Source of the DNA: Phycomyces nitens
Taxonomy: Eukaryota; Mucoromycota; Mucoromycetes; Mucorales; Phycomycetaceae
Assembly: GCA_022702545.1 (NCBI GenBank)
Contig: JAHRBC010000003.1
Coordinates: 4,402,001 to 4,466,000 of the forward strand
DNA length: 64,000 nt
Direction: 5' to 3'
The notes under the pieces are model-generated. The model made no database searches and was not told the DNA's origin. It saw only the letters and a program-made list of their open reading frames with translations. Below, in pieces: positions 1 through 64,000 of the stretch (within the stretch, counting starts at the first letter, position 1; each line of letters opens with the position of its first letter). The position numbers were made by a program, and so were the translations under genes.

Positions 1-896
1 TGCACACACACTCTTATAGCCCTATTCTGCGTTCCTCTGAGCCATTGCAAGGAAAATTACCCAATCTGTGGGATGCATCGATAGCCAAGAATTTGCCAAC
101 TGTCGAGTTTGAGCAAGTGATGCAGACCAAAGAAGGCTTGAAAGAGTGGCTCTACCAGCTCGAAACCTTTGGTATCTCATTTGTTGACAAGGTTCCAGTT
201 AGCATGGAAGCAACCGAACAACTGGCTCGTCGTATTTCTTTCCTGCGTGAGACCCACTATTCTCAGGGAATGTGGTCAGTTGAGGCCAACTTATCTCATG
301 CTGACACGGCTTATACATCACTTGCCCTTGATGCACACACAGACAACACTTACTTTACCGAACCATCAGGTCTACAGATGTTCCATAAACTTGAATCCAA
401 TGGCACAGGGGGCGAATCTTTGTTTGTGGATGGTTTCAATGTGGCCGAAGAGCTCAAAAAAGTCTCGTACACCGCGTACCGCACTCTTACCAACACGCGT
501 GTCCCAACCCATTCAGCAGGAGATGAAGATGTTCTCATTGTTCCCACTCCACGCGGATTCCCAATCCTCAACCATGGTCCTGATGGACGTCTTTTCCAGG
601 TCAGATACAACAATAATGATCGGTCTACATTGGACCATTTGAGCTCTAGCCAGCTAGAGGAGTTTTATGACGCTCTCTTTATGTGGAGAAAGATTCTTAC
701 AGACAAGAAGAACGAGCTTTGGGATAATTTGGAACCAGGAAGAGCAGTGATTTTTGACAATTGGCGTGTCCTTCATGGTCGTGCCGCGTTTACAGGACAG
801 AGGCATCTTTGCGGTGCATACTTCCCCTGGGACGACTACAAGAGCAGAGCCAGAACAGTTCGGATGACGCCTCAAGATAAGGACCGTCTTCTTTGA
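1..896 (+). CDS. Trimethyllysine / gamma-butyrobetaine dioxygenase, 3' part (5' end outside the window)
   Basis: This is a Fe(II)/2-oxoglutarate-dependent dioxygenase of the TauD/TMLH-BBOX family, which hydroxylates trimethyllysine or butyrobetaine in carnitine synthesis, usually in mitochondria. The frame is open from base 3, where a His-Ser-Tyr-Ser stretch precedes LPNLWD, to the TGA at 894-896, so the N-terminus lies upstream. The first facial-triad residues are in DAHTDN (around base 335), and the distal His is in VLHGR near base 773. GGESLFVDGF is the typical family core. No intron is seen in this part. Choosing between trimethyllysine and butyrobetaine hydroxylase needs the missing N-terminus; the sequence reads slightly more like trimethyllysine dioxygenase. 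An ATG-less start near 45 was rejected because coding sequence continues upstream. Confidence 0.88.
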   Translation, partial: HTHSYSPILRSSEPLQGKLPNLWDASIAKNLPTVEFEQVMQTKEGLKEWLYQLETFGISFVDKVPVSMEATEQLARRISFLRETHYSQGMWSVEANLSHADTAYTSLALDAHTDNTYFTEPSGLQMFHKLESNGTGGESLFVDGFNVAEELKKVSYTAYRTLTNTRVPTHSAGDEDVLIVPTPRGFPILNHGPDGRLFQVRYNNNDRSTLDHLSSSQLEEFYDALFMWRKILTDKKNELWDNLEPGRAVIFDNWRVLHGRAAFTGQRHLCGAYFPWDDYKSRARTVRMTPQDKDRLL

Positions 897-1159
897 AAAA
901 AAACGCGTTCTATTAATGGAATAATGGATGAGCAATGTATACATTTTGTATCACAATCTGTTAGAGAGTAGGAAAAGGGCTAGATCTCAACAGTTTATGT
1001 TTACTTTATATTTATGTCTTCATAGTCCTTGTGTAGATTTCTGTAACTCATTATTTTCCTTGGTACAAAACAATACAATACAATACAAACAAAAAAATGA
1101 CTATAAAACACACCTTTAGAATATCTTTCAAAGTCCAAACATCTCTTTATCTTATTTTC

Positions 1160-3200
1160 ATGTCGACCCAGAGTGCTCCTTCCAGCCCTAGGCCTGTCAA
1201 AATTAACGGGCAGGAACCGCCTAGACGTGTGATTGAAGAAAACCTAACGGCCGATAGCATTAATGATATTAAAAAGAAAAATGACTCTTCATGGAGACGT
1301 TTTGTTCCTTTTATATTCTCTCCAGACGATCGTAGGATGAATTTTCAAGAGCGTCTATACAGTCAATCGGAACACACAAGATACTTGATTGATGCACTTG
1401 TCAATGTCTCGTTAACGCTGTATTTTGAAAAAAGCATGATATTTACAGCCCCTCTGAGTTTCCTGTCTATCATAATAATATATCCGGTATTGGTTATACT
1501 GCTGCTCTTTGTTCAGATTGGCCTCGAAGCATTTTTGGAGAATAAGGATGGGGGAAAGCTGGCTCATAACACGAGCAAGATATATGGAGGAGGCAAGTCA
1601 ATTCAGTAATCGGCAAGTCCTTATGTCTAACTGTATGTTCTAATAGGATTCAGTTCTGTCAATTGGGGTAATAAAAAGAACTCTGGATGGCTTCGAATAC
1701 TTAACTCTAGTTAAAATCGCGTAGGCTCGTCTACTCATCTTTTATCCAAAGAGACTGCCAAAAATATACTCGCAACACTACCAAAGTTTGGCGAGCCTGC
1801 AGAGCCAGTAATTGTGTCCAGGTCGCGATCCCGAGTTTTTGACTTGGATATTGCAGAAACTGCAATCGCTCTGTCCGCCTTGATATACGAGCGTAATGAT
1901 GAATTAGTCAAAGAAGCAGCTGAGGATCAAAAGTCGGCAAGGTCCCAAGGAGCTGAATATTCAACATATGATTATGTTATCACAGAAGAGGAGATCACGG
2001 AAAAGTTGAAGGAGTCTGAGGAGCGTATACGTGATATTGCCCAAACCTGGGGGCTTTCTTTTACTGGAGTAACCGAGCTAAGGTCAAGGGGAGGAGCGTT
2101 CTGTGGTAAGCCTGGCTAGACTACCTGACTATATCCAGCTAACATTTTATTCAAGGGATGTTCTGGTCCGAAACCGAGCCGTTTATCATAGTCACTTTCA
2201 AAGGAACTTCAGTGACAAACTATAAAGACTTTCTGATTGATGCTTCACTCCAGAGAATAGATGCACGCCCTTTTGTCTTTGGATCCGCTCACAAGGGATT
2301 CTATGAATCTGTCTTTCCAAGCAATGGACCAAGTACCCAAGCTGATCTCTACAGTATAATCCTAGCCAACATACACTCCAAGGCAAAGGAACTCCAAGAG
2401 AGGTTGCAACCCAGGAATCCAATTCAAGTTTGGGTTACTGGACATTCCTTAGGGGCTGCCATGAGCTCCCTCTTGTTTGCACGTTTCTTGAAAGCTCCAG
2501 AGGATCTACCTTCTACATTGTGCACTCTTAGAGATTGTTATGTGATTGGCTCACCTGCAGTTGGAGATAACGAGTTTGCTTCCAGCTTTGCTTCATTTTC
2601 CAATAGCTCCGCCACGCGCAACTCTACACTGTGGCGTATAATTAATCAAAATGATATCGTATGCCGACTTCCTCCAGGGTACAACAGCCAGACTATTGGT
2701 AAACTAGTCGACAATGTATCTATTTAAAGTCCATACCAGCTTATCTACTCTTTATATATATATATACAGGTAATTTTTCCTCTAGATCAGATTTCTTTAA
2801 TTATTGCCATGTTGGCATTGGGATTAGGCTGAAACCCAAAGACAAGAACAACCCAATTTCCATGTGTCCCTCCAGTTATCAGCCAGCTATGAAAGCCACT
2901 GTCAGGACACAGGGTTACTCATCAAAAATAAAACCGAAAGATCCAGTAGTCGACTATCCTGGCATTGACACAATTGACGACCTTCCGCCTTGGGTGGCGT
3001 CGATACTGAATCAAAGGCATATAAAAGCCAAGATTGACAATTGGTTATCAAACCATAATCGCAATCTTCTTCAGGCAATCGAATATTTGTATCCTCAATT
3101 TCTGCAGGACCACATCCCGCATAACTACCAAAAAAGCTTAGAAACGGCCAAAAGATTTTATCAAGAACAAGATGACAGCCTGCATCCTACATCAAACTAA
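1160..3200 (+). CDS. Class-3 (alpha/beta-hydrolase) lipase with N-terminal membrane segment
   Basis: A triacylglycerol or diacylglycerol lipase of the lipase-3 family. My model joins 1160-1605, 1654-1667, 1725-2105, 2156-2698 and 2770-3200. The nucleophile elbow GHSLG lies near base 2440, a candidate catalytic Asp is in NQNDIV (near 2650), and the likely His is in YCHVGIG just after the last intron. A long hydrophobic stretch from about base 1439 to 1530 (SFLSIIIIYPVLVILLLFV) predicts a membrane anchor, so the enzyme is probably membrane-bound rather than secreted. The ATG at 1160 was chosen because it starts a Ser/Pro-rich cytosolic N-terminus; an in-frame ATG at 1097 is possible. The 14-nt second exon is required to keep frame. 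The substrate is not inferable. Confidence 0.85.
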
Positions 3201-4098
3201 ACACACCCAGTGATTTCTTACACGTTTTAGGCAATTATTTCGCTGACAAAAATTTATTATTGGCCGTGAGTTTGTAATCACTGGTTTTTTTTTGTACTTT
3301 TGGTCTATTTTTTATATATATGATATTTAATCTCTTATACTTTTTTGGGGGTTTATCTTAAAATAAATAATAATTGACCAGTTATATTTTATCGCTTATA
3401 TTAAAGAATTTTCATTGGATAATCAAAAGATGGGCACTCAGAATTAATGACCAATAGGAACCGAATTTTGATACATTAATTAGCAAAATTATCATGTGGT
3501 TATGAAAATAAAATTTACTGTCTGTATATGTAATGTAATGTTGCTTATTATCATTATTGCAAGTGATAATATTTCTAAGAAACACTAAATTGTATGCTTA
3601 TAGCAGACCTTGAGATATTTAATGGCTTTATATATATATATATAGCAAATATTTAAATGCAAAATACCAATTGATATGAAATGTATGAGGATATCTTAAA
3701 TTATAAAAGAGCACACCCATTCAGTAGCCACCAGACACGGCACAAATGTCCCTGGCTAGAAATACGCTTATAACATTAGGCTACAAGAACAAGTGTATGT
3801 AAATAATATTCAGTTTTTCTGGAATTATGAAGTTCAAAGATATATTGCACGCAAGTTAAAGGTTATGTGATGGACGCCTAGAAGATTGGCGAGTTATCTG
3901 TGAGACCCTTTTGAGATTTCTAAAGGTGAGTAAGATTTTTTGGAAATCAACTATAGTCCAAACTAGAGCACATCTCAACAAAAAAGAAAGAACATATCCA
4001 TAATAAGAGTGACAGAGAAAGCAAAACAAAAGTGGTGGAGGGTAATAGGAGATCAGAATTAAGTAGCAAGATATCAAAATTAGTAAGTACTTTGGCTG
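3201..4098. other. AT-rich intergenic region between convergent genes
   Basis: About 900 bp between the lipase stop and the stop of the minus-strand RNA-binding protein gene. It holds both 3' ends, several TATATA runs (for example 3630-3645) and no convincing open frame or structural RNA. Confidence 0.6.
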
Positions 4099-7000
4099 TT
4101 AGAGGGCAGCAAATGCCACGGAGACCTGCTCTTTCAATTCAGTCCGATTGTACATAATGTGTGCCAGAGAATTGAGATCAAGAGTGTCCAAAAGACGGAT
4201 AGTCACCCTGGCAGCAAACTTTGTACGTGTTTCCTATCAGATTATTTGTTTGTGAGACTGGGGGAATTATAGAGGGCTGTGCAAGAGTGCTTACCTTTAC
4301 CAAGGGGAAAAGCTTATCGCCCAACAGTGCCTTGCTTTCTATGAGTTTTTTGCCTTCCAAAGACTTTAACAATTTTTCAACTTCATCACTTTCTTCATGG
4401 ATAACAGAAACTCGCTTTGGTGTGGCTTCTGGTGGGGCAACGATTGGAATAGCCTTTGAAACACGACGAGGTGGGAATACAATTCCAGAAGGTACGTGTG
4501 TAGGCATGGGAACAACAAAAGGACCCGGAATAGAGGATTCGATTGGGAGACTGCTTTTTGGTTGCCAAAGAGACAAATGTCAGCTTAGAGATGGATAGAT
4601 GTGAATTACTTACGCATAGCCTTCCTCTTCCTCATCATCGCAAAAGGCCTCGATTGATTCTATTGCCAGTCCAATCTTAAGTTTCAAGAAATCTTGATTA
4701 AACAAGCACAGCATGCGTTCTTTGGATTTAAGGGTCAACAGGAGATCAACAATGTCAGGCACAAATCTGCCAAAATCGCCACAACGATTGACAGCGTTTG
4801 TTAATCGCTGTCGTCGGATATTTGGGCTCGTTTCTGTCATGACCGAGCTGATCGAGTCTGTTGATGATCTGCGTCTAATGCTCTGTCTGGATGTAGGATG
4901 GTAAGATGTATGCTGGACATTAAGACTAGATGCCATATTGTTGTACGAAGGTCCATTGCTTCCTCCCGAGTTTGGAGAGGGTGGGAACTGTGGTGAATAA
5001 CGGAGGTTGGGGTGGTTCACATGGAGGTCCACAGCCGAGCCCTATTTAAGTTATGTCAGTATGATGCGATAAAGAGGGATAAAGTGTCAAATAAGCAAAA
5101 CAGAAGGAGGGAGGAAAAGGGAGTGTAGGGGAGTCTTGCCTTGCGCTGGGGGTGGTGAATGGGAGGCGATTGCTTCTGGCCGATGGACAAATCATTGAGG
5201 TTCATGGCCAGAGTATCGGCGTACTCTATAGTCTCGGGAACAGACAAGTCTAAGAGTAGAGTACATGAGGACATGATAATATTTTTGCGTTTTGTGCAAG
5301 ATCCACTTACTGCGATTCCTAGGCATGATATTCATGTCATTGGAAACCTTTTCATGCGAGAAGATTGGTGCCTCTCCAGAGCGCGTTCCTCTTCCGCCAT
5401 AGCCAATAGACGACTGGGGCGAGATGTTAAGCCCATTGGAGTTATTGAAAGGAGGAGAGTAGCCATTTGCACGCTGATTTTGGTGGTGCTGTGGTTGATA
5501 CGATTGCTGTTGCTGTTGCTGTATCTTTTGGTGCTGTATTTGATGCTGCTGCTGCTGCTGCTGTTGTTGTTGTTGTTGTTGTTGTTGCTGTTGTTGCTGT
5601 TGGTGGTGGTTTTGTTGTTGTTGTTGTTGTTGTTGACGTCCCTTTTTGGGCTCATGGTATGCCACAACCAATTGTTTACCACGGAACATTGCGCCATTCA
5701 TATCATTAAGAGCAGCTGTAGCTTCTTCAGGCTTTCCGTAACTAACGAAACCATAGCCCTTTGATATTCCTGTGATAGGGTTGCTCATCACCCTGGCAGA
5801 TACTATCTTTCCAAATCTGGAAAATAACGGCTTGAGGTCCTCGCTGGTGGTAGAGCCATCGAGATTCTTGATGTAAAGGTTGGTAAAATCAACCATATGG
5901 GACTCTGTCTTGTCTCCCTCGGGCATGGTGTGTTGTTGAGAGAACTAGAGTAGGGTTTTCAGTACAAAAAAAAGCTTAATAAAACCAAGAGAGCGGGGTA
6001 AATTACCTCTGTCTTTGGAGTGTATGCGGACTGACCCAAGGAAGAAATACTTGTGGTAACACTACTAAAAGAGATGAAAAAGATGAGTTTGATGACTTTG
6101 TCTAAAATATTCAACCCCTTTTTCATTCCACAAAAGAAAAGGGAGCACGGACACAGAGATAAAGAATAAGGAAAAATAAAGAAGAATAAACCATTTTTCA
6201 TATATATATAAAGAAAGAATCCGGTATGGGCAAAAGAGAGAAAGAGAGAGAGAATAGAGGATGAATCTGTGGGTGGTCTTAATTTCAACCCCTTTTACTC
6301 TCCTCGACCCTGTTAGAATTCACTTGAAAGAAAGGTAGAGACCAAGGGCTCCCTAACTTTGAACACAATACTTACAGTGTATGACCAGAAAGCATTTTTC
6401 CGTTCTATTTCAACATATGTTAGAGAATGTAACAAGATCCCCAAGACTCCTTACCAATTCATGCTGTGCCTGATCAGCATCGTTCTGGGAGAAATAGAGG
6501 ACACAGGCTGTGTTTGCGAGGCCTGGCATTTCTATATAAATTTGACACATATTTATCGGTCCGTATGGGCGGAAGATGTCATAGAGCACAGTGTCGGCAG
6601 TATGGGGCGGTAGGTTCTTGACGGTGATGAGGTTGGCCTTGGGTATCGGTTCATTTGAAGGGTCGTTGTTGATACGCAATTGAAGCTTTTCTCCGTTTGT
6701 AAAAGTGAATTTATTGTAGAGTGTGTAGGCCTTGTCGGCTAAAGAAATATATGAATATATGTTAAAAAAAAATAAAAAAATAAAAAAAAAATAAAGTGTA
6801 AAGATTGACATGTCAAAGATATTTATATTTCTTTATCCTCTAGCATTCCTATTCTTTTTGCCTTGACTTACCGTATTTAGGGTGGACAAAACGCAAATAG
6901 CCATTGCCGTGTTCACGGTTGATATGCATACTAAATCAAGTGTTTGTGAGCTGGGGTCTTTAATATAGCTTATCTATTGGATATTGATTGATATTTACTC

Positions 7001-7201
7001 TTGAGGCATACAGTGTTGGAGCAAGGTGCGGATGTCAGCGTCTCTTATGGTACGGGGCACATTGTCGACAAACAAGGTCTCTGAGACCATGTATTCCTTT
7101 GGTTCACATGTCACAATCTGAAGTTCCTGGGGATTTAAAAGAGTATCGCCTTTTGGCTTGGGTAATCGAATGACGGCTGTGTACGGATAGGGTTCTGTCA
7201 T
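4099..7201 (-). CDS. Rrm4-like RNA-binding protein: three RRMs, polyQ linker, two MLLE-like domains
   Basis: The spliced frame reads from the ATG at 7201 down to the TAA at 4099 over about nine exons. RRM1 spans the first three exons (TLFVDNVP ... GNGYLRFVHP). RRM2 follows (NLITVKNLPP ... LNGKMLSG), including a small exon near 6406-6378. RRM3 is in the exon starting near 5945 (NLYIKNLDG; RNP1-like KGYGFVSY). A polyglutamine tract lies at about 5522-5632. The C-terminus has an MLLE-like segment (IVDLLLTLKSKERML) and a terminal MLLE-like domain (LLGDKLFPLVK ... RVTIRLLDTLDLNSL). Three RRMs plus MLLE domains is the architecture of Ustilago Rrm4, which carries mRNAs on moving endosomes by binding PAM2-like peptides. 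One intron appears to use a GC donor. Function by homology is inference; a plain PABP-like protein is less likely because the RRM number and spacing differ. An alternative in-frame start lies ten codons upstream. Confidence 0.82.
5522..5632 (-). repeat. CAG/CAA (polyglutamine) tract in the Rrm4-like gene
   Basis: An imperfect trinucleotide repeat, read as TTG/CTG on the plus strand, encodes mostly Gln with a few Asn, His and Ile residues. It sits between RRM3 and the MLLE part of the protein. Confidence 0.9.
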
Positions 7202-8368
7202 GCTAAAATGAGGTAGAGGTATGATCACAAGGGGGTATGGAATGCAAGACTTGTAGAGTTAATTAACCAAAGAAGATGACCGAGAATAGGAGTGTTTGAT
7301 GGTTGCCTAGCGCCAGACGGGTTGGAAAAGGTAAGGCCCTCTTACCGGAGTTGTCTTTACAAAATGTAAAATCGAGGAAGCTGATGCTGGGTGTGATTTT
7401 ATATGTGACTTTATAAAACCACAAGGTACAACAGACCCGGAGATTGAAGCCAAACCAGTCAGTGTGTTTTAAATAAATAAAAAACAATATATATATATAA
7501 ATATATAAACATAATTTGCATTTGACAGCCATATATACATACACGTATACATATATATATACATATACATATATAAAGACCAAGTGTCTTTAAGTAAGTT
7601 ATAGAATGGCTATTTAGAAGATCAAGTAAATTTAGAAGCCCTATAAAGTAATATTAAATATATCCAAACTGAAACCTATAGTACAAGAATCTCAACCAGT
7701 CCTTAAACTAAAGGCAGCCGGCTGTGAGGTCCAGTTGCCATGCCCGTCAAAATGTGCAACACCAACAGACGTGCGACATATGGCTGCTGAAATGGGTCCA
7801 TCAGGCGATCTTTAACATTTCTTTGTCGCGCGGCGCATGCATCGCAGATAACTCCAGAGCATTTCCTGACCGTCCCTTTTCTTTCTCTTTGGCTGACCGG
7901 AATAACCCCCCAATTGATGTCCTGTGTATCCCACATTTTATCAACCTGTTGGTTTGTACAGATCAAATCAGAGCTTTTGATCTGGGTTACCTTTTTAAGT
8001 TTCCACACCCGCCATCAGAACCAATCTCCGCAGCCATAAACGCAAATTTCTAGAAAATACGCGAACTCCATGTACTCTCCGACACTTCTTTTTTTCATAT
8101 TTCGGCTGAATTGCTTGACAGCTTGAATATTAATATCACCGCATCCAAATAACCAGCAGCCATACTCTATAGATTCATATAAACTGCTTGTAATAGTATT
8201 TAGTATATATATACATATACATATATATAAAGCAAAAAAACCAATACTTTTAATCCTCTTAAATCTCAGGTACATCCTAGGGTGGCTTATACTAGTGGCT
8301 TGGCCAATGTAACTCGTAGGTTCAATATATTTTTTTGGGTCCTGTTGGTTTTATTCTCATTCGAAATC
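7202..8368. promoter_or_regulatory. Divergent intergenic region between the Rrm4-like gene and ESF1
   Basis: About 1.2 kb separating two divergent start codons, so it should hold both promoters. It contains TATATA/CATATA-rich stretches (about 7487-7574 and 8200-8230). Part of it is open on the minus strand (7703-7936, listed separately). No specific factor site is clear. Confidence 0.45.
7703..7936 (-). CDS. Possible small protein or last exon (unidentified)
   Basis: A 77-codon frame from an ATG at 7936 to a TAA at 7703. The product contains CSGVICDACAARQ and an amphipathic stretch VARLLVLHILTGMATG. I do not recognise it. The residue composition looks more protein-like than the antisense frame, and an upstream part with an intron ending in CAACAG near 7948 is possible. 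It would lie 500 bp upstream of the Rrm4-like start. Plus-strand translation of the same DNA is also open, so this is a weak call. Confidence 0.3.
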   Translation of the reverse strand: MWDTQDINWGVIPVSQRERKGTVRKCSGVICDACAARQRNVKDRLMDPFQQPYVARLLVLHILTGMATGPHSRLPLV

Positions 8369-10783
8369 ATGCCTCCCAAGAAGAATACCAAACACTCCAA
8401 ACCTGCACAGGACGGACCAATTGAGCCTGTCACTAATGATCCCCGTTTCAAGCACCTTCAGCGGGATCCCCGCTTCTTGCGTCCCAAGAAGAAGGACATG
8501 AAGGTGTCGATCGACAAGCGATTCTCTGGAATGTTGAATTCCGAAGAGTTTGGCAGCAAACGTGAGTTGCAACAGTTTCCAAATGTCAAATTGACATTGA
8601 AAAAGCTTTGTTCTAATTGATGTTTCTTTAGCCAAGGTCGACAAGTATGGTCGTAAACTTGAAGGAAACACAGCCGAAAAGGAATTGAAACGCTATTATC
8701 GCATTGACGACGACGAAGAGGAAGAGGAAGAGGAAGAAGACAACCTGGAACTGTTGGAAAAGGCTTTGATGGCTGACGAAGGGAACGTTGAAGATGAAGA
8801 GGATGCTGAGGCTGAACAGGACGAAGAAGTTATGGATAAGCTTCTCTCAAAATCAGATTATATGCGCGGAAAGGGTGTCATGTCTTCCTCAGATGAATCA
8901 AGTTCGGATGAAGACGAGGTTGAAGAAGAAGATGAGGACGAAGAAGAAGAGCAACAGCCTGTAAGAATCTCAACTTTATAAACCTGCAGAATGGATTATA
9001 AACTAATACTCGATAAATAGCAAATTCAAGAAGGCGAAGAGACCTGTCGATTGGCTGCTGTCAACATGGACTGGGATAAGATCAAGGCTGTAGATATCTT
9101 CAAGGTCCTCAGCGGCTTTATACCCAGTACCTCTGTCATCAAGAGCGTCTCTATTTACCCCTCCGAGTTTGGTAAGGAGCGCATCAAGCGTGAGGATGTT
9201 GAAGGACCACCAAAGGAGATTTTCAACGACAACAAGGGTGATGATGCTTCAGATGATGATGAAGAGGTCACTGAAGCTAGCATTATCCGTGCCCAGGTTG
9301 AGGAGGGTGATGGAAAAGAGTTTGATCAGGAAGCTTTGCGTAAATACCAGCGCGATCGTCTCAAGTGAGTTGCAGTAAACCAAATGTTTGGGGGTGACAT
9401 TATAATAACATATTTAGGTACTACTATGCTGTAATCGAGTGCGATACACCCGCAACCGCAAAGGCTATCTACCAATCTTGCGATGGAAATGAGTACGAGA
9501 GCAGTGCAAACTTCTTTGACCTGCGTTATATTCCTGATGAAATGGAGTTCACTGACCAACCCAAGGACGTAGCCACCATGGCTCCTGAAAACCATAAACC
9601 CACCAAGTTTATTACCGAGGTAATTATATCCCGTTTAATAAATGACAGTTTATGTTGCGCAAGGATATATGCTTACCATCCATCCAGGCTCTTCAACACA
9701 CCAAAGTCAAGCTTACCTGGGATAACGATGATCTCGACCGTATCCAACTCACTCGCCGTGAATTCACCCAGGATGATATTAAAGATCTCGATTTCGACGC
9801 CTACCTTGCCTCATCTGACGAAGAAGAGGATGAAGAGGATGTTGATTCTCTTCGTGAAAAGTACAGAAAGCTCTTGGCAGGATCTGGAGACAAGTCAGTA
9901 TATGGCGGTAAGGATGAGGATCACAGCGATGCCGAGGGTGATATGGAAATCTCGTTTGCTCCTGGTTTGAGTGAGAAGACTGGTGCCCTTGTTGACTCCA
10001 AGGACGCAAAGGATCCAGAGGAGGAGACATCGATTGAAAAGTACATGCGCAAGCAGCGTGAGAAGAGAAAGGCCAAGAAGGAGAGACGTGGTGAGGAGAC
10101 CAAGGAAGAGGCATCCGAGGAGTCTGATATGGGAGAGGAGATGAATGATCCTTACTTCAAAGAGACTCTTCAGGAGATGGAGGATGAAGGCCTTGTGGAG
10201 ACCAAGGGTAAGTTTTAACTCTGTGTCGTGAGCTGAGTATCTAATAGGTTTAGTAGACAAGAAGAAGAAGAAGGAGAAGAAGAGCAAGAAGAAGTTGTCC
10301 AAGGAACAGCGCGAGGAGCAGAGACTCCAAAAGGCTGATTTGGAGCTTCTTATGGATGATAAAGAAGGCAAGGGCGATGGTTTCGATATGAAGGAGGTAT
10401 TGAAGCGCGAGAAATTGGAGAAGAAGGGAAAGAAGGGAAAGAATGCCAAGAAATTGGAAGCAATGGATGTGGATGAGTTTGAGATCAACGTAGCCGATCC
10501 TCGTTTCGCTGATCTCCAAGAGTCCCACCACTTTGCTATTGATCCTACCAACCCACAATTCAAGAAGACCAAGTCGATGAAGAAGTTGCTCGATGCTCGC
10601 CAGGAGAAGATGAAGAAAGAAAGCACAGAAACAGACACTTGGAAAAAGGAGGCCGCACCTGCCCGTTCCTCCAAAGCTGATGAAGGAGAAAAGGACAACA
10701 CATCTCTCTCCCAGCTTGTCAATTCCGTCAAGCGAAAGGGCGCCCTTTCCAAGCCAAGTCTTGGAAAGCGTCAAAAGATGTAG
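8369..10783 (+). CDS. ESF1: ESF1-like pre-rRNA processing protein
   Basis: A nucleolar protein of the ESF1 family, needed for 18S rRNA maturation in the small-subunit processome. Exons: 8369-8561, 8632-8960, 9021-9364, 9418-9619, 9687-10207, 10248-10783; all junctions keep frame. The order is the family's: an N-terminal NDPRFKHLQRDPRF motif, an acidic Glu/Asp block (about 8706-8955), the conserved core NMDWDKIKAVDIFKVLSGF and IYPSEFG, a second core (YYAVIECDTPATAKAIY; DDLDFDAYLASS), another acidic region, and a Lys-rich C-terminus with a repeat of the motif (VADPRFADLQESHHFAIDPT). The last intron is only 40 nt. An upstream in-frame ATG-less extension to 8282 exists, but the ATG at 8369 (ATGCCTCCC) matches the family N-terminus. 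Confidence 0.93.
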
Positions 10784-10939
10784 ATTCCTTGCACACCTTT
10801 TTCTCAACATTTGTACTATATATTAAACATCACACAGCCAAAAAGAAGATATGAAAGTAATACAGAAAAATAAAGACCGATTTATCATTTATATATATGA
10901 ATCTTAAAAGATAAGCTTGTTTTTATTAATCGCAACCGC

Positions 10940-11348
10940 TTATTTCTTCTGGGTCTGGGTCTTGAGGACGCGCTTGACGATCTTCTGCTCCTCGATCAAG
11001 AAAGCACGGACAATGCGGCTTCTGACGCAGTGAGCGCAACGGGAACCACCATAGGCACGGCTGACGTTCTTCTGGGTCTTGGAGACGTTACCGAACTGGC
11101 GGGCACGGAGAGCCTTGATACCAGCGAGAGCATCGCCACAGTCACCGCAACGGGGGGCCTTGACGGGCTTCTTCTCGTAGTGGTAGACGAGGTTGGCACC
11201 TATAGATTATGTAAGTTTTTTGGTCTTCTAATCTCATTTTCGGTTCCAAAATCTTTTGTATGAACATACCGGGGGTCTTCACAACGTGGACGCGGTTGGA
11301 GCGGGTGTTGTACGAAAGACGGCGTCTGTAAGTGAGACGTTGAACCAT
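10940..11348 (-). CDS. RPL34: 60S ribosomal protein eL34
   Basis: Large-subunit ribosomal protein eL34. Two exons, 11348-11270 and 11199-10940, with a 70-nt intron (GTATGT..ATAG) that splits a glycine codon. The protein starts [19 protein letters not shown] and includes the zinc-binding CGDCGDAL and CAHCVRSRI motifs, as in eukaryotic eL34, followed by a Lys/Gln-rich end. It is about 112 residues, close to the usual length. Its promoter lies in the 470 bp towards the ABC transporter stop. Confidence 0.95.
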
Positions 11349-11819
11349 TGCGATGTCTAATGAAGTATAGTTGTATCAGCATCGTCTTGTCTCGGTCGAG
11401 CAGCTTGAAAAAAAGGGATGGAGCCAGAAAGGAGATATCTGATTCCATCAATCGATCGGTTCCATCCATCTGTCCATCTCTGTCTCCATCGTCCTTTTAT
11501 TGCCGCATCTTGTGCTTTGCTTCATGTGAGCACATACCCTTGGGTTGGGAAAGAGAAGGAATCTAAAGCGGGGACTTTGGCATGCTTATTTTGGCTTGCC
11601 TTGCTCAGTGTCTTCCGGTCTTTAGAGTGCCTGCCGGAGTATGTGACTGAATGGTCCGGAATTATAGGACTGGTATACCCGGAGCACATAAAGGTCCGAA
11701 CACAGATTATTTTTTTCTTTTGGATTTTTTTTTTGAAAGATTGTTCTTTAATTGAACTTTGTGGTTATAGGAAAATAGAGATATACAATGTATAAAGAAT
11801 ATACTAGTAACTTATGAGT
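11349..11819. promoter_or_regulatory. Upstream region of the eL34 gene
   Basis: Some 470 bp between the eL34 start and the stop of the tandem ABC transporter gene. It contains pyrimidine-rich tracts (for example 11458-11500) and poly-T runs near 11710-11735. Open frames on the plus strand here look like noise. Confidence 0.4.
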
Positions 11820-14703
<2,884 letters not shown>

Positions 14704-15442
14704 CACCAGTCGTATTGAAAGCGAAAGGAAAGGCTCACGTTTGATTTGCGCACGTCTCAAGAGGTTTGACTGGCTTTTAATCAGAAATGTGGAGCAGCAT
14801 GTGAAAACTAAAAAGACCTTTTTTTTTTGCCCCTCTTCCCCTTTTTTATATTAGATCTCCGACAATGGAAGTCATGGCAACTATAAAAATATGCATTTCA
14901 TTCAACTGAGCTCACTTGAGCTGCTTATCATAGTCACAACATTTACAAGGACATAAACAGAGCCAAAGGAGACCAAGTCCAAAAGTCGTCTTTATAAAAG
15001 CCCATTTTTAATCGACAGTCCAAAATCCATAGAACCACTAGGATTGTTGTCTATAGTATTCTGTTAATAATAATAATAAAAAGGTATCTTTGCCGTAATA
15101 ATAATATCCAATTCTCTTGTAAAATGGCCATTGTGCCTCGACTCCAGCTTTCGAGTACTCTTTGGTTTGGTTCTAAATGTTGTCTTTGGGTGAAAACATA
15201 TGGTAAAAGAAAAAGGTATTTTTATACAATTTAATTATCATTTTTTATTAAACCCTGAAAGACATGCTTAAACCAATATTGCTGACAGAATATGATCGTG
15301 CAATTATTGCACTGTTCTGGCTACCATATTCTTAAACCAGCAAGACAGCTTGCTTATTGACACCTTTTGGTTTTAAACCCCGCATCGAAAATAAGTATTC
15401 AATAAAAAAAAATATTAATGAACATCTTTCAAAGATACAACA
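14704..15442. promoter_or_regulatory. Divergent intergenic region (ABCD transporter / hotdog protein)
   Basis: About 740 bp between two divergent starts. It contains a poly-T run near 14820, an AATAATAATAATAA tract near 15066 and a poly-A tract next to the hotdog start. No gene is seen. Confidence 0.45.
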
Positions 15443-16330
15443 ATGGGACTCTCATTAGTAACCGACAACTCTCTGACACCCCTTGCGGCCGCATTCTACA
15501 GCCAAGTTCAGGCAACTGGGCAGTTGGTCCGAGTAGCTTTGGAATTAGAATGGACCATCTTCTCTCGACTGATTGGAGGTGTTATTCTTGCTACGACTGC
15601 CTATATTATCTACCTTATCATCACCCTTCGCCACTCTCGCCAACCATTGGTAATGTGGGAACGACTCGCAAAGCCTTTTGTGAAGCTATTCAGACCTCGG
15701 CTATTTGCATTTTTGCTTGGCAACACAGATCCCTATACACGGTCCATTGGTAAGAGAGTTGGTTAGAAGATAAAAATATTAATGGCCTTTAGATATGCGC
15801 ATCTCGACTTTTTCGCGTGGCTTCTGCACTGGTATTATGCGTGTAAGTTTAAAACTTGGCTGTCAAAAGAGAGAAAAAATGCCTAAATGGATATTAAACA
15901 GGATCGCCACAAGAACCGTAATACATTAAAGAGGTAAAAATAAATAAATAAATAAATGTGCAACCTTGACTTAGTTTCTTCTAGCATTCACACCACAGCA
16001 CTGGCCACCTTTGCCGAGACTGTCGGTGGACTTGCCCTGCTGAGCCTTATTAACGGCAAGGACCGGGCCACTCTGACGTCTCTAAAGGTCGACGTAAGTC
16101 TCTAGAGCAATATATATATATGTGTGTGTGTATTTATTTATTTGCTGACCGAGCCTACATAGTACAAGAAAAGGGCACTCGGATTACTCACGGCATCTTC
16201 AGAGTGTGTGCTCCCCACCGATATGGAGGGCACTCAGACCCTGACCACCAAGGTCGTCGTCAAGGACCGCACACTAGACACCGTGGCAGTTGCTACCCTG
16301 GTGTGGGATGTAGAGACAAAGGAAGCATAA
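15443..16330 (+). CDS. Hotdog-fold (DUF4442/thioesterase-like) protein with N-terminal membrane segment
   Basis: Predicted exons: 15443-15749, 15793-15842, 15902-15933, 15985-16093 and 16163-16330. The N-terminus has a hydrophobic segment (LIGGVILATTAYIIYLIITL), suggesting membrane anchoring. The C-terminal half (HTTALATFAETVGGLALL, then YKKRALGLLTASSECV and VVVKDRTLDTVAVATLVWDV) has the helix and strand pattern of DUF4442-like hotdog proteins related to acyl-CoA thioesterases. Catalytic residues are not certain, so the substrate is unknown. The stop at 16328-16330 follows a short tail, and total length (about 220 residues) fits the family. The promoter is shared with the divergent ABCD transporter gene; any link through acyl-CoA metabolism is speculative. 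Confidence 0.7.
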
Positions 16331-16684
16331 CTGTTATTTTTAATATATTTTTTTTGTTTATATAAATATTGTGTTTCAATTGTGCATCACACTTTCTTGG
16401 CATCCAGGGCACTCTTTGGGTTGATCTTGTAGTAAAGAAGTACTTTTGAGACCTTGGTCCTTATATCGATTCTAAATTGAATCGCGAATTAGGCTGTTGG
16501 CTACCGGAAGAAGCTCTAAAAAATAGCCAAGAGGATAAATAGAAAATAAGCTTCAAATCAACTCTTTTCTCTCCTTCTTTCTGGCTCCTCTTACTTTTTT
16601 TTCATTTTTTGTTTTTTGTTTTTGGGGCTTTTGTCTTTCTCTCTTTCTTCTTTTAATCAGTCAGACTGAATCACAACATTTCTT

Positions 16685-18083
16685 ATGGATCATCACATCA
16701 TTAGCCCTCGCTCACCATTACAGTCACGTCACAATCAACCCTTTCACGCCATGAGTCGGGGGTATCTCCCCGTTCGAAAGGTAAATATAGACTGTGAATA
16801 TAAAGGTATCTAATGGCCTCTTTGTAATCCTCAGAATGCGTGTATAGTTTGTGGAATTTGCTTTACCTGCTCAAAAGTAACAAAGAAAACACTCGATCAA
16901 GTGCTTTTCCTAATCAAATCTTCTTTACGTCCTACGTAATTAGCATTATGGCCTAGACTGTGTCTGTGAGGAGACCCAACCCCGTAGAGGAAAGAATCTC
17001 CCAGAAGGCTGTCTTGATTCAAGAGCAAAGAAGCTGCATCAGCAGAAAAAGGATGACTATGAATTCACCATTGGTTGGCTGATGGACAATGCACATGTGG
17101 TCTACAAAGACGAACGAAATCACGTGGCTGGGTTAAGCGAGATGGCAGAAGTATCACTTTGCAAGGCACACAGTAGTACGTTGTACCGCGCCAAAAAACG
17201 AAACAAGTGTTCAGAACGCCAAACACCGCCCTCCCCCACCGACTCAAATGCCACTCTTCTGGACGACAGGCACAACCACAACCACTACCATGAGCCATAT
17301 CAGCCTCACTATTCCCATAATTACTCGGCACCCTATTCAGCCATCAACGGTGGTCTGGCTGCAAAGGTTCGCGAGATTTCCCAAGAATGTCTTCGATCTA
17401 GCGACCTCCCAATACCTCCAGACTTCTCTGCCATGGAAGCCTCGACATCGCTCAAGAGAAAGCGAATCACCAAACCCGACCAAAAGCCCTACTCCAGTGC
17501 ATCGACTCCCCTATATGCCACCGGTGTCGCTCCTCTTCTCTCGACTGTCCAGCCTCCCTCATCGTCCACTTCTCCCTCTACCGTCCAGCGCCACTCGGAC
17601 AGTCCAAACTTCTCTTCCCAACTCCCACCTCTCCATTCTCGCACTTCGTCAGTGACTTCGCTCTCGACGTCTTTGCAGCATCAACTCCAACTATCCAACA
17701 CGTACCCAAGTATCTATTCTCTCCAGCACGGTCCAGCAAACTCGTCATCAGCCCCCCTCTCGCTCCCCCATCCCTGCCAAAAGATTGTCGAGACCGTGTC
17801 TCTCAAGAGCATACCGAGCCATACAGACCCACAGACTCTGTATTATCTTCGAAATCTAGTCATCACGGACACCTTTACCTTTAGAGACCTACTGGCCGAA
17901 GTAGACATGACAGGCACACCGCCTCCGGGCAAGCGAATCGTTGTGTCAGATGCAAGAAATGAACGCACGTTCCCTTTGGATCAAGCAATCCGGAGTGTAA
18001 TCAAACGCCCATTCTCATCTCATGTCGAATTCTGCATAGGACTGGCCAACAAGACGTCCATTGACTGGAGTACATATGTATAA
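16685..18083 (+). CDS. Unidentified cysteine-rich, Ser/Pro-rich protein
   Basis: Exons 16685-16780, 16835-16876 and 16944-18083 join in frame from the ATG at 16685. Residues 33-55 or so carry a cluster of cysteines (CIVCGICFTC followed by CVC), a pattern like a small metal-binding knuckle. A conserved-looking segment follows (YEFTIGWLMDNAHVVYKDE), then a long low-complexity Ser/Pro/Thr/His region and a more ordered C-terminus (LYYLRNLVITDTFTFRDLLAEVDM ... PFSSHVEFCIGL). I do not recognise the family. The layout (Cys cluster, disordered middle, folded end) suggests a regulator, but this is only an impression. An uninterrupted pyrimidine-rich stretch precedes the start. Confidence 0.7.
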
Positions 18084-18966
18084 ACCACAATTCTTTCTTT
18101 TTCTTTTGTATGTCCAATACATTTATATACATGTACTTGTATATTGCAAGTTATGCCTCTATTTATATACATATGTGCATCTAATTCCTCTTACTGATTT
18201 TACTTATGCGTGTATGAAATAGGATTCTTTTTATATATTATTATTATTATTATTATTTTGCTTATAAGCTTTTAATCATTTTTATATATATATTTTTTAA
18301 TATTGAAGAAACAAGTAAGGAATAAACTTCTTTTTTAAAAAAAATGTATTATACCAATAAAAACACACACACACACACACACTACAAATCTCAAGGCATA
18401 ATTGTCTATAGTTATTCTTTGCTAGAAATGCGTCAACTCCATGCATTCGAGCCTTTTTCTTTCTTTCTCAAAATCTGCTTTTGAGTTTAATTAATTGTCT
18501 GGAAGCATAAACGTAAAAGGTTGTACTTTATCAGTGTATCTTTGCAGGTACACTAGATATTGATTACAATTATTATTATTAATATTAATATTAATTTGAA
18601 CTTGGACCATTCATAATTACCACTTTTATTACAGAGATTTTATTGTATCTTGGCATAATAAATAAGCGAATAAAAATAGTGGTAATAATACAAAGGCAAG
18701 GGAAATCAGTATGCAAATAATAATACTAGAGATAGCTTAATGGTGACCAGAACATGACCAGATATTATGAGCAATAATAATAATAGTAGTAATAATAACA
18801 ATAACAATAACAATAATAATAATAATAATAATAAAAAGAGTAGCAGCATATCTAACATAAAACGAGAATTGAGGGTGGTGAATGTAGGTTAATTTATACA
18901 AGAGGCAACTGTTGAGGGGGGGTTTTTGGTGTATATGTAGTTGGAATTGAAGGAAAGATGGATCGT
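18084..18966. repeat. Microsatellite-rich AT intergenic region
   Basis: About 880 bp between convergent genes. It contains (TTA)n at about 18236-18257, (AC)n at 18362-18382, AAT/TTA mixtures near 18568-18595 and a long (AATAAT/AACAAT)n tract at about 18773-18832. No gene is seen. Confidence 0.8.
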
Positions 18967-20186
18967 CTACCGAGCAAGTGAGTTATTGACAAATACCAGA
19001 GGGCTGTTGTCTGGGCGGTGCATGTGTTGGGAGGTGGACGGATCCAGAGGCAGCTGGGAGTGCTGTGGAGGGTGGCGTGGGGTGTGGGGAGAGTGAGGAG
19101 AATATAGAGAGTTATCGTCATCGGATATCAACAGGCTAGGGCTAGGGCTGGGAGGTAAATTGTGCCCATATGTTTGGAGTGGTCTGAGGGCCAAGGGGAC
19201 TCCTGCAGGGACAGTCAAGTCAGTGGGTTGCATGGAATGCATGGGGCGGGAGGCATACAAATCCTGCATGGCTGTCTGGCCAGCCGAAGGGTCGTGTGAG
19301 GTGACAAATATGGACGGAGGGCGTTCTTGTGCCTTGGTTTCCTCGAGCTGGTCAAAGCTCAACTCGGGTGGGGCCTGGCCACCGTTCTGATTGGATATAT
19401 ACTGCATCATGGCCTTCAACATTTGCTGTTGCTGGGCCTGCTTCCGCTTGGCATCAGACAGCTCGCGAACTACCTGTTGAAAATTCTCAAAAAGATGCCC
19501 AATCTGCTGCATCATATCAGACTGTGACATTTGCATCATTGCCATATGTGCCTGAAGATCACTGCCTTCTCGGCGTATAGGATCTGTTTCCATGGCTTTG
19601 CGTTTGATGTCGTCAAGGAGATCTGCTCGGTTCCGAAGAAATTTTGGATGTGAAAATTCCCAAATCTGGTTCTCGGCTAGAGTTCGATGCCCACGCGGGG
19701 ATTTGTTGACCTTGTGGAATCCGTACCTTTAAACAGATCAGACACATTTATCGACATTGGTAATATTCTGGGTCAATTTGACGTACATGTTGAGCTGTCG
19801 CACGAAACTCGAGAAATTGTTGTGCTTGAAATGCTTTGGGAGAACATCTCGAGAGAATTCCATGATATTACATACAATAAAAGAGGAACCTGTATAGTTC
19901 CAGGCAATCAAATGTTGGTACTGGGTGTCTACTACCATGCTAGCCTAGAGGTCAGCATATTTTTGATTGCTTTGGTCAAGACTTGAAATAGCAATTCTTA
20001 CTTGTACAGCTTATGCACAAATGTATTTGTGTGAGCTGGCTTTTGGGCCTGTGTGGCTGACGACTGGCCAGCTAGCTGTTCGAGAGTAAAGGGAGAAAGG
20101 AAGGGAGATTGGCTCGGGGTTGTTTCAAGCATGTTGTAATGACCAATGCCTGGTGATGATGTCGATTCCAGTCGGCGATGGTCCAT
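18967..20186 (-). CDS. HSF-type (heat-shock-factor/Sfl1-like) transcription factor
   Basis: Exons 20186-20002, 19939-19787 and 19726-18967. The winged-helix HSF domain spans both introns: FVHKLYN-MVVD, then SFIVCNIMEFSRDVLPKHF, KHNNFSSFVRQLNMY and GFHKVNKSPRG. The recognition helix SFVRQLNMYGFHKV is nearly canonical. Next comes a Gln/Met-rich heptad region (MMQQIGHLFENFQQVVRELSD), likely the trimerisation coiled coil, then a Pro/Ser-rich tail with HSPHTPRHPP. Both introns interrupt the DNA-binding domain, and the splice sites (GTAAGA..CTAG; GTACGT..AAAG) restore the motif exactly. The start at 20186 gives a Ser/Pro-rich leader; upstream frame lacks an ATG. The target genes are unknown. Confidence 0.9.
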
Positions 20187-21006
20187 CCTATGCTTGACTG
20201 CTTCAACACGCGTGAACAACAAACAGGGTTGGGAGCTATTTGGCCTTGGTGGTAATTTGGTTCATTTAAAATCGCGTCACAAAATAGAAGGTCGAGAAGC
20301 ATGGTCAAGCCAGAATTTGCAACTGCTGTTCTTTCTATAAGCTGCCTAACTCCGCCTGGATACCTGCCTAATCCCTGTCCTGATCCGTGGGCCAAGGGAG
20401 TGAGAAGGAAGAATAGAAAATACTTCTTTAACCTTTGGGCAATGGCGATTTACAACAGTACCACATTAGCTGTCACACTCAGTGCACTGCCAGCTATTCA
20501 TTTAACACTCTCCTCTCTCAGTCTTGTGACACCTCAGTCCAACATTTCACACACTCTAGCAAAACAATTCTGGCTATTGAATAGATAGGCAGATTTTGTC
20601 GAATTGCAGTTCAATTTGTGTAGAGAGCTCAAAGGGATAATGTTCTGGGTATAGCTTATCGACGGTTTATTCTAAACAGAAGATCTATATTGGTTTTTAA
20701 AAGAATGAGGGCACTTTTGGACATTTAAACCCCCAAAATAAAGTATATATATATTTTTTATGACCATTCTACTTGGGTTTTATCACAAGGATCTATAAAT
20801 AGCATGTTTCCCTACTGCTTGTAATCCATGTTGTCCTGACAATGGTTGAGGCTTATGATTGGGGCTTGGTAAGCATCTTGATCAAGACTTGTGAGAAGCA
20901 ACCAATCCAGAAGCTATAAGAGATCAATGGAATGCCTACCTGTGGTTTTAGTTTTATAATTCCTATATTCACACAGTTGTATACACGTGCATATTGATAA
21001 ATAGAA
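20187..21006. other. Intergenic: HSF promoter and flank of the palindrome
   Basis: About 820 bp upstream of the HSF-type gene, ending at the palindrome. It has AT-rich tracts and no convincing gene. A short open frame at 20301-20588 looks like noise. Confidence 0.45.
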
Positions 21007-21979
21007 TACAGTCCAGCTGGTGGATATTGTTGGTTACAAAAAATGAAATTGGCTGTTAATAAAAAATACAGTTGTCGAAAGACAAGAATAAGTAACTTTA
21101 TTGGCGACTATATTTTTCATTGGATCAAATAAATAAATAAATAAATAACTATAATTGATAATAGATAATCCCATCACAATAGTCAAATAATAAAATATTC
21201 ACTAATAGACATTTGTCGTGCAGTCAATGCGGTTTTACATTGACATTGGGCCAATCTATATGTATGAATGAATTTGATCTTTCGTTAAAGTTACGTTTGT
21301 AGCATACTATTTGTAAGCTTATATTCATGGCTCTACATAATTCAATATCGTTTCGGTAGTAAATAATAGGCACTTTATTCTATTTTACCTAAAATAAAGG
21401 GCTCAATTCACAATCTCGGTAATTCTACTGATTTTTGTTTTTATAATTTTTTATTTTCTGTGATCTGTATCGCAGATTCTTTGCTTACTACACTCCTTAG
21501 GCAACCGACTAGCATTTTATAGGCGCATGTCTATTGAAACTGAGGATGATACATTATGGTTATGGGCACTCATCAATTGTCATCTTCTGTTATCTGCTCC
21601 TACTCAAAGTTTAATAATAGAGGATGCTTGTCTTGGAGCAGCCAACTTTCTTACAGAAAACAGTTTGACAACCATTATTTTCACCTCTTTTTGTATCTTT
21701 TTAGAATGGTATAATTGTTGTCAGAAAAAAAAAATCTACACTACACTGAGTGTTAAAAAAGCTTCGCAACTTTTTATAGTCCGAACATTCTCTCAAATTA
21801 CAAAGATCTTCTTTTTCTTAATCAACATCTTTTATAACACAATAAAAAATTCAAAACTACCAGCATGCCACCTAACTCTACCTCTACAAACTAAAGTATT
21901 ACTGAAAATATAACTTATGAAATTATTGTGCATGAAAGCATTGTTTATGGTGCCAAGAAATGTGACTGCAAAAAAGTTG

Positions 21980-22645
21980 GATGTTGTCAATTACGTGGTT
22001 CTGCGAGTACTTAAGCATTACAGAGTCTGGATCATATGAGACACTCATGACCACAAACCATCTAAAGAAGCAGGATAAAAGAGACATGAGGGAAATTCTG
22101 CGTAAGATTAAGAATAATCCAACACAGCCCATGACATTCATGCGAAAGACTGTTGGCACTCCTACATGGACAAACATATTTAGATTTCATCGCAGCCATG
22201 GCATATATCCACGTAAAATGCTAAAAAAAAGAGTCTATAATTTCCAAGAAAAACTAACAAAAACGATTGGTATAGGCGAATGCTCATCTTGTTTGGAGTG
22301 CTAATGACTGGAACTCCATCATTTAGTTTGATGAGAAACGATGGACGCTGAAAAGTTCTTTGAACAGACAAAACTGGTCTCCTCTCAATAGTGATATCCA
22401 CAACCATGAAGTTTGGATGTGGCTCTATCATGGTTTGGGGATGCTTTTGCAGCATGGGTGTCAAAGAACTAAAGTTTATTTCTTGCAAAATGAACTTCAA
22501 GAAGTATATCGACACCTTGGAAGAAGGATATCTTTCCTACCATCAGAAGAGCCCCAATCCTCTTCTGGTAGAGCAGGACGAATCGTGGTATGGCAACAAT
22601 ATATGGGTCCCGCTTATCGATAGCTTATATGACAATGTTGATTGA
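21980..22645 (+). pseudogene. Degenerate Tc1/mariner transposase, left copy
   Basis: Broken frames together resemble a Tc1/mariner DDE transposase. There is a helix-turn-helix-like segment (REILRKIKNNPTQPMTFMRK) near 22090-22150. Next comes FDEKRW near 22330, corresponding to the first catalytic Asp block. The stretch SIMVWGCFCSMGVKELKFI (about 22425-22480) is the family hallmark, followed by KKYIDTLEEGYLSY. Several in-frame stops and frame changes separate these parts, and the last DDE block is not recognisable, so it cannot encode an active enzyme. Confidence 0.75.
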
Positions 22646-22731
22646 ATAAGCTTCGTTGGGTATGTTTAGAATCAAGTAAACCACCAACTCAAATAAACAT
22701 TGATACTTTTCTGAACGTTCGTATAGGGATG

Positions 22732-23240
22732 GCCCACAAAGTACTTCTAGTCGCAAAAGAAAGCGCATGAATCAAGACAGTTCCGAGAGAAGAAAAACAG
22801 GATCGAAGCCTGATATGTCGATTCGTCTTGTTTCCGGTGGGGGGAAACCGTTGGAGTTTGGTGCATGTGAGGCCGCCGCTTATTATGAGGGGCATTCTAG
22901 CAAAAAGTACCAGTATGAATCGACAATTAAGCTTCCGAAAATGTTAAAAGATATGTTATTTGACTTGTGCGAATACGTTGATTGGGATGCGGAGAAGATT
23001 GAGAAGATTGGAGTTGAAGGGTGTATCCAAAGTGGTAAGTGCTTGAAAAATCACCTTTATTTCATTACTGATTATTAGAGCTAGCCTTGGTCATTGAGTT
23101 TCTTACCATGACCCACCCAAAAGGATATATATGTCGTTTAACTCGATCGAAGAGTTTTGAAGTTGGCTGTAATGTCAATACTTTTCCAAAAACGTTGGAA
23201 ATACTGGCAATGTCGTTGGCCATGAAGGTTAGAAAAATCA
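22732..23240 (+). CDS. Mucoromycota-type repeat-associated protein fragment, left copy
   Basis: An open frame with the core GGGKPLEFGACEAAAYYEG, then IKLPKMLKDMLFDLCEYVDW. A GTAAGT..TTATTAG intron at about 23035-23079 joins it to LALVIEFLTMTHPKGYICRLTRSKSFEV. From memory this matches a multicopy family of hypothetical proteins in Mucorales, often near transposons, of unknown function; that recall could not be checked. The N-terminal domain is missing or lies in an unrecognised upstream exon (an acceptor TATAG precedes base 22729). The frame appears intact across the intron to a stop near 23240. It may be a captured gene fragment. Confidence 0.5.
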
Positions 23241-24225
23241 ACTAGAGGTACCAACAAGCACACAAGATATACTGACTTTAGTTTTTCCCATAGTTTCGTG
23301 TCGAAAGTTGTGTAAAATTAATTACACATTCAACTTTTGACATAAGTTCAATAGAACACCGGCCCTCTCCCACTATGACCGAATCTATGCCAACGCCATA
23401 ATACTTTTATAACACCTTGCAACATTATTCTTTTATGCTTAAATCTACATATGCCAATAAATGTCTATTATATATTACAACATAAAGAAATTCTCATCGG
23501 CAGAAGCAGCTAAACAAAATTTGTTATGGCCATATTCGACAATGATCTAGATAAACCACTAAAATTTCGTAAAATATTCAATTTTTTCTTGAAGTATCAT
23601 GAATTAGTATCTTATCTATAGAATTGGGCAAATAGAAGACAGTGGTGCATTGAATAAAAGTTACAAGCGGCTCACAATCCAAAAGAGTGTTTTCCCTGTC
23701 TACAACTGCCGCTCGCATTTAAAATTGAAATACAAAGATGTTTGGCGACTATCTACTTTATGAATTTCAGCGACATCTGTGCGCTACACTTTAATGAAGA
23801 AAGTCATGATATTTTCTTGAACCTTTCATAGCATTAAGTTTATGAACTCAGAGAACGTGGTCTAGTCGAATGTTGGAGTGTAGCCAACTTTAATCCTGGG
23901 TAAGCCGGTAGATTCTGCTAGTTAACGATAATAGTGCAAACGATATACTTGTCTATAGCTGTTTCGAGATCCAATGTCTAGGTTATGATATAATGTTAGT
24001 CCGCTAGGACAGCATCCGTTAAACGAAGTCTAGCGTTATAGGAAGCAAATTTCCTAATGATGCTCACAAAAAGCACCCTTAGTGGAGCTAGTGCCTTGAC
24101 GGCATCTATTCTTAGTCAATACATACTTATATATACCTTCACAGGATATAATGTCACGCCCTCAACAACATCAGAGACATGCTCAGGTTTTACTGATCCA
24201 ATGTTTTACTATAATTGTAGTAATA

Positions 24226-24625
24226 CAGTGGCTCCGGTACCAATTTGCGCTTTTATAAAATTCCAATTTTCGTTTTTTTATTGGCCCAATTTTCGTTTTT
24301 GTTCAATTCAATTGTCGTTTTTGTTTGGCCCAATTTTCGTTTTGTACCAAACTCAAATTACACATTTGTTTTAAATAACGTATTTTTTGTATATATGGAA
24401 GCTATTTGTGGAAGTTTTTATGCAATTATGAGTGATGTTATACAGTAGCTTGATAGAAAGACTATTTAATAAACCTCTACATATACAAAAAGCATGTTTT
24501 TAAAACAAATGCGTAATTTGAGTTTGGTACAAAACGACAATTGAATTGAGCAAAAACGAAAATTGGGCCAATAAAAAACGAAAATTGGAATTTTATAAAA
24601 GCGCAAATTGGTACCGGAGCCACTG
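24226..24625. mobile_element. 400-bp TIR element at the palindrome centre (MITE-like, TA target)
   Basis: It begins CAGTGGCTCCGGTACC and ends with the reverse complement, each next to TA (24224-24225 and 24626-24627). The inverted repeats cover about 150-170 bp on each side and contain repeated CCAATTTTCG motifs. The unpaired middle is about 80 bp (24398-24475). The left repeat has an extra block of about 20 bp (near 24320-24340) absent from the right one. It has no coding capacity. Termini and target fit a Tc1/mariner-related miniature element. Confidence 0.75.
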
Positions 24626-25611
24626 TATTACTACAATTATAGTAAAACATTGGATCAGTAAAACCTGAGCATGTCTCTGATGTTGTTGAGGGCGTGACAT
24701 TATATCCTGTGAAGGTATATATAAGTATGTATTGACTAAGAATAGATGCCGTCAAGGCACTAGCTCCACTAAGGGTGCTTTTTGTGAGCATCATTAGGAA
24801 ATTTGCTTCCTATAACGCTAGACTTCGTTTAACGGATGCTGTCCTAGCGGACTAACATTATATCATAACCTAGACATTGGATCTCGAAACAGCTATAGAC
24901 AAGTATATCGTTTGCACTATTATCGTTAACTAGCAGAATCTACCGGCTTACCCAGGATTAAAGTTGGCTACACTCCAACATTCGACTAGACCACGTTCTC
25001 TGAGTTCATAAACTTAATGCTATGAAAGGTTCAAGAAAATATCATGACTTTCTTCATTAAAGTGTAGCGCACAGATGTCGCTGAAATTCATAAAGTAGAT
25101 AGTCGCCAAACATCTTTGTATTTCAATTTTAAATGCGAGCGGCAGTTGTAGACAGGGAAAACACTCTTTTGGATTGTGAGCCGTTTGTAACTTTTATTCA
25201 ATGCACCACTGTCTTCTATTTGCCCAATTCTATAGATAAGATACTAATTCATGATACTTCAAGAAAAATTGAATATTTTACGAAATTTTAGTGGTTTATC
25301 TAGATCATTGTCGAATATGGCCATAACAAATTTTGTTTAGCTGCTTCTGCCGATGAGAATTTCTTTATGTTGTAATATATAATAGACATTTATTGGCATA
25401 TGTAGATTTAAGCATAAAAGAATAATGTTGCAAGGTGTTATAAAAGTATTATGGCGTTGGCATAGATTCGGTCATAGTGGGAGAGGGCCGGTGTTCTATT
25501 GAACTTATGTCAAAAGTTGAATGTGTAATTAATTTTACACAACTTTCGACACGAAACTATGGGAAAAACTAAAGTCAGTATATCTTGTGTGCTTGTTGGT
25601 ACCTCTAGTTG

Positions 25612-26118
25612 ATTTTTCTAACCTTCATGGCCAACGACATTGCCAGTATTTCCAACGTTTTTGGAAAAGTATTGACATTACAGCCAACTTCAAAACTCTT
25701 CGATCGAGTTAAACGACATATATATCCTTTTGGGTGGGTCATGGTAAGAAACTCAATGACCAAGGCTAGCTCTAATAATCAGTAATGAAATAAAGGTGAT
25801 TTTTCAAGCACTTACCACTTTGGATACACCCTTCAACTCCAATCTTCTCAATCTTCTCCGCATCCCAATCAACGTATTCGCACAAGTCAAATAACATATC
25901 TTTTAACATTTTCGGAAGCTTAATTGTCGATTCATACTGGTACTTTTTGCTAGAATGCCCCTCATAATAAGCGGCGGCCTCACATGCACCAAACTCCAAC
26001 GGTTTCCCCCCACCGGAAACAAGACGAATCGACATATCAGGCTTCGATCCTGTTTTTCTTCTCTCGGAACTGTCTTGATTCATGCGCTTTCTTTTGCGAC
26101 TAGAAGTACTTTGTGGGC
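25612..26118 (-). CDS. Mucoromycota-type repeat-associated protein fragment, right copy
   Basis: Mirror copy of the gene at 22732-23240, with the same first exon (residues read identically from 26083) and the same intron at about 25771-25815. No break has accumulated in either copy. Function unknown; see the left copy. Confidence 0.5.
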
Positions 26119-26204
26119 CATCCCTATACGAACGTTCAGAAAAGTATCAATGTTTATTTGAGTTGGTGGTTTACTTGATTCTAAACATACCCAACGAAGC
26201 TTAT

Positions 26205-26870
26205 TCAATCAACATTGTCATATAAGCTATCGATAAGCGGGACCCATATATTGTTGCCATACCACGATTCGTCCTGCTCTACCAGAAGAGGATTGGGGCT
26301 CTTCTGATGGTAGGAAAGATATCCTTCTTCCAAGGTGTCGATATACTTCTTGAAGTTCATTTTGCAAGAAATAAACTTTAGTTCTTTGACACCCATGCTG
26401 CAAAAGCATCCCCAAACCATGATAGAGCCACATCCAAACTTCATGGTTGTGGATATCACTATTGAGAGGAGACCAGTTTTGTCTGTTCAAAGAACTTTTC
26501 AGCGTCCATCGTTTCTCATCAAACTAAATGATGGAGTTCCAGTCATTAGCACTCCAAACAAGATGAGCATTCGCCTATACCAATCGTTTTTGTTAGTTTT
26601 TCTTGGAAATTATAGACTCTTTTTTAGCATTTTACGTGGATATATGCCATGGCTGCGATGAAATCTAAATATGTTTGTCCATGTAGGAGTGCCAACAGTC
26701 TTTCGCATGAATGTCATGGGCTGTGTTGGATTATTCTTAATCTTACGCAGAATTTCCCTCATGTCTCTTTTATCCTGCTTCTTTAGATGGTTTGTGGTCA
26801 TGAGTGTCTCATATGATCCAGACTCTGTAATGCTTAAGTACTCGCAGAACCACGTAATTGACAACATCCA
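26205..26870 (-). pseudogene. Degenerate Tc1/mariner transposase, right copy
   Basis: Mirror copy of 21980-22645 with the same stops, so the decay predates the inverted duplication. One A-run is two bases shorter here, which changes one short frame but does not restore the gene. Confidence 0.75.
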
Positions 26871-27842
26871 ACTTTTTTGCAGTCACATTTCTTGGCACCA
26901 TAAACAATGCTTTCATGCACAATAATTTCATAAGTTATATTTTCAGTAATACTTTAGTTTGTAGAGGTAGAGTTAGGTGGCATGCTGGTAGTTTTGAATT
27001 TTTTATTGTGTTATAAAAGATGTTGATTAAGAAAAAGAAGATCTTTGTAATTTGAGAGAATGTTCGGACTATAAAAAGTTGCGAAGCTTTTTTAACACTC
27101 AGTGTAGTGTAGATTTTTTTTTTCTGACAACAATTATACCATTCTAAAAAGATACAAAAAGAGGTGAAAATAATGGTTGTCAAACTGTTTTCTGTAAGAA
27201 AGTTGGCTGCTCCAAGACAAGCATCCTCTATTATTAAACTTTGAGTAGGAGCAGATAACAGAAGATGACAATTGATGAGTGCCCATAACCATAATGTATC
27301 ATCCTCAGTTTCAATAGACATGCGCCTATAAAATGCTAGTCGGTTGCCTAAGGAGTGTAGTAAGCAAAGAATCTGCGATACAGATCACAGAAAATAAAAA
27401 ATTATAAAAACAAAAATCAGTAGAATTACCGAGATTGTGAATTGAGCCCTTTATTTTAGGTAAAATAGAATAAAGTGCCTATTATTTACTACCGAAACGA
27501 TATTGAATTATGTAGAGCCATGAATATAAGCTTACAAATAGTATGCTACAAACGTAACTTTAACGAAAGATCAAATTCATTCATACATATAGATTGGCCC
27601 AATGTCAATGTAAAACCGCATTGACTGCACGACAAATGTCTATTAGTGAATATTTTATTATTTGACTATTGTGATGGGATTATCTATTATCAATTATAGT
27701 TATTTATTTATTTATTTATTTGATCCAATGAAAAATATAGTCGCCAATAAAGTTACTTATTCTTGTCTTTCGACAACTGTATTTTTTATTAACAGCCAAT
27801 TTCATTTTTTGTAACCAACAATATCCACCAGCTGGACTGTAT

Positions 27843-29381
27843 ACCCGTGGACAGTCAACCAGAAACCATTGGATAAACATTATCCAACCGTTACACTGGC
27901 CTGTTCTTTAGTCCAGAAAAGCACGCCAGCAACACAAAAGAAAGCAACAAAAATAGGTGCGCTTTGTTTGATTATGACTTTATCTTTAACCATTGAGCTC
28001 AAATCTCTTAATATATCATCCAGAGTCTTCAGTCGTTCAATAGGACATGATTGGTGACTCGGATCAATTCTAATGATAAAGAAGTAGACCTTTGCCTAAA
28101 CTCTAGAACAAAAATCATGCTTGATTTCTGACACTATAGAATATTCCAATCATAAATGACCCAATAGTTTTCTAGTTACCAAAGACACCCATTTGCCTGT
28201 TTTCTAAAAGAATATTTATCATTCTCTGTTTTTATTAAATAAAAACAGCCCGAATAACTAGCAAAAAGCTTTCTTTTTATCTATATATCAAAGACCATCA
28301 TGATATATTTAATGATATTTTCTAGTCAAAAATAAAAAGCGCGGTCAATTGATGAGGTCTCTGTGCCTTGTAAGATTGTAAGCATGCAAGTATAAGACTT
28401 GCCAATATTGAGTGTAATATCACACCTTTTTTTAAAATAAATAAATAAAATAAACAAGCGTCCACAAGGCACAACCGGCTTTAAAATAACAGGACCTCGA
28501 TTTTTGAACACAAAAGATAAAGCAAATGTGTGTCAACTATTATTAAACTCATGTTTTATAAACCTGTTAATTTGATTATTCATACCTCAAGGTATATTGT
28601 CATCATCATGGGCATGAACTTGGTCCGAACAACCCTAAAAACTATTCCAACTGATAATTAAAATTCTCTTTACGAAATATAATGCCTATGCAAATATACA
28701 AAACATCTAAATGGCTCAGGCAACTCATCATCTTGGAAAGCCCTTTTTTTATAGAAATAAAGCGTGTTTTACTGATTCTATTAATCTTCAAGTAGTCTTA
28801 GAGATATCATATTCATTAAACTACATATAATCAGTTGCCTAAACATATTTGTCGTTTACCTTGGCTTTGTATAACAAGGTACAAAAGGAACAATGAACAT
28901 CTCAATATATTTAATATAGAAAATTAGAATAATTTATCGTGATATTACAAAACTATAATTATATTTTCCCAGACCCAACTCCATTGTTTACACATTGTAG
29001 AAGTTGTATTATAAGAACCATTTGAATTCTAGTCATCACACTCTTGGCCTGATTCCATAATCTTACCGAAATCACTCTTTTTGAATCTAGGCAGATTTAA
29101 AAATAATAAAGAGCCCTTAATTTACAGCTCTAAAGCTTATTAGGTGGGCATTACTTGCACTCAATAAATTTCAAACAGTCGATAATGTAATAGCTTGTTA
29201 GAAAATGGTTATATTTCTATGTATGTTTTATATCTACCAATATTAATATCAATATTGATATCAATACCAGTAGCGAATTCATTACTCTTATTCGTTGTTT
29301 TGATAATAAAAATCTTTTTTCTTTTTTTCTTTTCATTTTAATATGTAAAGGGAATGCAAGGACAATATAATTATTACTTCT
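27843..29381. other. AT-rich gene-free region
   Basis: About 1.5 kb between the palindrome and the eIF4B-like stop. Frames are short and low in complexity. Nothing recognisable was found, apart from AT-rich tracts. Confidence 0.6.
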
Positions 29382-31171
29382 TTACGGCTCCTGTCCGATG
29401 GCAGACTCCTTGCCCTTTTGTCCAAATCTCTTTTCCTCGATACGCTTCAATACGCTGTCAGTGTTGACAGGCTTGGCAGCACCAAAGGGGCTAGGCTTGC
29501 TGCTTGCATGAGAGCCATCAGTCTTTCCAGAGGTCTCAACTGTGCGAGGCTTCAACTGGAGACGGGGACGCTCTGCGGGGGCATCAGATCGGCCTGGAGA
29601 ATAATATTGATTAGTATATTTGGAAGACATTTGAACTTGATTACTAACCTCCAGCACGATCATTGTTACGTGCAAATCCGCTAGATCCACCACCCCAAGA
29701 GGTATCTGTGCGACGCTCAGGGAAACCGCGCTCGCTGCGCTCATGAGGAGCACCACGGCCTTCTCTGTTGCCAAATTCACGACGGGGAGGGTCACGGCTC
29801 TCAACGGGGCCAGTACGGCGCCAGGTAGAGACATCTGTACGGTCGGGTCCACGCTCAGGACGGTCTGAACGCTCCTTGGCTATACACACATATTCAATTT
29901 AATATACACACAATCTCTCTCTTTACTCTATACTCTTCTTGACACTTACGAGGCTCAGCAATGTTTACACGGATAGAACGGTTCTGGAGAGACTGTTGAC
30001 AGATACAGACAAAAAAAAAGTGTTTAATAATTACTGGATTTTTAGCATATTTTTGCTGATCTTACCTCGCCAGACAATTCAAGGGCACCCTTCAAAGAGT
30101 CCAAGTCCTCAAACTCAACATAACCGAAACCCTTGGAACGCTCATCACGATCACGGAGAATACGAATGTTAGAGATCTAAGTACAGTCAAAGCGAAATTA
30201 GATCCAGATCTGTCAGACTTGTATATTTATGCTAATTATTACCTTGAGCTTGCCAAAGAAGTCAGAAAGATCATCTTCTCCAGCCTCAAAGGAGAGGTTG
30301 GCAATGTGAGCAGTGAAAGGAGGGACAGTGGGAAGCTCTACAGGAGCACGGGGAGTAAAACCACCGGGGCGGGAAGAAGAGAAACGGTCTTCACCACCAC
30401 GGAAACGGTCTTCGCCACCTGAAGGACCACGGGGAAGAGGTTCAAACTCACGCTCACGCTCTTTTGACACAAAAATATAAAGTATTAGATGCTAATAATA
30501 CAGATTGTCAAATTCACAGCTTACCGAAACGATCTCCACCACCAAAACCACGGGAAGGTCTATCGGTAGCTAATAAATAATAATAATAACAAAAAAAGGC
30601 GTCACGCTAATACTGAATAGAAGGAGTTTTCCTCCTTGTTTTCTTCATCTCTTTATATCTTGCTGTTCGTACCAGAGGCTGCATGTCGTTCAAATAAAGT
30701 GCGATTATGGGTACATACATACAAGACATATCAATGGTTAGCGATAAGTTTATTTTATTTTTATTTGTACTTTTCAAATATTATCCTTAATATTATTTAC
30801 AGAAATCCCAAGTTATATACATTTATTTACAAGTGTATTGAACCATTATTATTTATAGAAAATGAAAAAGAACCTTACGTGCAGAGGGCAAATCAGCCAT
30901 CTCATCGGCCCAGGAACCCTTGGCTATTGGTTTGTAGGTAAAATTCAAGACGATTAATAAGGCACCCGATAAAGTCAAACGATAACAATATGTATTATAC
31001 ATATAAATTATATACAAATATTCTTATTGCTAATTTGGTTGCTCACAATCATCTGCCAAAAAGTCGGACAGGGACATCTTTTGAGCCTTCTTCTTTCCAG
31101 CTATAGACAAATGGGGCGAGATATTAGATTCTCAAGAGAATATCATTAAATGCTTCTTTATTCTTACACAT
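29382..31171 (-). CDS. eIF4B-like translation initiation factor
   Basis: The single RRM, N-terminal motif and charged repeats match fungal eIF4B (Tif3), which stimulates eIF4A helicase during scanning. The ATG at 31171 lies in a 4-nt coding exon (ATGT) followed by GTAAGA; the next exons read SGKKKAQKMSLSDFLADD and SKGSWADEMADLPSA. A short exon (TDRPSRGFGGGDRF) leads to the RRM (PPFTAHIANLSFEAGEDDL ... NIRILRDRDERSKGFGYVEF). An Arg/Asp/Gly-rich region follows with FGNREGRG and SERGFPERRTD, then RPRLQLKPRT and the C-terminal VLKRIEEKRFGQKG. All introns checked keep frame. Transcribed divergently from NUP188. Confidence 0.87.
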
Positions 31172-31439
31172 GGTGTTGATTGTTAATGCTGTTTAAAATG
31201 AACAAAAAAATATATTCGAAAATATGAAAAATTTTTGTCACCCACCCATCTTTTTTTTTTAGCTCGGCCCTTGGCTTGTGATTTGGCTATTGTTAAAAAA
31301 AGCCGTCCTCGTGACGTACAATGAACGACGCGAAATAACAGGCGCGTTTGCAACAGAATATAAAAAAAGATGCTGAAAGACATAGTATAAAGCCAGTAGA
31401 ACGACCATTTGTTTTCTTTAAAGGGGTTGAATGAATGTA
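31172..31439. promoter_or_regulatory. Divergent promoter of the eIF4B-like gene and NUP188
   Basis: Only 268 bp separate the two predicted start codons. It includes A/T homopolymers and a GACG-rich part near 31305-31330. No specific site assigned. Confidence 0.5.
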
Positions 31440-34400
31440 ATGACCCAACTAACACAGAACACTACCGGGTAAAAAAGAGAAAAAGAGAGATAAGCGAGAA
31501 TAGTGAAAAAAAGAAGCAACAAAAAACCTCCTTTTTACAAATAATTATAATAAAATAAGTCTTATTCACTCATGCGTTCTTGCGCAGGCCATTTCGAACC
31601 CTCTTTGATGCGATTGAACGAAGCGATGGGTTTTATTCACAGCAAGATGCAGCCCGTGTCAGTGATGATTCTCTTCAGACACTCTTGGCTGAAAGGACGA
31701 CTGATCTTTCTCTTGGTCTTGACTATTTCACTCCACCATCAGACCAATCTCAATCTAAACTTGCCAGCAGCACAACTAGCATCGTCATTGATAAAAATAC
31801 CATCAAATTAGATGGATCTGCAAAAGATGCGATTACAAAACTTTCGCGCGATCTTCAATTGAATCAACTTCAGGCTGCAGTAATTTGGGACGTCTGTGCA
31901 TCGAACGACAAAGACGACCAGTATGACCTTGTCTCTCGAGCAACTTACTTTTACTATCAAGAGCGCCTTGCCATACTCGAGGTCGTCAGCTCATTGCTAC
32001 GGATATCACACGATGATGACCACCAATGGGTATCTACAGCACGCGAAACAATCGATGGGCTGTTGGAAAAGGGATATGTTGAACGAATTTTGAGTCAACT
32101 AGAACATCTCATGAAAAAATCTCCTCCTACGCTGATTGCACCAGATCTCAAGCAATGGGCATTCCAGAACATTAGCGAACAAAAGGCAATACTCGACATA
32201 TTCTATCTCATTCATCTCAATAGACCCTGCAACTCTCAGCTTCTAGTACAAATGGTAGACCTATGCAAATCAACCCTGTTTGGAATGAAATTGGACTTTG
32301 ATTATGCATTCGACGAAGAAGCAAAGGGAATTCAAAAGCAAGTATACGGCCAGCTCTTGCTCAATGCAGTCCAACTTCTCAACCTCAATGTCTCTCTGGA
32401 GCCTTTATCTGCCTTGCACCACAAACGCACACAAGCACAGATTCTACCAAACTGCCCCGATAAAATCATTGAAATCAATGAAAAGGTGGAATCCATGCGA
32501 GACATTTCTTTGGCTTCTCCATTTTTATTAGGATGGAGCTGCTTCCTTCATAAAATGAAAGTATGGATCAATAGAGAACGCTGCCATGCCGACTACGAAT
32601 CTTTAAAAAGTATCTTGGAACAAGACGAGCCTTCACTTGAGAAGACATTGGCAACAAGAGCACTTGGACTAGGTGCTTTGAATTATATTTCCAGTCTCCT
32701 GGAAAGCTATCTACTCAAGGAAGATTCAAATCAAAATGGTTATCGTACCACCATCAGGACAATGCTCAATAATATGACAGCAACAATCCGCCCCTATGAA
32801 TTATCACCAACCGATTACGACCTTTTGGTAGATGCAACCTGCGAATTGTATAATGGACAGACCGAGTTGTGTGAAATGTTTTGGAAATCAGAGGCTCACT
32901 CTGATGGCCATTCTCTCTTGAACACAGCCATATTTAGATTTCCTTTCATGTCCACACCATTGCTTCGCTTACTCTCTAGTCTTACGGGTGCTAGAGAAGA
33001 TGAAGAACGGTCTAATGCTTTGGCTCAAAACGTCTTTGACACACTTCTTGGACTGACTACTCTCACAAGCCATGTAAATGATACCGTAGTAATTGGAGAA
33101 GATGCCCGTGGTGTATATCCCCTCGCTCCAATCCAGATCACCAAAACCCATGGCCCGGTCTCTGGAATTCAGATTGACGCTGAAACCGAAGGAATATATG
33201 TCTCTGACCGAAAATTGGATAGAATTGTTGTGTGGAAAAAAGCATATTCTGGTTGGCATTTGGTGTTGAATGTTCTTTTTGGATTTATGGAGTGTACTCA
33301 AAAGACGACCGAACCCATCGACCACATCCTGGAGTTAATGCAGAGCCTTTTATCGCACGATAACATATTGAAACAAATGGCCAACCACGCAGAGGATATT
33401 GTGGGATCTCAATTGTTGCCAACAGAGAAGCGTTCACTACTGGCAACCGTGTTTATTGGACTATTGGATGTTTGTACTGCAATGGAAAATCCATCTCCTT
33501 TAGCTCTTACACGTATTGTACGTTGCATGACCTCACTTTTGCCTCACCATCGCCAAATTTTGTGGAAAAATCTCGGTACTTCGCCCAGTCTGGCCATCAC
33601 AGCCTCTCCGAATTCCTCGCTATTAGAAGGACCACCTAGCCTTCAGAAAATTATTCGTTCAGTTGAATGCCGGCTTGGCCGATACAGTTTACTACTTTCT
33701 ACTCTGGATCTCATTCTTTCTCTTATTAATGACATCCAGGCTGACTGGTGGGAGACCAAAGACGCCGGAATATCAAGAAAAGAAAAGGCAGACATCCTCA
33801 AATCCTACATATCATATTTATTATTCGACGTCTTACCCAACCATGGTGGCTGGCGATATTTCTTATTATCTGAGCGATTCGAGATTGGCTCAAAAATCTA
33901 CTGGATACTAATCTACATATTTCTCTACTTTAAGAACTTGGACACCCACATTAATGAACTGAGGAAAAACCTCTATCATTATTTCTTATACGATGCCAGT
34001 CCGTTCTGTTTGGCAGCCTTGGTGGAATGCATGACCGAAGGACCTGATATGGCAGCCAAGCTTCTAGAGACCAAGCAGTACACATCTGGAGACAAGGCAG
34101 AACAAATGGTCGAAGCTGGACTTATCCTTACACGATTGTTACTCACTTTCCGTCTTGAAGATATTTCTCGTCATCCCAAAGGAAGTGTGCTTGAGCAACT
34201 CTTGTTGGAAAGAACCGGGAATACGAAAACAAAGACACTGTTACAAATTGCACAAGCAATCAACTATACTTTTTCAGATACGATCCCAGCCGAAGCGATA
34301 ACCATCCTAAGGCTACTTGCCCAGACAACAGCCGGGTGGACACCAGTACCCATGTTTGCAGAACAACTTGGAGACAGAGATCAGATCCATGATATCTTGT

Positions 34401-36943
34401 GCTCGTTCCTAGAAGTCGCTGAAAATGCCTCTCGTGATCCTGAACTCTTGGTCGCTATTTGGCAAATGCTAACTGTCTTGCTAAAGACCCAACCTAGTCT
34501 GGCTATCTTGTTTTTGGATTGTGGCGATTCGGTAATGCCTAGTCCCAAATCTGCTGTTAAGCAGCAAAAGGCTGTAGAAACAGCTTCGGCTGTCAAGGCA
34601 GCTATCGATATATTCCAAGACTGGCAGGCATGGGCCACCGAAGCTCCGGCATTATTGTCATCTGTATTACGCTTCCTGGCCACATTTTGGGAGACAGCGT
34701 TTGATCACTATAGCCTTGTTCAACGAACACGAAGTGACAATGCGTTGTGGCTAGGAATATCGGAAATCTTGCTGAATCCTAATGAACCTGTTACGGCGAC
34801 CAACGACGACCTTTTGTGGGAGGATGTCAAAACATCTCATCACGACGATATTCAGCGTGGATGCTGTAGCTCACTCGACAAAGCATTTGCTCTCCAAATC
34901 CTTACACTTGAAGTACACTTGACGGCCCATGCAGATAATCGCAACAATATGACATTGGCCGAACGATTGCCTGCAGGTGTCAAGACTTTATTGGTGAAGA
35001 TGAGCGAACCTAACAAACTGGCCTGGATGCGCGATACATTTATTAGAAACAACTTTGATCCATCTCTTGCACCGATTGTTCACAAATCTGCCCAGCATCT
35101 TGTGGATCTTTTGGGTGCTACACATCCAGAAGCTCTGTTGAGTCAGAGACAACGCCTGTCGAGCGATCCTCTAGAAGACACATATTATGGTGATGAGTTC
35201 TTGTATGATATTGAATTGGCATATAAACGGCTAGAACTCATCAAGGACCAAATGGATGCTCGTTACAACATCACTCCTGACATATTGGTAACGCCAAAGG
35301 TATTGGCTGTACGACAAGTTCAAAAGGCTGCTGATCAAGTCCTAGGTGATCTTTGCCGTGCCAACCACAACTATTCAAAGGTTGATTCTGATATGATCCT
35401 TCTGGAAGCCTTTAAGAATTTTATTGATACCACTTCCCGCCAAGTTCCTGGTCTAATTTGGGCCAACAGAATAGAGACCTCGCTTTTTGACTTTATTGTG
35501 GATGCTCTTACTCGTATGAAAGATTTGGTGAACCATGATGACAGCATTTCCAACAAGACTGCCGGTATTTTTGCTGTCCTTGTCCGCAACACAATGGAAG
35601 ACTGGGTTTGCTCAAAGACAGCAAAACCTGTGTATGTGGAGAAGACACTAGAGCTTGTTTCAGAAATGTGTATCTTGGTGAACAAGCCTTTCAAGGACAC
35701 AACTCGACACCTATTATTTGAGACTATTCTTATTGCCCTACGATCTGTCCGCAACCGAGACCTTACCAGACAACCACCTCGAATCAACGACTCCCTTTCT
35801 CTCCTTCTAGGTATCATCTGTCCTTTATTCGCTAGCACCTCTCAACTTGCCTTGAATGATTCTGAAAAGTCAGAAGAGGCGATCAAACAAAGCACGGTAT
35901 TGACATTCTTGTTGCGAGAGTTGATTCGACCTGCCAATCTCGTCTCTAATCTCTGGCTGCCTATATTGGAAAGACATTCGACATTTTCTTCATTAATCAA
36001 ATTCATTAACCAAGCTTCTGGTTTGGTGGTCTCTGAAGTAGATGGAAAATCCAAGGATACTGATTATACTTTGCATATATCACCCTGTGCAGATAACCTG
36101 TTTGCTCTATTGACAGCTCTGTCGATGCAGCCCCAGGCAACTAGACTCTTGATCCAACATGGCGTCTTTACTCTCTTGCGCGAGAATCCTCTCAGTAAAC
36201 AGTTGCAGGACGGTACTATGGAAACGTTTATTGAATTCGGTACCCAAAAGGAATACAACCCCGTACATCATATCTGGTGCCAGATGCTGCGTGTAATGGC
36301 AAACATCTTGCGCAACTGTCCTGTGGATCCTGTCGTTCAACAAACTTTAATGCTGCTCCAGGATTATGGCGGTAGATTGGAAACAGCCTTTTTTACTGCC
36401 AATGGAGTATATGATACCACTACAGACTCACTCTCGGAGCCTATTTTGATCGAAATCGAACTTCTCTGTACGCTTATTGAGTATCTATCCAAGAACCTTG
36501 ACATGTCACTAGTAAATGGACAAGATATCTTTGTTGCATTCAAGAACGCGGCCCTTCCTTTACTGCGACTATACTTGGATCTCTTTACTCACCCAAAGCA
36601 ATTTGAACGTATCCTTTCAAAAGATGATTCCAAAAAAGCCACCGAAATCCGCATGGCTCGAATTTCACGGACAATTCTTTTGGCAATGGCAATGCTTGCA
36701 AGAGGAGAAGAATTCTCGACTGACCCTTCGACTCAGTGGCCTATATATGAATCTACCCAACCACCTACCATCGAGGGCCTTACGAATGCCATGACGGTTG
36801 GAATTTTCCTTGTCGACCAGTGGAAGAATCAACAAGGTAAAGATGTCTGGAGTAAGGAAAGTAAGGCTACCAGTCTCCCGGTTGTATTTGCCGAATTATT
36901 CAGGGTCGTACAACGCTACTATCGCCTCCTGAGTCTAACCTGA
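31440..36943 (+). CDS. NUP188: Nucleoporin Nup188 (Nup188/Nup205 family)
   Basis: A large inner-ring scaffold nucleoporin of about 1,800 residues built of alpha-helical solenoid repeats. The large exon 31588-36943 is open throughout but lacks a nearby ATG. Splicing a 29-nt first exon (31440-31468, MTQLTQNTT) through GTAAAA..GCGCAG restores an ATG in phase and yields GPFRTLFDAIERSDG. YYQERLAILEVVSSLLR lies near the N-terminus. The SH3-like insertion typical of Nup188 is visible (GPVSGIQIDAETEGIYVSD ... IVVWKKAYSGWHLVL, about 33150-33270). This is why I prefer Nup188 to Nup205. The first exon is inference from phase and splice sites. Confidence 0.85.
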
Positions 36944-37148
36944 TCTTTAAACACACCACTTTTCACTCGATTCCTTATTTCCCATTATTTCACTGATTTT
37001 ATTTCTCTTACCTTTTTCTTCTCTTATATTTTTTTGTTTTTTTTTAAAAAACTTGGTTTTTATACAAAAATACAAGTGCCAATAAACTTGAAAACAATCT
37101 ATAATCTTCTTTTGAATATAAATATACGTACTGCGCCATACTTTTGCA

Positions 37149-37602
37149 ATGTCAAACTATAATCGACTTACGCCCATCCCGACTCCATCCAACAGTAATC
37201 GCAGCTACCGTAGCAATCGTAGCCATGTAATGTCGCCTTCAATGACTTCTGATGACAGCTTATTTGCATCCAAAGAAAAATGTCATTTAAAGACTGAAAA
37301 GACCCTTGAAGCTTGGGGTGATTGTATAAAGGTAAGATTCTAACTACAGATTGCCATGCAATATTTCTTTACTTAGGAGTATATAGATGATGCTCAAGTA
37401 TAGCACCACACATGATGAGATGCAAAAGACAGCAAAGGCATTTGTGCAGGCAGATACACACGCAAAAAATACCCGACAGTCACTGAACAAGGCAAGCAAG
37501 ACATTAGAGATGTTGCTGGACAAGAAGAGAGCAATATTGGCTGCAACAAGCACATTAGAAGAAATTCAACAATGCCTTGGAGAGAGCAAGAATAATGTCT
37601 AG
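37149..37602 (+). CDS. Small coiled-coil protein (unidentified)
   Basis: Two exons, 37149-37331 and 37387-37602, with a 55-nt intron ending TATATAG. The product is about 132 residues. A Ser/Asn/Arg-rich N-terminus (SNSNRSYRSNRSHVMSPSM) is followed by a helical region (KTEKTLEAWGDCIKMMLKY) and a long heptad-like helix with RQSLNKASKTLEMLLDKKRA. It resembles small subunits of multi-protein helical complexes, but comparison from memory with DASH, BLOC-1 and BORC subunits gave no match. An earlier acceptor (TTACTTAG) would put a stop in frame. It sits 206 bp after NUP188 and converges on mitoferrin. Confidence 0.6.
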
Positions 37603-37642
37603 TTTATGTTTATAAAGAAAAAAAAGGGAGAAAGTTTTTATT

Positions 37643-38633
37643 CTATGCTTCACTGCTGAGAAACCACTTGAAATATTCGTATACACTCCAACTAATGGCG
37701 GTACTAGGCATATGAGTGAGAATCCTTGGCCTGAATCCCCGGAAGAAGCCTCGGTAGCTATCTCGCTCATAAATGATCTTGGCAGCGTCGCAGAAGCCAG
37801 ATGCCTGTCGAATCCTTGGGTCTAATGAGGAGCCTCGAGTCTGCAGAAGTGTCTTGATGACATCAAGCGGGGTCGTGATTGAGGATGCAAATCCGCCTGC
37901 TAGTGCGCCAGCCACCACATGTGAGGTAGGGTTGTAGTCGCCTTGTGGGTGGATTAGCGTCCGGAAAAACTCGTAAGTTGCAAACTGGATCGATTGGAAT
38001 GGGATAGACATTGATAATGTTGTTGGTAATGAGATGTAGAATGCAGCCATTCCTTCTGCTCTATACACAGCCCTCGCACATGATCTCACAGACCGATAGG
38101 TAGAATCCTCTAGCTGCATTCTTTGTTTGATAACTATGGTAATCGTATGAGATTGGTATTGACTGGAAGGTTAATGAGCCATACCATCAAAGGGTGTCAT
38201 TAGACAGTCATGGGCAAGAGTTGCACATGCACCTGCTGCTGCCGAAGCTGCTGATTGTCGTACTTTCTCTTGGCTTGAGAGGATTCCAAATGCATTCAGC
38301 TTTGAGTTAAAGTGATCCTTGCAATATTCATATGTTGCAAAATGAACTGCATGAGCTGGTCCAGCTCCCATAACAACAGAGTATACTCCTCTCCACAAAT
38401 TTTTTTGTTGTTTCCACGCTTTTTCTTTTGCATGGGGAGCGAGAACCTGCATTCGAGTCTGAATGACAATCGTAAATAATCATGTGCTTGTAATCAATCC
38501 TGGAACACACCTTTATGCTGTCTATAGGATACATTAAGCAATGCTCTCCAATTCCAGCTAATGCTCCGGCCATAGCATTCTGGGCCATTGTAGAGTTGTC
38601 TCCCAAGGATTCGTAGTCAAGATCTTCCTCCAT
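37643..38633 (-). CDS. Mitoferrin (mitochondrial iron carrier, Mrs3/4-like)
   Basis: An inner-membrane carrier of the SLC25 family that brings iron into mitochondria. Three exons from the ATG at 38633. The three carrier repeats each show P-x-D: HCLMYPIDSIKTRMQV, then CLMTPFDVIKQRMQL, and SSITTPLDVIKTLLQT. NLWRGVYSVVMGAGPAHAVHFATYE is the conserved mitoferrin-specific stretch after the first repeat, and GFFRGFRPRILTHMPSTAI ends the third. Introns fall in the first two signature motifs (after S-I-K and inside the second D-V-I-K) and are removed cleanly. The stop at 37643 lies about 40 bp from the convergent coiled-coil gene. Confidence 0.93.
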
Positions 38634-39274
38634 GCCAATACCAAATGTCAATAAAATAAAGTAAATCTTCCGCCATTGCACCAAGACGTGTTGATCTATA
38701 CCTTGCCAGTCATCCGACGCTGAGTTTTTTGCAGTCGATCCACGCTAGACAGAAAAGAGGGGTGAAGAATGATAGACTGTCGAAAATGGCTGAGATGGAC
38801 AGTGGCCAAGACAGCCAATAAGAACCACAGATTAATCATATCGATACTTTCACTCCTAGGTGTATACCTAAAAGATAACATGGCCTCAAGACATTCTATA
38901 GCAGAGTTACTAAAGCATGGCTATTGTCAAGAATCAAAGTTATTCTTTAATCCTATTACTTTTTGTCATTCTGACCAGTTGTCAATTACACCCTAATAAC
39001 CTAAAATTAAGTGATTTCCAACATGAATATAAACATGTACTTTATCCAAGTCTGTTGAGATTTATTAGAGTTGAAGCAAATTGGACAATTACCAATGCTT
39101 AAATTTAAATAGCTGATTAATCTCAAAAGGTATAGAAAAGAAACCCCCCTCCTTTTCTTTTAAAAAAATAAAAATAAAAACTTAAATATTGTATATAAAG
39201 CATTGAACGGTTAGAATATAAGCTTGAACAGTAAATAAGAAAAAGAGGTTATTACAGTCTGTCATCTATTTAGA
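38634..39274. other. Intergenic region upstream of mitoferrin
   Basis: About 640 bp between the mitoferrin start and the stop of the minus-strand OTU gene. Short frames on both strands look like noise. AT-rich, with A-runs near 39160-39185. Confidence 0.4.
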
Positions 39275-41235
39275 CTAGTCATACACCAAGGAAAAATCAG
39301 GAAAATGATTTTGCTGGACTATATTCTTGTGGTAAAGGTTGATGGCTGGCCACCGCATCCGAGTCGAAGTCTGTTTACGCTCCACGAGTATAAAATGAGA
39401 ATTCTGGAGGTATAGAATGATCGGCTCTCGCTGAACTGGTTGGGAAGCAAAAGGCAAGAACAAGGTGTTGTTGCATTCCTTTTTGTGGTTCTCATTGTAG
39501 ACAACCACGGCATAATCAAAAGTATCTGCTACAATTTGAGGACAATCCATGGTATCAAACCAGTGTTTTGTGGGCAGTGGAGTGCTCTTGTCTTGGAGAA
39601 TGTCCATCATTGAAGGTCGATTGAAGCAATCATGCGAACTGTCTATTCGTTTCTTGTAAAATGTATCTCTGTACTGTAAATATTTGGCCAGCATTCGATC
39701 CTTCACCTCGGGCCACTTTTCTTCATCTTTGTAGATGGCCAACCCAATAGCCCTGAAACCACAATTTCCGTCAGCCTTGGGGACAATGATCCTAGATACC
39801 TTTTCAGGTGCCAGGGCCAGGTCTTTTAATGAGGCTCGTACTGATTCTGGTCCACAAATCATAACCTCACTAATGTCTTTTTGAAGCTTTGTATATGCAA
39901 TTCTTTGTCTAGATGGCAAGAGTATTAAAGCCTAATCACTATATATATATATATATATATGGGAGCAACTTACTTTTCCTCGGCCTTTTCTACCTTTGAT
40001 TTCTTTTTTTCCATAAAATCATCAAATTCAAAAATATCCTTGCTATTTGTCGAACTCTTCCGCTTGGGACTTTCAGGTGCGATCGGTTTGATTTGCTCCT
40101 CCAGCACAGACTTGCTGGCTGCACCATCCCCAATACTGTTAATAACATAAATGATACGTTCCTTTTCCTTTAGGTCGCCAATATTGTTGTAATATCCCAG
40201 CATCTTGTGAACTGCCCGCAACAGTTTTGATGCCAATTTGTCAGAAATATCAGACATATTACTGGTGTCTGTATCTGTGCTGCTGCTTGTGCAGGTACTC
40301 AGGCTTGTTTTCATAGGCACAAAACTATTGGCAGCATCGGCATTTTCTTGGGTTATATGATAAGCTTCTGTTTTTGGAGAAAGAGATCCACGATAGTCGT
40401 ATATCTCGGTCCTTGCCTTCAATTCTCGCGCACAATCCGGCTTATGGTGGGATATATGTAAAGAGCAAGTATTAGATCTCTTAAATATCGTGGTCTCAAT
40501 GTCTTGAGTCGACACAATGCAATTTGTGCCTCATAAACGTACCATCTTTGCATACCACTTGGTCTCTTTCAAATGTTCGGTATTTAGACTTTCAGGGGTA
40601 TTGACAAGAGAGTCCTTTGGTGATTGGTGACCGAGACTAACCACGCTTGTGATGTGGTTAATAGGTGCTCCCATCTTATTGAGCACAAAAAAAGGGAAAT
40701 ATTGAGCTTTGGTTCTCTTTCAATCGTGAGGATTAATACATACTATGCCTCGCCCATTGGTCACACCAATGCTACTTTGATTTGCTTCAATGGTATTGAA
40801 CATGCTGTCAAGGCCTCTGGTACGGTGGCCAGAATAGCTTTTCTGAGGTCTGACAAGGTGACTGTGACCTGCTTCTTGTTTCCGTACAGTCACCCACCCG
40901 AGTCTGTTTTTCCTGGCGTAGATAAAGCAGGGACATCCAATCTTTTGGGAGTCTTTGTAAATGCTCTTTCTTTGGGCTTCTGGAGAACTCTCTTTTTCGC
41001 CTTTTTCTCGCTTCTCTCGATATTGGCCAGCGTGTTTGCAAATCATTTTTATTTGAGCTTTCTTTGAACTTTCGGTCGTGAATACAATATCGTACTTGTT
41101 GCCATATTCTTGTGCTGCTTCTCGAAGATGGCTGATTGATTCAAATTCCTTTCCAATGCTAAATATGGTATTGAATTCGGCGATTGCTTCATCCATCATT
41201 TCAGAAACTGCACAGTTAATAGTCCTATTGTTCAT
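39275..41235 (-). CDS. FAR1-type zinc finger + OTU cysteine-protease protein (MULE-derived)
   Basis: Spliced from the ATG at 41235: about 41235-40746, 40674-40545, 40481-39971 and 39911-39275, keeping one frame. The N-terminus is a FAR1/WRKY-GCM1-like DNA-binding domain (ISHLREAAQEYGNKYDIVF; ICKHAG; IGCPCFIYARK; GHSHLV), typical of MULE transposases. A second Cys/His segment (WYAKMRSNTCSLHISHHKPDC) crosses two introns. After a Ser/Thr- and Lys-rich linker, the C-terminus has an OTU-like deubiquitinase fold: DGNCGFRAIG supplies the Asp/Cys pair and NSHFILVE the His. No MULE transposase DDE core is present between them. It is likely a domesticated or deleted transposon gene; protease activity is inferred from the retained catalytic residues. 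Confidence 0.75.
39940..39960. repeat. (TA)n microsatellite in the OTU-gene intron
   Basis: A 21-bp alternating AT tract inside the last intron of the FAR1-OTU gene. Confidence 0.9.
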
Positions 41236-41976
41236 TCCTTATACACGGGTATAATTGTATCTTTCTTTAAAGAAAGCTTAAACGAAATAGAAAGTAAATG
41301 ATATAAAGAAAAAGAGGTTCAGGAACAAGACCTTCTTGAACGGGCCAAATCAATACCCAAAAACAAATAAGAAATTCATGATGTCACAGTTTTTTCTTTT
41401 TTAACCTGTGTGTATGCAAAGAGAGAAAAGAGAGGCGTAAACTAGGGCTTCTGATACGTATTCTGTAGTAAACTCTTATCAAGATGTCATTTTGGACCAT
41501 TTCAAATGTTTGGTTGCCGAAATATAAACTATATATACTCCAATTGTACATTAATAATAGTGGCTAAAAAGAGGGGGTGTATTACGTGTACCCTTAAAGA
41601 GGAAGAGGAAGAAGGAGAAGTAGAAGAGGTGTTGAACAGATCCATACAGCATTTAATTCAAGTTCCCAGTCCCAAATGCATTTTAGCAATCGATTAAAAG
41701 ATTCTTGGCGCAATTGCACTTTTTATTGCAGACCAAAGATCCATGATCTAATAGATGACAAGTTCATATTAACATGGAAACAGATTCTCATGTCACGAGG
41801 ACCTTTAGAGAGTTGATGTTCCAAAAATATGTAGATGTAACACAGCTACCTCTTTAAGCCAAGTCACAGAAACAGTCAAAGCTCTTTCACTGGCCTGCCT
41901 ATAATATTTTTTCAAGGCCGTCTAGATTCCAAAAAAGAACAATCTTCAACCCCCCCTACTCTTTATATCTATATCT
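41236..41976. promoter_or_regulatory. Divergent intergenic region (FAR1-OTU / CDK5RAP1-like)
   Basis: About 740 bp between divergent starts. It contains GAAGAGGAAG purine repeats (41598-41628) and a pyrimidine/poly-C stretch just before the CDK5RAP1-like start. No gene is seen. Confidence 0.45.
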
Positions 41977-44320
41977 ATGCAAATGCAAATGCATACCATT
42001 CGGTCTGTAATCTCCAAAAGACAGTTGTTACTGGCCAAGCCGGGTCAAGCATCAAAAGCCTTTCAGCCTTTCAGCCGTTTGTCTTATTCGAGTGCCTGTC
42101 ACACCGCACAAGATCCTGTTCAAGTCTTGAATTCTCCAGGGCAAGAGACAAAACCAGTAAAGAAGACCCCCAAGAGACTTGTGTTTGATAGCAGATCGCC
42201 TTCTTTTGAGGAATTTTTGGCAAAGGGACCAAAAACCCCCATTGACCCTGCCTTGGTACGGCCAGATAATATCCCTTACCTCAATGTAAATGGTCTTGAC
42301 TGGGGTCGTGGCCGTAAATTTTATATCGAGGTTTATGGGTGTCAGGTAATTATAGAGAAAATGTTTAATAAACAAAAGAAAAGAAACTGATATTTGACTT
42401 TTAGATGAACGTAAACGATACCGAGATCTTGAATGCTATCATGACCAATGCTGGCTATGAGCGAACAACAGAAATGAGTGAAGCTGAAGTTGTGTTTCTT
42501 GTTACGGTAAATAAGGATATATTTGCCTTTAAAAGATTGCTAATATATATATATATATATACCTTGCGGTTGAATTGTTGATATATTAAAAGTGTGCCAT
42601 TCGTGAGAATGCAGAAACCAGAATCTGGGAGAGACTCAAGTATTTACGCCATTATCGAACAAAGATCAATGTAGACAAACCACCACTGGTTGGTGTACTT
42701 GGAGTGAGTGTGATGTTTTGTGTCGCTTTAATTATAATAATTACGCTGACCATCTAAATATCCCTGTAGTGTATGGCCGAAAGACTCAAGACAAAGATGT
42801 TGGAGCAGGATAAATTGGTGGATATTGTGTGTGGACCTGATGGATATCGATCAATTCCTCATCTTATTTCGCTTGCCGAGAATGAATACCATAATGGTGT
42901 TGCCAATGTTATGCTCTCAGCCGATGAAACTTATGCAGATGTGATGCCTATGCGACTAGACAAGGACAATGTTTCTGGGTGGGTGTCCATAATGAGAGGA
43001 TGCAATAACATGTGCAGTTTCTGTATTGTTCCATTCACTCGAGGTAAAACAAGCAAAGAAAATCTTGCAAGTCTCTGATAAAAAAAGGCTTTTAGGAAAT
43101 GAACGTAGTCGACCAATTGACTCTATCATTGATGAGGTGCGCTATCTAAGTGATCAGGGTGTTAAAGAAGGTAAACTATCTTATGAGGTGTGATGTCAAT
43201 AAGACATAAAGATGTTTATCCAATTAACTCTATTTCATCTAGTTACTGTACTTGGACAAAATGTAAATTGTAAGCACAATAGATATTCAAACCATTACCA
43301 ACCTTTCAAAAATACTTACGGGGATTTATATTTTATAAGCTTACCGTGATACCTCTGAGTCTACTTATTACATGTCTGAGGCACCTTTGGGAACAGAGCT
43401 TAGCAACCCTGGATTCAAAACAATCTACAAGCGAAAGGATGGTGGACGCCGATTTACTGAGCTTTTGGATAAAATCAGTCTTGTAAATCCAGAGGTAATG
43501 TTGAATTCTACAATAGATAGCCTATAATGAATCACAGCTTATTCATATACTCTTTTGATGTAGATGCGAGTGCGATTCACGTCACCTCATCCCAAAGATT
43601 TCCCAACAGATCTCTTACATTTGATTGCCTCTAGACCAAACTTGTGTAAATCTATTCATATGCCAATTCAGTCGGGAAGCAACACTGTTCTTGAAAGAAT
43701 GCGACGAGGATACAAGCGTGAGGCCTATCTAGACCTTGTAGAGGAGATGAGACGCATTATCCCAAATGTTTGGATCAGTAGTGATTTCATTACTGGTTTC
43801 TGTGGTGAAACAGACGAAGAACATCGCGATACAGTAACTTTGATGGAGCAGGTCAAGTACGACACAGCATTCATGTTTGCCTACAGGTAATCAACAAACA
43901 ACGCACCATATTAAAATCGACAGCCTTTTCTCATAATGTCTGGAATACGTTAGTATGCGCGAAAAGACACATGCACATAGACGTTATGTGGACGATGTTC
44001 CCGAGCCAGTCAAAGCCCAGCGTCTCAACGAGATTGTCACCACATTCCACAGGGTTGCGGCTGAAAAGAACCAGGGATTGATAGGAACCAAACAACTGGT
44101 ATTAATTGACACTGAAAGATTAAAAACCAAGCGTGGAATTGAGACCAGATTGAGTGGTCGAACAGATGGTGGACATAAGGTCTTTATTCTGGAAAGCGAG
44201 AGTTTGTCTCCATTTTCCAAAGGTGATTATGTTGCAGTCGAAATTACATCCGCAACCAGTGGCAGTTTTACAGGCAAGTTCTTGTCGCCTAGCTCCATCC
44301 AGCAGTTCTCAACTGCTTAA
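41977..44320 (+). CDS. tRNA methylthiotransferase, CDK5RAP1/MiaB type (mitochondrial)
   Basis: A radical-SAM enzyme converting i6A37 to ms2i6A37 in (mitochondrial) tRNAs. Exons: 41977-42345, 42405-42506, 42593-42703, 42770-43043, 43096-43170, 43243-43269, 43340-43494, 43564-43886, 43954-44320. An N-terminal Arg/Ser-rich leader suggests mitochondrial targeting. The MTTase domain binds one Fe-S cluster through Cys in YGCQMN, VTCAIRE and LGCMAERL, all formed across splice junctions. The radical-SAM cluster is CNNMCSFC (CxxxCxxC, near 43000). [18 protein letters not shown] and FITGFCGET are family motifs, and a TRAM-like end ([11 protein letters not shown]) follows. Three Met codons occur at the start. 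The 27-nt exon is unusually small. Confidence 0.93.
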
Positions 44321-44851
44321 TAGAACATATGTACATATATTTTCTTGCATTACATTGTTTACTACCTAATCCATTTGAAATCATTAAAAAGCACAAGAAA
44401 ATTAGAGTGCAAATACACAAAAAGTATCTTTTTAAAAACACAAGTATAAGATCGCGTTGTCACAGTAGCCTGGGCATTTGTATTTTCCCCCCCATTGAAA
44501 TATGTATCTTTTATAATTTTAAATCGTTTGAACCGAAATACGCTCCATTGTTTAGACTATTAAATGATCTCGACTGATAGCTAAAATACTCATATATCTG
44601 CTGTCAATTGGCATGATTCCAAGTGTTCGAATCGGTTAGGATTAAGGTTGTTTATTCACAGTACTTTAGAATATATACCTACTCTTTCAGTTGTTGATTT
44701 TAAGAGTAATAAAGAACATTTGGGACAGATAATATAAATCTTATAACCCAAAGATACCTGAAGCCTCAGTCAAGAGAACTAAATAAAAAGCCATTAATAT
44801 TTCATGGTAGCTTGGATTTTACCCCAAATAAAACTAGTCAAAATAAACTCT
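44321..44851. other. Intergenic region between convergent genes
   Basis: About 530 bp between the CDK5RAP1-like stop and the focadhesin-like stop. AT-rich, nothing recognisable. Confidence 0.5.
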
Positions 44852-47800
44852 TTATTGATAGGAAATCAATTTTGCCATTTGTGAGTCGTTTCCTATAGCT
44901 TCTTTGGTACAGCCACGTAAAACTCTAACAAAGAATCCCTTCAAGGGCTCCTTTTCTTCTATACGTTCAACAATTTCAATAATCTTGAGCATGCGTTTGA
45001 CGATCTAAAATCACAATGTACAAGTCAGAAAACATCATGGATATATAATACCAATATATGCATACCTGCTGCTGCCCTTGCTTATTCTCGCCAGACTCAT
45101 TGATAACAAAAGTCAACAGATATTCAGTGTCGGCAAAGATTGCTGGAAGAGTACAATTTTTGGTATCCATATCCAAATTGTATTCCATATTCCACACTTT
45201 GCAAAGAATATATCGTAAGCCATAAGATATACCAGTCTTTAGAGAATCAGAGCAGTTTGGTAGCTCTAGACTGCCAATTACAATCAAGATATCCAAGAAA
45301 CGGACAATCCATGTCAACCTTTCTTGATCTGATTGAGAATTCTCTTGGATTGCTTCTGCTAGTACATCCCATGTAGTTCCATGGTTAACCCCCAGGACCA
45401 ATAGACGCGTACTGGTTTCCGTGATCCATTTGATGGTCGCATTTGTTCTTTTTAGACTACACATCTCCATGATACCGACTGTTTTTTCATAAGCAGTATC
45501 AACTGTCAGCCAAGCTTGCAACGAGTTTGCCTGTGTAAGCTTATCCATGTCCAGAATACTACAAGCAATAGATGTTCGCAAAACATTGACAAGTCCTTGG
45601 TGTTTTTCAATGTCGGTACGTTCCAAAAGAGGCAAAGTGACATTGTACATAACCACACTGCGCAAGTTTTCAATAAAGGTCGTCTTCTTTTCATCAAAAA
45701 TCTCGGCAGGTAATGGAAGGTGATTTTTCATAGTATCAATAAAAGTACTCTATAAAACACATTAGAAAACTTGAACTTCATTCTCAATTACCTTTTCTCT
45801 TACTTGGCCAAGAATCGGCAACTTGTTAAATACTCTTGCATGGATCTCAACAAGCTCAATACATCTGATTTCTGATACACTCGACTTCTTTGTTACTGCA
45901 TCCATGCCACGACGCTTATACTTTGTCCTCAGATTCTCGTGCCCGTCAAGTCCACTCAATTCGAGTATCATTCCAAGACCAGCCTCTCCAAGTAACAAAA
46001 GTTGAATTTCTTTGGGAAAACGAGATACATCTTGGCTTAGCTGAGATATTATATACTCGGTCAACGACATGGAAGTAGATGCATGCATAGATGCAAGCAT
46101 GATGCACTCGTTCCAAACGTCTTTAGATACAATAGTTAACTTGGTAAGAAGATTGAACCAATTCACAGGTGGAAGTGGACCAGGAGTTTCTCTAATGCCG
46201 CGGAGAAGCACGAGAGAAATATCTTCCACAGAGCCTTTGTCAATGTTGTTTTCCAGACCATCCACCACATCAACCAACGCATCGAATATGGCACGTAGGT
46301 AGCTTGTGTTGTTATTCAGGCGAGAATATGACTTTGGTTCTGATGAATTTACAATAGGCATCATTGTCTGGTGTTGGAGCTGCCCTTGGATATTTCCAGA
46401 AGATATATTGTTCTGCTTTAATTGAAGAGTCTCGCGCATAGACACTGCAGAGTCAACCACCTTTCCGCAAAGAGCTGCAGCAATACGGCCACTCTTCAAG
46501 TTCCCAACAGGCGAGCCTCCGTCAGTCAAACCAGCAACAATTGCTAGGGTATCCAATACTGGGCTTCTTGTCCCTGAGTTATACTTTTGGGCTTCCATAC
46601 AGACATATTCTTGATCAGGTATCGTATTAAGATAATCGACACCGAGAAGACTGCTCAGAGAAAACAGGGCAGCCAATCGCTCGTGGCTTGATGGGTCATC
46701 TGTCTGAACCTTTTTCACTTGTACAAGGAGAATGTTCTGATAGGCCTCAGACTCTTCAGACTCCTGATCGTTCACCACCATACGAAGACGGTTCAACTTT
46801 GCGAAATTGGTGCTAAAGTGGAAATAGTGCTGGCTCATTGTGTTCTTGTGATTTTGAATAAATATTAGCACTCATGTTATATCCTTTTGTTCAGCACCAT
46901 ACTTACATCTAAGGAAGCTGCTTCCATTGCACTCTCCAAAAGATTTCCACTCTCTTCATCAACTTGGTCCTCTTGGAATGCGCCATAAGCACATACCCAA
47001 GTCGCACCAAGCAAAACTCCTTTATTGATAGACCCACCATCAATGTAGAGTCTTAGAGTGTCCTTTGCAAACTTGTAAATGTCCTTCATGTCATCCTGTT
47101 TGATCTTGGATGCCCATCCCATCATTATTCCCAAGGCTTTGCTTTCGGATACATCGTTTGCACCCATATTGCAATACTCCAACAGGCTTTCTGTTCCAAT
47201 CTGTGCAAGTTCATTTATCACGGGTGTCTTTGTTGCCCAGGTGGCCAATGCTCCAGTAAAATGTCCTGCTGCAAAACCATTGGCAAATTGTATGAGATCA
47301 AGTGAAGTATCTATGCTTCGCATCGAGGTTTTTTCGGCCACGTTTTGTAAAAAGATGTCCAGTAGTCTTGTCAGACCATTTTCGTTGGTAATTACACAAG
47401 CAGAAATATGACCCAGACTGAAACGTGCTGCAAATTGAACTTCTTCACTCATCAGGAGCGGTGAGTAGGAAGTAGATTTTCCGGCTTTCATGATATACTT
47501 TGATGTTAGGGTATCGATCATTTGGCTGGCAGATGCCACGGCAAAAGAAGGGATTATTCTATAGGCAATTACAACAAGACCTTTTATAAATATATATAAA
47601 TTAGTATCAATGATATATATATATATTGCAAAAATGTCTTTACCAGTCATTGCCAGCAATATGTTGCAAGTAGTTCCTGGAACAGTGCTGCGTTCGAGTC
47701 GTGCTGTGAGGTCCTTGAGTAATAGGTTGCCCTTTGCTTCAATATCGGCTTCGGTTCCTACCAAGGCGGTCTCAAAAATAGCCATCCACGCACTGAGACA

Positions 47801-50587
47801 AGAGATTCGAATCATCAAATGATCTGTCAACCCAATATCTGCAATGGACGTCTGCATGCATCGGTACCACTTTGTTTTGGTCATATTATCTACGGTTGAC
47901 GCCGCTTGACGGTCAACATGACTATGTATAGCATACAGTACAGCGATTGCATAGCCACTTCGCAATCCAGGTAATACACGAGCATTTTCCCAGCCCATTA
48001 CAAACTGACTGCCGATTGCTCGTTCTTTCTCACCAACAAGCACATCATTAGGACTATCTTTAGATGCTCCTTCAGAGGCAGTCTTTTTGGTATTTTCCTC
48101 TTTGAATAAACCACGCAACATTGAATCCAATTCATGGGACATTAGCTTGGCAAGAACATCGCTATATCCGCTACTGGGCCAAGCAGAAGACGTGATCTCA
48201 TTCACATAAGCTTTTGATTTCTCAGGAAGAAGAGTAGCAATGTCAACTGCGTTAAAGTGAGAGAGTGCCTTTAGTGCAAATGTCTGGACATCTTTGTTGT
48301 TGCACTGAACAAGCGATGCTAAAAAGTCGTTGATAATCACAGTTTTGAACTCTATGTAAGGCTCCGAGACTATAAAGATGGAATAGATAATCAGTCGGTG
48401 CCATTTGCGTCAATACATTGTAAATTATATGCCTACCTTCATCCTTGTCGCCTACAATCGAAAAGAAATCACAAATGGCTTCGTACAAGAGCTTTGTTTT
48501 GTTTATATCGTTTTCCATTGCATAAACTGCAATATATTTCATTGCTACATTCCAAACAGACCGTGGCTCTGCAATACCGGCTCGAATACAAGCACAAATT
48601 GTCTGTACAAGGATCGTGAGCGTGGAGATGCTCAAGTCTTGGCATGATTGTAAGAGTGATATAACCATGGGGAGAATAGTAGAGGCACATTCTCTTGGTT
48701 TGGTAATACAAAGGTCTCGCATGGTTGTCAGCACTGAAAGTTCCATCTGCAATGTTTCCAAAGGAGCGTTCTTTCTCGAGAATCCGGTTATCGACTTGCG
48801 GCGAATGACCCAGTCAGACAAGACTTTCTTTAGCTCTTGCCATACACGAGGTTGTTTCTGATAAATCTTTTCCAGTGTCTTGACTCCCACACTTGCCATT
48901 GTAGTTTCTCGCGACGATTGCATGCCACCTATCGTTGTGTTTTGACCGTATATTATGGCTAGTGTGATTTGCAATATCTTGGATGTCATGGTGAGGTCGG
49001 CTGGGTCTGCAAAAGAAGGCATTACTGATTGTAAGATATGCAAAATAGTATCTGTTGTGCTAACTGGATGGCGCAGGAGGTGAAGCAATAGTAAAAGAGT
49101 CGGGAACTTGTAAGAAGCTCCATAGTTGGAGGATACGATGGCTGAGATGCGATCAAGATAAACACGGCGAACATGTTCATCAGTGTTGAAAATATGAGGA
49201 GTACTGAATAGTAGACTGTAGGTACAGGATAGTCTAGATTCCACTGGAATTGAGTCGATTGAATGGACTTGGGTATCAGGGCCATCTTTAAAGAAATTGT
49301 AAAAGTAAGGAAGCATATTGGCCATTACGCCTGTGATATGATACTTTGAGATATCTAATTCAATCTAGAGTACCATTAATATTAGTATTTTCAACTAAAC
49401 CTTGCTTTCTTTTGCCCTGTACTCGTACTCACATCTTCCAAGGCCTTTTCATTGTCCTCAAATGAATATTCATCTGGTGCATTGATTTCAGAGATTATTT
49501 GCAAAATATCTGATTTCAGATCATCTCTACTGCCAACCACTTCCGGAAGAGTTTGGAGAAGAGGGATGAGGGCAATTGGGAAAAGGGGTCCTGAGATTTC
49601 CATAAACATATGCATATTCTTAATAATAAGAACCTGATCGCTGACAGTCTGGGACACCAGGAGGAGATAAGAAAGAGATCCCCAAACAATATAACTGTTT
49701 GGGTTCGTGAGGATTCCACTATCATCATTACCATCCGCGTATATCAATTGGGAATAGCGCTCAAGGTATGGCAAGGTAGGTCGCCCAACAGCTGCCGCAT
49801 CGCAGGCACGCATGAGAAGCTGATAAGACAGGTCTGTCGCATAATACTTTCGTGTTTCTTCCTCCATAGAATCGCAAAGCTCGATATTAGCTGTGATTGC
49901 CCATATAAGAGTATCGACCAGTGCGAGGTGGTGATGCATATCGCGTTGAGTAGGGTAACGTCGAGATACACTCAAGAGGTAGTCAAGCGCACTATCTCGG
50001 AATCCTTCCTTTTCATCTGTTCCCATGAGTACATTTGTACACTTGTTAAGCAAGGCAGCCGAGTCTACTGGAAAGGACATGAAGAATACGGCATCAAAAA
50101 AGGGACCAAGTACTTGGAAAACCATTTCAGATAATTCTAAATTACGAAAAGCAAACTCAAAGCAAAACTCGATCTCTGAAAGCAAATCATAGTATGAATC
50201 TGGGTTTTCGCGCAAGATGATGACAAATGGATGCAAGACACCAGGTAATGATGTTGATAGACAGAATTTGACAGAGTGGAACTTTGTGTCTTGGACATGA
50301 AAAAGTAGTAATTGGGTGATTGTGTGGAGAAAAATACTGGATTTGAGTGTTTGATTGGTTGTCAAGACGAGATTCTGCAATGCCTGGAGTGTGTCTTGAT
50401 ATCGCAGTCTTTCTTTTTTAACAGCCATGACGATCTTGTCGCATGCATTGGAGACTGCAATTGGGGATAGGTTCTGGCGTGCCAAGATGGTCCATAGCTT
50501 TTCTGTTTGTTCTAATTCGAGTGTACTTGTTTGGTGGATCTCCACAAAACGGTGTTGTATTATATCATCAGTCCCTGCTGCTGACAT
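44852..50587 (-). CDS. Focadhesin/RST1-like HEAT-repeat protein
   Basis: A helical solenoid protein of about 1,750 residues. Exon 1 is 50587-49433, exon 2 starts at 49364, then about five further exons reach the TAA at 44852; each junction checked keeps frame (for example LED-IELDISKYHITG). The pattern of HEAT helices, segments like DVQTFALKALSHFNAVDIATLLPEK, SVGVKTLEKIYQKQPRVW and SLLGVDYLNTIPDQEYV, and overall length resemble focadhesin (DUF3730) and plant RST1, which links the cytoplasmic exosome and Ski complex in RNA decay. There are no catalytic motifs, so this identification rests on repeat pattern recalled from memory and should be treated as provisional. It converges with the CDK5RAP1-like gene. 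Confidence 0.6.
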
Positions 50588-51703
50588 TTGGAATGAACGC
50601 GACTTTTAAAGGTGGATGAAACGCGAAGCCAAGATTGTCCTGAACTTCTTTATAAGACGGAATCTAAAGCTGGATTTCAAGACAATTTGACAGCAATACA
50701 AAAGACTGATTTATATTTGCTTTATAATACATTGCCAAAAAAGGACTTTTTTTGTTACAAGGACCGTATTAAATTGGTATTCCGACACATCACTATGCAA
50801 AGGAAAAAGGAAAAAAAGACAAATGGCGAGTTGTTTGCGTATAGAATATTGTCAGAGAAATATATGTAAAAGAGTTTTCAATAGAAAATAAAAAGGTAGA
50901 TAATGATAATAAATGGAGCATTTTGTTTCAAGACACTTGTATTTTTAGCTAAATGTAATTTAAAATGATAAAAATAAAAAGTTGCAAATTAAATATATCT
51001 TTAAGAATACTATAGACAGTATTTTATACTTTAGATTAGTTTTTGTTTGCACCAGAGAGAGATGCAATTGTTGGGTCCAAGAAGCTCTTATTGTGGGTTT
51101 CTATATTGCGCAAAGTATCCAAAGTGGATCATCGGGAATCAACTCATTACTGATGATTTGTGCTTATGCTTCTTTGTGCTGGTCTCTTTTGCAGACAGGT
51201 GAAAAAGAATATTGGATATTCGTTAAAGATTGCCAACTGTTTCCATCACTTTTATAAAGGACTGGGTTTCTTGACTGGCAAAAAAGGCCTGGATTCCTTG
51301 AAACGCATCATTTTCGGGCTGTTTTCAGCAGTAATGCTTGTTATTATTATTTTTTGGATATTAGTAGAAAGTATACAGCAAGTAAAGATGAAAGCAATAC
51401 ATGCTAATCTTGCAGAAATTTTATTGTACATCCCATTAACAATACCATATGAGTGAATTCTGTTGCTCAGCAAATTTTGCTTTCTATTGTCAAAATGAGC
51501 ACCCAAAAAAGGCAGTTTTACGTTGGTATCAAAGAAAATTTTCTAAAATTAGAAATTTTTCAATTTTGCTGCATAGTAATAATAACACAGCAAACATAAA
51601 TCATGCTCTATTGAATAAAAATGTAAAATCGCCTATGGTGAATTTTAATTCGTATCTCTGTAGGATTTTATATGTATTGAGATCCAAATCAATCCAACAT
51701 AAT
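50588..51703. other. AT-rich intergenic region
   Basis: About 1.1 kb upstream of the focadhesin-like start and downstream of the PPR gene. Short frames (for example 51160-51456) have no recognisable features. Confidence 0.5.
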
Positions 51704-53555
51704 CTATCTGTAACCCTTTTTAAACCGCTTCTCAAACTCGACCTCTTGTTTTGTTCGCTTCTGTTTCCCTGGATTATGGTATTCCGCCTTCTCTTCAATG
51801 TACTCCAAGAGGTTGTTTGTCATGGCATGGCCACAGCCTTCCATATCTTCAATTGCCATTTCTAACCGAGGATCGTTTACATAGGCAAGTTTCCTGATAA
51901 GTTTGTAGTAGCAGCCCCGTAATGGAACCATATCAAGACTCTTCATCTTTTCTAGATACACGAAAGCATCCTCAAAGTCTTCTTGAGTGCACAGCAAGGT
52001 CACCATCTTGCTTAGGGTTGTAGAGGTTGGCTTAATACCCTGTTGAGTCAATTTATCATAGACCTGAACACCCGTATCGGCTCTTTCAGCGTGAATGCAT
52101 GCATCAAGCAGTGCGTCAATTGTCCCAGTGTTCATATTTAGGCTAAGATCCACGGCAGTATAATATGTCTCCATTGCTTCATCATAATCACCATTATATG
52201 CAAACGAGTGAATTACCAAGTTAAATTCCAGAATATCGCTTGATTTTTCTTCTTCTGCCAGTTGTTCTATCGCTTCTCGTGCTTTTCTTACTGCATTGAT
52301 ATCTTTTCCAAGTTTATGTGCAATAGGTATAACTGAATATTTAGTAGGAATTAGCCCTACTTTGCGCATAATATGGAGTACTTTGAATGTACTCTTCATG
52401 TCTGATGTGGAAGCATATGCTTGAATGAGCGGTATAAAGTGGGTTTCGCTGTAAGGAAGTCCTTGTTTTCCAATCATCTGGATCACCCCATTTGCCAGTT
52501 CAAAATCATTATTACTAGCAGCAGTTTGAAGGATGTAGTGGTGAAGTCCGTTATCTGGAAACATTTCTTCCATAGTCGAGATCTTTGCCCATGTACTCTT
52601 GACTATATCATACTGAAAACATAAGCGTCAATCTAGTCTGTTCTTTCTCAATGCCATGTAATTTACCTCTCCATTAAATGCAGCAGCCCGAAGGATGTCC
52701 ATATACAGTCTATCATGACTCTTTTCGTATCCTATCTGTTTTGAGGCTGAATTCAAGAGCTCGTATGCCAGTGAAGGATAATTGCATGTCATTGAGAGGT
52801 TGATCATTGACATATAGACTAGTAGGCTTGGGTTGATCCCCTCTCTCTTCATCGTTTCAAATGTATCCATGGCATGTTCGAGCTCTTCGTTGTTTCGCAT
52901 GCAAAAGATCATTTCTTGGTATGTTCTGTGGGTCTTTGGATATTCGGATGCTTCCATTTCATTTAGTATCTCACCCTGCAAAATCGAGTCCCCAAACCGG
53001 CCAGCCAACTATAAAATTAAAAAGTTAGAGTCCAAAGAGTCAATTGTATATATCTTACATGAAGGGCTCGATGAAAAAACGATCTGTGGGGACGTATATT
53101 TTTGGATTTCATCTCTCTTAAAAGCAGCAATCCTTGTTTTCTGTCCCCAACAATTGAATATACACTCAGGATAAACTCATATGTCGTTGGGCTGCCTTTT
53201 ATATTGTTTGCTCTCAATTCATCCTCAAGCTCCAACATCTTTTCGACTACAACTTCTCCAGGGATAGGTTTGACAGAAGCTATATTTATCAGGTTTTCCA
53301 TTCTTTCTTCAATTGAAGCAAGTATCTCTTGGTCGGAAGTTCTTTTAAAAGTCTCATTGGTTGTTTTTAAAGGCTGTGTTGATGGTTGTGGTGCATTGTC
53401 TTGCTTGGAGGCTGTCTTGATTGTCCCTGAATACATAATTGTCAATGCATTGTTGCCATTCTAGTTTGTTCTTTTTTTTGGTTACTTGATGCTCGAAAGG
53501 CAATGGGACTAATTCGATGTAATTTGGGAATTAAACGTGCTGTTGAGCGTAACAT
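51704..53555 (-). CDS. Mitochondrial pentatricopeptide-repeat (PPR) protein
   Basis: An RNA-binding PPR protein, probably acting on mitochondrial transcripts. The ATG at 53555 gives MLRSTARLIPKLHRISPIAF, an Arg-rich amphipathic targeting-like leader. An intron (GTAACC..TTCAG) then joins to TIKTASKQDN. Repeats follow across four exons: TYEFILSVYSIVGDRKQGL, TYQEMIFCMRNNEELEHAM, YSETHFIPLIQAYASTSDM, EFNLVIHSFAYNGDYDEAM, TIDALLDACIHAERADTG and TLSKMVTLLCTQEDFEDAF, with typical KREGINPSL and QGIKPTSTT turns. Each repeat is about 35 residues. The tail is Lys/Arg/Glu-rich. The specific target is unknown. It is divergent from ARMC7, with start codons 132 bp apart. Confidence 0.85.
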
Positions 53556-53686
53556 TCTGTAGACAAAGGACTGGATTATACCATAATAAGAGGATTTGAC
53601 AATGACCTTGGTGTTTTCTTGGTCCAGGACTGCTTTTATGTGGCTGGTCTAAAAACGCTGTCTTGTGGATTCCAATCGTCAATCTC
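53556..53686. promoter_or_regulatory. Divergent promoter of the PPR gene and ARMC7
   Basis: 131 bp between the two start codons, one of the shortest intergenic gaps in the window. No motif assigned. Confidence 0.5.
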
Positions 53687-54475
53687 ATGTTTCAAAGCAA
53701 GGAGTACATTGCACGTCATCGTGGAAAGAAAGGACCAGATAGAGAAGACTATTTACGGCAGCTTGTCCAAGAATACAATGTGACGGATAGTCTGGGTAAT
53801 TCGGGCATTATAATGTGTATATGCAAAAGACTGATTCTTTCTTGTAGAATCAAAGCAACAGATATTAGCCAATCTCGGAAACTTTGCGTATGATCCCATA
53901 AACTATGTCTGGTTATGGAACCTAAAAGTAGTCGATCTTTTTCTTGGTAATAGACTTTATATTTAAATGAGAGTTATATTTTTAAAAAAAATGTATGGAA
54001 ATATAGACGCCATTACAGGTCAAGATCAATTGCTTCAAGAGTTTGGAATGGGAGGACTTTCCAATATATGTCTGGGTAGGTTCGATAGGATATATTATCT
54101 CCCCCCTAAAACAAAGAAAGAAAAAGAAACTTACAGGAGCATTATGTAGATCCTCTTCATCATACACACATTCTTTCAGAGCCATATAATATACGTGCTA
54201 TTATGGAATGTATTTTTGGTGATCAATCAAAATACACCAATGATACAGTTGTAAATGCCATGACTCTTTTGATGCTCCTCATTGATCCCATATCAAAAAA
54301 AGGTAAGAGATCTTTGGCAAATCCACAAAAACTGTTCTTGAATTCTTACTGTCAAGTAGACATATTGACTGTGGAACTCAGGGACCAACTGCGTATAATG
54401 AAAAAAGACGATAATCCTTGCAAGAGTATTGTGGCATCATTGTTTTTGGAGGATTACTTTCGAGAGACAGCTTAG
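53687..54475 (+). CDS. ARMC7-like armadillo-repeat protein
   Basis: A small armadillo protein matching human ARMC7, which associates with the spliceosome (U2/SF3b). Four exons: the first starts at 53687 ([15 protein letters not shown]) and contains [14 protein letters not shown]. Splicing gives [20 protein letters not shown], then [14 protein letters not shown], then [17 protein letters not shown], and [13 protein letters not shown] in the last exon. These segments align block by block with human ARMC7 (ANLANFAYDPSNY, VEFAIGGLCNLC, ITTLMHL). It ends [12 protein letters not shown], like human NLAQIFLEDF. Its stop lies seven bases from that of the convergent 2H phosphoesterase gene. Confidence 0.87.
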
Positions 54476-54482
54476 AAAACAA

Positions 54483-55193
54483 TCAAGAATCACTATTTTC
54501 ATCCTCATTCACGACCTTGCACCGCATACATTCAACAAACTGATGCATCTCGCCAATAGCATTTCCTTTTACCACCCGCTCATACAAAACGATATCCCAA
54601 TCAGCTGGATTCGATACCTCTTTCAGCATTCCATTCACAACGCTTTCCATACGCTCCAACAAGTGTTCTTTTGTAATTAGCCGCTGCCATTCTTCATTCT
54701 TGTGTTCTGGGACACCTGGTTCGTCCCAATAGGCAAGACTAATGTGATTGATTGGCTTGGTTCTTACATGGATACCATACTCTTTGCATTGTTCTGCAAA
54801 TGCCTTTATGCCTTGGTGATAATGACTCGAGGCGGTTACTGGCAAAAGCAAATGTCCTTTGACCTGGTCTAGGTGGTGTCCTGTGGACTTTACTACTGTT
54901 GCGCGTGTCTCTGCTCTTGCGAACCCCTTTTTAAAATAAGACTGGACATTTTCCAGAATATTTGAAATGTGTTTAATGGCTGCAATCGGATCTTGTGATT
55001 CGACCTTGAAGAACCCTGTCATTGTTGCATGGCAGCTGTAGCGAGATGCAGTTGTTGTATAAAACTGGTTTGTAGTTGAATGAATAAACTCATTTACGGT
55101 TTTCCATAAACTAGAAGAATGAGTTGGCTCTAGGTAGACAATGAGTTCAATAGACGGCATTTGTTTCAAGAACAAACGGATTCTTGTGTACAC
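54483..55193 (-). CDS. 2H phosphoesterase-like protein
   Basis: A single-exon gene of about 236 codons. Two His-x-Thr/Ser motifs, CHATMTGFF (near 55025) and NHISLAYWD (near 54745), lie roughly 95 residues apart. This is the signature of the 2H phosphoesterase superfamily, which acts on cyclic phosphates or 2',3'-RNA ends. The first ATG is at 55193; a second at about 55160 (MPSIELIVYL) fits the start of a folded beta strand better. The substrate cannot be inferred. It overlaps nothing and converges on ARMC7, so the two transcripts probably overlap at their 3' ends. Confidence 0.7.
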   Translation of the reverse strand: MYTRIRLFLKQMPSIELIVYLEPTHSSSLWKTVNEFIHSTTNQFYTTTASRYSCHATMTGFFKVESQDPIAAIKHISNILENVQSYFKKGFARAETRATVVKSTGHHLDQVKGHLLLPVTASSHYHQGIKAFAEQCKEYGIHVRTKPINHISLAYWDEPGVPEHKNEEWQRLITKEHLLERMESVVNGMLKEVSNPADWDIVLYERVVKGNAIGEMHQFVECMRCKVVNEDENSDS

Positions 55194-55883
55194 TTTTCTT
55201 TTTTCTTTTTTCTTTTTTGGAATCGTGACTTGATTTGGACGTTGTCAAAGAGGTATCTCATCAGGACCATGGTTATATAACTACACTTTTGTATTGAATG
55301 GAAACCTAATAGATAAATGGACTCGAGAATCATACAAAGATTGCCGAGAATACCATGATAAAGGTCAATAGATATGTATTAGAACCATTCAATCTTGCTA
55401 CTCAAATGCCCAAAGGACTTGAGATGGCCGGATAACACAGAATCTTAAACAAGGAATCCAATTTGTATTTTTTGATTTGATTTGATTTGGCTGTATACAA
55501 ATCAAGTAAATAGCCTTTTGGGTCTTGTGGATTTCTATTTGTTCTCTGCTGTTACTTTACCGCCCATTAGATCCTATCGTTCAATGAACGGGTTCTTCCT
55601 ATTTAATAAACAGACAAGGTTTAATGGAATAATCAGTGGTGAATGACATTGAGACCAGAATGTATTTATGAATTCTAAATATAATATATAATATATATAA
55701 AAATGTTGCAAATCTAGTTTACTGCACAGCAAGAAACGTAAAACTGCTTTAGAATGCAACCGTCAAAAGCCTATTATATCTTGTTTTCTTGGTGATACAG
55801 TAGCAGAAGATGCAATGTTATGCCATGCCATGCCATGATCAAAAGGGCCGTGTCACCCACCAACCAACCAGACATTTATTTAT
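55194..55883. other. Intergenic region
   Basis: About 690 bp between the 2H phosphoesterase start and the C2H2 gene stop. Contains CTTTT repeats near 55195-55220 and TGCCA repeats at 55819-55837. No gene is seen. Confidence 0.5.
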
Positions 55884-56593
55884 TTAGGTCGGTGACTCAC
55901 AAGCTTTAGAGCGATCTGTTGGTGGAGTTGGGTGGAGAAGAGTGGACATGAATGAAGAGGCCTGTCCGGCAGGTGTAGGGTGAATGGGACGATGTTGAAA
56001 GAACAGTGTGTCTTTGGAGAGAGGACGATGGTGGTAGTTGGCAAGGTGCTGCGAAATGGTGAGTGGAGCTTCGACTCGGTAGGGGTCCGAACGAATGCGG
56101 TGGTGTGCATGCAGACGTGGTTTAGAAGGAACTTCCTCTTTCATAACCGCAGACGTCGAGGGTTTGTGGGCTCTTCTTGACTTTGGTGCCATGTGTGTGC
56201 GGTAGTGCTGCATCATATTGTCCTGTCGAGAGAACCGTGATTGGCACCCTGGAAATAGGCAAGGAAAATTCTTTTCACCAGTGTGGATACGATTGTGTCT
56301 TGCAAGGTGCCCACTGCGGCCAGTGGTTAGACAACGGTTGTTCATTATATTTCTTACCTAGTCGTAAAGCTCTTGGAGCATCCTGGTTCACTACAGTGGT
56401 ATTTGCGAGCAGGCTCTTCAGAATCCAACAGGCGCCAGTCTGAAGAAGAGGTGGTGATGGATAGACTGTCGTCAGAGGAGTAGGAATAGACAGAACTGGG
56501 GCTGTGGAGATCAGCAGAGTCATTAAGCAGACTGACTTGCCGTCCAGAAGAGTCGACTATGGATAGGGTGCCTTCCTTGCGCTCTTCTGCCAT
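55884..56593 (-). CDS. Nrg1-like C2H2 zinc-finger regulator
   Basis: A C2H2 factor with two fingers very close to yeast Nrg1/Nrg2 glucose repressors. From the ATG at 56593 a Ser-rich N-terminus leads to the first finger, KYHCSEPGCSKSFTTS, then GHLARHNRIHTGEK. It is joined through a 44-nt intron (GTAAGA..CCGCAG) that splits the finger. The second finger is CLFPGCQSRFSRQDNMMQH, ending YRTH. A His/Pro-rich tail follows. Nrg1-type repressors respond to carbon source or stress and block morphogenesis genes in yeasts; the role here is inference. It is divergent from the CBS gene. Confidence 0.88.
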
Positions 56594-56924
56594 GCGAAAA
56601 AATATTGAAGAAAGAGAGAAAGCTGTACACAAGAGCGGAGCCCCGATGATAAAACGGCCCTGCGTCGCCAAGCGATCAACCGCTTCAGACCCTTTTTTTT
56701 ATATATATTCTTTTTTTAAATTCCCGACTTTCCCTCGGAATACCCCACTCCAGTGCGGGTCTGTCTACGTCACTCGCCCCGCACTGGGACCAGATCCACT
56801 CGGGCCCATTTGAATGGTTTTTATGCCAATTGTCATCTCCGCTCATTGCCGGTCAAGTTTTTTTTTATATAGATATATATATATTTTTTCATCCCGCCCA
56901 AAAGGCATCTCTTACTCATACGCA
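56594..56924. promoter_or_regulatory. Divergent promoter of Nrg1-like and CBS genes, with inverted repeat and CRE-like core
   Basis: 331 bp between divergent starts. Perfect 10-bp inverted repeat CCAGTGCGGG (56750-56759) / CCCGCACTGG (56778-56787) surrounds TACGTCA (56766-56772), a CRE/ATF-like core. It is the only GC-rich island nearby, flanked by TATATA stretches. Confidence 0.5.
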
Positions 56925-58476
56925 ATGGCACACCGTGAAGGAATCACTACAACTACCCATGACTGGACAATGGTCAATGCAGCAAGTCTGTTAAAGAAGC
57001 AAAAAGTCATAACAATGTAAAATATCAAGACAACTATCCATAGATACTCATCTTTGTTCTTCTTCTTCAATAGTGATGGCTCTTTGACAGTTGAAGATGC
57101 CTGCAACATCTTGATTGAAAATAACATATCTTCTGCACCTGTATACGAGCCTGTCCCAAAGACTTCTGGTGCAATTGTACATGCGCCTTCGTTTGTAGGC
57201 ATGTTTGATTACGCAGACGTGATAGCCTATCTACTGCTTGTCCTCAAAAAGATGCCTCCTCCTGATCAAGAGGAGGTTTCTCCAACCTCTCTGGAGATCA
57301 AGGACATCATTCGCTTATCCCATGAAGGCAAAGATGTCCCCGTCAAGCTTGCCAGTGGTATGTACACTTCAATAAACTCCATTGTGAGCTAATGTTTGGA
57401 ACCCTAGACTTGTCTCAAAAGAACCCATTCTACTCAATCTTACCCGAGGCAACATTGTTGTCGGCCGTAGAGGAGTTTGGCTGTGGTACACACAGAGGTT
57501 AGTGATCAGGACTGAATCTATTGGTTGGTTACTTACACTGGCTTCTATAGTCTCGATCCTTAATCCAGATGGTGGAATTGATGTATGTATTGAAATCCAT
57601 AAGCCATATTTATGTCAAATGTTCTATAGGGCATCCTGTCCCAATCGACAGTTGTCCGTTATCTCTATGAGAACCAGAGAAGATTCCCGGCTATAGAAGC
57701 TCTATTGAGCAAGACAGTAAGATTGACGCGTCTCCATGACCAACAAATCCACCTTGATATATTTGTTCTAAACTCTTGCTTAGCTGCGACAGTTGCACTT
57801 GGGAGAGGCGCCAGTGATTGGTGTGAATGCAGATTCGCTTGTGTTGGATGCCTTGTCTTTGATGAGTAAGTAGGAGGAGATATCTGAGGACTGATTGTTG
57901 TTGGTGGGTGGGTGGGTTGGTGGGCCGGTGGTTCTAATGAATTGTTATTATTATTATTAAAAAGGTCAGCATGGAATATCTTCTATTGCTGTGCTTGGAC
58001 ATATGGGCATTGTGCTTGGAAATATTAGCTTGACAGACGTAAAGGTGAGTACCCCATGCTTTGTTTGTAGATTTGGCCTCTGATGATTGTTTGGACTCCC
58101 AATAGCATGTTATGAGGAGCTATAGACACCAGTTACTCTGGAACACATGCTTCAACTTTGTCAGTCTTGTCCGTACACAACAAGGCATCGATGATGGACA
58201 GGTAAATATAAAAGAGGTCCTTGTTGCCATTAAGCAAACAAAACAGACTGGCTGGCTGACCATTAGTCTCAAAAGGACCGCTTGCCTGTGTTTGATGTCC
58301 GCTTGGACACAACACTTGGGTTTGCAATTGCCAAATTGCTGGCGACCAAATCCCACCGTGTGTGGGTGACAGACGAGAGGGACAGGGCTGTCGGAGTCGT
58401 ATCCTTGACAGACGTTATGCGTGTCGTAGCCAAGAGTGCAGGTGTTGACGTTGTTTCCCAACGCACTAGCCATTAA
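56925..58476 (+). CDS. Four-CBS-domain protein (Sds23 / AMPK-gamma-like)
   Basis: A protein of CBS repeats, which bind adenosyl nucleotides and regulate partners such as kinases or phosphatases. The ATG at 56925 gives MAHREGITTTTHDW. Successive spliced segments show CBS units: NAASLLKKQKVITIDGSLTV with ISSAPVYEP; DIIRLS with FYSILPEATLLSAVEEFG and VSILNPDGGID; then EAPVIGVNADSLVLDALSLM with GISSIAVLGHMGIVLGNISL; and LPVFDVRLDTTLGFAIAKLL with RVWVTDERDRAVGVVSLTDV. There are eight or so introns. Order and spacing resemble Sds23/Sds24 or an AMPK gamma subunit, and I cannot separate these by eye. Intron near 57870-57963 holds a G-quadruplex motif. Confidence 0.8.
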
Positions 58477-58638
58477 GCCATGTTATAATACAGGCGAGCA
58501 AATATAATAAATAAATAATCAAGTAAATAAATAAAAAAAGAGAATAAAATTAAAGCAAGATCTAAAAAAATAAAGGTTTTTCTTTTTTTTTGCTTTCTTT
58601 CTTTCTTTCCCCTTTTTCCTTTTTCCGTCTCACACCTC

Positions 58639-60843
58639 ATGAGCACTCTTGACTCACCAGCAAAGCAGTTGGGCAAGAAAAAAAAGGTCAAGACCGAGAG
58701 TACTACTCCACTCAACGCTGCCGCCCTGGCAAATGCTAACAAGCGACTCAAGATCAGTCATGCATGCGATGAATGCAGGAAACGCAAAGTGTGCAACTTG
58801 GCGAGATGGCCGTTGTACGTTCGTTCGTTTGGCTGATGGATATTGTAGGTCAAGTGCGATGGAATATCGCCCTGTGGACGTTGTCGCAAGTCAACGATCG
58901 AGTGTGTCTTTGCAAAGGCACCACCCAAGCGAGGTCCTCCTAAACAATACATCGAGAATTTAGAGGCGCGTCTCCAGTTGGTAGAAAAGGCTCTCCAGTC
59001 CATGGGAGACTCTGAACGGCAGATATTTGAAGATGCTCTGGCAATGGAAACCCAAAAAATGAAGCTGAGCCAAGACGAGGATACGGATGGAGGTGAGTGG
59101 TGTGTTTGGTGATCAACCATGACTGACGAGATATGTTTGCAAGCATTCTATTCGATGGATATTCCTATAGAAGATCACTCTAGCCCTGTTGCTCATATTA
59201 ATCATCAACACCAGATGCAACAAATACAGCAGCCGATGCTATTACACTCGCAGACAGTAGTGGATAACTTTGGGAATGTGGTTGTAGAAGTGCCCTCTCA
59301 TTATATGGATGTCTATTTTCAGCGGGTACACACGTACACTCCCATGATTTACAAGCCTCTGTTCAGACAGCAGATCCTCACACATTCTGATCCACAATCC
59401 CAGCTATTAAGATATGCCATTGCCGCAGTATCTGCCCGATGGATAGAAGTGACAACCAACGAAAACCCTCCAGGCTGGATGTTCTATAGACAGGCTTTGC
59501 GTCTGCTGGACACCTGTGCAACCACCCCGCGACTTTCAACCATACAGGCCATGGTACTCATGCTAAAATACCAGGAGCAGTATCGTAAGGCCCGGGACGT
59601 GTGTCGCCCCGACCTCATTCTCGGAACAGCCGTTCAAATGTCCAACGATCTCCGCCTATCTGACATCGACAACTCCTTTCAGCCACTTGCCGAAAATGAA
59701 GCCAAAAAAAGGACATTTTGGATGGTGTTCATGTACGACCTCATGTACAGGTACGTTGCATGGAACAACTTGCTACGATTATATGAGCTAATGCTATCAA
59801 AGTATCGAGGGAGGGAGGGAATCGTGCTATGGAAGAATGAATTGCACTACGGATCTTCCCATGGCAACCAAGGAAGAAGATCCTGTAGAAAAAGAGGAAG
59901 TGGACTACTATATCCTCTTTATTGAACTAGGAAAAATATTGTCTGGCGTCTATCAAGCCACACGTAACGCCCAGCTACCTACCCCACCTGAAGTCTATCA
60001 ATTCCACAACAGACTCACCCAGTTCCTTTACCTTTTGCCTCCTTCCCTCATGTATCCAATGCCAACCTACCCAGCTCCCAAGCAACCTATCAACAATATC
60101 CAAACAGGCTTTCTACACATGATTTACCATTTTAGTATCTTGCTACTTCACCAACCCTTTACACAAACAGATGAGTACAATTTAAAATCGTACGACCAAC
60201 GCAAACTCTGCGCCGTATCGGCCTCCGCCATCACCCGGATTGTGGAGACTATGTTGGAAGACCATGGTGTCGATGTGTTTATTGACCCCATCAGAGGTGT
60301 CCAACACACTATCCACTGTGTTGCCATGGCTGCCACAACCCACCGGTTTGAGATTGCTTCTGCCAAAGATTCGGTGGCACTCAACGTAGCTAGGGAATGC
60401 TACAAGAGCTCTTTCCAAATCATTAGCCGGCTCACTTCAGAGTCACCTGCAGTCGACTCTCTGCCAACCCAAGTCGTCACTCTCGATGCTTCTACTCATT
60501 CCCCTCCTTCTCCTATACCATCTTCTCCCCACAGGCATACCAACACTCTTCAGCCCTACCCAGACTTCCCTGCCCTACGTCATAACCGCGCTGTTTCAAG
60601 CAACCTTCATGGATCATACTCTCAGGAAGATCTTCGCGCGGCCCGGCAACTTCATAGCACAAAACCCCCTCATTCACAGTGGCCACGACGGAGACTAAAC
60701 AAATCTACTTCAATGTACTTTCAACCATCTGGTCAAGGATTCCTTTTTCAGCCAGATCAAAATCAATTGACATTTTACCAACAGCAACAGCACCAAATAC
60801 AGCAGCAGCAGCAACAGATACAGCAGCAACAGCAACAGCAGCA

Positions 60844-60890
<47 letters not shown>

Positions 60891-61084
60891 TACAGCAACA
60901 GCAGATAATGCAAGCTTTTGATCTGAATATTTCAGACCCTTTAAAATCCGCTACCAATAACGCTACGCCTATCATTCAACTAAATGGCGGCACAAATCCT
61001 CTCGTTGATCCTTCTGTATTCCAACAGCTTGCTGTAACTGACCAGTACAATTCCTGGTCTTCCATTCTCCCAGAGAAGCATTAA
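58639..61084 (+). CDS. Zn2Cys6 transcription factor (fungal-specific TF domain, polyQ)
   Basis: A Gal4-type regulator. The binuclear zinc cluster HACDECRKRKVKCDGISPCG crosses the first intron, whose removal restores all six Cys (the last is in RCRKSTIEC). The linker and coiled-coil-like QYIENLEARLQLVEKALQ follow. After a second intron (GTGAGT..TGCAAG) comes the fungal-specific middle homology domain: YFQRVHTYTPMIYKPLF, then FWMVFMYDLMYRYS joined at a third intron to IEGGRESCYGRMNC. The C-terminus has a polyglutamine tract (60778-60908). The overall pattern is close to XlnR-like regulators. The ATG at 58639 gives a Lys-rich N-terminus. Confidence 0.9.
60778..60908 (+). repeat. CAG/CAA polyglutamine tract
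   Basis: Trinucleotide repeat encoding Gln in the C-terminal third of the Zn2Cys6 factor, with interspersed Ile codons. Probably length-polymorphic. Confidence 0.9.
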
Positions 61085-61224
61085 TAAAAACATCTCTTTT
61101 CAAATAAGCCACACATTCCTTTTTTGGAAATAAATAAAACGCAGTCACAATCTCCTTCCACTGCTACCCCTTCCCCCCTTTCCTATTTCTTATTTGCTAA
61201 TTCCACTTGTTTTTTTCCCTACAA

Positions 61225-61974
61225 ATGCTGCAAAGAATCTCCCAAAAGGCATTGGCCAATGCCAAGTGTGTGTCCTTTACTCATGGTAAAAATAGAATGG
61301 CCATTATAAATTTATCTCGCAATAGCTCATTTGTTGTTATTTTTTAAAAAAAAATAAAGGACGCATGATGCTCCACACTTCGTCTGTCTTGAATGTTGAA
61401 CAGCAGTCGACCCTTTCTAGTCAGGACATCTCCAAGAGACTTGGAATTGACTTTCAGACCCAAAATATCGTCCAACAGGCACTTACCCACAAGTCATTTA
61501 AGCATGGTCGCGTTCCCACAAACGAACGTCTTTTAGTGCTCGGTCGTCGTACAATTGAATTTATGGCTGTCGAAGCCGCTGTTGAAAAGGGCGAAAAGAG
61601 TGCCGAGGCTATCAAATCATTTGTTCGCCGTTACTCTTCTCCCGAAGCCCTGAGTGCTCGCTTTGATGCCCTTGACCTTTCTGCCGGTCTTCAGACAGAC
61701 TTGGTAAGGCGAACAGTCACGGCAATTTTGGATATTTAAAGAGGGAATACTAAGAAGAAGGATTGGTACAAAAATATAGAAAGTAGCAGCTGGCAGTTCT
61801 ATCAAGGCACACGCCATGAAGGCTGTTGTAGGTGCAATTTATCATGACAAGGTAATATTGAATAGGCCAAATGCAAAAGAGAACATGGGCTTACAAATAG
61901 TATATTCAATGTGTGTATGTTTCTAGGGATCTGATGTGACACGGGAGTTTTTGAAGAAGCACTTGTTCGTCTAG
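61225..61974 (+). CDS. Mitochondrial ribosomal protein mL57-like (RNase III fold)
   Basis: A small protein with a degenerate RNase III-like fold, as in fungal mL57 (Mrpl15), a structural part of the mitochondrial large subunit. Exons: 61225-61285, 61360-61703, 61780-61851, 61927-61974. An N-terminal leader (MLQRISQKALANAKC) suggests mitochondrial import. QQALTHKSFKHGRVPTNERL is the family signature, and LLVLGRRTIEF follows. After the second intron, AGSSIKAHAMKAVVGAIYHD and the last exon DVTREFLKKHLFV complete the fold. Catalytic acidic residues of true RNase III appear lost, consistent with a structural role. The acceptor at 61779 is the only one that keeps frame. Confidence 0.83.
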
Positions 61975-63549
61975 ATATATCAACAAAACAACAATCAATC
62001 AATCAATCAATCAATCAAAAAAAGGGGGGGACAGTTAATACGAGAACCTTGTACATGGAGTACAATGTGAAGAGATGGTCTATATAAAAATTAGAAATGT
62101 TTAGAGTGAGCTTACCAGCACTGGTTTTACTCGAGAGCATAAAAACCATTAATTTTTTTTTTCAAAAAAAATATTCTGAAATGTATATGGGTCTCTTGGC
62201 TTGGTATTTAGAAGAAAGTATTACTGGGACAAATATAAGAATATAGTATCAAGTATTGAAAAGCAAGATTTGAGGAAACCTTTTTGGATTCACCTTCTTT
62301 CACTTTGACAGGCATCATATTTAATCTCCGCTCGTTCCCTGGCCCCAGTGTTGCATGTGGCAAGAATTTCCAAAATACAGTGACGATATCCACGTTTTGA
62401 CATTTTGTTACTGTCTGATTATCGGCTTAATATACGAAAAAAGCCATGTCTATGCAACCCAGTCAAATAGTGGACACAAGGCGCTCTTTTTTTGTTTTCT
62501 GTCTTTTTGTCCAAACAACGCTTTGGTTCGTGAAACGTCTAGAATAAGTACATTTTCTTTGATCGCGGGACCTCTTAAAAATATCCTCTTTTTAATACAA
62601 GTAAATTGTTCATTCGAGTGTCTAGTATTGTTTCAACATGTCAACTTTTCTTTTGCAAAGGAGGGGTTCCTAAAGATATCTCTTTTCCCATATTAGACAC
62701 TGATATTTGAATATTCTATTACAATTATTATCAGCTAATGAGTCTCTGGCTGCTTAAATGTATTCATGTGATTTATTTATTTCAACGTAAACAAGATGTT
62801 GATTAAGATTAGCAACCATATTTCAAAAAATACCAAACCAAACCAATGTGCCTATTGTACCACTATTGTTCGACAGCCCATGTTTCAACTTTGCTATTTC
62901 TGAATATGTATTCCCGAATACTTTTATGTCCTTGGAACATTTATAAAATTGTCAACTAGACGTATTGCAGTATTGCATCTTGGCTTCCCCTCAAAGACTG
63001 CTTTAGAAACATTCAATAGAATAAACGTTTTTACACCTTTGAAAACCATGATATTCCATACAAAACATCTGTCTCGAGACAATCTACAGCCATCATAATT
63101 ACGGAAGATTCATAAACCATATAACGTTTTGCTGAATATCTAGATCTTTTTTTTATGGTTGGTACAACTCAATTGTTAATTTTAGACAGAATATTAGTGA
63201 GTTTGATCTTATCATTTAAATGAATACAGACTATATTTTGATCCTAACATGTCTTGTATGCCACCAGACTTATCCAATGATTTTCCAAGATAACCAAAAA
63301 AGAAGAATCGTAATTGACAACTACGTTTAGCCATGGGATAGAATAATCTAGGCCAAGGAGCCCAAAAGAAAGAAAAAAGATTGGTCAATTATATAACATG
63401 AAATAACCTTGACCAAGTATTTGCTTTGGCTTTTACACTCTAATCAAACTTGTGTATTAGCCTTAATGCTTTGTATTTTAATAATAATAATAAAACTATG
63501 TTAATATGCACCATATTCCACTCGTAATTTCTTTCATTGATTTACCAAA
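61975..63549. other. AT-rich gene-free region
   Basis: About 1.6 kb after mL57. (AATC)n at about 61995-62017, poly-A and poly-G runs next to it. Short frames (for example 62355-62696) have no recognisable features. Confidence 0.5.
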
Positions 63550-63880
63550 GACTTGTGAATTAGCATGCTCTTGTTCCTAAAAAAAGAACATATCCTTTGA
63601 GGCGTTTGATGATCATTGTTTGCATCTCTAGGATTTTGTGGTCTATACCCTAGAGTGTATAGACATTCAATTGGATTAGGATCTGGATTGTGTGAAATTT
63701 CCAGTGGTTAAATTCTCGACCTTTTAGAATCTGGGAATTTAAGTTTTAGAAATGACAGACCAAGACCAATAGCCAAAAAATCAACCTTTACCATCACAGA
63801 ATCCTTTTCATACATTTTCTGCTGTGAGATGGTGTTTCTCTTGGTGTCTCTTGCCTGCATTAATTGTTGTAGATTGGTTA
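63550..63880 (-). pseudogene. Degenerate Tc1/mariner transposase fragment
   Basis: Minus-strand frames contain GKRHQEKHHLTAENV near 63800-63850, resembling the second helix-turn-helix region. About 130 bp later NPDPNPIE (near 63680) matches the conserved last catalytic block (SPDLNPIE). The normally 500-bp region between these blocks is almost all missing, and there are in-frame stops, so this is an internally deleted fossil. It may extend to the window end. Confidence 0.5.
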
Positions 63881-64000
63881 GAATAATTGCAATTCACAAT
63901 GAATCTGGACTTATCTGACCATGCGACCATGCGACCATACTCCAATATTCAATATTAAAGTTGGCTCTAGTTATAGCCCAACGCAGCCAATTATTATTTT

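Follow-up and report, generated by a model that had tools for sequence, protein, structure and literature searches.

A 6.8-kb palindrome in the genome of Phycomyces nitens (Mucorales) is probably a non-autonomous fold-back element that has Tc1/mariner-type ends and was made by copying guided by an inverted repeat. We analyzed a stretch of 64,000 nt (the window) from contig JAHRBC010000003.1 of assembly GCA_022702545.1, positions 4,402,001-4,466,000 of the forward strand, and the coordinates below refer to this window. The arms of the palindrome are nearly identical, its ends are true transposon ends, a MITE lies at its axis, and variants private to this MITE are present in both of its repeats.

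When the window was compared with itself using BLAST, one long inverted match mapped 21006-27842 onto itself. This match confirmed the near-perfect palindrome of a preliminary description of this DNA, and its arms (21009-24225 and 24626-27839; 3217 and 3214 bp) were also placed correctly there as nearly identical sequences. Compared without the central insert, the arms showed one mismatch and three gap columns in 3215 columns, an identity far beyond random expectation, which rules out a chance palindrome. The substitution is a G/A at 23667/25184, and the gaps fall in an A-run at 22223 (two bases) and in a T-run at 23582 (one base), so that two of the three differences are homopolymer lengths. 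Because the long inverted repeats account for 3215 + 3212 of 6831 bp, they make up most of the element, as in foldback elements. The palindrome is bounded by TA-CAGTCC...GGACTG-TA, and the TA on each side fits the target-site duplication of Tc1/mariner elements, including non-autonomous ones, although within a palindrome it could also be arm sequence; TA is its own reverse complement. The flanks differ on the two sides, inside a contig of 8.05 Mb; the palindrome lies between an HSF-domain gene on its left and a Nup188-like gene on its right.

Table 1. Features of the palindrome in window coordinates
Feature	Position	Strand	Basis
Left TA, target-site duplication or the arm's last TA	21007..21008	.	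Sequence
Left terminal inverted repeat, Tc1/mariner-type family	21009..21047	+	43 bp, 88% to L058 element end; by-eye likeness at L062, L063
Left arm, 3215 bp	21009..24223	+	1 mismatch, 3 gap columns against right arm
Truncated Tc1-like element F (first ~820 of ~1355 bp), left copy	21742..22541	+	72-89% to 15 other loci
Decayed Mucorales protein exons fused to F fragment, left copy	22520..23260	+	Rhizopus delemar protein matches
TA, left MITE end	24224..24225	.	Comparison of MITE copies
Central MITE, 400 bp, CAGTGGCTCCGG...CCGGAGCCACTG; palindrome axis inside	24226..24625	+	7 other full copies; hairpin z = -26
Inferred interval holding the end of the copied tract, within MITE right repeat	24538..24567	.	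Private changes common to both repeats outside the interval
TA, right MITE end	24626..24627	.	Comparison of MITE copies
Right arm, 3212 bp	24628..27839	-	Alignment to left arm
Decayed Mucorales gene exons, right copy	25590..26330	-	Mirror of left copy
Truncated Tc1-like element F, right copy	26309..27106	-	Mirror of left copy
Right terminal inverted repeat	27801..27839	-	Same end match as left
Right TA, target-site duplication	27840..27841	.	Sequence

Judged from their sequence, the TA-CAGTCC ends of the palindrome are genuine transposon ends of the Tc1/mariner type. A search with a 23-bp end pattern, allowing up to three mismatches, found three places, namely both palindrome ends and C4:3571738 (L058), whereas the reversed pattern, used as the control in the same search, gave 0 matches. 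The element at L058, whose end match is given in Table 1, contains a DDE_3 (Tc1/mariner-type) transposase gene; that is, the palindrome has its ends in common with a transposase-encoding Tc1/mariner member. Where the palindrome end and the other copies of the end are compared, unrelated flanking sequence starts at TA. No far end matching that of L058 was found within about 3.5 kb, so the normal form of this family is left undefined. L062 and L063 have about 13 bases in common outside TACAGT, so that TACAGT may not mark the outermost end at these loci, and L064, whose similarity stops after roughly 17 bases, was given no weight. A search with 162 bp of the end, which scores the best candidates only, overlooked the 43-bp similarity later caught by the pattern search; for this reason, statements that no other copy was found hold only at the sensitivity of that search.

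The contents of the arms come from other sources. The F fragment resembles 15 other loci (L003-L017), with a best identity to other copies of 89% over 500 bp or more. Full F copies are about 1355 bp long with terminal repeats of about 40 bp; DDE_3 was found in two of them, and a PAX/HTH match in one of those two. The decayed exons, compared piece by piece, match proteins of Rhizopus delemar at 57-75%. When two pieces of the L058 transposase were compared with one arm using tblastn, the best E value was 3, ruling out a large Tc1/mariner element with its own transposase; the only such sequence present is the truncated fragment of another Tc1-like family. Rfam gave no match in the window, and Pfam gave none above the cut-off in six frames from the arm. 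A second copy of the arm, which the preliminary description had proposed to look for, was not found in the assembly at this search sensitivity, with the exception of the F stretch and the MITE; foldback elements form dispersed, mobile families, and here one copy was found. From the interpretation offered earlier, the arm identity and the TA-flanked Tc1/mariner-type ends stand, the latter upheld by the match beside the DDE_3 gene, whereas an oversized Tc1/mariner element in its own right is not supported, because the arm shows no L058-like transposase and no second copy was found. Its two other suggestions, a giant fold-back element and a recent inverted duplication, both fit, and the second explains the first.

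Between the arms lies a dispersed MITE, which the preliminary description overlooked. It belongs to a separate family, with seven other full-length copies, all between TAs. The eight full copies are short (404-445 bp including both TAs) and have terminal inverted repeats, as is typical of MITEs, and the central one is about 90% identical to the others, reaching 92-95% over parts to some. Mirror symmetry covers its outermost stretch, and its inner part is asymmetric. Marker strings for a 20-bp deletion and a changed C were present in both repeats of the palindrome MITE and in 0 of the 14 repeats of the seven other full copies, suggesting that one repeat served as the template for a tract of the other; these private variants were scored by a string test, and the deletion aligns differently in the two repeat rows. 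An inner 22-bp indel kept its left/right asymmetry, as in L043 and L044, and within the interval given in Table 1 the right repeat agrees with its right-hand counterparts in the same two copies. The repeats of L045 are homogenised too, several private columns being common to both (one column each in L043 and L044). Because no palindrome is centred on the L045 MITE, homogenised repeats alone are no proof of a large event. Among 13 fetched 9-kb MITE loci, no inverted repeat centred on the MITE reached appreciably beyond it, the one at L053 running about 50 bp past the matched part; off-centre inverted repeats were found at L045, L050, L054 and L055, two of those in L045 flanking the MITE on either side. 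These 13 loci lend no support to the idea that MITE insertions generally produce palindromes. At the palindrome itself, the site and manner of folding are explained by the axial MITE.

We propose the following origin for the palindrome. The ancestor would have been an element with ordinary short terminal repeats, seated at a TA, that had acquired the truncated Tc1-like element, the gene fragment and the 400-bp MITE with its inverted-repeat ends. A break on one side of the MITE would have exposed single strands, allowing one MITE repeat to fold onto the other and the mismatched end to be trimmed. Synthesis would then have run outward, copying the whole arm in inverted orientation, and halted at the element end, where the copied terminal repeat would match the other terminal repeat and let repair rejoin the flank. 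The product would be end-arm-MITE-arm'-end between TAs. We infer the break, the order of the steps and which arm was the original. The arms are near-identical (one mismatch in 3215 columns) yet built of old parts, F being at most 89% and the MITE about 90% identical to relatives. The presumed lost half of the ancestor was not seen, and the MITE end and the element end have 6-7 bp in common, which might be what set the far junction instead. The unit as a whole may since have been moved by a transposase supplied in trans, and the palindrome may be transcribed into a long hairpin RNA.

In keeping with this origin, other inverted transposase pairs occur in P. nitens, with pairs on C1, C4, C5, C6 and C8. 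Among them are a second palindrome centre, which is at C8 and has a short loop, and a family at three loci, whose 7-19 kb elements have inverted transposase-bearing ends and different centres at the two loci sampled. Equal-score inverted neighbours were found among the DDE_3 rows and in none of the 147 kinase rows that served as a control. There were 10 inverted DDE_3 pairs of similar score; C5:1411238/1418645 scored 0.3 bits apart, and C4:6071267/6079393, matching different profile stretches, is probably no true pair. The DDE_3-bearing F family, tested by DNA, showed no other inverted neighbours in 39 rows, so not every family of DDE_3-bearing elements in P. nitens forms inverted pairs. It is conceivable, though we consider it doubtful, that in this species fold-back copying repeatedly makes giant inverted-repeat units out of Tc1/mariner-type elements. 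In that case the palindrome in the window, the one at C8 and the three elements of 7-19 kb would each represent a stage of a single process, and such units would be mobile and carry cargo.

If host DNA had simply been duplicated in inverted orientation at the MITE, a similar structure could have arisen, with a far junction at a chance microhomology, ACTGTA(T), present at the outer end of the arm and at the MITE end, and with transposon-like ends that are incidental or a solo relic. The host gene fragment in the arm, the TACAGT common to both ends and the failure to find the arm elsewhere beyond the F stretch and the MITE are consistent with this reading. We nevertheless consider it unlikely, because the boundary coincides exactly with the 43-bp sequence with which, at TA, another transposase-bearing element begins, and a random stop would rarely fall there; it was finding this third copy of the end beside a transposase that demoted pure microhomology with coincidental TA-CAGT ends to a rival. 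Correctly oriented ends with TA on both sides, and another family with long inverted ends at three loci, would also suit a palindrome that was built elsewhere and jumped in as a finished fold-back element, its transposase acting in trans. Such an arrival is improbable, since neither a second copy nor a donor was found in the assembly; its anatomy is nearly that of the origin proposed above, and only the place of copying differs.

Incorporation of a fold-back (hairpin) read during assembly would account for the near-identical arms, for the predominance of homopolymer lengths among their differences, and perhaps for the C8 palindrome centre as well. However, the flanks differ on either side within one large contig, the boundaries fall at TA with a MITE at the axis, and the arms differ by a substitution. 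Equal-score inverted neighbours are also confined to the DDE_3 rows in the comparison with kinases, the three-locus family has different centres at the two loci sampled, and a protein of another P. nitens assembly, encoded on a contig equal in length to that of the neighbouring Nup188-like gene, stands for two member sequences on one contig. Taken together, these indirect data point against an artefact, which we regard as very improbable.

Since the arms are almost unmutated, the axial MITE is identifiable and the end of the copied tract is placed to about 30 bp, the route from an ordinary element to a fold-back element, as we propose it here, is testable. Further inverted pairs in the same genome are available for comparison, which may make P. 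nitens well suited to studying the origin of fold-back elements. The fungal group to which it belongs is known for RNA interference, and the 3.2-kb inverted repeat, with its piece of a multicopy Tc1-like family, is a candidate natural source of hairpin RNA.

No title among the literature matches listed (the best 15 of 789 in one case) concerned palindromes of this kind in Phycomyces. Like Tc1/mariner (IS630-Tc1-mariner) elements, the palindrome has a TA target, CAGT-type ends and a DDE_3 gene beside the matching L058 end; unlike them, it is 6.8 kb long, has 3.2-kb inverted repeats and carries no L058-like transposase in its arm. As in Foldback (FB)-type elements, the palindrome is almost wholly inverted repeat; FB-type elements are repeated families, whereas a single copy was found here. 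In Galileo, a P-superfamily element of Drosophila, terminal repeats lengthen as internal sequence and inserted transposable elements are drawn into both ends, and a published repair model yields TIR1-F1-F1-TIR2, according to the accessible excerpts of two reports (PMC3573991, PMC4168063). The repeats named in those excerpts measure about 0.3-1.6 kb, with 95-100% similarity to each other, the TIR length of the longest copy not being among them, and it was from such copies that the growth was inferred, whereas the P. nitens arms are almost unmutated. The proposed conversion of an ordinary element into a fold-back element by copying an arm into inverted orientation is common to both; the P. nitens palindrome differs in superfamily, with Tc1/mariner-type ends, 3.2-kb arms separated by one substitution and an axial MITE. 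The steps we propose are also those described, in excerpts of one report, for hairpin-primed foldback inversions in yeast, namely resection, folding of single-stranded DNA into a hairpin where an inverted repeat lies, processing of the flap and synthesis primed by the hairpin (PMC7467729). In yeast, as those excerpts describe it, the outcome is a gross chromosomal rearrangement that secondary events resolve, whereas in P. nitens the palindrome is closed and interstitial, and the sequence goes back to unique flank beyond it.

The palindrome is real: a young fold-back structure whose ends are of Tc1/mariner type and whose axis is occupied by a MITE. When the window, which covers 4402001-4466000 of an 8.05-Mb contig (C5) of a P. 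nitens genome of 49 Mb in 11 contigs, was compared with itself, a long inverted match was found at 21006-27842. Once the central insert was left out, the arms were 3215 and 3212 bp long and differed by one mismatch and three gap columns, bearing out the near-perfect palindrome of the preliminary description. Interest in the structure is raised by the freshness of the event and by the repeated inverted pairs within the same genome.

The features are collected in the table. The window's only other self-matches at E 1e-10 or better, 5504-5635 and 60777-60913, are repeats inside reading frames rich in long glutamine runs.

Features of the window and of related loci in the same genome (C1, C4, C6 and C8 are contigs)
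Feature	Position	Remarks
Left arm of palindrome	window 21009-24223	TA outside
Central MITE	window 24226-24625	
Right arm of palindrome	window 24628-27839	TA outside
Tc1-like transposase frame fused to Mucorales protein exons	window 22407-23260	single 183-aa protein CLU79DRAFT_522470 in annotation of another P. nitens assembly
Nup188-like reading frame	window 31559-36943	matches P. nitens CLU79DRAFT_843423, 1784/1784 aligned residues
Reading frame with HSF-type DNA-binding domain	left of palindrome	
Reading frame with eIF-4B match	right of palindrome	match below cut-off
Large elements with near-identical inverted ends	C6:6507521-6514796, C1:6806615-6814919, C4:2175567-2194363	loci L060, L061, L065, L066; DDE_3 frame (367-462 aa) in each end
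Second palindrome	C8:3355909-3357447	locus L067; two inverted DDE_3 frames, equal scores

An assembly artefact is unlikely to account for the palindrome, because the flanks differ on its two sides, its boundaries coincide with TA and the MITE, a substitution separates the arms, and a control search with a kinase profile yielded no inverted pairs of near-equal score among the matches listed. A second P. nitens assembly also argues against it: there, the cluster of CLU79DRAFT_522470 comprises two member sequences on one contig of 945,984 bp, and the contig of the Nup188-like gene is likewise 945,984 bp. Compared with either arm over the shared stretches, this protein shows a single residue difference, H for Y. 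We infer that the two cluster members are the two arms.

The centre of this fold-back structure, 24224-24627, matches a dispersed MITE family. The palindrome's copy and seven other full-length copies were compared; all eight have TA on both sides, measure 404-445 bp counting the TAs and carry imperfect terminal repeats. As single-stranded DNA, the central MITE folded at -150.5 kcal/mol, whereas 100 shuffles averaged -39.4. None of 13 fetched 9-kb MITE loci had a MITE-centred inverted repeat extending appreciably past the MITE (about 50 bp in L053). In the palindrome's MITE, the same 20 bases are missing from both terminal repeats and the same C is altered in each; strings marking these changes occurred in 2/2 of its repeats versus 0/14 repeats of the other full copies. 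Deeper inside, the right repeat lacks 22 bases present in the left, as it does in two other copies (L043 and L044). Because the outer private changes are common to both repeats and the inner asymmetry is kept, one repeat looks to have been copied from the other as far as about 24538-24567, with its own lineage past that point. Such a tract would be the trace expected from fold-back copying across a hairpin. A MITE copy on C5 (locus L045, C5:385400-394400, at 4292-4720) also has two nearly identical terminal repeats with common private changes, and yet no palindrome is centred on it, showing that repeats of this family can be homogenised without one.

The arms are a patchwork of old components. 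Outside the palindrome, genome matches to an arm were essentially restricted to 21742-22541. This stretch is the initial portion of a Tc1-like element (F); complete F copies measure about 1355 bp and have terminal repeats of about 40 bp, and two of them encode DDE_3, one with an additional paired-box/HTH match. Past this stretch lie exons resembling a Mucorales protein (P. nitens itself belongs to the Mucorales), 57-75% to Rhizopus delemar relatives stretch by stretch, joined to the F frame and containing a stop close to the 3' end. The remaining arm stretches outside the centre had no match in the genome searches, which also missed a 43-bp similarity at the outer ends.

By that similarity, the palindrome is bounded by transposon ends. 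Its outermost 23 bases, allowing three mismatches or fewer, occurred at three genome sites, namely both palindrome ends and C4:3571738, and a reversed-pattern control gave no hits. At C4:3571738 (L058) the similarity is 43 bp at 88%, beginning at TA, between unrelated flanks, with a DDE_3 gene about 540 bp inside, in agreement with the earlier view that the ends are Tc1/mariner-like. No transposase like that of L058 was found in an arm. Relaxing the search to 17 bases produced 16 hits versus 4 for its control. Of three hits fetched, L062 (a DDE_3 frame lies about 2.6 kb away) and L063 stay similar to the palindrome end over about 35 bases, judged by eye, and L064 does not.

With the L058 transposase piece as query, we obtained 71 matches, several of them inverted neighbours with equal scores. 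A DDE_3 family search gave at least 151 matches, the best 150 of 610 candidates being scored; 150 of the matches listed were analysed for pairs. Among 23 pairs within 20 kb, those with scores within 0.5 bits were 10 inverted (8 exactly equal) versus 1 direct (none equal), and those with differing scores were 7 inverted and 5 direct. The kinase control, with 147 matches listed, gave 48 pairs (9 inverted, 39 direct), none with scores within 0.5 bits. The 39 matches to F held no inverted neighbours but the window's palindrome, which weakens inverted pairs as a general rule. The wider claim is strengthened by the kinase control and weakened by the F control, each slightly. Equal-score DDE_3 pairs in convergent orientation, separated by 2.7-8.7 kb, also lie at C5:5441410/5445162, C1:5929495/5938152, C5:430937/434031 and C4:8139528/8142226.

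Sequence was read at three inverted pairs, the others being known from scores and orientation. The two ends of the C6 pair are identical (380/380 bases), with a sharp boundary at A-TA. The genome search detected this end six times, forming three inverted pairs on C1, C4 and C6 that span 8.3, 18.8 and 7.3 kb, and revealed no solo copy. Since the central 400 bases, sampled at C6 and C1, showed neither an inverted repeat nor mutual similarity, these two loci have inverted ends enclosing different centres and are not closed palindromes; the three elements look like composite, cargo-carrying Tc1/mariner-type elements. The middle 240 bases at C8 are palindromic (96.7% self-complementary, the mismatches sitting in a short loop), and two putative element ends (TACAGGGTTCAGT) look to face each other there about 14 bases apart.

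The window's palindrome probably arose from an element that had ordinary terminal repeats and contained a MITE. A break to one side of the MITE would have let a MITE repeat fold, outward synthesis would have duplicated the arm, and the far-end terminal repeat would have supplied homology for rejoining. A published precedent for this mechanism comes from a different transposon superfamily. For Galileo, the authors propose that one TIR is repaired from another with the tract extending into internal sequence, giving TIR1-F1-F1-TIR2, and that inserted TEs end up in both TIRs, a route much like the one proposed here (PMC3573991, PMC4168063). Foldback inversions in yeast offer an experimental parallel to the hairpin-priming step, flap processing included (PMC7467729).
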